In this document: piece after piece, positions 1 through 39,165 of the stretch
How positions within the stretch are numbered: position 1 is the first letter of the stretch
Layout of the letters: each line of letters opens with the position of its first letter
IMG/VR virus record: IMGVR_UViG_3300042991_000341
Coordinates: 1 to 39,165 of that record
Length of the DNA: 39,165 nucleotides
Strand: one strand, 5' to 3'
Origin: a virus
The notes under the pieces: model-generated
The model's database searches: none
The model's input: only the letters and a program-made list of their open reading frames with translations
What the model was told of the DNA's origin: nothing
Program-made: the position numbers and the translations under genes

Positions 1-170
1 CCAAATATAAAAGACTTAACTGATTACGTTAAATACGGAGGGAATATATATGAGTTATTAAAAACAGCTAAACACTATACCAGTGTGGAGCAAGTCAAGG
101 AAGAAAGAGCTTTACGTATTAGTGTGTTTGAGTCTGTTATTTTTCACGATGAATATATTGATAAGTTTAC
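1..170. repeat. Terminal redundancy, left copy
   Basis: The first 170 bases recur as the last 170 bases of the window, with differences at positions 120 (t/c), 132 (g/a) and 144 (t/c). All three fall on third codon positions of the primase gene and are silent (Ile, Glu, Phe). The repeat means the contig is circular, or the genome is terminally redundant or circularly permuted, and that two closely related variants were present. Joining the ends gives a circle of about 38,995 bp and restores one continuous reading frame. Confidence 0.93.
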
Positions 171-450
171 TCCTCAAGTGATGCCCAACAGGCGCCCTGT
201 AAAGGCTAAAGATGACAGCCTAAAAGAACAGGTTAAGACTTATCCTGTAGAGAACTTAATTAAGTTCCAACACCGACAGGCGTGTTGTATTTGGCACAGT
301 GAAAAAACAGCTTCTCTGACTTATTATCCAAAGACAAATAGTGTCTACTGCTTCGGGTGTGGTAAGCATGGTGATGTAATAGATGTCTACCGTCAGTTGC
401 ATAATTGTGATTTCACTACCGCCGTTAATGACTTACAAAAACTTATATGA
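1..450 (+). CDS. C-terminal half of TOPRIM/CHC2 primase-like protein
   Basis: This continues the gene that starts at 38525; the frame is open from base 1 and joins in phase through the terminal repeat to give about 306 residues. The part seen here holds the end of the TOPRIM region (KDLTDYV), a linker, and a CHC2-type zinc ribbon near residues 253-277 of the joined protein: CIWH (CxxH), then CFGC (CxxC), followed by GKHGDVIDVYRQ. CHC2 fingers bind template DNA during primer synthesis. In DnaG and T7-type primases this finger comes before TOPRIM; here it comes after. The stop overlaps the next start as ATGA, so the gene is coupled to the ATPase. A GTG at 85 could be read as a start, but the continuous frame across the ends makes that unlikely. 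Confidence 0.85.
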   Translation, partial: PNIKDLTDYVKYGGNIYELLKTAKHYTSVEQVKEERALRISVFESVIFHDEYIDKFTPQVMPNRRPVKAKDDSLKEQVKTYPVENLIKFQHRQACCIWHSEKTASLTYYPKTNSVYCFGCGKHGDVIDVYRQLHNCDFTTAVNDLQKLI

Positions 451-1652
451 CTCTCGAAGAAATAAAACAAAGAGTGCGAGAAAATTACTACATGGAGGAT
501 GACACCATTATTGATGTAGCTCTGGCTTGTATTATTGCTAATCGGTTACAACTAGGTGATCCAACATGGCTTGTTATTATTGGTGCTTCTTCGGGTGGAA
601 AATCACAAATCTTGAGACCCTTAGCCATGACAGACCGCAAGTATATACATCCGATAGATGACATCACTGAGAACACCTTTCTCTCTGGCGGTGTAGCCAA
701 GGGAGGTAAAGATATTTCTTTTTTGAATACGCATGTTGGTAAGGCGGGTATGTTATCCATAAGTGACTTGACTGTATTGTTTTCTCGCAACAGTGAGTCT
801 CGTAACGCTATCCTGTCACAATTTCGCATGCTCTATGACGGTGAAATGACTAAACGAGTGGGCAATAAGGAGGACTCAGTACACTGGAAAGGTTATTTAG
901 GTGTCATTGCCGGAAGCACTCCAAGTATTTATTCTCACATGGAAGATGTGGCAGACATGGGTGAACGCTTTATTTATTTCCGTATGAAGCCCTATGATGA
1001 GCGTAAAGCCACTAAGATAGCCCTCTCCCGTAAATTATTTGGTCGTAAACTAGATGAAGAATTGGCTGAGTTATACAGTGAGTATATTGTCGATGTTGTG
1101 CGAAACGCTACTCCGAATGATCTTGAGATAACGGAAGAAGAACAAAATCATATTATTGATATTGCTGTACTAGCCGAAAAGATGCGTACCGTGAATAAAA
1201 TAGATAAATATACTAAGGATATTGAACGTATACCAACACCTGCTATGCCAATGCGTACCGCCTTACAAATAACTAACTTCGCCAAAGCACTGAAGTTAAT
1301 GCGTGGTGGTAATTTATCAAAAAGTGACATGGATATATTATATTGGCTTGGATTTTCTCTAGCTAACGAGGAGAAACGAGCTGTCATTAAGATACTTTGT
1401 GAAAGTGCTTATGGTTTATCCGCTCAAACTATTGCCGACCAAGTTGGTCTGTCTACTCCAGTAATACGTTCTGTTTTACAAAATTTGGCTTCAACTAAAG
1501 TTATTGAGAGAAATGGTGACAGCAATAACCTCACTTGGCAGATAAAAGATGCTCAGATATTAAAGATATTCGAGCGTATGTTTGGAACAGTTAAAGTATA
1601 CCGAGAAGATCGTAATCTCACGGCAGAGGAAGATGAAGATGCGCCGTTTTAA
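447..1652 (+). CDS. AAA+ ATPase, probable replicative helicase
   Basis: A 401-residue P-loop ATPase. Walker A is GASSGGKS at about residues 46-53, an acidic/hydrophobic stretch (MLSISDLTVLF) near 101-112 is the likely Walker B region, and GERFIYFRM near 177-185 looks like the sensor/arginine-finger segment. A winged-helix-like domain (LSAQTIADQVGLSTPVIRSV) lies near residues 325-352. It overlaps the primase gene by 4 nt (ATGA), so the pair is probably a primase-helicase set acting at the fork; the exact family is not certain. The protein ends AEEDEDAPF, an acidic tail closing in Pro-Phe that resembles the tip of SSB proteins. The last 35 nt overlap the convergent HNH gene. Confidence 0.75.
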   Translation: MTLEEIKQRVRENYYMEDDTIIDVALACIIANRLQLGDPTWLVIIGASSGGKSQILRPLAMTDRKYIHPIDDITENTFLSGGVAKGGKDISFLNTHVGKAGMLSISDLTVLFSRNSESRNAILSQFRMLYDGEMTKRVGNKEDSVHWKGYLGVIAGSTPSIYSHMEDVADMGERFIYFRMKPYDERKATKIALSRKLFGRKLDEELAELYSEYIVDVVRNATPNDLEITEEEQNHIIDIAVLAEKMRTVNKIDKYTKDIERIPTPAMPMRTALQITNFAKALKLMRGGNLSKSDMDILYWLGFSLANEEKRAVIKILCESAYGLSAQTIADQVGLSTPVIRSVLQNLASTKVIERNGDSNNLTWQIKDAQILKIFERMFGTVKVYREDRNLTAEEDEDAPF

Positions 1653-2133
1653 TGATAAAAGAAATAACTCGTGTTGGTACGCCGTACTGCACACTTAGTT
1701 CTATGATGTTTTTTTGTGGATATGATTTTTTAATATCGTTTTTTTGTTCTGGTGATAACCGTGATATTGAACCACGGTTTTTTTCCATCATGTTATTCAT
1801 GCTTTCGATATAAGTACCAAGCCAAAGGTGTTCAGGATTTATACAAGCTGGATTATCACAGGTATGACATACAAATTTAGTTCTATCGTTAATAAAACCA
1901 TTTTTTAATTCAAAAGATAATCTATGAGAACCTACCACCTTTCCTCTGAAGGAGGTTCTTCCATAACCATTTTTAGACAATAGTCCAGTATAAATAAAAC
2001 AACCATTTTCTTTCTTTTCATACCTACCTGAAAAGACAGAATTCCATGAGGGTCGTGATGCTTTTACTGCGGTACTTATCTTGCTTATTACCTCTTTTCG
2101 AGACTCATTTTTTTTCCACCATTTCTTTTTCAT
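1618..2133 (-). CDS. Freestanding HNH homing endonuclease
   Basis: A 171-residue basic protein with a classic HNH homing-endonuclease core: GCFIYTG near the N-terminal third, GYGRTSF, then SHRLSFELKNG, VCHTCDNPACINPEHLWLG and NNMMEKNRG. The CHTC...C pair and H/N residues form the metal and catalytic site in this family, which cuts DNA at a specific site to spread its own gene. The C-terminus (LSPEQKNDIKKSYPQ) looks like a helix-turn-helix DNA-binding tail. It lies on the strand opposite to its neighbours, its 3' end runs into the ATPase gene, and it has its own promoter. This is the usual picture of a selfish gene inserted between phage genes. Confidence 0.88.
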   Translation of the reverse strand: MKKKWWKKNESRKEVISKISTAVKASRPSWNSVFSGRYEKKENGCFIYTGLLSKNGYGRTSFRGKVVGSHRLSFELKNGFINDRTKFVCHTCDNPACINPEHLWLGTYIESMNNMMEKNRGSISRLSPEQKNDIKKSYPQKNIIELSVQYGVPTRVISFIIKTAHLHLPLP

Positions 2134-2134
2134 T

Positions 2135-2210
2135 TTGTATCGGTATTAATTTATATGAATATATTTTATACTGGAAAAAAAAATAGTCAATGTTTTTAAT
2201 ACCGATACAA
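2135..2210. repeat. 15-bp inverted repeat flanking the HNH promoter
   Basis: TTGTATCGGTATTAA at 2135-2149 and its perfect complement TTAATACCGATACAA at 2196-2210 bracket 46 bp. The left copy begins 2 nt upstream of the HNH start codon and the right copy lies just outside the -35 box. The arms could bind a repressor that loops out the promoter, or be the trace of the insertion event. Both readings are inference. Confidence 0.8.
2163..2190 (-). promoter_or_regulatory. Promoter of the HNH gene
   Basis: Read on the minus strand: TTGACT (2190-2185), a 16-nt spacer that is mostly T, then TAAAAT (2168-2163). This is a good sigma70-type promoter about 30 nt upstream of the HNH start and lies inside the 15-bp inverted repeat. 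Confidence 0.6.
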
Positions 2211-2233
2211 GATTGGAGACGATTGAAAAATGA

Positions 2234-2261
2234 AAAAAACGCCTAAGATTAAGCGTTTTTT
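2234..2261. terminator. Rho-independent terminator, probably bidirectional
   Basis: AAAAAACGC (2234-2242) pairs with GCGTTTTTT (2253-2261) around a 10-nt loop. The T-run on the + strand and the A-run before it make it usable in both directions. It separates the HNH promoter region from the late arm. Confidence 0.6.
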
Positions 2262-2278
2262 GCATTTTGAGTAAAGGG

Positions 2279-2315
2279 TTACCATACCCCCATATGGGGA
2301 TATGGTAATCTTTTT
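2279..2315 (+). terminator. Strong hairpin with T-tract
   Basis: TTACCATA (2279-2286) pairs with TATGGTAA (2301-2308), and the inside is the perfect palindrome CCCCATATGGGG (2288-2299), with one C/A mismatch between the two stems. TCTTTTT follows at once. It looks like a second terminator after the ATPase gene; a protein-binding palindrome is the alternative. Confidence 0.6.
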
Positions 2316-2453
2316 ATATATACTTGTCAAGTACTTATTTTAATAGGTAATGGCTTTGTCCTTTGTCAAGGAATTTGGGGGGTAAACTAGTATGGAAACA
2401 GAAAATAAAAAATGTTATAGTATTTAGATATTAGGAATTAATTTAATTAAAAA
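2310..2453 (+). other. Leader region before the late operon
   Basis: Non-coding and AT-rich. It has two TTGTCAAG(T/G)A-like repeats (near 2326 and 2363), a G-run (GGGGGG near 2377) and the extended -10 at 2413. An 11-codon reading frame from 2392 is preceded by the G-run at Shine-Dalgarno distance, but it is too short to support as a gene. Confidence 0.4.
2413..2421 (+). promoter_or_regulatory. Extended -10 promoter (TGTTATAGT)
   Basis: TG-N-TATAGT, a variant of the TGNTATAAT motif that recurs before many genes in this genome. Transcription would start near 2428 and reach the small genes from 2454. No clear -35 is visible. Confidence 0.45.
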
Positions 2454-2741
2454 ATGAGAGCGTTTGGTTATGAAATTCGTAGAGTAGAAGAAGATTTGAA
2501 AAGTGTTATCTTGAATAAGTTTGAAGCCAATGCGAAGGCTGGTCTTATACAAGCAAGAGTAGAGTTAAAACACCATGAACTATTATTAGAGCAATGCAAA
2601 GCATTGCTGGTTCCAAATGATGAGGAACAAACGGAATTAAAAAAGGAAATTCGATTAAATGAAGAAGCAGTCGAGCGTGATAAAAAAAGTATTAATAACT
2701 GGGAGACCCAAATTAAAGCAATTAAATATGAGCGAAATTAA
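2454..2741 (+). CDS. Small coiled-coil protein, first gene of late arm
   Basis: 95 residues, charged and helical throughout, with heptad-like spacing of Leu/Ile from about residue 10 to 90 (LKSVILNKFEANAK, ELLLEQCKALL, IRLNEEAVERDKKS). I do not recognise the family. It lies just before the terminase genes and overlaps the next gene by 14 nt, so the two are probably translated together. No Shine-Dalgarno site is seen; the leader is A/T-rich. A DNA-packaging or virion-assembly accessory is possible, but nothing in the sequence shows it. Confidence 0.6.
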   Translation: MRAFGYEIRRVEEDLKSVILNKFEANAKAGLIQARVELKHHELLLEQCKALLVPNDEEQTELKKEIRLNEEAVERDKKSINNWETQIKAIKYERN

Positions 2742-2937
2742 AACAAAACGAGTGAATAAAAGTAAAGAGATGTTGGTAGATGAGATGTTGAATAAAAAGG
2801 CTGAGGAGTTTAAGGCTGAGGTTCGTGCGTTGGAGGATAAGTATGAGTTTCGTTTGGAGCCAATATTAAATTATTCGGTGCGTGGTATCGTACCAACTAT
2901 TAATATAGTCAGGGTGGAGAAACCAAAAGTAGAATAA
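2728..2937 (+). CDS. Small charged hypothetical protein
   Basis: 69 residues from the ATG at 2728, which overlaps the upstream gene's end. An in-frame upstream start at 2659 would add 23 residues but would sit deep inside the previous gene, so the shorter form is preferred. The N-terminal two thirds are Lys/Glu-rich helix (SKEMLVDEMLNKKAEEFKAE), followed by a short strand-like end. Function unknown. The late-operon promoter at 2941 follows directly. Confidence 0.6.
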   Translation: MSEIKTKRVNKSKEMLVDEMLNKKAEEFKAEVRALEDKYEFRLEPILNYSVRGIVPTINIVRVEKPKVE

Positions 2938-2940
2938 GTG

Positions 2941-2949
2941 TGGTATAAT
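2941..2949 (+). promoter_or_regulatory. Extended -10 promoter before terminase genes
   Basis: TGGTATAAT, 25 nt before the terminase small subunit start, with GGAG in the short leader at 2954-2957. No convincing -35 box. Confidence 0.65.
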
Positions 2950-2974
2950 GTAATGGAGAAGACGTAACTACACT

Positions 2975-3325
2975 ATGGAAGAAAACAGCGAAAAATCAGT
3001 AAGGGTAAGGGGTAAGCCTTTTAAAAAGGGAGTGAGTGGTAATCCTAATGGTAGACCGCTTGGTCAAAGGAATTACGCTGAAATCTATAAAGATGCACTT
3101 ATTAAACTCGCTTCGATGAACGGTATGGAGCCAGACCAGATGGAGACAGATATTTTATTAAAAGGGTTAGCAAGCGCTCGTAAGGGTGACTATCGCTTTT
3201 GGAAAGATTTGATGGATAGGTTGCATGGACAGCCAATTAAAAAAACCGAGATGGTTGATGGTGAAGGAAACACAGTTAAGCCTTTACTTGTAAAATTTAT
3301 GTCAAATGGAGGAAACAATAATTGA
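2975..3325 (+). CDS. terS: Terminase small subunit (DUF5681-like)
   Basis: 116 residues. The N-terminal segment KPFKKGVSGNPNGRPLGQRN matches the KFKPGQSGNPKGRP signature of DUF5681 proteins, basic DNA-binding-like proteins found directly before phage large terminases. The middle is helical (MEPDQMETDILLKGLASARKG). The gene overlaps the large terminase by 20 nt, as expected for a coupled packaging pair. It should recognise phage DNA and recruit the large subunit to start packaging; that role rests on position and the N-terminal motif. Confidence 0.75.
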   Translation: MEENSEKSVRVRGKPFKKGVSGNPNGRPLGQRNYAEIYKDALIKLASMNGMEPDQMETDILLKGLASARKGDYRFWKDLMDRLHGQPIKKTEMVDGEGNTVKPLLVKFMSNGGNNN

Positions 3326-4556
3326 GATACCGGAAGAATTTGAGCGACTATTTGATAATGATTGGCGTGAATCTGCCATATGGGGTGGTCGCTCTTCTTT
3401 GAAATCTCATACAGTGGCACGGTATTTATTGATTAGGGCTCGTATGGCTAAGACGCGTATACTCTGCGCTCGTGAGTATCAGATTAGTATTGCAGACTCA
3501 TCGCATCAGTTATTGAATGACTTAATCAATAACTATGAGTTGTATGATTTTAAGGTTACTGATAAAAGTATTATAAATACTGAGACAGGTTCTGAATTTA
3601 TTTTTAAGGGGCTACACCATAATGAGCAGGGAATTAAATCTATAGAGGGTATTGATATAGCATGGGTAGAAGAAGCACAAACAATCACCCAAAATTCCTT
3701 GGAAATTCTTACACCAACTGTACGTAAGCCGAAATCACAAATCATATACACATACAACAGACTTTTGGAAGATGACCCTGTGCATAAACGCCTTGTACTT
3801 GAGGGTAGACCAAACACGCTAAAAATAAATGTAAACTATGATATAGCGATTAAGTATGGCTGGCTGGCTGATGTACTTCGTATTGAAATGGAAGACGATA
3901 AGGCTAATAGACCATCGCTATATAAAGTAAAATGGCTCGGAGAACCATCTTCGGTAGAGGGTCGCATTTTCAAAGATTGGATATTGATTGACGACATACC
4001 ACATGAAGCAAAAAAAATAGGTCGTGGTTTGGACTTTGGGTATTCAGTTGACCCTACAGCATGTACAGACATCTATGAATATAACGGCGGATATATTCTC
4101 GATGAGCTTATTTATCGGAAAGGAATGAGTAACAGTGAGATTGCTACAGCGTTGAAAGAAGGAGATATACTTACAGTAGCGGACAGTGCTGAACCGAAGA
4201 GTATTGATGAGCTTAAAGCGCATGGAATTACTATTGTTGCAGCCGAAAAAGGAAAGGATAGTGTGTTACATGGAATACAACTCATGCAGGGATTGCGTAT
4301 CTCTGTTACGTCACGTTCACAAAATATATGGCAAGAATACTCTCGTTTGATGTGGGACAGGGACAAAAATGGTGTTTGGTTGCAAAGACCGGAAAATGGT
4401 AATGATCATAGCGTCGATGGAATTAGATACTTCCTCCAACGCCATTTGAAGAAAAACCAGAATAACACTAAGGAGTTTTATGATAATTTGAAAATGAAGA
4501 AGTTTGGATATAAGTTCGCAACACCAAAAGAAAAACCTAAAGCAGGCTTGCGATAA
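3306..4556 (+). CDS. terL: Terminase large subunit (PBSX-type ATPase-nuclease)
   Basis: 416 residues. The ATPase half has a Walker A-like GGRSSLKSHT (residues 28-37), Walker B GIDIAWVEEAQ, and the coupling motif IIYTYNRLLEDDPVHKR. The RNase H-fold nuclease half has GLDFGYSVDPTACTD (first Asp), TVADSAEPKS (second) and NDHSVDGIRYFLQR (third). Order and length fit Terminase_3/PBSX-type motors, which cut and pump DNA into the prohead. The last Gly of the canonical Walker A (GxxxxGKS) is replaced by Leu; several terminase families tolerate such variants. The neighbours (small subunit before, portal after) agree. Confidence 0.92.
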   Translation: MEETIIEIPEEFERLFDNDWRESAIWGGRSSLKSHTVARYLLIRARMAKTRILCAREYQISIADSSHQLLNDLINNYELYDFKVTDKSIINTETGSEFIFKGLHHNEQGIKSIEGIDIAWVEEAQTITQNSLEILTPTVRKPKSQIIYTYNRLLEDDPVHKRLVLEGRPNTLKINVNYDIAIKYGWLADVLRIEMEDDKANRPSLYKVKWLGEPSSVEGRIFKDWILIDDIPHEAKKIGRGLDFGYSVDPTACTDIYEYNGGYILDELIYRKGMSNSEIATALKEGDILTVADSAEPKSIDELKAHGITIVAAEKGKDSVLHGIQLMQGLRISVTSRSQNIWQEYSRLMWDRDKNGVWLQRPENGNDHSVDGIRYFLQRHLKKNQNNTKEFYDNLKMKKFGYKFATPKEKPKAGLR

Positions 4557-4561
4557 AAACA

Positions 4562-4570
4562 TGGTATAAT
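4562..4570 (+). promoter_or_regulatory. Extended -10 promoter before portal
   Basis: TGGTATAAT, only 10 nt before the portal start codon. Transcription would begin about 4 nt before the ATG, giving a near-leaderless mRNA. Confidence 0.65.
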
Positions 4571-4580
4571 ATATTCAAAT

Positions 4581-6419
4581 ATGAAAATCTACGATTACGT
4601 TGAAGCACAACGCTCATTCTACGAGACACGTACAATCCCATTGCAGTCAGGAGATGACTACAGTCAATACCAACTTATTAAGGCAACTAACTATGCACGC
4701 CGTTCTCGGTATATTGATAATAATGCTTATGATGACATCATAGGTGAATATCCCTACGACAATATCTCAGAGTATCGTATTCGTCTTGAAGCACGCTCTA
4801 CAGACCGTGATATTAAGCACATGGAGGTTGAACCAATGGACGCATCTGATGAAGCTCGTGTATCTGCTATGGTCTCCACAAAAGCACTACAAAAAAAGAT
4901 GCGTGACATGCGATTTGGTAAATCACTTAATGAGTATTCTGTAGTACGACCTCGATATGGTACTACTCTCTTTAAGCGAGTAGAAACTGAGAAGGGTAAA
5001 GATGTATATATCGTGCCATGGGAAAATGTCATTACAGACATGACGGATATTCTTACTTCACCTATTGTTGAAAAACATTTTTACACTCCCGGACAACTTA
5101 AAAAACAAACGACATGGGAAAATGTCAATGAAGCAATTACAACTGCACGTGAACAAAAAAAATCAAAAGACATTGGAGGTAAATCAAATGCAGATGCAGA
5201 CACGGTTGGAACATACATCACTGTGTATGAGGTTACTGGCGAAATAGAAAAAGCAACACTCCTTGAATCACAAGGTAAGACATGGACCGATGATGACATG
5301 AATGAGTTTGTGTTAGCTCGTATTATTTATGCACCACTCGGTAAAGATAAATCAGGTAAAAATACCGGTATTATATTCCGTGTCGATGAAATTACCGAAA
5401 AGGAATATCCATATAAACTTGATGTGCGTCACCCTGTTATTGGTAGGGCATTTGGTGAAGGTATTCCTGAGGAAGTTTCAGAACATCAGAGGTGGCATAA
5501 TTTTTATAAAACAGAAGAAGCTCGTGCTGTTGCCATTGGCGGTAAAATACTATTTTATACTGACGATGGTAACGTAGTAGATAGTATTTACGCAGATGGA
5601 ATTGACCACGGTACAGTACTTCAAGTTGGGGAAGGTAAAACATTTCAACAACTTAATACTATTCCTAGTACCATACCGGTATATCAGAACATTACAGAGC
5701 AATGGGACTCTTCAGCAGATAAAAAGACTAATTCATTCGAGGCGGTTATGGGTGAGGAGTCTAAGAGTGGCACACCATTTCGAGCGCAGTATTTACAAAA
5801 TATAGCAGGAACATCACAGTTCGAACAAGAACTTGAAGATATGGGACTCTTTCTTGAAGAGCTTATTGGTGATTGGATTTTAGAAGATGCTCTTAATGAG
5901 GCAGCGAGTGCTGGAGAAATTGATGACACCTTTACTAAAGAAGAACTTGACCTTATCGACCGCACCATTATTAACAAAGAGATGATTAAGCGTGGTGCTG
6001 AGTCACTCTTACAGGGACAACTTGTTACACCAGAGATACAGGCAGTAATGGAGAAAGATATTACTACTGATTTGAAGCGAAAAGGTGCAAGACGTAAGAT
6101 TACAGATATTCAGGAATTTATTCGTAATGCAGGTAAAAAGGTTATTGTACGTACAACAGACGAACAACGCTCTAAGGCGGTACTCTTTGAGTCATATAGT
6201 AATGCTATCAACCTTGCCAAGGGTATTGATAGAACAGACCCAGTACAACTTGCGCTTCGTGATAAGGTACTCGATATGATTGGAGTGTCCGAACAGGAAC
6301 TTATGCTGTATGTAAATCAAGCAATGCAAGCGGCAGAACAAATGGCACCGCAAGGGGGACCGGTGAAGATGCAAACAGAGCAAATGAACCAAGAGCAGAG
6401 CGTAGCACCAGTAATATAA
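4581..6419 (+). CDS. Portal protein
   Basis: 612 residues, directly after the large terminase and before the scaffold and capsid genes, the standard position for a portal. The sequence is mixed alpha/beta with a helical C-terminal third and a Gln/Met-rich end (MQAAEQMAPQGGPVKMQTEQ), features common in podovirus-type portals. Segments such as YIVPWENVITD and LDVRHPVIGRAFGEGIPEEV are typical of the portal core. It would form the 12-mer ring through which DNA passes. The identification rests mainly on synteny, length and these segments. No Shine-Dalgarno site is seen; the promoter -10 is 10 nt upstream. Confidence 0.82.
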   Translation: MKIYDYVEAQRSFYETRTIPLQSGDDYSQYQLIKATNYARRSRYIDNNAYDDIIGEYPYDNISEYRIRLEARSTDRDIKHMEVEPMDASDEARVSAMVSTKALQKKMRDMRFGKSLNEYSVVRPRYGTTLFKRVETEKGKDVYIVPWENVITDMTDILTSPIVEKHFYTPGQLKKQTTWENVNEAITTAREQKKSKDIGGKSNADADTVGTYITVYEVTGEIEKATLLESQGKTWTDDDMNEFVLARIIYAPLGKDKSGKNTGIIFRVDEITEKEYPYKLDVRHPVIGRAFGEGIPEEVSEHQRWHNFYKTEEARAVAIGGKILFYTDDGNVVDSIYADGIDHGTVLQVGEGKTFQQLNTIPSTIPVYQNITEQWDSSADKKTNSFEAVMGEESKSGTPFRAQYLQNIAGTSQFEQELEDMGLFLEELIGDWILEDALNEAASAGEIDDTFTKEELDLIDRTIINKEMIKRGAESLLQGQLVTPEIQAVMEKDITTDLKRKGARRKITDIQEFIRNAGKKVIVRTTDEQRSKAVLFESYSNAINLAKGIDRTDPVQLALRDKVLDMIGVSEQELMLYVNQAMQAAEQMAPQGGPVKMQTEQMNQEQSVAPVI

Positions 6420-6420
6420 T

Positions 6421-6702
6421 ATGTGGTCAGAGCGAGAAATAACTATAGCAAAACAATTACAAGAGCCATCAACATTGGCTTTTTTGCGTAAGATATTTGT
6501 AGAGACAGCAACAAATAAAGGGGAGGTACTCGCATCAAATGTTGTTGCCCTTGATGATGCTGAATATGGGCGCATTATGAAAGTTGTGTACCTTGCAAAA
6601 GAAGAGAACAAAGCAAAAATTAATTTGATTGCGAAGATTTCAAACATGAAGCCTATTGTTGTTGGTGAAGAAAAAAAAGTTTCTACTCTTGCACCACGAT
6701 GA
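6421..6702 (+). CDS. Small helical hypothetical protein
   Basis: 93 residues, joined to the portal gene by the stop-start junction TAATATG with no Shine-Dalgarno, so translation probably depends on reinitiation. Mostly alpha-helical and charged (WSEREITIAKQLQEP, YGRIMKVVYLAKEENKAK). Function unknown; its position suggests a head-assembly accessory. Confidence 0.6.
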   Translation: MWSEREITIAKQLQEPSTLAFLRKIFVETATNKGEVLASNVVALDDAEYGRIMKVVYLAKEENKAKINLIAKISNMKPIVVGEEKKVSTLAPR

Positions 6703-6704
6703 TG

Positions 6705-6812
6705 TGGTATAATATAGACACGAGAAGAGCGCTCTCAAGGTCTAACTCCCCTCCTTCGGGTTAAAGTTTTTATATATAAAAGGTCTCACTAATCCTTAAG
6801 TGATATAGAGCC
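6705..6812 (+). promoter_or_regulatory. Promoter and structured leader of scaffold/capsid genes
   Basis: TGGTATAAT at 6705-6713 is followed by a leader of about 90 nt, the longest after any extended -10 here. The leader contains the palindrome AGAGCGCTCT (6727-6736), a C/T-rich to CTTCGGGTTA segment that can fold, and AGGTCT twice. The GCGCTCTCA string and the CCTTTCGGGTT-like string recur in the leader after the capsid gene (8711-8769), so the two leaders may be related. RNA-level control of capsid output is inference. Confidence 0.5.
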
Positions 6813-7388
6813 ATGTTTGTAGAAAACAATGAAGAAGAGATAGTTGATTCAGCTGAGACTACTATCACAGATGATGTATCAGATAACGATACCGAAAATG
6901 CAAGCAATACAGAAGATGAAGTTGCGAAGACTACAGAAAGTAGCAAGCAACAGTCAGATAAAACTGGCGAAACTACAGAGCAAAGACGTGCTCGTATCAA
7001 GCGACAATACGAACGAGAGTTTGGTAAGCAAGATAGTAAAGGTAGTAAAGAAGGTAGTGAAGAAAAAGAAGTAGGAAGTGATGAGCGTTACCAACGACTT
7101 GAACTCAAGACAGAAGGTATTACTTCAAAAAAGGCACAAGATGTAGTGTTGGAATACGCAAAATGGAAAGGAATTGACCCAGTAGATGCTCTTAAATCTC
7201 CAATTGTAAAAGCGGAGATTGCAGACCTCGAAAAGAAAACATCAGCTCCACCACCGTCAAAGCGTACTACAGCAGGTGCCACAGATTCGTTTGAGTATTG
7301 GGTTTCACAAGCTAAAAAAGGAAACTTCCCTCGTGGCGATAAAGCTATGATGGATAAACTCAAGAAAGCACGTATCTTTACATCATAA
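6813..7388 (+). CDS. Probable head scaffolding protein
   Basis: 191 residues. The N-terminal third is very acidic (MFVENNEEEIVDSAETT, then Asp/Glu/Ser/Thr-rich), the middle is Lys/Glu/Gln helix, and the C-terminus is basic and helical (AMMDKLKKARIFTS). An acidic disordered start, a helical centre and a basic helical end directly before the major capsid gene are the usual signs of a scaffold, which guides capsid shell assembly and then leaves. No sequence motif proves it. Confidence 0.72.
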   Translation: MFVENNEEEIVDSAETTITDDVSDNDTENASNTEDEVAKTTESSKQQSDKTGETTEQRRARIKRQYEREFGKQDSKGSKEGSEEKEVGSDERYQRLELKTEGITSKKAQDVVLEYAKWKGIDPVDALKSPIVKAEIADLEKKTSAPPPSKRTTAGATDSFEYWVSQAKKGNFPRGDKAMMDKLKKARIFTS

Positions 7389-7415
7389 TTTAACCCTTAA
7401 AACTAAAAATAAATT

Positions 7416-8666
7416 ATGTCAAATGTTTTTGCCGGAGATGTACAGAAGCAATTCTATATGGAAGGACTTCAGGACAATCTTCGAGATTCAGTCCCAATGC
7501 TTCTTGTTTCAGAAGTTGAAACAGAGAACGCAGAATATATTGTTAATCGCTATGGCGCAGATGTAAGCGCACAATCTACAAAGAACTCTTTGTATAGACG
7601 TGCAACAAGCTTTACATACAGCCGAGATAAAAAGTCAATCGATGAGATTGCAACCGTAACTGATGTAATTCTTTACCAAGAACTTATGCGGGAAGGTTTT
7701 GATATTGTTGCTGATCGTCAAGATAAACACGCTTTTGCACTTCGCCAAGCTGTACACCGACACTCTGTTTCAACAGGAGTATCAAGCGCCGGTTCACTCC
7801 TTGATAATGAAGTATTGGGTGGTTCTGCTTCAGCAGGAACTCCAATCACTTTATCAAGTTCAAACCCAGATGATGTAGCCGCTACTATCGTTCAAATTCT
7901 TCAACAAGAAAACGCATACGGTGAAAACACACCATTTGTAATGATGACTCCAAAGCAAGCTAAGTTCTTTAACCTCTTTTCACAAGGTGCTGGGTTCTCA
8001 GTAGCTGATAAAGCACTTGTTAATAGCATCTTTACTGTTGCAGGGGGTACTCGTGTCATTCGTGGTGCGCAAGCATTTGCAGGGCTTGATGTTATTGTGA
8101 CAAATGAAATGCCACGTACATCAGTTCTTACTCTTTCTGCCCCGCTTGTTGCAGCCGAGACAATCACCATAAACGGTGTTGTACTTACCGCAGCAGCAAC
8201 TCCAGCTACGGCAGGAGCTGTAGATGTTGAGGCAACCACTGAAGCTCAAATTGATACGCTCGTGGCAGCTATCAATAACAGCTCGTACTACTTAGCTGGT
8301 GCTGGTGATGCTAATGATTACTTTGAAGTATCACAAGCTAACCGTACTATCTGGGAAGCCGCCGGCGTTCGCGCTCGTAAGCTCACAACAACCACTCTTG
8401 AAGTAACTTCGTTTACAACTCTAACTGTTGCAGAAACAAGTACAGTGGGTGCATGGGGAACCGTAAAGGAACACATGCTTGCTGGTGCTTACAATGCTGT
8501 AACTATTGCTCTTCCTTCTAAGGGTATGCGTTCAGATGAAAAGACACTTTCAGCAGCCGTTGGTGGAACAGGAACACACGGTTTTGAACTAACAACTCTT
8601 CAAATGCACGATGCAGTTGTTTGGTCAAATAACGCCGGAAAGTTGGTCGATGTCCTTTGTGTATAA
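7416..8666 (+). CDS. Major capsid protein with inserted domain
   Basis: 416 residues. The N-terminal arm (residues 1-60), E-loop region (about 60-100) and spine-helix region (DKHAFALRQAVHRHS) are followed by a P-domain/A-domain-like part with TPFVMMTPKQAKFF and FAGLDVIVTNEMP, consistent with the HK97 fold. Residues about 238-348 (AAETITINGVVLTAAATPA through LEVTSFTTLTVAETS) look like a separate beta-rich module inserted into the A domain, after which capsid-like sequence resumes (GAYNAVTIALPSKGMRSDEK). Codons are strongly biased, as expected for the most abundant protein. A large hairpin follows the gene. Confidence 0.82.
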   Translation: MSNVFAGDVQKQFYMEGLQDNLRDSVPMLLVSEVETENAEYIVNRYGADVSAQSTKNSLYRRATSFTYSRDKKSIDEIATVTDVILYQELMREGFDIVADRQDKHAFALRQAVHRHSVSTGVSSAGSLLDNEVLGGSASAGTPITLSSSNPDDVAATIVQILQQENAYGENTPFVMMTPKQAKFFNLFSQGAGFSVADKALVNSIFTVAGGTRVIRGAQAFAGLDVIVTNEMPRTSVLTLSAPLVAAETITINGVVLTAAATPATAGAVDVEATTEAQIDTLVAAINNSSYYLAGAGDANDYFEVSQANRTIWEAAGVRARKLTTTTLEVTSFTTLTVAETSTVGAWGTVKEHMLAGAYNAVTIALPSKGMRSDEKTLSAAVGGTGTHGFELTTLQMHDAVVWSNNAGKLVDVLCV

Positions 8667-8710
8667 GGGTTGTACATACACAAGATTGCTTTACACAAAT
8701 TAAAGTAGAA

Positions 8711-8769
8711 CTCAATCCCTTTCGGGGTTGAGTAGGGGACTGGCGCTCTCAGTCTCCTACTCAACCCCG
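8711..8769 (+). promoter_or_regulatory. Large RNA hairpin after the capsid gene with alternative fold
   Basis: Positions 8723-8742 pair with 8750-8769 over 20 bp (one G-U) around the 7-nt loop GCGCTCT. A competing 9-bp stem joins 8711-8719 to 8724-8732, so the two folds exclude each other. No T-run follows; instead the next 11 nt are A-rich and run directly into the ATG at 8781. It is more likely an RNase III-type processing or translation-control element than a terminator. Confidence 0.7.
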
Positions 8770-8780
8770 AAAAAATAACT

Positions 8781-9479
8781 ATGAATGAAAATACATTACA
8801 AACCATATACGATGCCGTTAAAGACCTTACTGGACAGACTAATTTAGCTGTAGATAAGTTTATTCGAGGTGTAAACTTCGCAGTAGATGACTACACACGA
8901 CAAAGATTGCTTGCAAGTCCTCGCTTTACACCAGACAGCACTCTATATGGGAATATTTCACGGGTAACGGTGTCTTTAGGTTCAGGAGTAGAGAAACTAT
9001 CACTTCCTACAGAACTCATCACAATAAGGCAAATAGAGGTATTAAACGATGATGTATACCAGCTAGTAGAGCCGACTGATATACAAGACCATTCTGATGA
9101 ACCATTGAGTACCAAATACTCAGGTTCTGGTATTCCCGAAGTGTACGACATCGAAAGTAATCATATTTATTTCTACCCAGTACCCTCTGAATCAATGACT
9201 GTACGAATGACATATCAAAGAGCGCATCCACGCTTTACCGCATCAGATTTGTCGCTTAGTTTGGGGGTTCTTTCGATAGATGAGGAGTATCTTGTACTCT
9301 ATACAGCAGATTATGTAATGCTTGGTTCATCTGATAGTGCGGTTGTAGCAGTTTCGCAACGACTTGCACAGAAACGAGTAGATATTCGTACTATGTTTGG
9401 CAATTTAGACCAAGATAGAGCGAAAAAAATGCGAGTAACACAATCAAACGCATTTAAGTTTAATAGTTTTAAAAGATAA
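8781..9479 (+). CDS. Head-to-tail adaptor (podovirus connector-like)
   Basis: 232 residues. The pattern SLPTELITIRQIEVLNDDVYQLVEP, then a Gly-Ile-Pro-Glu-Val-Tyr segment, NHIYFYPVPSESMTVRMTYQRAH and a helical C-terminus matches adaptor proteins of short-tailed phages (P22 gp4-like): an N-terminal helix bundle, a small beta domain that starts with a LP-x-E/D segment and ends in a P-x-P strand, and C-terminal helices. It would sit under the portal and connect it to the tail nozzle. The start follows the capsid hairpin by 11 nt. Confidence 0.7.
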   Translation: MNENTLQTIYDAVKDLTGQTNLAVDKFIRGVNFAVDDYTRQRLLASPRFTPDSTLYGNISRVTVSLGSGVEKLSLPTELITIRQIEVLNDDVYQLVEPTDIQDHSDEPLSTKYSGSGIPEVYDIESNHIYFYPVPSESMTVRMTYQRAHPRFTASDLSLSLGVLSIDEEYLVLYTADYVMLGSSDSAVVAVSQRLAQKRVDIRTMFGNLDQDRAKKMRVTQSNAFKFNSFKR

Positions 9480-9480
9480 T

Positions 9481-9894
9481 ATGAGTACACTACACTTAAA
9501 ATCACTGGAATTAGCACTTGACGCTGTTTTGGCATTGGGAACATTAAAATTATATCCAATGGCAACAACCTTTACACCTGATGCTGGTACAGATAGTTAT
9601 TTTTCTGATATTTCAGCTGAAGTAGCAAGTGGAGCTTCTGCCATTACTCTTACTGGAGTAGTTACAACGATTGATACAGTGAATAATCGTGTTGAACTTG
9701 ATACTGATAACGCTACGACAGGTTCGATAACGACAACTACAGATAAATATTCACTTGTTGTTCACACTGGAGTAGATTCTACGTCACCAGTACTCGCTAC
9801 GATTGATATTACAGAAGGTACTGTATCAACAATATCTGGTACGATTACATTTACAGTAAACTCAGAAGGACATTTCGCTCTTAAAGCAATTTAA
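9481..9894 (+). CDS. Beta-rich structural protein
   Basis: 137 residues in the virion-structure operon, joined to the previous gene by TAATATG. Thr/Val/Ser/Ile-rich with alternating polar and hydrophobic residues (SAITLTGVVTTIDTVNNRVE, TVSTISGTITFTVNSEGHF), so mostly beta-strand. No family recognised; a head-decoration or tail accessory is plausible from position. Confidence 0.62.
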   Translation: MSTLHLKSLELALDAVLALGTLKLYPMATTFTPDAGTDSYFSDISAEVASGASAITLTGVVTTIDTVNNRVELDTDNATTGSITTTTDKYSLVVHTGVDSTSPVLATIDITEGTVSTISGTITFTVNSEGHFALKAI

Positions 9895-9897
9895 TAT

Positions 9898-10794
9898 ATG
9901 GCGTTAGTAGTTGAAACAACAACAATAGCATCAGCTTCATATTCAGATAATTTAACAATCACTAAACCAAGTGGAGTACAAGTTGGTGATTTGTTGTTAA
10001 TTATTGCTAATGGATATGGTTACAATGGTTTCCCTACCGTATCTGGTTTTTCAGCTGCGGTTAATTACGGTTTTGATTCCTCTTTAGATGCATCTTTAAG
10101 TATTTTATATCGTATTGCAGATGCTTCTGATGTTTCTGCTTCAAATTACACTATTGACGTAGGAGGAACTAATACATTGGGGGTGGCGGCTATGCTTCGT
10201 GTATCAGGGTGGAACTCTTCTATTAATCCTGTATATACATTTGCTACTGCTGGTGATTATGCAGACCCAGTTACAACGATTGGTGCTTCGGGATTAAATT
10301 TGAGTAGACCTTCTAATTCTTTATTGCTCATAGCAAATTGTTTTGTTTCAAATGAATCTGATGTCACTTTTGGTGGATATTCAATTACATCATCTGGTTC
10401 TAATCCAACATGGACAGGAGTACAAGATGCACAAGTTCTTGTTGGTACTAGCAGTTATCACTTAGCATTATCTGTTGCCTATGCCAATGATAGTAACCAA
10501 TCTAGTATAACTGCTTTTAATTCAAGTGTGTCACCTGACTCTAGTGGTGGGGGAGATGCCATAGCTTCAATATTAGCTGTTATATGTGAACAAAAAAATG
10601 CAACCGCATCAAATGCATTGTTTCAAACATCTCCTGTTACTTTTGCCACACTAACAAGTTCCACACAAAATGTATCAAATCAATTATTGGAAATTTCGCC
10701 TGAGATACCATCTCCAATAACAAAAGCAATATCTCCAACCCAATGGCAAAACGAAACGGCTAATCCTACAACGTGGACTAATGAAACTATATGA
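9898..10794 (+). CDS. Beta-sandwich structural protein, decoration or fibre type
   Basis: 298 residues. The start TTTIASASYSDNLTITKPSG followed by VQVGDLLLIIANGY is a common opening of phage and bacterial beta-sandwich surface proteins (PxGVxxGDLLL). The rest is Ser/Thr/Asn-rich strand, with a closing repeat-like TQWQNETANPTTWTNET. Distant similarity to the product of the gene at 19609 is likely (both have GFG/A-type strands and Thr-rich repeats). Probably exposed on the particle. It overlaps the next gene by ATGA. Confidence 0.6.
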   Translation: MALVVETTTIASASYSDNLTITKPSGVQVGDLLLIIANGYGYNGFPTVSGFSAAVNYGFDSSLDASLSILYRIADASDVSASNYTIDVGGTNTLGVAAMLRVSGWNSSINPVYTFATAGDYADPVTTIGASGLNLSRPSNSLLLIANCFVSNESDVTFGGYSITSSGSNPTWTGVQDAQVLVGTSSYHLALSVAYANDSNQSSITAFNSSVSPDSSGGGDAIASILAVICEQKNATASNALFQTSPVTFATLTSSTQNVSNQLLEISPEIPSPITKAISPTQWQNETANPTTWTNETI

Positions 10795-11066
10795 GTCCAG
10801 AAGATAAGAAAAAAATAAATGACTTAGAACAGCGACTTGTTGCTATTGAGACCGTGCGTAATCTTTCGTTTATTAAAGAATTGGAACGACAACTTATTTC
10901 AGGTTCTCTTACGATTAAGACAGGAGCTAGTACAACAGGGACAGAAATTTTAGTCAGAAACGCTGATGACACAGGAAGCGAAAGCGTTGCAGATAATTAC
11001 ACCGGTGGTATGCTGACACTTTATAAAAATGGTGTAGCGATTGGGCGTATAGGTTATTATTCGTAA
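10791..11066 (+). CDS. Small trimeric-coil/beta structural protein
   Basis: 91 residues. The first 35 form a predicted coiled coil (KKKINDLEQRLVAIETVRNL), followed by beta segments ending in TLYKNGVAIGRIGYYS. A helical stalk plus a small beta head suggests a trimeric virion accessory. It overlaps the upstream gene by 4 nt. Confidence 0.6.
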   Translation: MSPEDKKKINDLEQRLVAIETVRNLSFIKELERQLISGSLTIKTGASTTGTEILVRNADDTGSESVADNYTGGMLTLYKNGVAIGRIGYYS

Positions 11067-11079
11067 TATTATAAATAAT

Positions 11080-12810
11080 ATGCAAATACCAGATAATACA
11101 GGACAAGTACGACAAGTGAATATAGGTGATTACCTTGGGGAGTTATGGGAGTCATTTAATCTCGATTTGAGTTCTATCCAAGGAAAGATAAAAACAAGTA
11201 AGCAATTAAAAAAGATACTTACGGAGTCGCAAATGGGAGGTGCTAGTGCTGTTGTTGATTTGCTTATTTGGGACAGTAAATACATTCTCTGTACGGAAGA
11301 TAGTATGTATACTTGTAGCGTTGAAAGCGACCCAACCATTGCAACAAATTGGTTTAACGATGGAGTTTCGTCTGATTTAGACTTGTCATCATCTGCGGTG
11401 GTATTTGATGACGGTACAAATAATCGTCTTCGTATTGCGATTGATACAGATATTGCTGAATGGAATGGAGGAGGAACATATGACTCTACGTGGTGGACAG
11501 GTGACCATTCGGGAACATCGCTTATTTCCTTGTATCCTCACATTATGGCAGTGGTTCAGTCGCAAAAAGCAACACTTTATGTCACTGATAAGAATAGAGT
11601 CCAGTATTACGAAAAGGGTGCTACGAGTACACAGATAGTACAGCTCGATAGTAATATGATTGCGTGTTGTCTTGCTTCAGGTCTTTCGGGTGCAATGTGG
11701 GTAGGGACATATAATGAGACATCTGGTGATGCGTATGTGTACGAAATATATACCAATGAAGAAGTTGAAGGGACTCCTGTATACCGACAAGCCTATCCGA
11801 TAGACGGGCGAGCGGTTCTGGCTATTTGGGTACAAGATAATACTCCATTCATTCTAAATGAAAGAGGTATTGTGTATAAATTTAATGGTGTTGGGTTTTC
11901 TCCATTCGCACACTTTCCATTTCAATTTGACTCTCGACACTTAGACAATGTTAGAGCAGGTTTGATACAAGCATCATCAACATCACGACCGGTGCATCCT
12001 CGTGGTGTAAAAGTTAAAGATGGATATACTTATATTTTAATAAATACAAATTCCGAAGAAGACTCGTATGCAATAAATAATCGTTCTCATTCAGGTGTGT
12101 GGGAACTCAATAACACAACAGGTTCTCTTTCACATAAATTCGCAGCCGTTGATGGCGCAACCGATGTTGGTGCAGATGTATTAACTCTTTCCGGGCCGCT
12201 ACTCATTGTAGATAATGAGTATACGTTTGCACTCGCAGGTCTAGAAGTGTCGGGTACTAATAATATTGGAGTGTATAGTGTGACTAATACGTTTGGTACA
12301 TCATATTTTGTAACACCAGAGATACTTTCTTCGGTGGAGACAGACTCATTTCTTAGAGTTATACATAAGGCATGTATCAAAAATGATGGTGTTATTTATA
12401 CATTGTATCGCTCAACAAAACGAGACACGGCACGAGGAACTATTAACTGGACAGGTACAACTACATTTACAACAACAGATGATTGGTCGGAAGTTGTCAC
12501 TGGTGATTTAGTGCGTATTTCACATGGGTATGGAGCAGGACAGTGGGCGATGATAGAAAGTATTGAACATTCTTCAACTGTATACACAGTAACCGTATCA
12601 AAAGCTATTGGACTTAATACTGAGATAAGTTATGCATATTCTGATAACTTCAATCTTGCTCAGGATACGTATGTTGCTAGTGACGGGGAGAGTAAGCGTG
12701 TTGGGTTAGATGTACAAGCGCCTTGGATACAAATTATGGTAATCCTTGAAGGAAATATTGAGTATCGTATGTTTGATTTGGTAGATACACCTAAATCCAA
12801 TCGGAAGTAA
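11080..12810 (+). CDS. Tail nozzle/hub-like protein, beta-propeller type
   Basis: 576 residues. After a short helical start, the chain is a run of beta-strand segments with Trp/Tyr turns (VVDLLIWDSKYILCTEDSMY, RLRIAIDTDIAEWNG, GAMWVGTYNETSGDAYVYEI, RAVLAIWVQDNTPFILNERG, YTYILINTNSEEDSYAINNR). Repeats of this kind fit a beta-propeller such as the nozzle or stabilisation protein under the portal of short-tailed phages (P22 gp10-like). The position after the adaptor and before ejection-type proteins agrees. The assignment is structural inference. Confidence 0.58.
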   Translation: MQIPDNTGQVRQVNIGDYLGELWESFNLDLSSIQGKIKTSKQLKKILTESQMGGASAVVDLLIWDSKYILCTEDSMYTCSVESDPTIATNWFNDGVSSDLDLSSSAVVFDDGTNNRLRIAIDTDIAEWNGGGTYDSTWWTGDHSGTSLISLYPHIMAVVQSQKATLYVTDKNRVQYYEKGATSTQIVQLDSNMIACCLASGLSGAMWVGTYNETSGDAYVYEIYTNEEVEGTPVYRQAYPIDGRAVLAIWVQDNTPFILNERGIVYKFNGVGFSPFAHFPFQFDSRHLDNVRAGLIQASSTSRPVHPRGVKVKDGYTYILINTNSEEDSYAINNRSHSGVWELNNTTGSLSHKFAAVDGATDVGADVLTLSGPLLIVDNEYTFALAGLEVSGTNNIGVYSVTNTFGTSYFVTPEILSSVETDSFLRVIHKACIKNDGVIYTLYRSTKRDTARGTINWTGTTTFTTTDDWSEVVTGDLVRISHGYGAGQWAMIESIEHSSTVYTVTVSKAIGLNTEISYAYSDNFNLAQDTYVASDGESKRVGLDVQAPWIQIMVILEGNIEYRMFDLVDTPKSNRK

Positions 12811-12812
12811 TA

Positions 12813-12821
12813 TGTTATAAT
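12813..12821 (+). promoter_or_regulatory. Extended -10 promoter before ejection-protein genes
   Basis: TGTTATAAT, 9 nt before the next start codon, so the transcript is predicted to be almost leaderless. Confidence 0.65.
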
Positions 12822-12830
12822 ATATAAAAT

Positions 12831-14348
12831 ATGCAATCTCAGAGAATACCCACAAGTGTAGGCATGGAGACAGTTGATGAAACTGTGGCACGAGCTAAAA
12901 AGCTTATTCAACCAACTGTTTCTGCTAATGAACTCGTAAATCCACCAGCGAAGGTTACTCCACCTGTACCACAAATAAATACGAACACAGGCGCCCGTAC
13001 AGCAGGTCTTATTGATACTACAGCAACAAATACAGAGGACTTTTTGGGTGCAGAATTAGAGTCTCGTAATAAGGCTAATGAAATAAATGCTTTATTGGGT
13101 ACTCAAACATTTGATGGCGCAGGTGAACGAGCTAATCTTACAGAACAGTTTGGTGTGACGGCAGATACAAAACGTCTCAAAGACATTCAGACACAACTTG
13201 CGAAGCGTAATGTGCAGACAGAATTACAAAAAGCACAAGCAACTGAGGGTGGAGCTGGTGCAATACAATCACAGAGAGCCTTAAATCTTGCAGATAAGCA
13301 GGCGGCTATTCGTGACGCAGGACTTGCGGCAGAAGCTAATATCCTTCAAGGAAATATTGAGACCGCTTCAACTTTGATTAACAATGCGATGAGTGACTAT
13401 TATCAAGACCGTCAATTAGATAATCAGAATAAAATACAACAACTTGAATACTTTAGTGGAATTGCTGATGATCAGACAGCGCAACTTTTAAATAAAGAAC
13501 AGAGGGTGTATGAAGCAGATATAGCAAAAATAGAGAGAGTACAGAACGCTGTAGATACTGCGGTTACTTCAGGTGTAACAACACCGAGTGAAATTGCAAT
13601 GCTTACTAATCCAAATACTACCGATAATGAACGTCTTGCTCTTGCACAACTTATTCAGGCAAGAGGGGCAAAACAGACTATGGACATGGATTTAACACTG
13701 AAAGCAGCACAACTTGCAAAACTACGAGAGCCAATTATATCAACAAGAGAGACGAGTATACTTGAAATTGGTGGAACCAAACAACTTGTAGATACACAGA
13801 CTGGTGAAGTCATTGCTACATTTGGTGCAGATGTTACATCAGATGAAATATCAAATGCTAAAGATATAAGTTTTGTAAACACGCTGGACTCTCTTAAAGA
13901 TCATGCGGGTATGGCTAAAGCGGTGGGTACTTCTGGTTTAGCACGCTGGACACCGTTTAAGATAGATACAATGTCTGGGCAAGTATCTGATTTTGTTGGC
14001 TCTATAGAAAATGTTGTAAAAACACTTACATTAAATACGTTTGAGGAGGCAAAGGCAAAGGGAATGACGTTCGGTGCCATGTCACAGGGGGAGTGGGATA
14101 TTCTTGGGCAAACATCTACAAAAATAATCAACTGGAAACGTGAAAGAGATGACGGTTCTATTTATTACGAAACATCAGAAAGCAATATGAAAAAAGAACT
14201 AGATACGTTGTCTAACTTCAGTAAAATGGATGCACTTCGGAAAGGAATCGAACCAGAACAACTTGGTGTAATAAAACAAGATGACGGTACCTTTTGGACT
14301 AAGAATAGTGATGGTACGTTTACTCAATTAGACGTAATACAGAAATAA
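12831..14348 (+). CDS. Helical internal virion / DNA-ejection-type protein
   Basis: 505 residues, almost wholly alpha-helical with Ala, Gln, Glu and Asn rich segments (LAKRNVQTELQKAQATEGGA, QAAIRDAGLAAEANILQGNI) and no membrane segment. Length, composition and position between nozzle and fibre genes fit an internal virion protein of short-tailed phages, ejected ahead of or with DNA. It is not a tape measure of long-tail type: too short and no matching tube gene is present. It joins the next gene by TAATATG. Inferred from context. Confidence 0.5.
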   Translation: MQSQRIPTSVGMETVDETVARAKKLIQPTVSANELVNPPAKVTPPVPQINTNTGARTAGLIDTTATNTEDFLGAELESRNKANEINALLGTQTFDGAGERANLTEQFGVTADTKRLKDIQTQLAKRNVQTELQKAQATEGGAGAIQSQRALNLADKQAAIRDAGLAAEANILQGNIETASTLINNAMSDYYQDRQLDNQNKIQQLEYFSGIADDQTAQLLNKEQRVYEADIAKIERVQNAVDTAVTSGVTTPSEIAMLTNPNTTDNERLALAQLIQARGAKQTMDMDLTLKAAQLAKLREPIISTRETSILEIGGTKQLVDTQTGEVIATFGADVTSDEISNAKDISFVNTLDSLKDHAGMAKAVGTSGLARWTPFKIDTMSGQVSDFVGSIENVVKTLTLNTFEEAKAKGMTFGAMSQGEWDILGQTSTKIINWKRERDDGSIYYETSESNMKKELDTLSNFSKMDALRKGIEPEQLGVIKQDDGTFWTKNSDGTFTQLDVIQK

Positions 14349-14349
14349 T

Positions 14350-16068
14350 ATGAAAACCCTTACTGAAGAACAATTTAAGACACAATATGGTGAACGCTCT
14401 GCATTAAAACTTGAGCAAGTAGACCAGAGTAGATTTGCTGGCACCGGCAATGCTCAAAAAAAAGACCCTCTCTCAAATCGTTTTACAGAGATGATGGGAT
14501 TAGGTGGCGCAACAGATGTGTTGGGTAGACTGATGGCTCGACATGAAATGGGTACTGATGTGTCAAAGGAAGTTACGCAAGAATTTGTTGAAAAACCAAC
14601 CAAAAAAGAAATTGCTGGAGCAATAGCTCAAACTGGCTCAGTTCTTGGAGGTGTTGCTATATCTGGTGGTGCGTCACTTCCCGGACAAATCGCAGCAGGA
14701 TTGCTTGGTGGATATGCGTATGATGTTGGACAGGACTTACTAGAAGGAAAAGGGGCAGTAGAAACCGCAACTCCTGGATTGGGAACACTTGTTGGCGGTC
14801 TTGTTCCTGTAGGGATTAGAGGTTTACAGGCTGGTGTTGGTGCATTAAAAGCGCCAGCATCTAAAGCGCTTTCTGCCACTGGTAAAACCATCAGTAATGT
14901 TTTACCAGAAAGTCAAACAATTCAAGGTGTAAAGCAGACTGCAACCGATATTACAGAGCGTGTGCCACGTTTTATTACTCGACAAAAAGAGAATATCGCG
15001 GAAAAGGCGATTAAGGCGCAAGCGATAAAAAAAGCGTCAACACCAGCAGTTGCTAAGGCGTTAAAAAGTGAGTTACCAGAAAAATTTATAAATACAGCTA
15101 CGCAAGCAGATGAACCAACCAAAGCGGCGTATCGAAAAGTTATTGAAATGGCAGAAGAAGTACCAAGTTCAGTTGGTGTTAAAAGGAATCCAACAATCGT
15201 TGGTGGAGAACTTTCTGGGGAACAATATGATATTATCGACAAACAACGACAAAAGATTGGAGAAGCGATTGGAGAACAAGTAAAAGTATTGGGACTCAAT
15301 AACGCAAAAGTAGATATGCGTGTTGGGCTTGCACAGGTGGATGACGTATTAAAACAACAGGGTATTAAAGTTGGTGGCGAAGGAAAACTTGTTTTTACAG
15401 GGAAATACACTCCAGCAGAACGCTCACGCATACAGGAACTCTATACTATGGCTCATGAAGCAGACGAAGTACTTACTCCTGTACAAATTCGTGACATGGA
15501 TCAACTTTTCTCGAAATTACAAAGAGAGACACGTATGGAGGGGATTGGAGATTTACGTGTGGATGTAAATGGCGAGAATACAAGTATGTTCCGAGTATTT
15601 CGTGACATCTATGCAAATCAATTAGAGAACCTTTCACCAGAATTGAGAAAATTAAATACTCAATATCGAAACCTTATAACTCTTACAGATGATATTGAGG
15701 ACAGTATAATTAAAACACCAAACTTTAATGTTACAAAAACAACAGACCCAGCAGAGTTCGCAAAAGTAAATCTTAGGCGTATATTTGGTGAAGCTCAAAG
15801 TTCACCAGCATACGAAGCAATAGCAGATGAGATGGACACAATAGCGAGACAACTAGGGTATACAGGCGCAAAGCCAAAGGAAGTGGCAGCGTTTGCTCAG
15901 GAATTACGTGAACTATACCCAGAAATAACACCACGTACGGGGTTCTCTGGTGGTATTAAAGCGGGTATCGGAGATATTATAGAAAAAGTTTTAAGTGCTG
16001 GAGAAGTATCTCCAAAAGATAAACAGAACGCACTAAAAATGCTACTTGGAATGAGCGATAGCAAATAG
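14350..16068 (+). CDS. Ejection-type protein with Gly/Ala-rich hydrophobic segment
   Basis: 572 residues. Residues about 85-160 form a Gly/Ala-rich hydrophobic stretch (GSVLGGVAISGGASLPGQIA, GLGTLVGGLVPVGIRGLQAG) able to enter membranes, flanked by long polar helices. Such segments are usual in proteins that form the trans-envelope DNA channel of short-tailed phages. The C-terminal half is helical with no motif I recognise. The last 27 nt overlap a convergent small reverse-strand gene. Confidence 0.52.
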   Translation: MKTLTEEQFKTQYGERSALKLEQVDQSRFAGTGNAQKKDPLSNRFTEMMGLGGATDVLGRLMARHEMGTDVSKEVTQEFVEKPTKKEIAGAIAQTGSVLGGVAISGGASLPGQIAAGLLGGYAYDVGQDLLEGKGAVETATPGLGTLVGGLVPVGIRGLQAGVGALKAPASKALSATGKTISNVLPESQTIQGVKQTATDITERVPRFITRQKENIAEKAIKAQAIKKASTPAVAKALKSELPEKFINTATQADEPTKAAYRKVIEMAEEVPSSVGVKRNPTIVGGELSGEQYDIIDKQRQKIGEAIGEQVKVLGLNNAKVDMRVGLAQVDDVLKQQGIKVGGEGKLVFTGKYTPAERSRIQELYTMAHEADEVLTPVQIRDMDQLFSKLQRETRMEGIGDLRVDVNGENTSMFRVFRDIYANQLENLSPELRKLNTQYRNLITLTDDIEDSIIKTPNFNVTKTTDPAEFAKVNLRRIFGEAQSSPAYEAIADEMDTIARQLGYTGAKPKEVAAFAQELRELYPEITPRTGFSGGIKAGIGDIIEKVLSAGEVSPKDKQNALKMLLGMSDSK

Positions 16069-16146
16069 CATTATATACACAATCCACAACCACGGAAATA
16101 GTATAGCTAACCAAACTGCTCCAATGATGAAAATAATTACTCCCAT
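16042..16146 (-). CDS. Reverse-strand 34-residue membrane protein
   Basis: Starts at the ATG at 16146 and ends in TAG at 16042. The product is almost entirely hydrophobic (MGVIIFIIGAVWLAILFPWL then WIVYIMLFAIAHSK): one long or two short membrane segments with a Pro in the middle and a charged end. It fills an otherwise unexplained 125-nt gap in the tightly packed late operon and has its own consensus-like promoter on the minus strand. The size is small, so this remains a proposal; a chance open frame is possible but unlikely to be so uniformly hydrophobic. Confidence 0.5.
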   Translation of the reverse strand: MGVIIFIIGAVWLAILFPWLWIVYIMLFAIAHSK

Positions 16147-16154
16147 ATACAAAA

Positions 16155-16183
16155 AACATACGCCCTTAGATTAAACGTGTCAA
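16155..16183 (-). promoter_or_regulatory. Reverse promoter of the small membrane protein
   Basis: On the minus strand: TTGACA (16183-16178), 17-nt spacer, TATGTT (16160-16155). This is the best full -35/-10 pair in the late arm. The start of transcription would fall close to the ATG at 16146. Confidence 0.5.
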
Positions 16184-16193
16184 TACCCTTCCT

Positions 16194-16952
16194 ATGGATA
16201 ACTTAATTAAAAAACTCCACCTTATAAAAGAAAATCCCGGTTACTACAACGCTCTTTCCCCAGAAGAACAAGCGGAGTTATTCATTTTTTTGCTTACACC
16301 TAAGAAAAAAGTCTTTCAAAAACCAGTACAAATAAAGGCTATTGACGGAATTACACCGGTGAAAGACGTAGACTACCTTAGTAAGGAAACGACACTTAAA
16401 ACTCTCGAAGAAATACGTGAACAGGTACAAAAGAAGTTAGATAAAATCCAACAGCCAGAAAAGGGAAAAGATGCGGTTATTACTCCTAAGATTATAGACG
16501 ATATTCTTGGGCAAGTATTGGCTCTTGTGGAAATACCTGAATACACACCATATGATGATACTGTTCTACGTGAAACACTTGAGGATATACAACTTGACCA
16601 TGAGGAGTTACGGGACGAGGTAGATGCGTTAAAGAAAAACCTCACAACACAATTTGTTGGAGGTGGTGTTTCTGCTAATTGGGTGAAGAATTACGTGGCG
16701 CAACAATCTTATGAACCTGTAGTAACCTTTGAAACTGTATCTCATAACTTAGACAGTATAAATGCTACTCTTAACTATACAGGAGGTGAGTTAATTTCTA
16801 TGGAATACGCAAATGGTATCACCAAGACACTAAACTATACTGGAAATAAACTTACAAGTGTAGTCCTCTCTGGTGACACACCAGCTGGCATAGACTTAGT
16901 AAAGACTTATGTTTATACAGGTGATGACTTAACTGGAGTTGAATACTCTTAA
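16194..16952 (+). CDS. Tail-fibre-like protein with coiled-coil stalk
   Basis: 252 residues. The N-terminal part carries IDGITPVKDVDYLSKETTLK, a motif shared with the next large gene (DGKTPIKDVDYISKDSALK), followed by a coiled coil (residues about 75-150) and a C-terminal beta part with two related units, TLNYTGGELISMEYANG and TLNYTGNKLTSVVLSG, similar to YD/RHS-type hairpin repeats. This looks like a short trimeric fibre that attaches through the same N-terminal region as the long fibre. No Shine-Dalgarno is seen. Confidence 0.68.
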   Translation: MDNLIKKLHLIKENPGYYNALSPEEQAELFIFLLTPKKKVFQKPVQIKAIDGITPVKDVDYLSKETTLKTLEEIREQVQKKLDKIQQPEKGKDAVITPKIIDDILGQVLALVEIPEYTPYDDTVLRETLEDIQLDHEELRDEVDALKKNLTTQFVGGGVSANWVKNYVAQQSYEPVVTFETVSHNLDSINATLNYTGGELISMEYANGITKTLNYTGNKLTSVVLSGDTPAGIDLVKTYVYTGDDLTGVEYS

Positions 16953-16955
16953 TCG

Positions 16956-16964
16956 TGGTATAAT
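16956..16964 (+). promoter_or_regulatory. Extended -10 promoter before long fibre
   Basis: TGGTATAAT placed 9 nt before the start codon of the long fibre gene; near-leaderless transcript predicted. Confidence 0.65.
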
Positions 16965-16973
16965 TATTGAAAT

Positions 16974-19607
16974 ATGTCTAATCTTGATGCGGTAAAAAAA
17001 GTAATGATGTACCAGAAAGATAAGTCTGGTTTTGTTAAAGAACCAACGATAAAGGAAATGGCAGACCTTGTTGTGCTTGTTCTATCTCAGGTAAAAGTAA
17101 TCGAAGAAGCAATCAAAGCAGGGCGATTGGATGGTAAGACACCTATAAAAGATGTGGATTATATCTCAAAAGATTCTGCTCTTAAGATGCTTACACAGGC
17201 AGTAAATTATGCTCTTAATAATGAAGAAGATAAATTTATCAATCGAGTAGAAGGTAAATTTAATTCCAAAGTATATCTTAGTGAAAAAAATCGTGATGAA
17301 ACAGTAATAGAAGCTATTGAACGCATAAATCAAAAACTTCACGAAGTTAAAGATGGTGTGGTTACAGAAGAGGAAGTCCAGCGTGCGGCGCAACTTGCTT
17401 TAGGAATGATTGAATTACCAGATTTCTCTAATTTGATTAAAGACAATCTTGATGGGGAAGCTGTACGAGAAGTGCTTTCTAGGCTTACAGGGGATAAACG
17501 TTACACAGTACAAATTGCTGATGTTAATGGGCTTGCACAAGCGCTTAGCCAAGTATCACAAGTACGATCTAATAGTAGTGGCACGATTGGAAAGCAACAG
17601 GTATATGGATTTATTCGACAGGCGATTATAGACGGCATTATCACCTCTGGTGGTACTACTACATTTTTAGGACTTACGGACACTCCAGCAACCTACGCAT
17701 CACAAGCTGGTAAACTACTTGCCGTAAAAACAGGAGAAGATGGTGTTGAATTTATTGCACCGCCTAGTGGTAGTGGTGATGTTGTCGGACCGGCATCAGC
17801 TACAGATAATGCTATAGCTAGATATGACAGTACGACAGGTAAGTTGATACAGAATAGTGTAGCTACAATAAATGATAATGGTGATTTAAAGTGGAATGGA
17901 TTTATAACTAATAGAAGTAATTTAACTGTACCAGTCGCTACTCCAGTTGCTGTTTACTTAAATGATACTCATGGCACAACTCTTAATACTACCTATCAGT
18001 ACCTAATCAGAGCAGTAACCACAGCAACTAATTCTGATACTGGTACCTCTGCAATCGTTTATTATAACGAACCCACAACTACTTGGTCAGTTCGTGAGGT
18101 CTCAGTAAGAACAACTGATAGTAATGCTCCTAGATTTCAAATAAACGGTTCTACCGTTGAGTGTTACCATAATTCGACAATACAGACGTATGCAATGAAC
18201 ATTGCTGTTGAGTCAAGATATGTTCAAGAAACAGACGCAACTATTCATACTTTTGGTGCTGATTCAATGTGGCAGAGAGTCAATGATGATTTGTCATATA
18301 TAGATGGCAGTATCTCTGTTACTGCAAATAAAGCTCCTGCTGTATTTAAAAGCACTGCCGATGTTTCTTCTAGCCGTTTACTTAATTTGAAAGGAGATAG
18401 AGCAACACCAGCTACTAATGACGAAATTTACCAGTCTTTCTACTTAAATGATGATGCAGGTAATGAGGGTGAAGTAGCAAGACTAACAGTACAATCAACA
18501 GACATTACAAGTGCCTCTGAGGATGGTATAATTAAGTTTTCTTTAGTAAGTAATGGGACATTAACAGAAAAATTAAATATTGAATCTGCATACATACGAC
18601 CAACGACAAATAACGGTCTAGCCTTGGGTGCAGCAACAGCATCTTTTTCAGACCTCTTTTTAGCAGAAGGAGGTGTCATCAACTGGGACAATGGTGATGT
18701 TACCATTACTCAAACAGGTAATAATCTAACTATAGTTGGTAATGTCTCTGCTATTACAGATGACACTTCATCTTCGTTAAGTATTGAGAACACAAATCTT
18801 GGAGAGTCCATGACAGCCTTGGATGTGCATTTTAATTCTGCAACTCCTAATGACTATGATTATATACAAAATTTGTATTACTTTGATAATAATAGTGCTA
18901 CAAAAAAACTCTTTGCTAGAATGCGTGTCTATTCAGATGATATTACTGCGACATCAGAGGGTAGTAGTTTTGTATTTGAGACGTTATTAAACGGTGTCCT
19001 TGCCCCGAGATTGATTATAGGCTCTGAAGGCACTGCTACAATCAATGGGATAGTCGTTGGCTCTGATACACTACCTGGCATTGTATCTTCAAACGAAAAC
19101 CAAGACCTTGTTCTACAAGCAGGTAACGGTTATACAGGACATATAACTCTTACAGACGGAACTAATGGGAACATCTCTCTTACGCCACACGGTACTGGTG
19201 CAGTTGCTATATCGACTACTCTCGAACTCGGTCATGCTTCTGACACAACATTATCACGTGTTAGTGCTGGAGTAGTTGCTGTTGAGGGAGTGGCTCTAGC
19301 TTCTACTCTAATAACCGAAAATGCTCAGACAGGCACTTCTTACACATTAGTCTTAGCAGATGCTTCAAAGTTTGTTTCAATGAATAATGCCTCTGCTAAT
19401 ACATTAACAGTGCCGCCGAATAGCTCTGTAGCTTTCCCAACAGGCACACGACTTATGGTGCAACAAAGAGGTGCTGGTTCGACTACTATAGCGGCTGGTA
19501 GTGGAGTAACAATTAACGCACCTGCTTCAGCACCTCTGGCAATCGCAGAGCAGTATGGGTCGAGAGGATTATTAAAAACAGCTACTGATACGTGGCAAAT
19601 TATATAG
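16974..19607 (+). CDS. Long tail fibre protein
   Basis: 877 residues. N-terminal attachment region with DGKTPIKDVDYISKD (shared with the upstream short fibre), a helical linker, then from about residue 250 a long Thr/Ser/Asn/Gly-rich beta region with phage-fibre signatures: LADTPATYASQAGKLLAVK-like segment, GDVVGPASATDNAIARYD, GLALGAATASFSDLFLAEGG, and a C-terminal NLTIV/ITLTDGTNGNISLTPHGTG part ending TGTRLMVQQRGAGSTTIAAG. These occur in the receptor-contacting fibres of many phages. The N-terminal motif suggests it binds the particle at the same place as the product of the preceding gene. Confidence 0.82.
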   Translation: MSNLDAVKKVMMYQKDKSGFVKEPTIKEMADLVVLVLSQVKVIEEAIKAGRLDGKTPIKDVDYISKDSALKMLTQAVNYALNNEEDKFINRVEGKFNSKVYLSEKNRDETVIEAIERINQKLHEVKDGVVTEEEVQRAAQLALGMIELPDFSNLIKDNLDGEAVREVLSRLTGDKRYTVQIADVNGLAQALSQVSQVRSNSSGTIGKQQVYGFIRQAIIDGIITSGGTTTFLGLTDTPATYASQAGKLLAVKTGEDGVEFIAPPSGSGDVVGPASATDNAIARYDSTTGKLIQNSVATINDNGDLKWNGFITNRSNLTVPVATPVAVYLNDTHGTTLNTTYQYLIRAVTTATNSDTGTSAIVYYNEPTTTWSVREVSVRTTDSNAPRFQINGSTVECYHNSTIQTYAMNIAVESRYVQETDATIHTFGADSMWQRVNDDLSYIDGSISVTANKAPAVFKSTADVSSSRLLNLKGDRATPATNDEIYQSFYLNDDAGNEGEVARLTVQSTDITSASEDGIIKFSLVSNGTLTEKLNIESAYIRPTTNNGLALGAATASFSDLFLAEGGVINWDNGDVTITQTGNNLTIVGNVSAITDDTSSSLSIENTNLGESMTALDVHFNSATPNDYDYIQNLYYFDNNSATKKLFARMRVYSDDITATSEGSSFVFETLLNGVLAPRLIIGSEGTATINGIVVGSDTLPGIVSSNENQDLVLQAGNGYTGHITLTDGTNGNISLTPHGTGAVAISTTLELGHASDTTLSRVSAGVVAVEGVALASTLITENAQTGTSYTLVLADASKFVSMNNASANTLTVPPNSSVAFPTGTRLMVQQRGAGSTTIAAGSGVTINAPASAPLAIAEQYGSRGLLKTATDTWQII

Positions 19608-19608
19608 T

Positions 19609-20268
19609 ATGGCAATAGCACGGACAGCACACCTTAACATAGTTGACTCAAGTGGTTCAGCAACAAATACACAATCTTTTAACTGTTCTGGTGGAACAAC
19701 TTTAATTGTATTTTCAGAAAATTCAGTAAACACAGCTAATGATACCACTGGGGCAACTTATAATGGAGTAGCAATGACAGAATTTGCTCGCATACCAAGA
19801 CCTTCTACAAATCGTGAGTTAGTTGGTTGGTATCTACACAACCCGACCACTGGTTCAAATAATATTGTAGTAACACGAAACACGGCATCAGGACGTTTTG
19901 TAATTTCAGCCTTTGCGTATAATAATTCGAACACTTCCGCCTCTTATGTTGAAGGAGATAGTAACGCTAAAGCAACCAATGGAACAGGAACCACAGCGAC
20001 TCTATCTTTTACAAATGATGGAAATGAAGCAACTTGTGGGTTTGGAATATTCGCTTCAGGTGGACAGGCTGGTGGTACCGACACTACTCTTGTATCTACA
20101 TTCGATATATTTTCAGATTTTGAGGGAACCACATTACCGGCTGGAGCTAATGATTCACTTATTGCCACATTAACATCATCTACATGGGCGTTTATTGGTA
20201 TTTCTGTAAAAGAAAGTACGGTATCCACTAATAACAACGCAGCCCGCAGAGCCTTCATGATGATGTAA
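19609..20268 (+). CDS. Beta-sandwich fibre-tip or surface protein
   Basis: 219 residues, starting 1 nt after the long fibre's TAG. Beta-rich (MAIARTAHLNIVDSSGSATN, VVTRNTASGRFVISAFAYNN) with the ANDTTGATYNGVAMTEFAR segment common in phage surface beta-sandwiches. It ends in a basic Met-rich tail (AARRAFMMM). Probably part of the fibre tip or a second receptor-binding unit; the identification is by composition and position. Confidence 0.58.
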   Translation: MAIARTAHLNIVDSSGSATNTQSFNCSGGTTLIVFSENSVNTANDTTGATYNGVAMTEFARIPRPSTNRELVGWYLHNPTTGSNNIVVTRNTASGRFVISAFAYNNSNTSASYVEGDSNAKATNGTGTTATLSFTNDGNEATCGFGIFASGGQAGGTDTTLVSTFDIFSDFEGTTLPAGANDSLIATLTSSTWAFIGISVKESTVSTNNNAARRAFMMM

Positions 20269-20281
20269 TATATAAAAAAAT

Positions 20282-20431
20282 ATGAATGAAAAATATATCA
20301 ATCTTTATAAGTTGAAAAAAGCAGAGAAGATACTGAAAGAAAATAAACTTAGCACAACCGCACTTAAAGCTAAGATAAATGTTGAAGACATTAAACTTAA
20401 AGAACTAAAGAAAGAATATGGCAATAATTAA
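20282..20431 (+). CDS. Small Lys-rich helical protein
   Basis: 49 residues from ATG at 20282 (MNEKYINLYKLKKAEKILKE...), ending at the TAA at 20429-20431 and overlapping the next start by 14 nt. Very Lys/Glu-rich, probably a single helix pair (NKLSTTALKAKINVEDIKLK). It belongs to a run of overlapping genes leading into the tailspike-like gene. Function unknown. Confidence 0.55.
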   Translation: MNEKYINLYKLKKAEKILKENKLSTTALKAKINVEDIKLKELKKEYGNN

Positions 20432-20651
20432 ACTCAGTGAAGAACGCGGGGGCGTCTATGCCGAAGAGGGAATTGACCCACGGGCTATTTATATTAGCGA
20501 TGAATTAAGAGCGGAACTAGAACAGATTGAGACTCAATTATTGGTGTTGGCTAATGAGCCGAATGAGATTTTAATGCCGAACGACAGTAAATTTCATCAA
20601 GAGAATATGTTGAATTTAAGAAAAGAAGAAATAAATAATATTTTAATTTAA
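20418..20651 (+). CDS. Small acidic hypothetical protein
   Basis: 77 residues; its last base is the first base of the next start codon (TAATG). Contains IKLSEERGGVYAEEGIDPRA and a helical middle (DELRAELEQIETQLLVLANE). Function unknown. Overlaps on both sides suggest strict coupling to the tailspike-like gene, so a chaperone or stalk part of that protein is possible. Confidence 0.58.
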   Translation: MAIIKLSEERGGVYAEEGIDPRAIYISDELRAELEQIETQLLVLANEPNEILMPNDSKFHQENMLNLRKEEINNILI

Positions 20652-22579
20652 TGGCTATTACTTTTAACAATATCTGGACAAATGTAAAAGGTTGTGCTTA
20701 TTATGACGCATCGGGTGCGACTGATATTTTGAAACACACAATTAGAGGGAGTCAAGGAAATGTCTATAATGTTGATGTGTTTCCCGATACTGGGGTTGCG
20801 GTCGGTGATGCCTTTATTTTTGCCTTTGATTATAACAAATACGGAAAAGCTAATCAGCTTAAAGTTAATTTAGATGTTGGAATTGGCGGAACTGGAGTTA
20901 CAGGTGTTTGGGAGTATGCCGTTGGTGGGTCAAACAATGCTCCTAATTGGTTGCCATTATCAGTTATCTCAGACGGAACAGCTGGACTAACTGCCACTGG
21001 TTCGCAAATACTTTCTTTTAATGTTCCTGCTGATTGGGATAGTTTTCACTGGACAAGTATTTCCCCTAATATTTATTATTGTTTTGGAATTAGATACAGA
21101 ATAACAGGATTTACCACTTGGACAGAGGGAGGACATATTGCTAATGTATCAAACAGCACACAGGGATTGCCTTATGCAATTTATACAAGTGGATATACAA
21201 GTGGCGCTCCTTGCACTTTTACTGATATTTATAACGCTTCGGTGGCCGGTGGCTGGGGAGTAGTTTCTAAAAATAATAATGTTTATGTTTTTGATTGTTC
21301 TCTGGTTAATTACAATTATAACTACATATCATCACAGGATGAAGTTATCCAATTTAATTTAAACTGGTTTTTAATGGCGGAAACCTATTATGCAGTCTTT
21401 TTAATTGGAGAGCTGGTTAGTGGTAGTAATGTAAGAAAAGGGAGTAGTTTTATTTTTTTGGGTTCAAATTGCAATTATCCGTCTGGAACTGTTTTTGGTG
21501 TGAACTCAATTTTATACAATATGCAATTTAAGCACATTGTTTTAAGTGCCTCTATCGGATTTAACGGATATTGGGGGGCTGGAATTGGAGCTCAGTCTGG
21601 GCAAAAAATATATAACTTATATGTGCAAGGAGTAAGAAATCAAGCCTTCAACAGTAATACCGTTGCAGTTATTGGGGTAACTGCTGGGGGAACCCCTACT
21701 GGAGATTGCCACATAGAAGGATTTGGAGCAATTGTTAAGAATGTTACGGTATATGGTGGTTCTTTTTGTATGAGACCAACAACAGCAAATAATAATTATG
21801 TTCACGATTGTGATATGTCTGGAGCAACAAGTTCGCCACTTAATCCGTATTGGTCAACTAATATTAACCCTTGGCGATTTTATACGATTGACTGTAATTA
21901 TGGAACTTTTGCGGACACAAATAAAGCAAGGTGGACAAACTCAAGTGCTCCTGTTGTCGGCGACCAAACAGTAATGATACAGAACTCTGTCTTGTTAAAA
22001 GTGGTTGATAAAAATGGAAATGTAATAGTTGGAGCGACCGCTAAAATGACAGATAAAGACGGCAATGTTGTTTTTACCTACATCACCAATACAGATGGTT
22101 ATGTCGCCAGAGAGAGCGGAACAATATCATCGGCAACCGCAAATTCCTTAACTGATAGCTCTAAAAGCTGGACGACTAATCAATTCGGTTATCAAGAGGT
22201 TGTGATTACAAGTGGAAGTGGAGTTGGTCAAAGACGAATAATTTTTAACTCTAACGGAACAGCTACCTCTTTTAATTTTGCCCCCGACACCGTTACTACA
22301 TTAGTAGCTGGAGATAGATATATTATAATCCCATATATCACTACCAAGCACTTATCTCCTGCGAGTTATGCACCATCAACAAACGTCTGGTCTATCGGCT
22401 ATGATTATAATCCCTTTACCCTTGAAATATCCAAAGCAGGATATGAAACCTATACAGCTAAAATGACAATAACAAATAAGGTAGATATGACAATCAAGTT
22501 AGCTCCTAATCCTAGTATCAACTTATCAACAGGCGGATTAACTAAGAAACTGAAAGACGGTGTTTGTTTAAACTTATAA
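20651..22579 (+). CDS. Tailspike-like beta-helix protein with carboxypeptidase-regulatory-like domain
   Basis: 642 residues. The N-terminal domain (MAITFNNIWTNVKGCAYYDA...) is beta-rich; residues about 200-440 show the short strand-turn pattern of a right-handed beta-helix (KIYNLYVQGVRNQAFNSNTV, IVKNVTVYGGSFCMRPTTAN, NNYVHDCDMSGATSS). From about 455, LLKVVDKNGNVIVGATAKMT followed by GNVVFTYITNTDGYV is typical of a carboxypeptidase-regulatory-like beta-sandwich. The codons look different from the capsid gene (more TTT, ATT, GGA), and the gene sits in its own overlapping cassette, so acquisition as a host-range module is plausible. Receptor binding or glycan cleavage is inferred. Confidence 0.62.
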   Translation: MAITFNNIWTNVKGCAYYDASGATDILKHTIRGSQGNVYNVDVFPDTGVAVGDAFIFAFDYNKYGKANQLKVNLDVGIGGTGVTGVWEYAVGGSNNAPNWLPLSVISDGTAGLTATGSQILSFNVPADWDSFHWTSISPNIYYCFGIRYRITGFTTWTEGGHIANVSNSTQGLPYAIYTSGYTSGAPCTFTDIYNASVAGGWGVVSKNNNVYVFDCSLVNYNYNYISSQDEVIQFNLNWFLMAETYYAVFLIGELVSGSNVRKGSSFIFLGSNCNYPSGTVFGVNSILYNMQFKHIVLSASIGFNGYWGAGIGAQSGQKIYNLYVQGVRNQAFNSNTVAVIGVTAGGTPTGDCHIEGFGAIVKNVTVYGGSFCMRPTTANNNYVHDCDMSGATSSPLNPYWSTNINPWRFYTIDCNYGTFADTNKARWTNSSAPVVGDQTVMIQNSVLLKVVDKNGNVIVGATAKMTDKDGNVVFTYITNTDGYVARESGTISSATANSLTDSSKSWTTNQFGYQEVVITSGSGVGQRRIIFNSNGTATSFNFAPDTVTTLVAGDRYIIIPYITTKHLSPASYAPSTNVWSIGYDYNPFTLEISKAGYETYTAKMTITNKVDMTIKLAPNPSINLSTGGLTKKLKDGVCLNL

Positions 22580-22586
22580 ATATTTA

Positions 22587-22618
22587 TGGTTAGATAACCA
22601 TCTAACAAATGCTATAAT
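22587..22618 (+). promoter_or_regulatory. Palindrome and extended -10 promoter before holin
   Basis: GTTAGAT-AACC-ATCTAAC (22590-22607) is a perfect 7-bp inverted repeat in the -35 zone, itself overlapping ATGGTTA/TAACCAT (a second possible pairing). TGCTATAAT (22610-22618) follows, 8 nt before the holin ATG. The layout suggests a regulated, near-leaderless lysis promoter. Confidence 0.6.
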
Positions 22619-22626
22619 ATATACGC

Positions 22627-22926
22627 ATGCAAGAACATTTTTATCAACAAGCAATGCCGTATTTTTATCATGGAACTTTAGCTGTATTTGGCGCTCTAGT
22701 TCATGCTACAAAGGTATATCGCGCAGGGGGAACTAAAAACTTCCTAGACTACATCGCATTAGTATTTATGTCGTCTTTCTCTGGTGTGATGTTTTTATTA
22801 TTAGCTTTACAATGGTTTGGAACAGAGTCGTATTTAACTGGCGCATTAGCTGGTGCTGGTGGCTTTATGGGAGTGGAAGGAATGACTTATGTAATAACAT
22901 ATCTAACTAAATATTTTAATAAATGA
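22627..22926 (+). CDS. Putative holin
   Basis: 99 residues with three hydrophobic stretches, about 13-28 (YFYHGTLAVFGALVHA), 42-62 (IALVFMSSFSGVMFLLLALQ) and 69-92 (YLTGALAGAGGFMGVEGMTY), and a short charged tail. The AGAGGFMGVEG turn is typical of small phage holins that open the cytoplasmic membrane for endolysin. It starts the lysis-like cluster that includes a peptidoglycan-binding protease and a second small membrane protein. Confidence 0.7.
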   Translation: MQEHFYQQAMPYFYHGTLAVFGALVHATKVYRAGGTKNFLDYIALVFMSSFSGVMFLLLALQWFGTESYLTGALAGAGGFMGVEGMTYVITYLTKYFNK

Positions 22927-22930
22927 TGAT

Positions 22931-23119
22931 ATGAAAAAACAAATTGAGAAACCAAAAATGTACGTAGTGCGGAAATATGTGAAGGCTATGAATGTTAAAG
23001 AAGCAATACGCAAAGAACCGTCTATTGAAATACATGATGTGTACTTAGACACTAATTGGAGCAACAAAGAGTTATCCGAAGCGATTGGGTTTGATGATGG
23101 TAATCTTTCAGAGGAGTAA
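22931..23119 (+). CDS. Small hypothetical protein in lysis cluster
   Basis: 62 residues (MKKQIEKPKMYVVRKYVKAM...DDGNLSEE). The pattern of a basic strand YVVRKYVKAMNVKEAIRKEP and a C-terminal acidic end is seen in small phage proteins of unknown role. No membrane segment. It lies 4 nt after the putative holin and 3 nt before the protease gene. Confidence 0.55.
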   Translation: MKKQIEKPKMYVVRKYVKAMNVKEAIRKEPSIEIHDVYLDTNWSNKELSEAIGFDDGNLSEE

Positions 23120-23122
23120 AAT

Positions 23123-24160
23123 ATGGTTTCTCATTTAGATGAAAGTCAATACATTGGTGTACTTCCCGACAATCGTACTGCTAAAGAAAAAGAAAAAGAT
23201 TGGCAGGCTGAGGAGTTGGTAAGTGCTGGTTCTACTGTACCAAAGTTTCGCAAAGTAAAAAAAGGAAAGTGGAAAAAATACACACTTCGTGACCAAGACG
23301 GCTCTGGTTCCTGTGTGTCTCAAGCTCTCGCAAAGGGCTTTGAGGTTTTATATAAAAAGCAAACTGGCAAGACTATACAGTTTTCCTCAACGCCTATATA
23401 CCAGAAACGACAAAATAAGCCTCATGCTGGTATGTATATTCATGATGCTTTTAGTATCGCTGTGAAATACGGCACATGTCCTGAAAAGAATTGTCCGAGT
23501 CAAAAAATGAATGACGAGCAAATGGACTTAATTGTTATGCCGACCGACTTTGAAAACATTAACAACTTTATCAATGCTATTTCTTATGTAGCAATGCCAA
23601 AAGACTTTGATTTCATCGCTGCGTGGGTAGAGCAAAATGGCTTCGCACAGATACACATCGCTGCCGACCGTAAGAGTTGGTCTCAAGACTTCCCACAACT
23701 AGGGAGCCAAAATAGGGGTATACGGCACGCTGTAGCGGTTGTAGATGCAGTAACTTACGAAAAGGTACAGTACCTTGTTCTCGATGATTCATGGGGTCGG
23801 TTTGGTGAGTTTAGCGGGCAACGACTCATTTCTAGGGAGGTATTTAACGATATGTTCACCAGTGGTGCTGGTTTTACTCTACTAAAGTACGATGTAAGCG
23901 ACACCAAGTTTACTAGATTTGAGAATATTCTTGAATATGGTCAAAAGAATGACGAAGTGGTACGTCTTCAAGATTTTCTCAAGGCTCGTGGATTTTTCCC
24001 AGCCAATCAAAACTCAACAGGTTATTATGGTAATGTAACGGCTCTTGCTGTATACAATTATCAGATTGCTAATCGAGTTGCTTCTCCAGTAGAACTTAAT
24101 TTATTGAAGGGTAAACGAGTTGGTATAAAAACTCTTAAAAGCATTAACACACAATTATGA
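23123..24160 (+). CDS. Papain-like cysteine peptidase with peptidoglycan-binding domain
   Basis: 345 residues. DQDGSGSCVSQALAKGFEVL (residues about 57-76) contains the catalytic Cys of C1A-like peptidases, GIRHAVAVVDAV holds the His and LDDSWGRFGEFSGQRL the Asn/Asp-bearing segment. Residues about 270-345 (NDEVVRLQDFLKARGFFPAN, GYYGNVTALAVYNYQIAN) are a PG_binding_1 domain that binds cell wall. With the holin next door, it is the best endolysin candidate, or a virion-linked wall peptidase. GAGGAG 7 nt before the ATG is one of few good Shine-Dalgarno sites in this arm. It overlaps the next gene by 4 nt (ATGA). Confidence 0.78.
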   Translation: MVSHLDESQYIGVLPDNRTAKEKEKDWQAEELVSAGSTVPKFRKVKKGKWKKYTLRDQDGSGSCVSQALAKGFEVLYKKQTGKTIQFSSTPIYQKRQNKPHAGMYIHDAFSIAVKYGTCPEKNCPSQKMNDEQMDLIVMPTDFENINNFINAISYVAMPKDFDFIAAWVEQNGFAQIHIAADRKSWSQDFPQLGSQNRGIRHAVAVVDAVTYEKVQYLVLDDSWGRFGEFSGQRLISREVFNDMFTSGAGFTLLKYDVSDTKFTRFENILEYGQKNDEVVRLQDFLKARGFFPANQNSTGYYGNVTALAVYNYQIANRVASPVELNLLKGKRVGIKTLKSINTQL

Positions 24161-24348
24161 TAAATCATCCTATTCTAAAGTCTGCTTCAAAAATCGTATT
24201 CATTATGATGGCAACAGCAGTTATTGTTGGACTTTTTATAGATAAAATTGATTCCAAAGACTTCATGGTTCTCGCAGCTATGGCATTCTCTTTTTACTTC
24301 GCTAATAAGGGGGAGTCTAGCCAGAGTGAACCATACGCAGGAAAATAA
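24157..24348 (+). CDS. Small membrane protein, holin-like
   Basis: 63 residues with two membrane segments, about 12-27 (IVFIMMATAVIVGLFI) and 33-50 (DSKDFMVLAAMAFSFYFANK), and a polar tail. The pattern IDSKDFMVLAAMAFSFYF is common in small phage membrane proteins near lysins. Second holin or antiholin is the likely role. ATGA overlap with the protease gene. Confidence 0.66.
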   Translation: MINHPILKSASKIVFIMMATAVIVGLFIDKIDSKDFMVLAAMAFSFYFANKGESSQSEPYAGK

Positions 24349-24349
24349 G

Positions 24350-24358
24350 TGATACAAT
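24350..24358 (+). promoter_or_regulatory. Extended -10 promoter of the small RNA
   Basis: TGATACAAT, the same TG-N-TAnnnT pattern as other promoters here, ending 5 nt before the first hairpin base at 24364. No coding sequence follows before the terminator. Confidence 0.5.
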
Positions 24359-24363
24359 ATACT

Positions 24364-24450
24364 TGTCTCAGAGTGGAGACTGAGACAGATGGTGTAAAGT
24401 TTGTTGGTCATATAACAAAAAAGCTTACGAATAACTGTAAGCTTTTTTTG
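24364..24450 (+). ncRNA. Candidate small RNA of about 86 nt
   Basis: Between its own promoter and a strong terminator lies only RNA-like sequence: hairpin 1 TGTCTCAG/CTGAGACA (24364-24371 with 24380-24387, 8-nt loop), a single-stranded linker of about 27 nt (24388-24416), then the terminator hairpin. There is no open frame (ATG at 24389 stops after two codons). It could be a regulator of late or host genes, or simply the processed end of the late transcript. Function unknown. Confidence 0.5.
24417..24449 (+). terminator. Rho-independent terminator
   Basis: AAAAAAGCTTAC pairs with GTAAGCTTTTTT over 12 bp around the 8-nt loop GAATAACT, ending in a T-run. Ends the late operon and the candidate small RNA. 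Confidence 0.85.
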
Positions 24451-24460
24451 TATAAAGATA

Positions 24461-24469
24461 TGTTATAAT
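24461..24469 (+). promoter_or_regulatory. Extended -10 promoter of the small zinc protein
   Basis: TGTTATAAT, 9 nt before the ATG at 24479; near-leaderless transcript predicted. Confidence 0.62.
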
Positions 24470-24478
24470 TTTTTACGT

Positions 24479-24628
24479 ATGTCAACAGAACCAAACTGGG
24501 AACATTTGTTCAAACCAATATATTGTTCAATTTGCGGTAAAGATATTTCAATACAAAAATGTGACTGCATTGATGATATGTTAGAAATAACTGAAGATGA
24601 TTACGGAGATGATAAGTACGAAGAATAA
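24479..24628 (+). CDS. Small Cys-rich acidic protein
   Basis: 49 residues (MSTEPNWEHLFKPIYCSICG...). CSIC (Cys16, Cys19) and CDC (Cys28, Cys30) could bind one zinc; the C-terminus is very acidic (TEDDYGDDKYEE). It has its own promoter and terminator, i.e. a one-gene unit between the late operon and the convergent block. Function unknown; a regulator or inhibitor that binds a host protein is possible. Confidence 0.6.
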   Translation: MSTEPNWEHLFKPIYCSICGKDISIQKCDCIDDMLEITEDDYGDDKYEE

Positions 24629-24631
24629 AAA

Positions 24632-24655
24632 AATGCTACCTAAGTAGCATTCTTT
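24632..24655. terminator. Bidirectional terminator between convergent genes
   Basis: AATGCTAC (24632-24639) pairs with GTAGCATT (24644-24651) with T-runs on both sides (TTCTTTTT rightward, TTTTTTT leftward). It serves the + gene ending at 24628 and the minus gene ending at 24656. Confidence 0.85.
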
Positions 24656-25009
24656 TTATAAATTAGCCAATACTTTCTTTTCGTAACTACAAGAGTCGTA
24701 TGGTACTCCTTGTTTGTTTATGTCTTTTTTACATGGTGAGGGGTTGCCTTGGTTCCAAATAAGGGCAATCTCACTATTAGAATAACCTTGGTCAATGTGA
24801 TGCTGTATTTTACGTACTGCTACGTAATACTCATTTACTGGAGTTATGTCTTCAATATATCCAAAGACATATTTACTCCAATACTCCCATGTACCCGCCA
24901 TAAACTGAAAACAACCACGTTCACCTGATGCCCCACGAGCATTGCAATTACCGCCAGTCTCGACTTTAATTATAGCGTTTGCAATTCTTTTAGCTCTGGG
25001 GCTTACTGA
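24656..25009 (-). CDS. Lysozyme/transglycosylase domain without its own start codon
   Basis: 117 residues from the proposed frameshift point. KRIANAIIKVETGGNCNARG carries the catalytic Glu of SLT-type lytic transglycosylases (E-[ST]-G-G-N), followed by ASGERGCFQFMAGTWEYWSK, YVAVRKIQHHIDQGYSNSEI and IALIWNQGNPSP. The only ATG (24901) lies after the catalytic Glu, so it cannot be the true start. Upstream in frame there is no ATG, GTG or TTG before a stop at 25016-25018. The frame lies at -1 to the preceding gene and overlaps its end, so a fusion by frameshifting fits best; an ATT start (24985) or an indel in the sequence are alternatives. Acts on peptidoglycan. Confidence 0.78.
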   Translation of the reverse strand, partial: SVSPRAKRIANAIIKVETGGNCNARGASGERGCFQFMAGTWEYWSKYVFGYIEDITPVNEYYVAVRKIQHHIDQGYSNSEIALIWNQGNPSPCKKDINKQGVPYDSCSYEKKVLANL

Positions 25010-25015
25010 AAAGAA
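25003..25015 (-). other. Candidate -1 ribosomal frameshift site
   Basis: Minus-strand codons are AAT TCT TTT CAG TAA. The TTT codon (25011-25009) is preceded by T, so its tRNA can slip back one base and still pair; reading would go on as TCA GTA AGC into the lysozyme frame, avoiding the TAA two codons later. It is not a canonical X-XXY-YYZ heptamer, and I cannot confirm a downstream stimulator structure. Confidence 0.45.
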
Positions 25016-25332
25016 TTACGTGTTTCTCGTATCTTTTCAAGACGAGATTTTTTTTCGGCTATTTTGACAGCCGTTCCTTCTTCAATACGAGCTATTTCAA
25101 TAATAGCTTCTGCTTCAAAAGTTTTTATGTCCTCCAATAACTGAGCTTCCTCTTCATCTAATTCAATATTGATACGAGCTAATTCTTGTTTTGCTTTTTC
25201 AATATTGTCTATCACCACAGGTTCCTCCACCTTGGTGTCTGTTTCAATACGTTCATTGATGACTGTATAATCGCTTGGTGCGAAATATAGTCCAATTCCC
25301 ACCATTATTGCCATAATAATGGTTAGTTTCAT
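25003..25332 (-). CDS. Membrane-anchored coiled-coil protein, probable N-terminal part of a lysozyme fusion
   Basis: 109 residues. An N-terminal signal anchor (MKLTIIMAIMVGIGLYFAPS) is followed by an acidic linker and a long charged coiled coil (AKQELARINIELDEEEAQLL, AEAIIEIARIEEGTAVKIAE). Alone it resembles a spanin or tethering subunit. Its stop lies inside the overlapping lysozyme frame, and a -1 shift near the end would give about 225 residues: anchor, stalk, then lysozyme. That would place the wall-cleaving domain outside the cytoplasmic membrane. It has its own promoter on the minus strand. Confidence 0.7.
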   Translation of the reverse strand: MKLTIIMAIMVGIGLYFAPSDYTVINERIETDTKVEEPVVIDNIEKAKQELARINIELDEEEAQLLEDIKTFEAEAIIEIARIEEGTAVKIAEKKSRLEKIRETRNSFQ

Positions 25333-25412
25333 AATTGATTTTTTAATAAGCCATTGGCTTAATGAATAATGAGAGCGTGTCTATGACCGGCTCTCTTACC
25401 TTAATTATAACA
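25333..25412 (-). promoter_or_regulatory. Promoter and hairpin leader of the anchored-lysozyme unit
   Basis: The minus-strand extended -10 TGTTATAAT is at 25412-25404. The leader of about 65 nt contains a GAGAGC/GCTCTC stem (25370-25395 region) and a TAAGCC/GGCTTA stem just before the gene. A long leader of this kind is unusual here and suggests RNA-level control. Confidence 0.5.
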
Positions 25413-25430
25413 AATATATAGATATATATT

Positions 25431-25721
25431 TTATTGACTGGGGATAACTTTAATATATTTTTCGATTAAGTCTCTACAATCTTCTAATTCTTTATGTAGT
25501 TGGTTGTTTTCTTCCAAAGTAAAAAGATAACTTCGTAACAGTGTTTTACCTTTAGGGATAATGTCCTCTTTTAATTTTTCTAAGTTACTATTTCGTTCTT
25601 CTATTAACAGTTTTTTCAAGCGAGTTATTTCATCGTTGAGTTCATCTTTAGTCGGTAATTGATTATGGTGTTGTATTTTTTTAATCAATTCTTCTTTCGT
25701 TAAGTATTCATATAGTGACAT
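25431..25721 (-). CDS. Coiled-coil hypothetical protein
   Basis: 96 residues: a short N-terminal region (MSLYEYLTKEELIKKIQHHN), then heptad-rich helices (DELNDEITRLKKLLIEERNS, LFTLEENNQLHKELEDCRDL). No membrane segment. It is transcribed leftward from the divergent intergenic region and lies upstream of the anchored-lysozyme unit. Function unknown. Confidence 0.55.
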   Translation of the reverse strand: MSLYEYLTKEELIKKIQHHNQLPTKDELNDEITRLKKLLIEERNSNLEKLKEDIIPKGKTLLRSYLFTLEENNQLHKELEDCRDLIEKYIKVIPSQ

Positions 25722-25735
25722 AACTTCATATTACA

Positions 25736-25778
25736 TTATACACAGTCCGTACTTTATAACTTATACACAGTGTTATAA
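25736..25778. repeat. DnaA-box-like direct repeats, candidate origin or operator
   Basis: TTATACACA occurs at 25736-25744 and 25761-25769 in the same orientation, 25 bp apart; it matches the DnaA-box consensus TTAT(C/A)CACA. The second copy lies inside the inverted repeat TTATAAC/GTTATAA (25754-25760 and 25772-25778). The region is AT-rich and lies between divergent genes. Host DnaA binding, as an origin or as transcription control, is inference. Confidence 0.5.
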
Positions 25779-25779
25779 T
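25771..25779 (+). promoter_or_regulatory. Extended -10 promoter of the small + gene cluster
   Basis: TGTTATAAT overlapping the right arm of the inverted repeat; the leader of about 40 nt carries GGGGG as a Shine-Dalgarno-like site before the ATG at 25827. Confidence 0.6.
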
Positions 25780-25826
25780 ACTGAAAGGTGAAGCGTTCTT
25801 TAACAATTTAATAAGGGGGTAGACAA

Positions 25827-26012
25827 ATGTACACTAGGGTATGTTTTAGACACAATCGTATTAACGAAGACGGTAGCTGGTATCAGTCGCATGACATCAA
25901 TATTTACATGCTGTATGTTAAGCGACCAGTATTGATGGCTAATTGCGATACTTGCGAAAAAGAAATCAATCTCCGAAACACCATTGAAGCGTTAAGGAGG
26001 CAAGACGAATGA
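25827..26012 (+). CDS. Small Cys/His protein A
   Basis: 61 residues (MYTRVCFRHNRINEDGSWYQSHD...). CxxC (CDTCEK) near residues 39-42 plus an N-terminal Cys/His suggests a zinc-ribbon-like fold. It is a distant paralogue of the product at 26210: both share vCfkH, a GxW turn, HxxxIY and a CxxC after a P-V strand. GGGGG lies about 9 nt before the start. Overlaps the next gene by 4 nt. Unknown function; early expressed by position. Confidence 0.6.
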   Translation: MYTRVCFRHNRINEDGSWYQSHDINIYMLYVKRPVLMANCDTCEKEINLRNTIEALRRQDE

Positions 26013-26200
26013 AACAGATAATTTTATGTATTGGCTGTGGCGTTCAGGTAGGGTGTAACACCACTGAGCATAGTGTTACGTTTTGTAATGAATGTAATCG
26101 TGCTGAGTATTGTTATATCCGTAATGGTGACGGTGTGTGTACCGAAAGTTTTATCACATGCGAGCGTTGCCAAAAGCGTTTTGAAAACTTTGAAGAATAG
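26009..26200 (+). CDS. Small zinc-ribbon protein
   Basis: 63 residues with four CxxC-like pairs: CIGC, CNEC, CERC and single Cys at VGC, YC and GVC, so two zinc sites are possible (MKQIILCIGCGVQVGC, CNECNRAEYC, CERCQKRFEN). The Shine-Dalgarno AGGAGG lies about 8 nt before the ATG. Probably a DNA/RNA- or protein-binding early factor; family not recognised. Confidence 0.65.
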   Translation: MKQIILCIGCGVQVGCNTTEHSVTFCNECNRAEYCYIRNGDGVCTESFITCERCQKRFENFEE

Positions 26201-26209
26201 GAGGTTACT

Positions 26210-26413
26210 ATGGTAGGAGTATGTATTAAACATCGCATGACTTGTTACAATGGTGTGTGGCAAGAGCATCAAGTGGAAATATACAAACTTAATTTCACTG
26301 AACCTGTTGTCTTTTGTGAATGTCCCAAGTGTTTGGCTGAGTCAAACATGGTTTGGTACGTTAAACATCGCATGACACATGGCGATGAATTTGATGGAAT
26401 GGGTATATCATAG
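26210..26413 (+). CDS. Small Cys/His protein B, paralogue of A
   Basis: 67 residues with CxC/CxxC (CECPKC) and a repeated KHRM motif (VCIKHRMTCYNGVW and WYVKHRMTHGDE). AGGAGG precedes the ATG by 5 nt. It shares the overall pattern of the first gene of the cluster. Function unknown. Confidence 0.6.
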   Translation: MVGVCIKHRMTCYNGVWQEHQVEIYKLNFTEPVVFCECPKCLAESNMVWYVKHRMTHGDEFDGMGIS

Positions 26414-26422
26414 GGGGTGATT

Positions 26423-26638
26423 ATGCGGAAAGGAACAGTATCTCACACGAAGCATCATCGTAAGCCGAAGTCTCTTGGTGGCAGTAATGAACGAGAAAAT
26501 ATTTCTTATGTTACGCAGACAGAACATCGAGCGTGGCATAAATTATTCAGCAACTACACCCCTTATCAGATTGCCAACATCATTAACATTATTTGGATTG
26601 ACACGGAGTACACGCTGGTGTGTGTCAAACATAAATGA
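26423..26638 (+). CDS. Small HNH-like His-rich protein
   Basis: 71 residues from the ATG at 26423 (an in-frame GTG two codons earlier is less likely because AGGGGG sits at the right distance for the ATG). SHTKHHRKPKSLGGSNEREN then ISYVTQTEHRAWHKLFSNYT resembles the His-rich core of HNH-type nucleases or a phage zinc-binding protein: HH, a GGS turn, N, then HRAWH. Similar short proteins are, to my memory, common in Patescibacteria. Nuclease activity is not shown. The gene ends shortly before a terminator. Confidence 0.62.
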   Translation: MRKGTVSHTKHHRKPKSLGGSNERENISYVTQTEHRAWHKLFSNYTPYQIANIINIIWIDTEYTLVCVKHK

Positions 26639-26644
26639 AAATGA

Positions 26645-26674
26645 AAAACACCACTATTTAGGTAGTGGTGTTTT
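26645..26674. terminator. Bidirectional terminator
   Basis: AAAACACCACTA pairs perfectly with TAGTGGTGTTTT over 12 bp around the loop TTTAGG. It ends the + cluster and, read leftward, the minus-strand early arm; the last codons of the minus gene at 26658 lie within it. Confidence 0.85.
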
Positions 26675-26789
26675 CTATTCTCCATTTCCAGCCACATTCA
26701 ATGGTGCAATAATATATCTTATGCGGAGCTAGCTTTTTACCGCAGTATCGACAGTGTGTCAGTCTCTCATTATTTTTCGGTCTACTCAT
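26658..26789 (-). CDS. Small zinc-finger protein at the end of the early arm
   Basis: 43 residues (MSRPKNNERLTHCRYCGKKL...TIECGWKWRIENTTT), from ATG at 26789 to TAA at 26658. CRYC (Cys13, Cys16) with Cys28 and Cys32 forms a likely Cys4 zinc site. The stop falls within the terminator hairpin, a compact arrangement. No function known; it probably belongs to the early small-gene set. Confidence 0.6.
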   Translation of the reverse strand: MSRPKNNERLTHCRYCGKKLAPHKIYYCTIECGWKWRIENTTT

Positions 26790-26822
26790 ATTATCTTTTT
26801 TAAGAAGAAAGGATAATTTAAC

Positions 26823-27143
26823 TTATTTAACATCTCTAACACAACGTACATGTAGGCTGTAATTCTTATTGCTGTAGCTCAAGTAGCCGGAGGAAAAAAA
26901 AACACACATTGCACTATTTGGGTAAAGGGTGGGCAGATGGGGAGTGCTAGACCAATAAGTCTTATCCTTAAACCCCTTAACCTTCTGTTCGTAAGCGGTT
27001 AGTAATTCAACAACCGTTGGTAGTCTACCACCCTGTTCTTCACACCATGTTTTAGACCTTTTCGGTGTCATTTTATAGGGTGAAACATCACCCCACTCTA
27101 AAGTCTTGCCTGCGATTTCTTGTTTAATCCACTTTGTTTTCAT
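26823..27143 (-). CDS. DUF1566/C-type-lectin-like protein, copy A
   Basis: 106 residues from the ATG at 27143 (a GTG at 27152 would add three). WIKQEIAGKTLEWGDV, GGRLPTVVELLTAYEQKV and TYWSSTP fit DUF1566/C-type-lectin-fold proteins, and the end SGYLSYSNKNYS...VRCVRDVK is the usual last strand set. It is a paralogue of the product at 28054: the start and scaffold residues are nearly identical in DNA, while residues lining the C-terminal face differ. This is a ligand- or protein-binding fold; no enzyme motif is visible. Role in phage early life unknown. Confidence 0.72.
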   Translation of the reverse strand: MKTKWIKQEIAGKTLEWGDVSPYKMTPKRSKTWCEEQGGRLPTVVELLTAYEQKVKGFKDKTYWSSTPHLPTLYPNSAMCVFFSSGYLSYSNKNYSLHVRCVRDVK

Positions 27144-27152
27144 AAGAAGCAC

Positions 27153-27518
27153 TTACTTAATAAACATCTCTTGTATTCTGGCTTTGATGTTGGCGAGGGC
27201 GGTGTTATATGCAATTTGTTCACCAATGTCCCACTTCTCACGTTCATCTGTTGGATTAGTATCACAACAACCTTCTTCTCCGCAATTATAGTTACCTCCT
27301 GCTATCTTATACTCCTCCACCACTCTCTCTACTTCTGCAAGGGTGTTGTTGATGATGGTTTCGACTATTATGTTTAAGTCACCGGGCTTAATACCGACAT
27401 CTTTACTAAGAATGTCTCGGTCGTAGTCCCAAACAATGTGTGTCTTATCTTCTACCATTTTCTTCTGCTCCTCCACAAACGTCTTTTTTGCTTCTAAGGT
27501 TTCTTTTGAGGGGGTCAT
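27153..27518 (-). CDS. Hypothetical early protein with Cys cluster
   Basis: 121 residues from the ATG at 27518 (a longer frame to 27551 exists but runs into the upstream gene). Helical start (MTPSKETLEAKKTFVEEQKK), a central segment LSKDVGIKPGDLNIIVETII, then NCGEEGCCDTNP, a compact Cys cluster, and a helical end. The ATG lies 1 nt after the upstream stop. Family not recognised. Confidence 0.6.
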   Translation of the reverse strand: MTPSKETLEAKKTFVEEQKKMVEDKTHIVWDYDRDILSKDVGIKPGDLNIIVETIINNTLAEVERVVEEYKIAGGNYNCGEEGCCDTNPTDEREKWDIGEQIAYNTALANIKARIQEMFIK

Positions 27519-27519
27519 G

Positions 27520-27744
27520 TTAGTTGAAAAAATTTTTAATCTCAGACTCAATCATACTGTCCGAAGCGAGCCACGGTTTGTCATAGATTTCAATGGTGAG
27601 AACTCCATCATCAAATGAAAAACCTGCATCTACTCCACTTATTTTAACCCTACCCTCTGAGCCGTCAACGCGGACATCGCCACCCTCATCTTGTATTAGT
27701 ACAAGCCCTTCGTTTACTTTCTCTAGTGTTGTTTTTATTTTCAT
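27520..27744 (-). CDS. Small beta-rich hypothetical protein
   Basis: 74 residues (MKIKTTLEKVNEGLVLIQDE, VRVDGSEGRVKISGVDAGFS, DDGVLTIEIYDKPW), mostly short strands with an acidic balance and a helical end. Coupled to the next gene by a 1-nt stop-start gap. Unknown function. Confidence 0.55.
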   Translation of the reverse strand: MKIKTTLEKVNEGLVLIQDEGGDVRVDGSEGRVKISGVDAGFSFDDGVLTIEIYDKPWLASDSMIESEIKNFFN

Positions 27745-27753
27745 ACTAATTAT

Positions 27754-27810
27754 TTAACATCTCAAATACTGTACCAGCAACATTAAAGTTATTCCTGCTA
27801 TAAATGTCAT
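27754..27810 (-). CDS. Possible 18-residue membrane peptide
   Basis: MTFIAGITLMLLVQYLRC, one hydrophobic helix, in the only untranslated gap between two early genes. No Shine-Dalgarno. The downstream AGATGTTAAATAA end matches the ends of the DUF1566-like genes, so it may instead be a scrap left by their duplication. Confidence 0.28.
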   Translation of the reverse strand: MTFIAGITLMLLVQYLRC

Positions 27811-27821
27811 ATATTTTGTTG

Positions 27822-28052
27822 TTAATCTATTATTGGTAAGGTGAGTTTCTTTATAAGGTGTTGAATGCCGATACTGTTCATATCACTTTCGTGTTGGTAC
27901 TTTTCTAATTCACGAATTATCCTCTCCAGCACTTTCTCTTCGTAGGCGAGGAGGGCGGCTTTAATCTTGTTCTCGAACTTCTTTGAGCGTATTTCGTCAT
28001 TCTTAAACAGTTCTTCCACTATTGCCTCTCGTTCTTCTTGTAGTGTTTTCAT
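27822..28052 (-). CDS. Helical hypothetical protein
   Basis: 76 residues from the ATG at 28052, 1 nt after the DUF1566-like copy B stop. Charged helices (MKTLQEEREAIVEELFKNDE, FENKIKAALLAYEEKVLERI) and a weakly amphipathic end. Related in style to other small early proteins of the arm. Unknown function. Confidence 0.58.
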   Translation of the reverse strand: MKTLQEEREAIVEELFKNDEIRSKKFENKIKAALLAYEEKVLERIIRELEKYQHESDMNSIGIQHLIKKLTLPIID

Positions 28053-28053
28053 A

Positions 28054-28416
28054 TTATTTAACATCCCTAACACAACGTACATCGTAGACGTAAGTCTTAT
28101 CGGTGTAGCTCAAGTAGCCGGAGTAGAAGCAAACGTACATGACACTATTCGGGTAACGAGTGGGCATATAGGGAGTAACAGACCAGTATTCACCGTTCCT
28201 AAACCCTTCAACTCTCTGTTCAAGAGCAGTTAGTAATTCGATACTCGTTGGCAATCTCCCACCCTGTTCTACACACCACGTTTCAGCTTCCTCCCATGTC
28301 ATACCTTTAGGTGCAACATCACCCCACTCTAATGTCTTGCCTGCGATTTCTTGTTTAATCCACGTAGTAACTGGAGTCAGGCTGTATTCAGCTCCGTCTA
28401 TTGTTATTGTTTTCAT
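28054..28416 (-). CDS. DUF1566/C-type-lectin-like protein, copy B
   Basis: 120 residues. Same fold as copy A: WIKQEIAGKTLEWGDVAPKG, AETWCVEQGGRLPTSIELLT, EYWSVTP, SGYLSYTDKTYV...VRCVRDVK, with a 14-residue N-terminal extension (MKTITIDGAEYSLT). DNA identity with copy A is high over the first third and in scaffold codons, yet ten or so C-terminal codons differ in meaning (Ala/Val, Cys/Tyr, Phe/Cys, Ser/Tyr, Ser/Val, Leu/Tyr, His/Asp and others). Such a pattern is known from diversity-generating retroelement targets, but no reverse transcriptase or template repeat is present in this window. Confidence 0.72.
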   Translation of the reverse strand: MKTITIDGAEYSLTPVTTWIKQEIAGKTLEWGDVAPKGMTWEEAETWCVEQGGRLPTSIELLTALEQRVEGFRNGEYWSVTPYMPTRYPNSVMYVCFYSGYLSYTDKTYVYDVRCVRDVK

Positions 28417-28422
28417 ATTATT

Positions 28423-28713
28423 TTATATCTCTAACATTAACTCTTTTTCAAAAGATGTACCTTTGAATTGTTTGCTTTTAATTAGTGACTGGGCTAATGC
28501 TGGCTTTATCAGTTCCTGAGCCTCCTTGTTCATGAAGAGGGTGGCAGATTGATAGGACAGAGCTGATACCAATGTTCTTAATTCTTTCATTGTCTCTTGT
28601 ACGCTGCGTTCCTTGATGTACACCAATTCACTTATTGAGAGTTCATCTTCTTTTATTATCAGATAGACCAACTCTTTTCTTTCCTCCTTAGACATTTCCT
28701 TAATTGTTTTCAT
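28423..28713 (-). CDS. Helical hypothetical protein
   Basis: 96 residues, all alpha (MKTIKEMSKEERKELVYLII, SISELVYIKERSVQETMKEL, FMNKEAQELIKPALAQSLIK). Starts with MKT like several neighbours. No motif recognised. Confidence 0.57.
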   Translation of the reverse strand: MKTIKEMSKEERKELVYLIIKEDELSISELVYIKERSVQETMKELRTLVSALSYQSATLFMNKEAQELIKPALAQSLIKSKQFKGTSFEKELMLEI

Positions 28714-28735
28714 ATTATATAAGTAGGAGTTCTTA

Positions 28736-29020
28736 TTAATTTGGCATACTAATTATTAACTCACTTTGAAACTTAGTTTTTTCAGCTAAGTCTTGTTCTA
28801 AAAGCATTTCACCTTCATTAAGAGCTACCTGCATCGCTTCTAAAATATTCTTCCAAGCAGGCATAAACTCTAGTCCACGTTTAGCAAATACCCATTCTTT
28901 TTTCTTATATTTGCCATTGTTTGCCATCTCAACTAAAGAGATTTCCCCATGGTCGTAATCTATTTGAATAGTGATGTTAATTTTTTTATGTGTAATGGTT
29001 TTTATTTCTAAGTTTTTCAT
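28736..29020 (-). CDS. Hypothetical early protein
   Basis: 94 residues: beta N-terminal half (MKNLEIKTITHKKINITIQI, GEISLVEMANNGKYKKKEWV) and helical C-terminal half (FMPAWKNILEAMQVALNEGE). Unknown function; in the same operon as its neighbours by orientation and close spacing. Confidence 0.55.
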   Translation of the reverse strand: MKNLEIKTITHKKINITIQIDYDHGEISLVEMANNGKYKKKEWVFAKRGLEFMPAWKNILEAMQVALNEGEMLLEQDLAEKTKFQSELIISMPN

Positions 29021-29026
29021 ATAAAT

Positions 29027-30148
29027 TTATTTATTCTTTAATACTATTTCCATTGCTTGAATACGTTGGTCGGTGTCTTGGATTAGCACGATTTCTTGTA
29101 CAGACATTTGTCCTGAAATAACCTTGTCAAAAAGTTCTTTCTCAAAAGACACGCCGTGTAAATGATACACTCCCCAGCCGTCACCATACTTAATCGACAT
29201 TCCTTTCTCATTATGTAGTTGTCCCTGATTGTCTCGATGAATTTCTTTAGGTCTATCACAAACTATTACAAAGTTTCTATTCGCCCAAATATAATTAACG
29301 CTTTCATTTATCTTTCTATAAATAAGCGCCCTTTCCATAATATCTTTATCTAGTATTAAGCCACAGACATCAATGAAAAAGTTTACAAAGGCGTTACCAT
29401 AATACCAACCACCGACCCAAAACTGCCCACCTAACCAGTAGTGCCAAGAGATGTTTTTAACATCATATAACTGCATTGTTTTTTTAACATCTTCAATTAT
29501 TGATGTATTATCGGCGGTCTTTAGTACCTCTTCGATAACAGCCATGTTAACAGCCTCTACGATAGCATCATCAATAGCAGAGACAGAATTTTCGACAGTA
29601 GCTCCGACAGTAGCTCCAACAACATTTTCAACAGTCATATCGACATCAATAGCGTCACCGATAATCTCAACAATAGCCTCTCCGACAATCCGGCTAGCAT
29701 CATCAACAATCTCATCAACAACATCACGAACAGTTCTATCAATAGATACTACAGCCTTTCCGACAGTAGCTCCGACTGTTTCATCGACAGTATCACAGAC
29801 AGCATTATCGACTGCATTATCGATAGCCCTTCCGACAACCTCATCAGCATCATCGACAATCTCTCCGATAGATAAATCAGCTTTACGGACAGTCTCTCCG
29901 ACAGCCCCCCTTTTTTTCCACACTTGCTCGGCGATAGAAGCAGCGAAAGCACCGACTAACGGAGACGAAACACGTACTACATTCTTAGGGTAAGGTATGC
30001 CGGCTTTTTCGTAAGCCTTTGGCATGTATTCATCAAAAGTTTTCCAGTCAGCTTCTCCTGTACGTAAACCAATTTCTATCCATTTATTGGCGTAAGGTAT
30101 CATCTGACTTTCTTGTTCTGGTGTTAATTTTTCTATTCTTGTAGGCAT
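29027..30148 (-). CDS. DUF6745-like protein with long tetrapeptide-repeat segment
   Basis: 373 residues from the ATG at 30148 (a TTG at 30166 would add six). Residues 1-75 contain EQESQMIPYANKWIEIGLRT, typical of the start of DUF6745 proteins, and the C-terminal part has NYIWANRNFVIVCDRPKEIH, GQLHNEKGMSIKYGDGWGVY and YHLHGVSFEKELFD, the hallmark segment of that family (function unknown). In between, about residues 80-210, runs a degenerate [VI]-x-x-[ATVI] repeat (VDNAVCDTVDETVGATVGKA) coded by 12-nt units. The repeat is unusual for the family and may vary in copy number. Confidence 0.7.
   Translation of the reverse strand: MPTRIEKLTPEQESQMIPYANKWIEIGLRTGEADWKTFDEYMPKAYEKAGIPYPKNVVRVSSPLVGAFAASIAEQVWKKRGAVGETVRKADLSIGEIVDDADEVVGRAIDNAVDNAVCDTVDETVGATVGKAVVSIDRTVRDVVDEIVDDASRIVGEAIVEIIGDAIDVDMTVENVVGATVGATVENSVSAIDDAIVEAVNMAVIEEVLKTADNTSIIEDVKKTMQLYDVKNISWHYWLGGQFWVGGWYYGNAFVNFFIDVCGLILDKDIMERALIYRKINESVNYIWANRNFVIVCDRPKEIHRDNQGQLHNEKGMSIKYGDGWGVYHLHGVSFEKELFDKVISGQMSVQEIVLIQDTDQRIQAMEIVLKNK
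29560..29930. repeat. Degenerate 12-nt tandem repeats inside the DUF6745-like gene
   Basis: About 30 units of four codons; best preserved at 29601-29624 where CCGACAGTAGCT appears twice in a row. The other five frames stay partly open because of this periodicity, which explains a long spurious frame on the + strand. Confidence 0.65.
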
Positions 30149-30150
30149 AT

Positions 30151-30246
30151 TTAATTTAATACGCAATTACTAAACAATATACTATTTATAAGTATTGTCA
30201 TACTGGTGGCGATGATTAGTATGTATATATAATCTATGATTTTCAT
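30151..30246 (-). CDS. 31-residue membrane peptide
   Basis: MKIIDYIYILIIATSMTILI then NSILFSNCVLN: one membrane helix. ATG overlaps the upstream stop (ATGA), and its TAA ends 2 nt before the DUF6745-like start. Its exact fit in the chain of overlapping genes is the main evidence. Confidence 0.5.
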   Translation of the reverse strand: MKIIDYIYILIIATSMTILINSILFSNCVLN

Positions 30247-30365
30247 ATTGTATCTATTAGATTTCTGATAATATTCTGCATATCTTTTTTCACTTTATTG
30301 TATTGCTCTTCTGTTAGAAGAATGGTTTTACGGTACGGATAGCGTTTAGTGTGATATTCACTCAT
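30243..30365 (-). CDS. 40-residue basic protein
   Basis: MSEYHTKRYPYRKTILLTEE then QYNKVKKDMQNIIRNLIDTI. ATGA overlaps on both sides. TILLTEEQYNKVKKD is like the start of small phage DNA-associated proteins, but no family is certain. Confidence 0.55.
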   Translation of the reverse strand: MSEYHTKRYPYRKTILLTEEQYNKVKKDMQNIIRNLIDTI

Positions 30366-30487
30366 ATAACTTTAATTTTTAATTGTCCTTGGTTCTGTAA
30401 TCGCTTAATCTTTTCGGCGACACGTTCTGATTGAACTGTATCTATGCGTTCTTGCCCATTAGGTGAAATGGAATAAATAGTAGTCAT
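30362..30487 (-). CDS. 41-residue helical protein
   Basis: MTTIYSISPNGQERIDTVQS then ERVAEKIKRLQNQGQLKIKV. ATGA overlaps at both ends. IYSISPNGQERID resembles the first strand of small winged-helix-like phage proteins. Unknown function. Confidence 0.55.
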   Translation of the reverse strand: MTTIYSISPNGQERIDTVQSERVAEKIKRLQNQGQLKIKVI

Positions 30488-30657
30488 ACTATAGTCCAGT
30501 TATCTGAGTTAAGCTCTTTGTAATTATTGTTAATAAAGGTAGTGAGTTTGTTGTGTAGCTCGTTAATTTCTTCGATGGTGAGTGCCACACTAATTTCGGT
30601 TATCATGTGTTTATTGAGTACAAGTGTGTATACTATATCTTTGTTTATTTCAATCAT
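30484..30657 (-). CDS. 57-residue hypothetical protein
   Basis: MIEINKDIVYTLVLNKHMIT, EISVALTIEEINELHNKLTT, FINNNYKELNSDNWTIV; ends with ATGA into the next gene. It is the first of a chain of four short overlapping genes leading into the DUF6745-like gene. VALTIEEINELHNKL is a common helix start in small phage proteins. Confidence 0.55.
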   Translation of the reverse strand: MIEINKDIVYTLVLNKHMITEISVALTIEEINELHNKLTTFINNNYKELNSDNWTIV

Positions 30658-30792
30658 TTAGATTTCTGTTATAAAACTTTTAATTTGATTTGGGGTGAAC
30701 TCTGAACTTAGTAACAGCGTCCTCCAAACTTGTAGCCATTATTCCGTCTGTATAATTTAGAGTATGGAATTGTAATTGTGTAATGTTGCACA

Positions 30793-31245
30793 CTAATACA
30801 CATAACCTTCACTTGGAGCAAAGTATTCATCTATTCGTTCACTTTCACGCTCTTGCTTATAAGTGTCTTCATCTTCAAACTCGTTCTCTGATCGGTGGGT
30901 GATTACTTCCTCTAAGGCTTCTGGTTCTTCCCGTGGTGCTACGTCTCGGTCGTCTAGTGGTTGGTTTCTGTTTAACCCGATAGTTACGTGTGGTTGAGGA
31001 ACGGAGAAACTACTTTTGGCAACTACTCTTACTATTTTAAATGTATAAATTTCTAATTCGGAGTTAAAACCATCTACTTGTGTCAGAATCTCAAATCCTC
31101 TATCTTGCAGTTGTTTCTTCATTGCTTTAACATTCCATTCATTAGTTTCAAAACCCTGTTCTGTCAAAAATCTTGCTAGAGATGCGTCTATCATAGATGC
31201 CTTCTGGTGTGCAAGTTTTTCTGCTAGTTCATCTATAAAAGTCAT
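30793..31245 (-). CDS. Hypothetical protein with acidic C-terminus
   Basis: 150 residues. Helical start (MTFIDELAEKLAHQKASMID, ARFLTEQGFETNEWNVKAMK), a small beta region (GFNSELEIYTFKIVRVV), then a long acidic, probably disordered tail (ENEFEDEDTYKQERESERID). Starts 1 nt after the upstream small gene. The 135 nt after it up to 30657 hold no supported gene. Function unknown; an adaptor or decoy protein is one reading. Confidence 0.58.
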   Translation of the reverse strand: MTFIDELAEKLAHQKASMIDASLARFLTEQGFETNEWNVKAMKKQLQDRGFEILTQVDGFNSELEIYTFKIVRVVAKSSFSVPQPHVTIGLNRNQPLDDRDVAPREEPEALEEVITHRSENEFEDEDTYKQERESERIDEYFAPSEGYVY

Positions 31246-31246
31246 G

Positions 31247-31375
31247 TTACTTACTTAGTGCTTTTAATAATCTTTGGGAATGTTGGTATCGTTCGTGACG
31301 ATTGATAATATTCTTGAGTGAATGGCGATACATAAAGATATTTTTCTTTGGTACGCCGTCTTGATATAAAATCAT
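31247..31375 (-). CDS. 42-residue basic protein
   Basis: MILYQDGVPKKNIFMYRHSL then KNIINRHERYQHSQRLLKAL. Basic, with a strand followed by helices. It is the first gene after a sigma70-like promoter and abuts the next ATG by 1 nt. Function unknown. Confidence 0.55.
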   Translation of the reverse strand: MILYQDGVPKKNIFMYRHSLKNIINRHERYQHSQRLLKALSK

Positions 31376-31414
31376 AATATGTGGAGAAGGATTGATTAAC
31401 TTCCTTCACTATGT

Positions 31415-31443
31415 ATAGTACACATTACATCAGATATATACAA
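31415..31443 (-). promoter_or_regulatory. Promoter of the middle early operon
   Basis: Minus strand: TTGTAT (31443-31438), 17-nt spacer, TACTAT (31420-31415). The leader of about 35 nt includes GAAGGA. The remaining gap up to the methyltransferase gene (31444-31540) shows a G-rich run (GGGGACTGGGGG at 31446-31457) and nothing else I can name. Confidence 0.45.
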
Positions 31444-31540
31444 GAGGGGACTGGGGGTAACTTTTAGAAGCTAACTGCATTAAGAAATTTGAAAACTGTA
31501 ACAGATTTATATACCACGTATATTTTTTTTAGGTGTTTAC

Positions 31541-32353
31541 TCATTTGCCATTCCAGTAAAGATTTTCTATTACTTCTTTATTTAGTTTTGATGATAAAGT
31601 GCTACGGTGCTTAAAAGACTTAATACAGGATATATCTTCAGGAGCATTATATTCACTAATATAAACTGGATTAGGGTTATTTCTTACCCATTCCCAAAAT
31701 ATATCATGGTCAAAATCTATTCCGTAGTGATTAGTATTTTTATAAGGTGGGTCACAATATATAACTGAATTAGGTTTAATTTCTATTTGTCTGTAGTCTA
31801 AAGATGACACAGTTAGCTGTTGGAGCCGTTCAAGCTGTTCAAGCTGTTGGAGCCGTTCAAGCTGTTGGAGCTGTTGGAGCTGTTCAAGCTGTTGGAGCCG
31901 TTCTTGTTTGAACTGTTTTAATAATTGGATTCGTTTAATAGACGTTCCATCATAACCATTTGCTATAACGTATTCATGTGCTTGTCTTTTTAAGTTTTCA
32001 ATGTTTTTGCTGAATAGATAATCACGACCATTATTACCAAAAGACCATATCCACTTTATATATTGGTCAATATCCTTTTCTGCAAAAAATTGTTCTCTAC
32101 TTATCCATCTTTTCTCATCTTTATATTTTCCATTCACCGCATCTAAAAAAAGTTGAGGTGTTCCTTGTATGTCATTACAATGAATTGTTTGCCACTTATT
32201 TCCCCAGAGGTCTTTCTTTAATAGAGTAGCATGTGTAATAGCACATCCACCAGCAAACAAATCATAAAAATTATCTGCTGGTGGAATAATCTCAAGTATT
32301 TTATCTGCTAGTTTTCTCTTTGAACCTTTATAGGGAAATCCATAGTTAGCCAT
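31541..32353 (-). CDS. dam: D12-class DNA adenine N6-methyltransferase with internal Leu-Gln repeat
   Basis: 270 residues from ATG 32353 (a TTG two codons upstream is possible). GFPYKGSKRKLADKIL near the start and FYDLFAGGCAITHATLL form the AdoMet-binding motif I; SVIYCDPPYKNTNHYG is the catalytic DPPY motif. It methylates adenine in DNA, probably to escape host restriction or to mark phage DNA. Between them, residues about 150-180 are a run of L-[QE]-[QR] triplets coded by ten 9-nt units. Similar Leu-Gln runs are known from phage-type Dam proteins at this site, where the family has a variable insertion. Confidence 0.88.
   Translation of the reverse strand: MANYGFPYKGSKRKLADKILEIIPPADNFYDLFAGGCAITHATLLKKDLWGNKWQTIHCNDIQGTPQLFLDAVNGKYKDEKRWISREQFFAEKDIDQYIKWIWSFGNNGRDYLFSKNIENLKRQAHEYVIANGYDGTSIKRIQLLKQFKQERLQQLEQLQQLQQLERLQQLEQLERLQQLTVSSLDYRQIEIKPNSVIYCDPPYKNTNHYGIDFDHDIFWEWVRNNPNPVYISEYNAPEDISCIKSFKHRSTLSSKLNKEVIENLYWNGK
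31816..31905. repeat. 9-nt tandem repeat in the methyltransferase gene
   Basis: Ten contiguous units of the form GC(T/C)GTT(GGA/CAA), the last GCCGTTCTT. In the coding strand this gives L-Q-Q, L-E-Q and L-E-R triplets. Unit changes keep the frame, so length variation would alter the protein without breaking it. Confidence 0.9.
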
Positions 32354-32363
32354 ATACAATATG

Positions 32364-33170
32364 CTAACTTTTATATTCTGCTACAAAGCGATAAATTTTG
32401 TTATTCTCGATGATAATATCAGTGTCTTTATTAAACATATTCTCAGTTAGAAACGCTTGATACTTTTCATCAGCCAGACGCTTTAATTCTGCTTCGTCAG
32501 CCACGCGCTTGGCTTCAATCTCTGCCTTAGCCTCACGTTCGGCAGTATCCTTAACAAGCTGTTCAGCTCGTTCACGTTCTTCTTTGCGTGCTTGTTCAAT
32601 ACGGTTATTTTCTGCTTCTTTACGAGCTAATTCTACCTTTTCTGCTTCTAAGGCGGCACGGTCTTCAGCGAGTTTTGCTTCAGCAGCTATTTGTTCAGCG
32701 ACAGCCTTAGCAGATAGTCGTGTAGCAAACTCCAGCTCGAAGTCAACGTCAGTCATCGCTAATATTTCTTCATCTGTAAATTCAATCCCTACGGCGGTAA
32801 TACGTTCACGTTTAGCTGGTAGTGCTTCAAGGCGTGCTTCTTTAAGTAGTCGCTCTTTCTCGGCTTTATCGAGGGCAATGAGACGGTCTTCTTCTATTAC
32901 TACCTCAGTAAGTATTATTCGTTCAACTTCAATTACACCTTTAGCAAGGCGATTAAACTCAGAGCGAGCGTCAAGCATATAGTCTTTAACGTACTTACGA
33001 GTCTGTTGCATTTCCTTTTTTACAACTGCAAAGTTGTCATCGTTCACTGATGTAATCGCCCTACCACGTTCTGCGAGACTAGCTAATTGAGTAACGTCTA
33101 TCTCAAATGCTACTCCTGATTTAACCTCGATGTCTTTTATTTGGTTTATGATTGTTAGTTGTTGTGTCAT
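32364..33170 (-). CDS. DUF1351-like coiled-coil protein, recombination-associated
   Basis: 268 residues. Begins MTQQLTIINQIKDIEVKSGV, then a helical region (MQQTRKYVKDYMLDARSEFN), EFTDEEILAMTDVDFELEFA and a long Ala/Glu/Arg coiled coil (about residues 160-235). Order and composition resemble DUF1351 proteins that occur near phage annealing/nuclease genes. Such a pair, the PD-(D/E)XK nuclease, is encoded three genes upstream. The mechanism is unknown. Confidence 0.58.
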   Translation of the reverse strand: MTQQLTIINQIKDIEVKSGVAFEIDVTQLASLAERGRAITSVNDDNFAVVKKEMQQTRKYVKDYMLDARSEFNRLAKGVIEVERIILTEVVIEEDRLIALDKAEKERLLKEARLEALPAKRERITAVGIEFTDEEILAMTDVDFELEFATRLSAKAVAEQIAAEAKLAEDRAALEAEKVELARKEAENNRIEQARKEERERAEQLVKDTAEREAKAEIEAKRVADEAELKRLADEKYQAFLTENMFNKDTDIIIENNKIYRFVAEYKS

Positions 33171-33178
33171 GGTTTTAT

Positions 33179-33445
33179 TTATTTATTACATGCCAACTTC
33201 CTCTTAGTAATTGCTTCCATTCGCATTTTATAGCCAGCTACTACAGCCTCTCGTAAGTTACGTAGGTGTCGCTGAAATCCCTCTTTACGGGAGGTCATCA
33301 TGGCTGTACGGTTAATCTTCGCTTGATGTCTACGAGTAGCACGATTTCCTAGTGGGTGTGTTTCGTTATACTGTGGCTGTGCCACTGCGTCTGTTTGCTT
33401 CCTAGCTATTTGTCTCTTTTGTGAGCGCTTAGATGTTTGGTGCAT
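33179..33445 (-). CDS. Small very basic protein
   Basis: 88 residues, Arg/Lys/His/Gln-rich (MHQTSKRSQKRQIARKQTDA, PLGNRATRRHQAKINRTAMM). GNRATRRHQAK is a common nucleic-acid-binding-like motif in small phage proteins. Located between the YopX-like and DUF1351-like genes. Probably binds DNA or RNA. Confidence 0.58.
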   Translation of the reverse strand: MHQTSKRSQKRQIARKQTDAVAQPQYNETHPLGNRATRRHQAKINRTAMMTSRKEGFQRHLRNLREAVVAGYKMRMEAITKRKLACNK

Positions 33446-33448
33446 AAT

Positions 33449-33769
33449 TTATTTTTTAATTAACTCAGGATTTTCGTATATGTTACCAATTATTTTTAGT
33501 TCATAATGATTTATTATTCGTTCTGAAAGAGAGGATTTTCCTAATGCAAATTTCACATTACAATATTCAATAACTGAACGTAGGTAATCATCTTTACTAC
33601 TTTCAAGAATATCCCCTTCATAAATCTCCTTATTGTTCTTGTCTTTGAGATTTATATATTGCATGAATATGAAACCTTTTTTACCAAAATCACCAATATA
33701 AAATTGAGATAAGTCGTATCTCATTTCTTTTAAATGTTTTTTCCATACCCTAAATTTTATTTCTTTCAT
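33449..33769 (-). CDS. YopX family protein
   Basis: 106 residues. MKEIKFRVWKKHLKEMRYDL, FMQYINLKDKNNKEIYEGDI and YELKIIGNIYENPELI are the start, middle and end signatures of YopX-type phage proteins (function unknown, common in replication/early modules). The start overlaps the upstream nuclease gene by ATGA. Confidence 0.88.
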   Translation of the reverse strand: MKEIKFRVWKKHLKEMRYDLSQFYIGDFGKKGFIFMQYINLKDKNNKEIYEGDILESSKDDYLRSVIEYCNVKFALGKSSLSERIINHYELKIIGNIYENPELIKK

Positions 33770-34443
33770 ATTTTAATATCTTTTCTTTTATACGCTTCCC
33801 AACATACGGTGATGTTCTTAGCGGTGTTGATAATCCTCTCTTTCATCTCTGCACGTTCTTTATCGGTAACTGGTACAGGAACTAAATATGCTGGTTCTCC
33901 AGTTCTTCTAATAAATCCATTAAAGTCTTCCAACATTGGTATAACCTCGATGTATGATATTGGATTAACTGAACCGTGTCTTTTTTCTACTAAGACCTGA
34001 TAAAAGACTAATTGTTCCTTGTACTTTTTTGCATCTTTTTCATCAAACTTATTCTTTAGTTTAGAAAAATCTTCTAACGTATAAATAAATTTTGTTTTCA
34101 TTTCTTTTTCCTCTTTCATTGTCATCTTCCGTTTTAGAGATTTGTTGTCGATGACAGTATTCCCTTCATACATGAATTTATCTAAAGATCCACGGATTAA
34201 ATATCCATCAAAGTCTTCAATAATACGATATTCACTGATGTCTGCTGGTTGTATATCCGCAAGCCACCAAGGTAGAGGTCGTTCTTCAAGTCCTTCGGCA
34301 ATATTTGAACCTGCATCCATCCATTTAGTTTTTGTTTTCGGTAATTCTTCAGGGAAGTATTGTTCCATGGCAAGTTGCGGGTTCTGCCACCATTTTTGAA
34401 AAATACTGAATCGAAAGACTGGTTGATTATTTTGGAGTTGCAT
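33766..34443 (-). CDS. PD-(D/E)XK (RecB/Cas4-like) nuclease
   Basis: 225 residues from ATG 34443 (a TTG at 34473 gives ten more but lies inside a hairpin). FRFSIFQKWWQNPQLAMEQY at the N-terminus, GYLIRGSLDKFMYEGNTVID with the metal-binding Asp, then DNKSLKR (the D/E-x-K part), and KKYKEQLVFYQVL (the Gln-containing helix) are the order found in RecB-type exonuclease domains. Likely a recombination exonuclease working with the SSB-like and DUF1351-like proteins. A structured leader sits just before the start. Confidence 0.75.
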   Translation of the reverse strand: MQLQNNQPVFRFSIFQKWWQNPQLAMEQYFPEELPKTKTKWMDAGSNIAEGLEERPLPWWLADIQPADISEYRIIEDFDGYLIRGSLDKFMYEGNTVIDNKSLKRKMTMKEEKEMKTKFIYTLEDFSKLKNKFDEKDAKKYKEQLVFYQVLVEKRHGSVNPISYIEVIPMLEDFNGFIRRTGEPAYLVPVPVTDKERAEMKERIINTAKNITVCWEAYKRKDIKI

Positions 34444-34456
34444 AGTTATTTCTTTT

Positions 34457-34501
34457 CGTCCGCTTATCTCCAAGGGTATAAACCCTCAGAGTAAACGGAC
34501 G
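34457..34501 (-). promoter_or_regulatory. Two-level RNA hairpin before the nuclease gene
   Basis: CGTCCG (34457-34462) pairs with CGGACG (34496-34501), and AGGGT pairs with ACCCT (34473-34477 with 34482-34486) inside. On the transcript the stem is followed by AAAAGAAATAACT and the ATG, nearly the same sequence that follows the hairpin upstream of the adaptor gene at 8781. A translation-control or processing element is inferred. Confidence 0.5.
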
Positions 34502-34508
34502 AGATTAC

Positions 34509-35495
34509 TTAAAAAGTCGGTATTCCGTTTTCGTCTACATCTTCTTCGTGACTTATAACTACTGCTGGTGCTGTACTATTAGATACAAATTCAGCCGTTG
34601 CTTTATCCATTTCAATGAAGTATTGGCGTAAGTCCGCTAAGTGCTTTAGTGCCTTAACCTCAACGTCTGAACTGACTTGATTACCACGAGTAAAGATTGG
34701 TCGGTAATACTTGTTAATGATGTGATCACGATAGACTGCATCTACCTTCATCTCATAGCGGAAAAAAAATTCAGTCGCTGCAAAGGTAGAAAAGTAATTA
34801 TTAAAATACTTATGAGGTGTTCGCGATGCTTCAGTTTTACCGTTTTTGAGTTCAGACTCTTTTTCCCACAATCCAGTTCCTTTGATGATAAAGCGTACCA
34901 GCTCACCATTATGCAATGAATAGACATGGACTTTATCTCGGAGAACACCTTTACCTTCAGCGTTCTTAAAGGTTTTTCGGGCTTCCATTGCTGTCATTGG
35001 TCCGTAAGTAGCAACAACATTTTGCTTACCTTGTTCATTCTTTTGACCGTACTTAAAGATAATGACTTTATCCGTTGGATTTCCATTAAATTCTGAAGAT
35101 TTAAGAACTAAAGTCTTACCCTTATCAGTTGTTTGTTGCATAACTACTCTATACTGAATAGGTACAACTGTTATTGGTGCGGGTATTCTATCAGACTCAC
35201 TCTTTCCGTCTGATAACTTTGGTCTTGTTTGATAAGATTTATAAAAAATGGCTGGCTTACGCTTTTCCACTCCGTCACCAACGACTTCGGTTTCGACCGT
35301 ACCATTAAGTGTTAACGAATCAAATTTACGCCACTCAGTAATCGTAGGTGTTTGTGCCATAGCGGCGTACTTTGAATAATCAATAGCTGAGGGAGTTTCT
35401 ACTTTAGGAGTTGCCTCTTCAGAGGTAACTTCAACGGCATCTGGTGTCACCACTTCTGCTACTTCTTCTGGAGACTCGGTCTTTTTTGGTTTCAT
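34509..35495 (-). CDS. Probable ssDNA-binding / annealing protein
   Basis: 328 residues. An acidic disordered N-terminus (about 1-40), then a mixed alpha/beta core with RKPAIFYKSYQTRPKLSDGK, VVMQQTTDKGKTLVLKSSEF, KVHVYSLHNGELVRFIIKGT and RTPHKYFNNYFSTFAATEFF, and a C-terminal tail EEDVDENGIPTF. An acidic tail ending in a Pro/Phe tip is typical of SSB-type proteins, and the neighbours are a RecB-like nuclease and a YopX protein, so a role in binding phage ssDNA during replication or recombination is likely. The core family is not recognised with certainty. A 13-nt repeat (TTTAATGTTTATT region) precedes the start on the leader side. Confidence 0.52.
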   Translation of the reverse strand: MKPKKTESPEEVAEVVTPDAVEVTSEEATPKVETPSAIDYSKYAAMAQTPTITEWRKFDSLTLNGTVETEVVGDGVEKRKPAIFYKSYQTRPKLSDGKSESDRIPAPITVVPIQYRVVMQQTTDKGKTLVLKSSEFNGNPTDKVIIFKYGQKNEQGKQNVVATYGPMTAMEARKTFKNAEGKGVLRDKVHVYSLHNGELVRFIIKGTGLWEKESELKNGKTEASRTPHKYFNNYFSTFAATEFFFRYEMKVDAVYRDHIINKYYRPIFTRGNQVSSDVEVKALKHLADLRQYFIEMDKATAEFVSNSTAPAVVISHEEDVDENGIPTF

Positions 35496-35546
35496 ATATA
35501 GTTTATTTAATGTTTATTTTTTAATGTTTATTGCACTATTTTTACT

Positions 35547-35747
35547 CTACACCATCGGTATGATTGGTTCAATAGCTACTTGTAGATTACTTTTTACACC
35601 TACAACAGACCTCTTTTGGTAAATGTTCAAAGACAGCAATGCTGTCCCGCCAATGAATCGGGCGTTTTTATCACCTGTGTTCATTTTGATAGCCATACAG
35701 ATAGGACATTGTGCCAACATCTTGATGCCGATGATTTTTATTTTCAT
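35547..35747 (-). CDS. Small hypothetical protein with CxxC
   Basis: 66 residues (MKIKIIGIKMLAQCPICMAI...). CPIC near the N-terminus and a hydrophobic C-terminal half. It is joined to the upstream gene by the TAATATG junction seen in several other operons here, which supports its reality. Function unknown. Confidence 0.5.
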   Translation of the reverse strand: MKIKIIGIKMLAQCPICMAIKMNTGDKNARFIGGTALLSLNIYQKRSVVGVKSNLQVAIEPIIPMV

Positions 35748-35748
35748 A

Positions 35749-36123
35749 TTAGATTAGAGTCCCTAATTCAATGGCGCGTTCTTCTGTAAGCGATTTACGC
35801 CCACAAGTACGCCGTTCTTGATACCAAACATCAATATCTATAGCATAGGCGTTATAACCGTCTCTATTCTCTGCTGGGTAGCAACAGATGCACCAAGAGG
35901 GCGATTTGATAAAAGTAAAACCGTCTACCCTCATTTTATCCAAAGAGGTGTCCCTTATCTTATAGTCATACCTCTGGTGCTTCGCTCTCATCAACACAGT
36001 AATCTGTTCATTGGAGAAACCACTAAACGGAATTGATTTTCCTTTAGTTATTTTCACCTCCCATAAACCAAACGGCATCCTTTGTTCTTTCATAAGTAAT
36101 GCCGTCAATTTTGCCTCGTTCAT
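35749..36123 (-). CDS. Nuclease-like protein, Holliday-junction-resolvase type
   Basis: 124 residues. MPFGLWEVKITKGKSIPFSG with the conserved E-x-K, then FSNEQITVLMRAKHQRYDYK, IRDTSLDKMRVDGFTFIKSP and YNAYAIDIDVWYQERRTCG. The order E-V-K, S-I-P-F, helix with Gln, D...D..F is that of small PD-(D/E)XK resolvases such as RecU/Hjc-like phage nucleases. Sits next to the SF2 helicase, as branch-migration and resolution partners often do. Moderate certainty. Confidence 0.65.
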   Translation of the reverse strand: MNEAKLTALLMKEQRMPFGLWEVKITKGKSIPFSGFSNEQITVLMRAKHQRYDYKIRDTSLDKMRVDGFTFIKSPSWCICCYPAENRDGYNAYAIDIDVWYQERRTCGRKSLTEERAIELGTLI

Positions 36124-36131
36124 AATAAAAT

Positions 36132-38186
36132 TTAACTAAATTTGTAAAGCACCATTCCATGCCACCCCTCCTTTTTACTAGTACGAATGTCTGGTAGGTT
36201 CCCGTTCTTGTATAACTCGATACTTTCCGCATATCCCATCGCTTTCACATTTCCACTAAAGTCTACTATCCGAGCGTGTTTTTTCTCTGGATGGATACGT
36301 AAGATACGACCGATCATCTGAGAGTAAAGTGCCAATGAGCGAGTGGGTCGTATCATCACTAAACCATCTAGGCGTGGGTGGTCAAAGCCAGTAGTGAGAC
36401 ACGATACATTTAATACCACTTTGATTTCTCCTTTCTTGAACTTGTCTATAATTTCTTTACGGTCTTTCTTTTTAGTTCCTGCCGATACCACGGCAGAGTT
36501 CTGTATCACTTCACTATATCTAGTTGCTTGTTCAACAGATGTACAGAACACCAAGACGGAATGTGAAATATTAGCGAGTCGAACAATCGCATCTAAGATG
36601 TTTTCTTCATGTGGCAATATAAGAGCTTCATATTGGTCTAGTCGGAAGTCCGACTTTGACTTGTTGATAGGAATACTCTCATGTTGCAGTTTAGTGTTAT
36701 CAAAATAAGTTGGTCTGTGTAGGAAACCTTGTCGTACCATTTCTTGCGTTGGGATATTAAAAATTATGCCACCATTCCAAAAGTTCTCTTTCGCTCGACC
36801 ACGCATCCTAGTGATGACTTTAATTGTAGTCACTTGTTCATCAAAATACGGTGGGGCATACGTAGTGGAAAGTCGAAACGGCGTGGCAGTTACACCCACT
36901 ACTTTCTTAGGAGTAATTTGATTAAGAAACCTTAAGTACATCGTATCAGACATATCACAAGCAACACTGTGACACTCATCTATTATTATTAATGGAAAGT
37001 GTCTAAATAACTCAGGGGTGTTTACGACTGAACCGATTGTAGCTAAGGTTATTTTCTTGACTACTTTCTCACCCATTGATGCCGAATACACACCGATGTC
37101 TTCGGTTGAACAGACCATCTCTAACTTCTCTTTGTTCTGTTCTAGAATCTCGGCTGATGGTTGCAGTACGAGTGTTGGTACATTAAGTTGACGAACAGAA
37201 TCAGCTATTACATAAGACTTGCCACTATTATGTGTTATAAACTTATTCCTTTTTCCAATACAATATGTGTATGGTGCTTCTCGCATACAGATGGAATAGT
37301 AAGGCTCTGAAATTTTGACCTCGAGTTTGCTGTAGCTATTTCGCAAAGTGTCTCCCGTGTGACTTGAGGATATCTTTTTTGAAGGATATCGTAATGCCTC
37401 TTCTTCTCCAACATCTTCCTCCCCTCCATGTTTTTGAGATAGTGTTGTCGTATCTTCTTCCTCGAAAAGTCCCCCAATTTGTAGTTCCGTGGGTGTGTTG
37501 GTATTTTTATTTTGCCTGTCTTGTGTCCAATCCAAGCATTGTATTTTACCGTACACCATTCCAAATTCTCCGCCCTGTTGTCGTTTCTCTTTCCGTTCAA
37601 ATGATTTACTACTGGATGCTTCAGTGGGTTCAATAACCAATTCTCTGCCACAATTCTGTGAACTTTGACTGTATGACCGTTCATCATGGTACGTAAGTAA
37701 CCGTTCGCATCGTGGGCAGGTTTCATTACAGCAACTATGTTTCCCCCGTATTGCCTCGTGGTTAAGAGTCTGCCCGTATTGCTTACAAAGTAATTCGAGC
37801 TGAATCCTTTGGCTCTCTTCCATTTCTCTCCAGATAAGCTGATAGAGCGGATAGAATCCTTCTCCGTTAAAGAAAGGGTGGTCGTAGGTCGTTGTGATTG
37901 TTTCATTCTCATAAGTAAATGATAACATTGGTTTAGGATTTAGACTAGTCCTAAACATTTCATCAATTACGCCAGGAACAGATTTTCTACTATACTCATC
38001 GTAAGAAATTACAATGTCACCACGTTTAACTTCTTGAACTAATTTATATGTACCATCCCACATCGGAATAGAAGTATTTTTTGCTAAACAACCAGTTGGC
38101 AATACTAAAACATCTCGTATTGGTATCTCGTATCTGTCTACGATAGCTTGTACTGCTTGAGATTGGTAAGGACGAAGGGTTAGCAT
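36132..38186 (-). CDS. SF2 DEAH-box helicase interrupted by an intein
   Basis: 684 residues as translated, 396 after splicing. Helicase motifs: Q-motif region LRPYQSQAVQAIVDRYE, motif I PTG-SGKS (split by the intein after PTG), DEAH-like IIIDECHSVA, motif III VVGVTATPFRLS, motif IV LVFCTSVEQATRYSEVI, motif V TTGFDHPRLDGLV and motif VI YSQMIGRILRIHP. It resembles UvsW/RAD25-type helicases that remodel replication and recombination forks. It follows the HTH gene with a 7-nt overlap and precedes a resolvase-like nuclease. The insert at Walker A would abolish ATP binding until removed. Confidence 0.93.
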   Translation of the reverse strand: MLTLRPYQSQAVQAIVDRYEIPIRDVLVLPTGCLAKNTSIPMWDGTYKLVQEVKRGDIVISYDEYSRKSVPGVIDEMFRTSLNPKPMLSFTYENETITTTYDHPFFNGEGFYPLYQLIWREMEESQRIQLELLCKQYGQTLNHEAIRGKHSCCNETCPRCERLLTYHDERSYSQSSQNCGRELVIEPTEASSSKSFERKEKRQQGGEFGMVYGKIQCLDWTQDRQNKNTNTPTELQIGGLFEEEDTTTLSQKHGGEEDVGEEEALRYPSKKISSSHTGDTLRNSYSKLEVKISEPYYSICMREAPYTYCIGKRNKFITHNSGKSYVIADSVRQLNVPTLVLQPSAEILEQNKEKLEMVCSTEDIGVYSASMGEKVVKKITLATIGSVVNTPELFRHFPLIIIDECHSVACDMSDTMYLRFLNQITPKKVVGVTATPFRLSTTYAPPYFDEQVTTIKVITRMRGRAKENFWNGGIIFNIPTQEMVRQGFLHRPTYFDNTKLQHESIPINKSKSDFRLDQYEALILPHEENILDAIVRLANISHSVLVFCTSVEQATRYSEVIQNSAVVSAGTKKKDRKEIIDKFKKGEIKVVLNVSCLTTGFDHPRLDGLVMIRPTRSLALYSQMIGRILRIHPEKKHARIVDFSGNVKAMGYAESIELYKNGNLPDIRTSKKEGWHGMVLYKFS
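37227..38090 (-). other. Intein (288 residues) at the Walker A motif
   Basis: Starts with Cys directly after PTG and ends with His-Asn before the +1 Ser of SGKS. Block A is CLAKNTSIPMWDGTYKLVQE with VKRGDIVISY; block B is TTTYDHPFF (residues about 66-74); block F/G is YTYCIGKRNKFITHN. Both splicing halves are in the helicase frame, which stays open through the whole insert. The middle (about residues 90-255) has no homing-endonuclease motif in this frame but carries an HNH gene in another frame. Confidence 0.92.
37235..37912 (-). CDS. HNH homing endonuclease nested out of frame in the intein
   Basis: 225 residues in the +1 frame relative to the helicase, wholly inside the intein; its TAA ends 8 nt before the intein's last base. 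NUMOD4-type segment SGEKWKRAKGFSSNYFVSNT at about residues 28-47, then VHRIVAENWLLNP, VVNHLNGKRNDNRAENLEWC with the H-N-N residues of HNH_3 nucleases at about 84-120, and a helical basic C-terminus. Family motifs are complete, so it should be an active site-specific nuclease for homing of the intein. No strong Shine-Dalgarno precedes the ATG; expression by internal start or by frameshift is open. Confidence 0.9.
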   Translation of the reverse strand: MRMKQSQRPTTTLSLTEKDSIRSISLSGEKWKRAKGFSSNYFVSNTGRLLTTRQYGGNIVAVMKPAHDANGYLRTMMNGHTVKVHRIVAENWLLNPLKHPVVNHLNGKRNDNRAENLEWCTVKYNAWIGHKTGKIKIPTHPRNYKLGDFSRKKIRQHYLKNMEGRKMLEKKRHYDILQKRYPQVTRETLCEIATANSRSKFQSLTIPSVCEKHHTHIVLEKGISL

Positions 38187-38470
38187 GCTAACTTATAATT
38201 TCGTATTCCATTCAAGAAGGAGCTACGTAATACTTTAATTTGATTAAGTTCTTGTTCAGAAAAGTCACTTGGATGATTTATAGCGACAAGCTCATCAAGT
38301 ATTTGAATGGATCTAGTATATGTCTCTAAACTAGAGACATGCTCAGTAGTTTTCTTTAACAAACGAGAAACCGTAGACTGATTTATTTTTAGTACCTCAG
38401 CTATCTCTGATTGTTTTATGCCTTTGCGGTGCATTTCAGTGACTATCCGCTGTATTTGGTAATTACCCAT
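38180..38470 (-). CDS. Small HTH transcription regulator
   Basis: 96 residues from ATG 38470 (an in-frame upstream extension lies within promoter DNA). IQRIVTEMHRKGIKQSEIAE then VLKINQSTVSRLLKKTTEHV is a helix-turn-helix (about residues 18-42) of the type in phage and transposase-like regulators; the rest is helical (ELNQIKVLRSSFLNG). It lies beside the divergent promoter pair and is the best candidate to bind the palindrome there. Overlaps the helicase gene by 7 nt. Confidence 0.75.
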   Translation of the reverse strand: MGNYQIQRIVTEMHRKGIKQSEIAEVLKINQSTVSRLLKKTTEHVSSLETYTRSIQILDELVAINHPSDFSEQELNQIKVLRSSFLNGIRNYKLAC

Positions 38471-38479
38471 GATATACAC

Positions 38480-38518
38480 AGTATACCAATTTGCATACCA
38501 ATATGCAAGTGCTATACT
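38480..38518. promoter_or_regulatory. Divergent promoters sharing one palindromic operator
   Basis: TTGCATACCAATATGCAA (38491-38508, 7-bp arms) serves both directions as -35. Rightward: TTGCAT 38491-38496, 16-nt spacer, TATACT 38513-38518 preceded by TG-C. Leftward: TTGCAT 38508-38503, 17-nt spacer, TATACT 38485-38480. Start points would fall at about 38525 and 38473, i.e. on or within 3 nt of the ATG of primase (38525) and HTH gene (38470). A protein on the palindrome would block both. Confidence 0.72.
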
Positions 38519-38524
38519 ACCAGT

Positions 38525-39165
38525 ATGCAAGATAATAGATTACTAAACTGGCTTTCAACTCGTGGCATTTCTCCTAATGTCATCGAGCTTTTTAATATTA
38601 CAGTCCATGAACATTATGAGTTTGGCGAATGTCTGCGTATACCTATAGAAGATACTGGATTGTCCAAATATAGACGCGACCCTGCGTATGACATTAAACC
38701 TAAGTACACTTCCGATAAAGGACTCAAAGCTACTTTATATGGTTGGAATAATGCGAAGACACACAAATCAATTTTAGTTACCGAGGGTGAACTTGATACG
38801 CTTGTCGCTTGGAGTAATAACATCCCAGCAGTATCATCAACTGCTGGAGCTAGAACCTTTAATGAAGATTGGTTTGATTTATTAAAGGACAAAGAAATAA
38901 CCCTTTGTTTTGATAATGATGAAGCGGGAGCCGAGGGTATGGTGAGAATACTCCAAAATTTCCCTCAAGCTAAAGTGGTTCTCATTCCTAACCGACCAAA
39001 TATAAAAGACTTAACTGATTACGTTAAATACGGAGGGAATATATATGAGTTATTAAAAACAGCTAAACACTATACCAGTGTGGAGCAAGTCAAGGAAGAA
39101 AGAGCTTTACGTATCAGTGTGTTTGAATCTGTTATTTTCCACGATGAATATATTGATAAGTTTAC
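38525..39165 (+). CDS. N-terminal part of TOPRIM/CHC2 primase-like protein, continues at base 1
   Basis: 213 codons to the end of the window; the frame continues through the terminal repeat into the start of the window. NRLLNWLSTRGISPNVIELF opens a primase N-subdomain-like region; KSILVTEGELDTLVAWSNNI (Glu88) and ITLCFDNDEAGAEGM (D130-x-D132) are the metal-binding TOPRIM motifs that support primer synthesis, and KDLTDYV closes the domain (about residues 82-170). The zinc finger expected at the N-terminus is instead at the C-terminus. The predicted transcript starts at the ATG, so it would be leaderless. Confidence 0.85.
   Translation, partial: MQDNRLLNWLSTRGISPNVIELFNITVHEHYEFGECLRIPIEDTGLSKYRRDPAYDIKPKYTSDKGLKATLYGWNNAKTHKSILVTEGELDTLVAWSNNIPAVSSTAGARTFNEDWFDLLKDKEITLCFDNDEAGAEGMVRILQNFPQAKVVLIPNRPNIKDLTDYVKYGGNIYELLKTAKHYTSVEQVKEERALRISVFESVIFHDEYIDKF
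38996..39165. repeat. Terminal redundancy, right copy
   Basis: Matches positions 1-170 with three silent differences (39115, 39127, 39139). See the left copy for consequences. Confidence 0.93.

Follow-up and report, generated by a model that had tools for sequence, protein, structure and literature searches.

Current descriptions of inteins cover splicing domains that have an in-frame nuclease, splicing domains that lack one, and split forms. In canonical inteins the nuclease is a domain placed at a conserved site (PMC6801210), and in those of the PI-SceI type its coding sequence divides the Hint domain between blocks B and F. Fractured genes, in which a free-standing nuclease lies between the halves of a split intein, are reported to have been described by Dassa et al. 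in 2009 (cited in PMC7090010). The ShiLan element has an out-of-frame HNH gene within a stop-free insertion of a phage gene, without any splicing domain (PMC11855218).

Here, we analyzed a stretch of viral DNA of 39,165 nucleotides, hereafter the window, in which a helicase gene very likely contains a mobile intein that carries its homing endonuclease gene overprinted in another reading frame rather than fused in frame. This reading rests on both frames, the predicted folds, selection on each frame, the conservation of the layout, and the loss of the nuclease in one relative. As in canonical PI-SceI-type inteins, nuclease-coding sequence interrupts the Hint domain between blocks B and F, and homing is predicted; unlike them, the nuclease lies in the other frame as a predicted separate protein, and the in-frame linker is predicted to be disordered and encodes no nuclease. 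Fractured genes share with the window a nuclease located between the intein halves as its own cistron, but the intein in the window is contiguous, splices in cis by inference, and has its nuclease gene wholly overlapped by the host frame. The ShiLan element likewise consists of an insertion without stops that encodes an HNH protein in another frame, and its disjunct distribution suggests homing. It differs from the window in that it has no detectable splicing domain, its insertion is thought to stay in the protein, and its HNH nuclease has flanking zinc fingers, whereas the nuclease in the window is of the NUMOD4, I-HmuI-like type. I-HmuI itself is intron-encoded; the nuclease gene in the window is inside an intein and dual-coding. 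We found no description of an overprinted intein in the literature searched, which did not cover two possibly relevant works (a 2025 bioRxiv survey of actinobacteriophage inteins and Gorbalenya 1998, Non-canonical inteins; both cited in PMC11855218). The closest precedent found is ShiLan and the nearest by layout are the fractured genes, and the overprinted intein seems to be largely unrecognized.

The helicase intein and the nuclease gene within it

The host gene is a RadD/SF2-type DNA helicase ORF of 684 residues on the minus strand (36132..38186), matching NCBIfam NF053632 (E 1.9e-62) and phrog_16 (E 1.3e-65), with Helicase_C and ResIII domains matched in Pfam. It is interrupted at Walker A by an intein of 288 residues (37227..38090, minus strand; helicase residues 33-320), whose 864 nt, read from 38090 to 37227, contain no stop. 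The exteins, residues 1-32 and 321-684, would together form a protein of 396 residues after the predicted splicing. Cys1, block B (TYDHPFF), and a terminal HN followed by the +1 Ser are present in the intein, supported by an alignment of relatives (alignment A3) and by a Hint fold predicted by AlphaFold. The insertion point is inside Walker A, between LPTG and SGKS (LPTG/C...HN/SGKS), and the intein-less helicase homologue in Bacteroides phage BS-TP2 has a contiguous VLPTGSGKS. Because intein-less homologues span the join, the criterion of an insertion in a conserved host motif is met.

The Hint domain is encoded in two parts, both on the minus strand. The N-terminal part (intein residues 1-117; 37740..38090) comprises blocks A and B and the helices that follow, and was modeled with pLDDT values of about 85-95 over residues 1-110, declining to 63 for residues 111-120. 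The C-terminal part (residues 252-288; 37227..37337) comprises blocks F and G and the terminal HN, with pLDDT values of 78-93. Between them lies a linker of 134 residues (residues 118-251; 37338..37739, minus strand) that is open in the intein frame, unconserved there, and predicted to be disordered (pLDDT < 50). The folded part of the model matches the structures of inteins and of bacterial intein-like (BIL) domains. The criteria for a Hint domain, namely Cys or Ser at position 1, TxxH in block B, and a C-terminal Asn followed by Cys, Ser, or Thr, are met by C1, TYDH, and HN/S. Pfam Intein_splicing gave no significant match for the window intein itself; relatives such as L054 and L109 match the same family above the cut-off. 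The intein does not satisfy the criterion for a canonical bifunctional intein, a nuclease in frame between the splicing blocks, since the nuclease is in the +1 frame and the in-frame linker is unconserved and predicted to be disordered. Neither is it a fractured gene or a split intein, as the ORF is a single continuous one of 684 codons, nor a ShiLan-type insertion without a splicing domain, as the insertion encodes one.

The nuclease gene (37235..37912, minus strand) encodes 225 residues in the +1 frame relative to the helicase, from an ATG at 37912, with a second ATG at 37906, to a stop at 37237-37235. It contains a NUMOD4 motif (residues 29-75; 37688..37828, minus strand; Pfam PF07463, E 2.5e-5) and an HNH_3 catalytic region (residues 84-126; 37535..37663, minus strand; PF13392, E 1.2e-5), both above the cut-off, and it matches phrog_59 (E 8e-32). 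Residues H85, H104, N112, and N116 are invariant in 11 aligned members (alignment A5). The AlphaFold model, complete without any N-terminal fusion, has I-HmuI (1u3e_M) as its sole significant structural match (E 9.7e-7; 30% identity over 112 columns). With both motifs and the conserved catalytic residues, the criterion for an I-HmuI-like NUMOD4/HNH nuclease is met. The original prediction of a complete NUMOD4/HNH gene out of frame in a mini-intein thus held, with both frames open and clear domains, and its coordinates for the helicase intein and the nuclease were exact.

Selection on the two frames

We estimated how often the helicase frame would be open by chance from 2000 synonymous-codon shuffles of the window nuclease. 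The shuffled sequences had a mean of 14.2 helicase-frame stops and never 0, which is the observed number. A stop-free frame by chance would require a third-position GC above about 0.9, and the value in the window is 0.46. A chance overlap was rejected on the basis of these shuffles and the relatives described below. Sequencing error was rejected as well, because both frames are intact, without any indel, in a close relative on another viral contig (L001), which has the same 864 nt with 19 substitutions. Of these 19 substitutions, 12 alter the intein but leave the nuclease protein unchanged, 4 do the reverse, and 3 change both. As a separate observation, 16 of the 19 fall within 66 nt (window 37616-37681) at the start of the nuclease catalytic region, resembling a small gene-conversion patch. 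The two contigs also differ outside the intein: L001 has a Mom-family DNA-modification gene (L001:3342-3911; PF25680, E 2.7e-23) between an HTH gene and the helicase, which are adjacent in the window (near 38180), where the Mom-family gene is absent.

Two pairs of family members showed where each frame is constrained. Counted at intein codon positions 1/2/3, the substitutions between L081 and L087 are 5/1/16 in the N-terminal splicing part, 24/3/3 in the linker, and 3/1/13 in blocks F-G; those between L129 and L130 are 9/8/17, 66/24/10, and 3/3/11, respectively. Intein codon position 1 in the linker corresponds to the nuclease third position. The linker DNA (37338..37739) therefore accumulates mostly nuclease-synonymous substitutions and is selected as nuclease-coding sequence, the nuclease alone being conserved there, whereas in the C-terminal part of the Hint domain the substitutions fall at intein third positions. 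The splicing blocks are thus under purifying selection in the intein frame, and the middle region is under it in the nuclease frame. These patterns and the relatives support the original proposal that selection for splicing has kept the linker stop-free, with splicing itself remaining an inference.

Amino-acid constraint in both frames was found in a segment covering block B and the following helix (37769..37888, minus strand; about 40 codons), which reads ...YQLxWGxMExSQRxQLxLLCEQYG in the intein frame and ...SLSGExWKxAKGxSSNYFVSNMGR in the nuclease frame. Compared with synonymous shuffles, intein-frame conservation reached z = 22.3 and 13.4 in the first two 20-codon windows and 1.4-6.0 afterwards. 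Since z is high only in the first two windows, strong dual coding extends over about 120 nt. In the remaining linker, the helicase frame is merely kept free of stops, and strong constraint in both frames is limited to the roughly 40 codons after block B and to the ends. The original estimate that about 676 nt code twice therefore held only in part: 678 nt are open in both frames, with strong dual constraint over about 120 nt plus the ends. We also considered whether the conserved YQLIWxxMExSQRxQLxLLCxQYG is simply an old intein motif, and rejected this explanation; the conservation exceeds what conservation of the nuclease explains. More distant members have the usual Hint-like strand at that place instead, such as AIRELA in L054.

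Relatives in uncultivated viruses and in cultured phages

Of 92 distinct nuclease relatives, most came from scans of IMG/VR with intein and nuclease queries. In 21 of the 92, the nuclease overlaps a Hint domain, always in the +1 frame and always with 0 host-frame stops. The other 71 HNH sequences, without an overlapping Hint domain, have a mean of 17.4 stops in that frame and none is open. This division is partly circular, as a Hint domain overlapping a nuclease presupposes some open frame; the shuffles and the substitution patterns are free of this problem. In all 20 full-length members tested, 0 host-frame stops were observed, against 5.6-14.2 expected from synonymous shuffles. The host genes of the 21 are mostly terminase large subunits, together with an SbcC/SMC-like ATPase (L004). 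Every identified insertion point is a P-loop, and the residue following the intein is S, T, or C, the first of the [S/T/C](x)K[S/T] with which the P-loop motif ends. Ser, Gly, Ala, or Lys replaces the penultimate His in several terminase members (alignment A3).

All full-length members examined have a nuclease-frame ATG near block B, and in L030 the nuclease frame opens just one codon ahead of its ATG. The Shine-Dalgarno sites vary from a strong one in L004 (GGAGG, 7 nt upstream) to none in the window, where the ATG has no good match; initiation at a Shine-Dalgarno site was hence rejected as an explanation for all members.

Using tblastn against 50,697 phage records, the inteins of the window, L028, L081, and L129 gave no match, and the matches of the L006, L042, and L109 inteins were limited to the Hint N-terminal part of other Hint proteins or inteins. 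The HNH version was therefore found solely in uncultivated viruses in the searches made, cultured members being known only for the DUF559 family described below. A scan of 84,980 bacterial and archaeal genomes returned one ordinary Hint protein, but it relied on short peptide patterns and can miss relatives.

The L109 query pointed to Vibrio phage K391, in which a DEAH-box helicase contains a 356-residue intein (DE/C...HN/CHH) with a 263-codon DUF559 nuclease ORF in the +1 frame (L151:1801-2868, nuclease ORF 2054-2842; further loci L154-L160). This nuclease occurs at 95% identity or higher in 25 Vibrio records, K391 included, and more distant DUF559 nucleases were found in CP-T1, 159E43-1b, 104E43.1, Pseudomonas MR14, and Corynebacterium phi673. 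The phase is +1 in 8 of 8 loci examined, and all 7 loci tested have 0 host-frame stops versus 4.9-14.7 expected. Between L154 and L155, the substitutions at intein positions 1/2/3 are 0/1/4 before the nuclease and 32/5/0 within it. Genes of this family are annotated merely as helicase, hypothetical, coil-containing, or P-loop proteins. Because DUF559 is unrelated by family to HNH, we infer that the architecture evolved at least twice.

The original prediction had implied a one-off case, which was refuted by this family and its unrelated parallel. No relative with an in-frame nuclease was found, all 21 overlapping cases being +1. Intein-less helicase homologues exist (L147 among them), as does a relative that kept the intein and lost most of the nuclease: in L031 (L031:3001-3492), a terminase contains an intein of 164 residues in which most of the overprinted nuclease is deleted and both frames are still open. 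We read L031, from its sequence, as a nuclease-less descendant.

Proposed mechanism, rival explanations, and related layouts

In the mechanism we propose, the ribosome would read the helicase frame straight through the nuclease gene, producing a precursor of 684 residues. The Hint domain (intein residues 1-117 and 252-288) would then splice out, taking the meaningless 134-residue linker with it, and Walker A would be restored in an active helicase of 396 residues. A second initiation at an internal ATG (37912 or 37906) would produce the free 225-residue NUMOD4/HNH nuclease, which is predicted to cut helicase alleles lacking the intein at or near the P-loop coding sequence, and repair from the occupied copy would insert the whole intein. 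Because the linker would be spliced away, its helicase frame need only be stop-free and can hold the nuclease gene. Splicing, translation of the nuclease, cleavage of the target, and homing are all inferred. Against this reading, there are no data on splicing, translation, or cleavage, the window ATG is without a convincing Shine-Dalgarno site, and the penultimate His is replaced in several of the terminase inteins.

The same weakness at the ATG, together with the invariable +1 phase of the nuclease, would also suit programmed +1 frameshifting near block B, by which a fusion of the intein N-terminal part with the nuclease would be made without free initiation. We consider this unlikely, because the full-length members examined all have a nuclease-frame ATG close to block B, the nuclease frame of L030 opens too late to allow much space for a shift site before the ATG, a shared slippery motif was not apparent (without a systematic search), and the nuclease model is complete without a fusion. 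Given the variable Shine-Dalgarno sites, frameshifting or reinitiation might nevertheless operate in some members. Less plausible still is a ShiLan-like element, in which only the nuclease would matter and the helicase frame would be read passively without splicing. Such insertions, with an open host frame and no splicing domain, do exist (PMC11855218), but the host frame here has blocks A, B, and F/G, Cys1, the terminal Asn, and a confident Hint fold matching inteins; the substitutions in the splicing blocks are biased to third positions, and L031 retains its Hint domain after losing most of the nuclease.

Two further explanations can practically be dismissed. Inteins usually have their nuclease domain in frame (PMC6801210), and the locus could be an ordinary HNH intein decaying after two compensating indels, or broken by sequencing error. 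However, the same +1 layout recurs in 21 distinct sequences from other contigs, none in frame; both frames are intact in L001 without an indel; and the nuclease frame is under purifying selection with invariant catalytic residues. The other is a self-splicing group I intron whose HNH ORF is open in the exon frame by coincidence, as NUMOD4/HNH nucleases of the I-HmuI kind are characteristic of group I introns in phages. Rfam gave no match for the window, nor for 14 loci with close free nucleases, and the host frame encodes a conserved Hint domain with a terminal Asn.

With the overprinted mobile intein as the preferred reading, overprinting is likely a general and recurrent architecture of mobile inteins, with at least two origins involving unrelated nucleases (NUMOD4/HNH at P-loops and DUF559 at the DEAH box), always in the +1 frame. 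The linker, removed by splicing, would then be a buffer without a coding role of its own, in which a separate nuclease gene can persist within an uninterrupted and often essential gene, hidden since gene callers report the host gene only. The overlapping-gene intein would be a further arrangement beside those usually described, in which the nuclease is produced independently of the precursor and the linker has no structural constraint to satisfy. Over most of the overlap, absence of stops is all that one frame requires, which makes it an unusually clean case of natural overprinting, useful for studying the origin of overlapping genes. Current annotation overlooks such homing nucleases, also in cultured phages, where they are directly testable.

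The history of the unit is partly recoverable. Distances of the nuclease and the Hint domain co-vary (Mantel r 0.70, 0/2000 permutations), and the window element groups with the inteins of L004 (SMC ATPase) and L021 (terminase) in both trees. This clustering of helicase, SMC ATPase, and terminase inteins indicates that the unit moved between unrelated P-loop genes. A single origin of the overprinted HNH nucleases was not rejected (p-AU 0.50), nor was it shown.

Other layouts were found among the relatives. In L064 (L064:1183-3871), which has the layout of a fractured gene, a primase-helicase (Toprim and DnaB_C) is fractured at Walker A by a split intein, and an HNH of the window's subfamily forms its own cistron between the intein halves, with an ATG that overlaps the stop codon ending the first half (ATG/TGA). 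Close free HNH relatives lie directly upstream of intein-less terminases in L052, L053, L058, and L060. Together with the overprinted inteins, the free-standing, fractured, and nuclease-deleted relatives suggest an evolutionary series in the joining of nuclease and intein.

Across L052, L053, L058, L060, L066, and L094, the free HNH genes are directly upstream of, or one short gene before, intein-less genes for the terminase large subunit, and thus near the P-loop that inteins occupy elsewhere. Split inteins also fracture uvsW of Proteus PM2 and of Salmonella S16 and nrdA of Campylobacter CC_R7 (L148, L149, and L150), where the halves are separated by ORFs of their own; in PM2 and S16 this ORF has a weak TnsA-like match.
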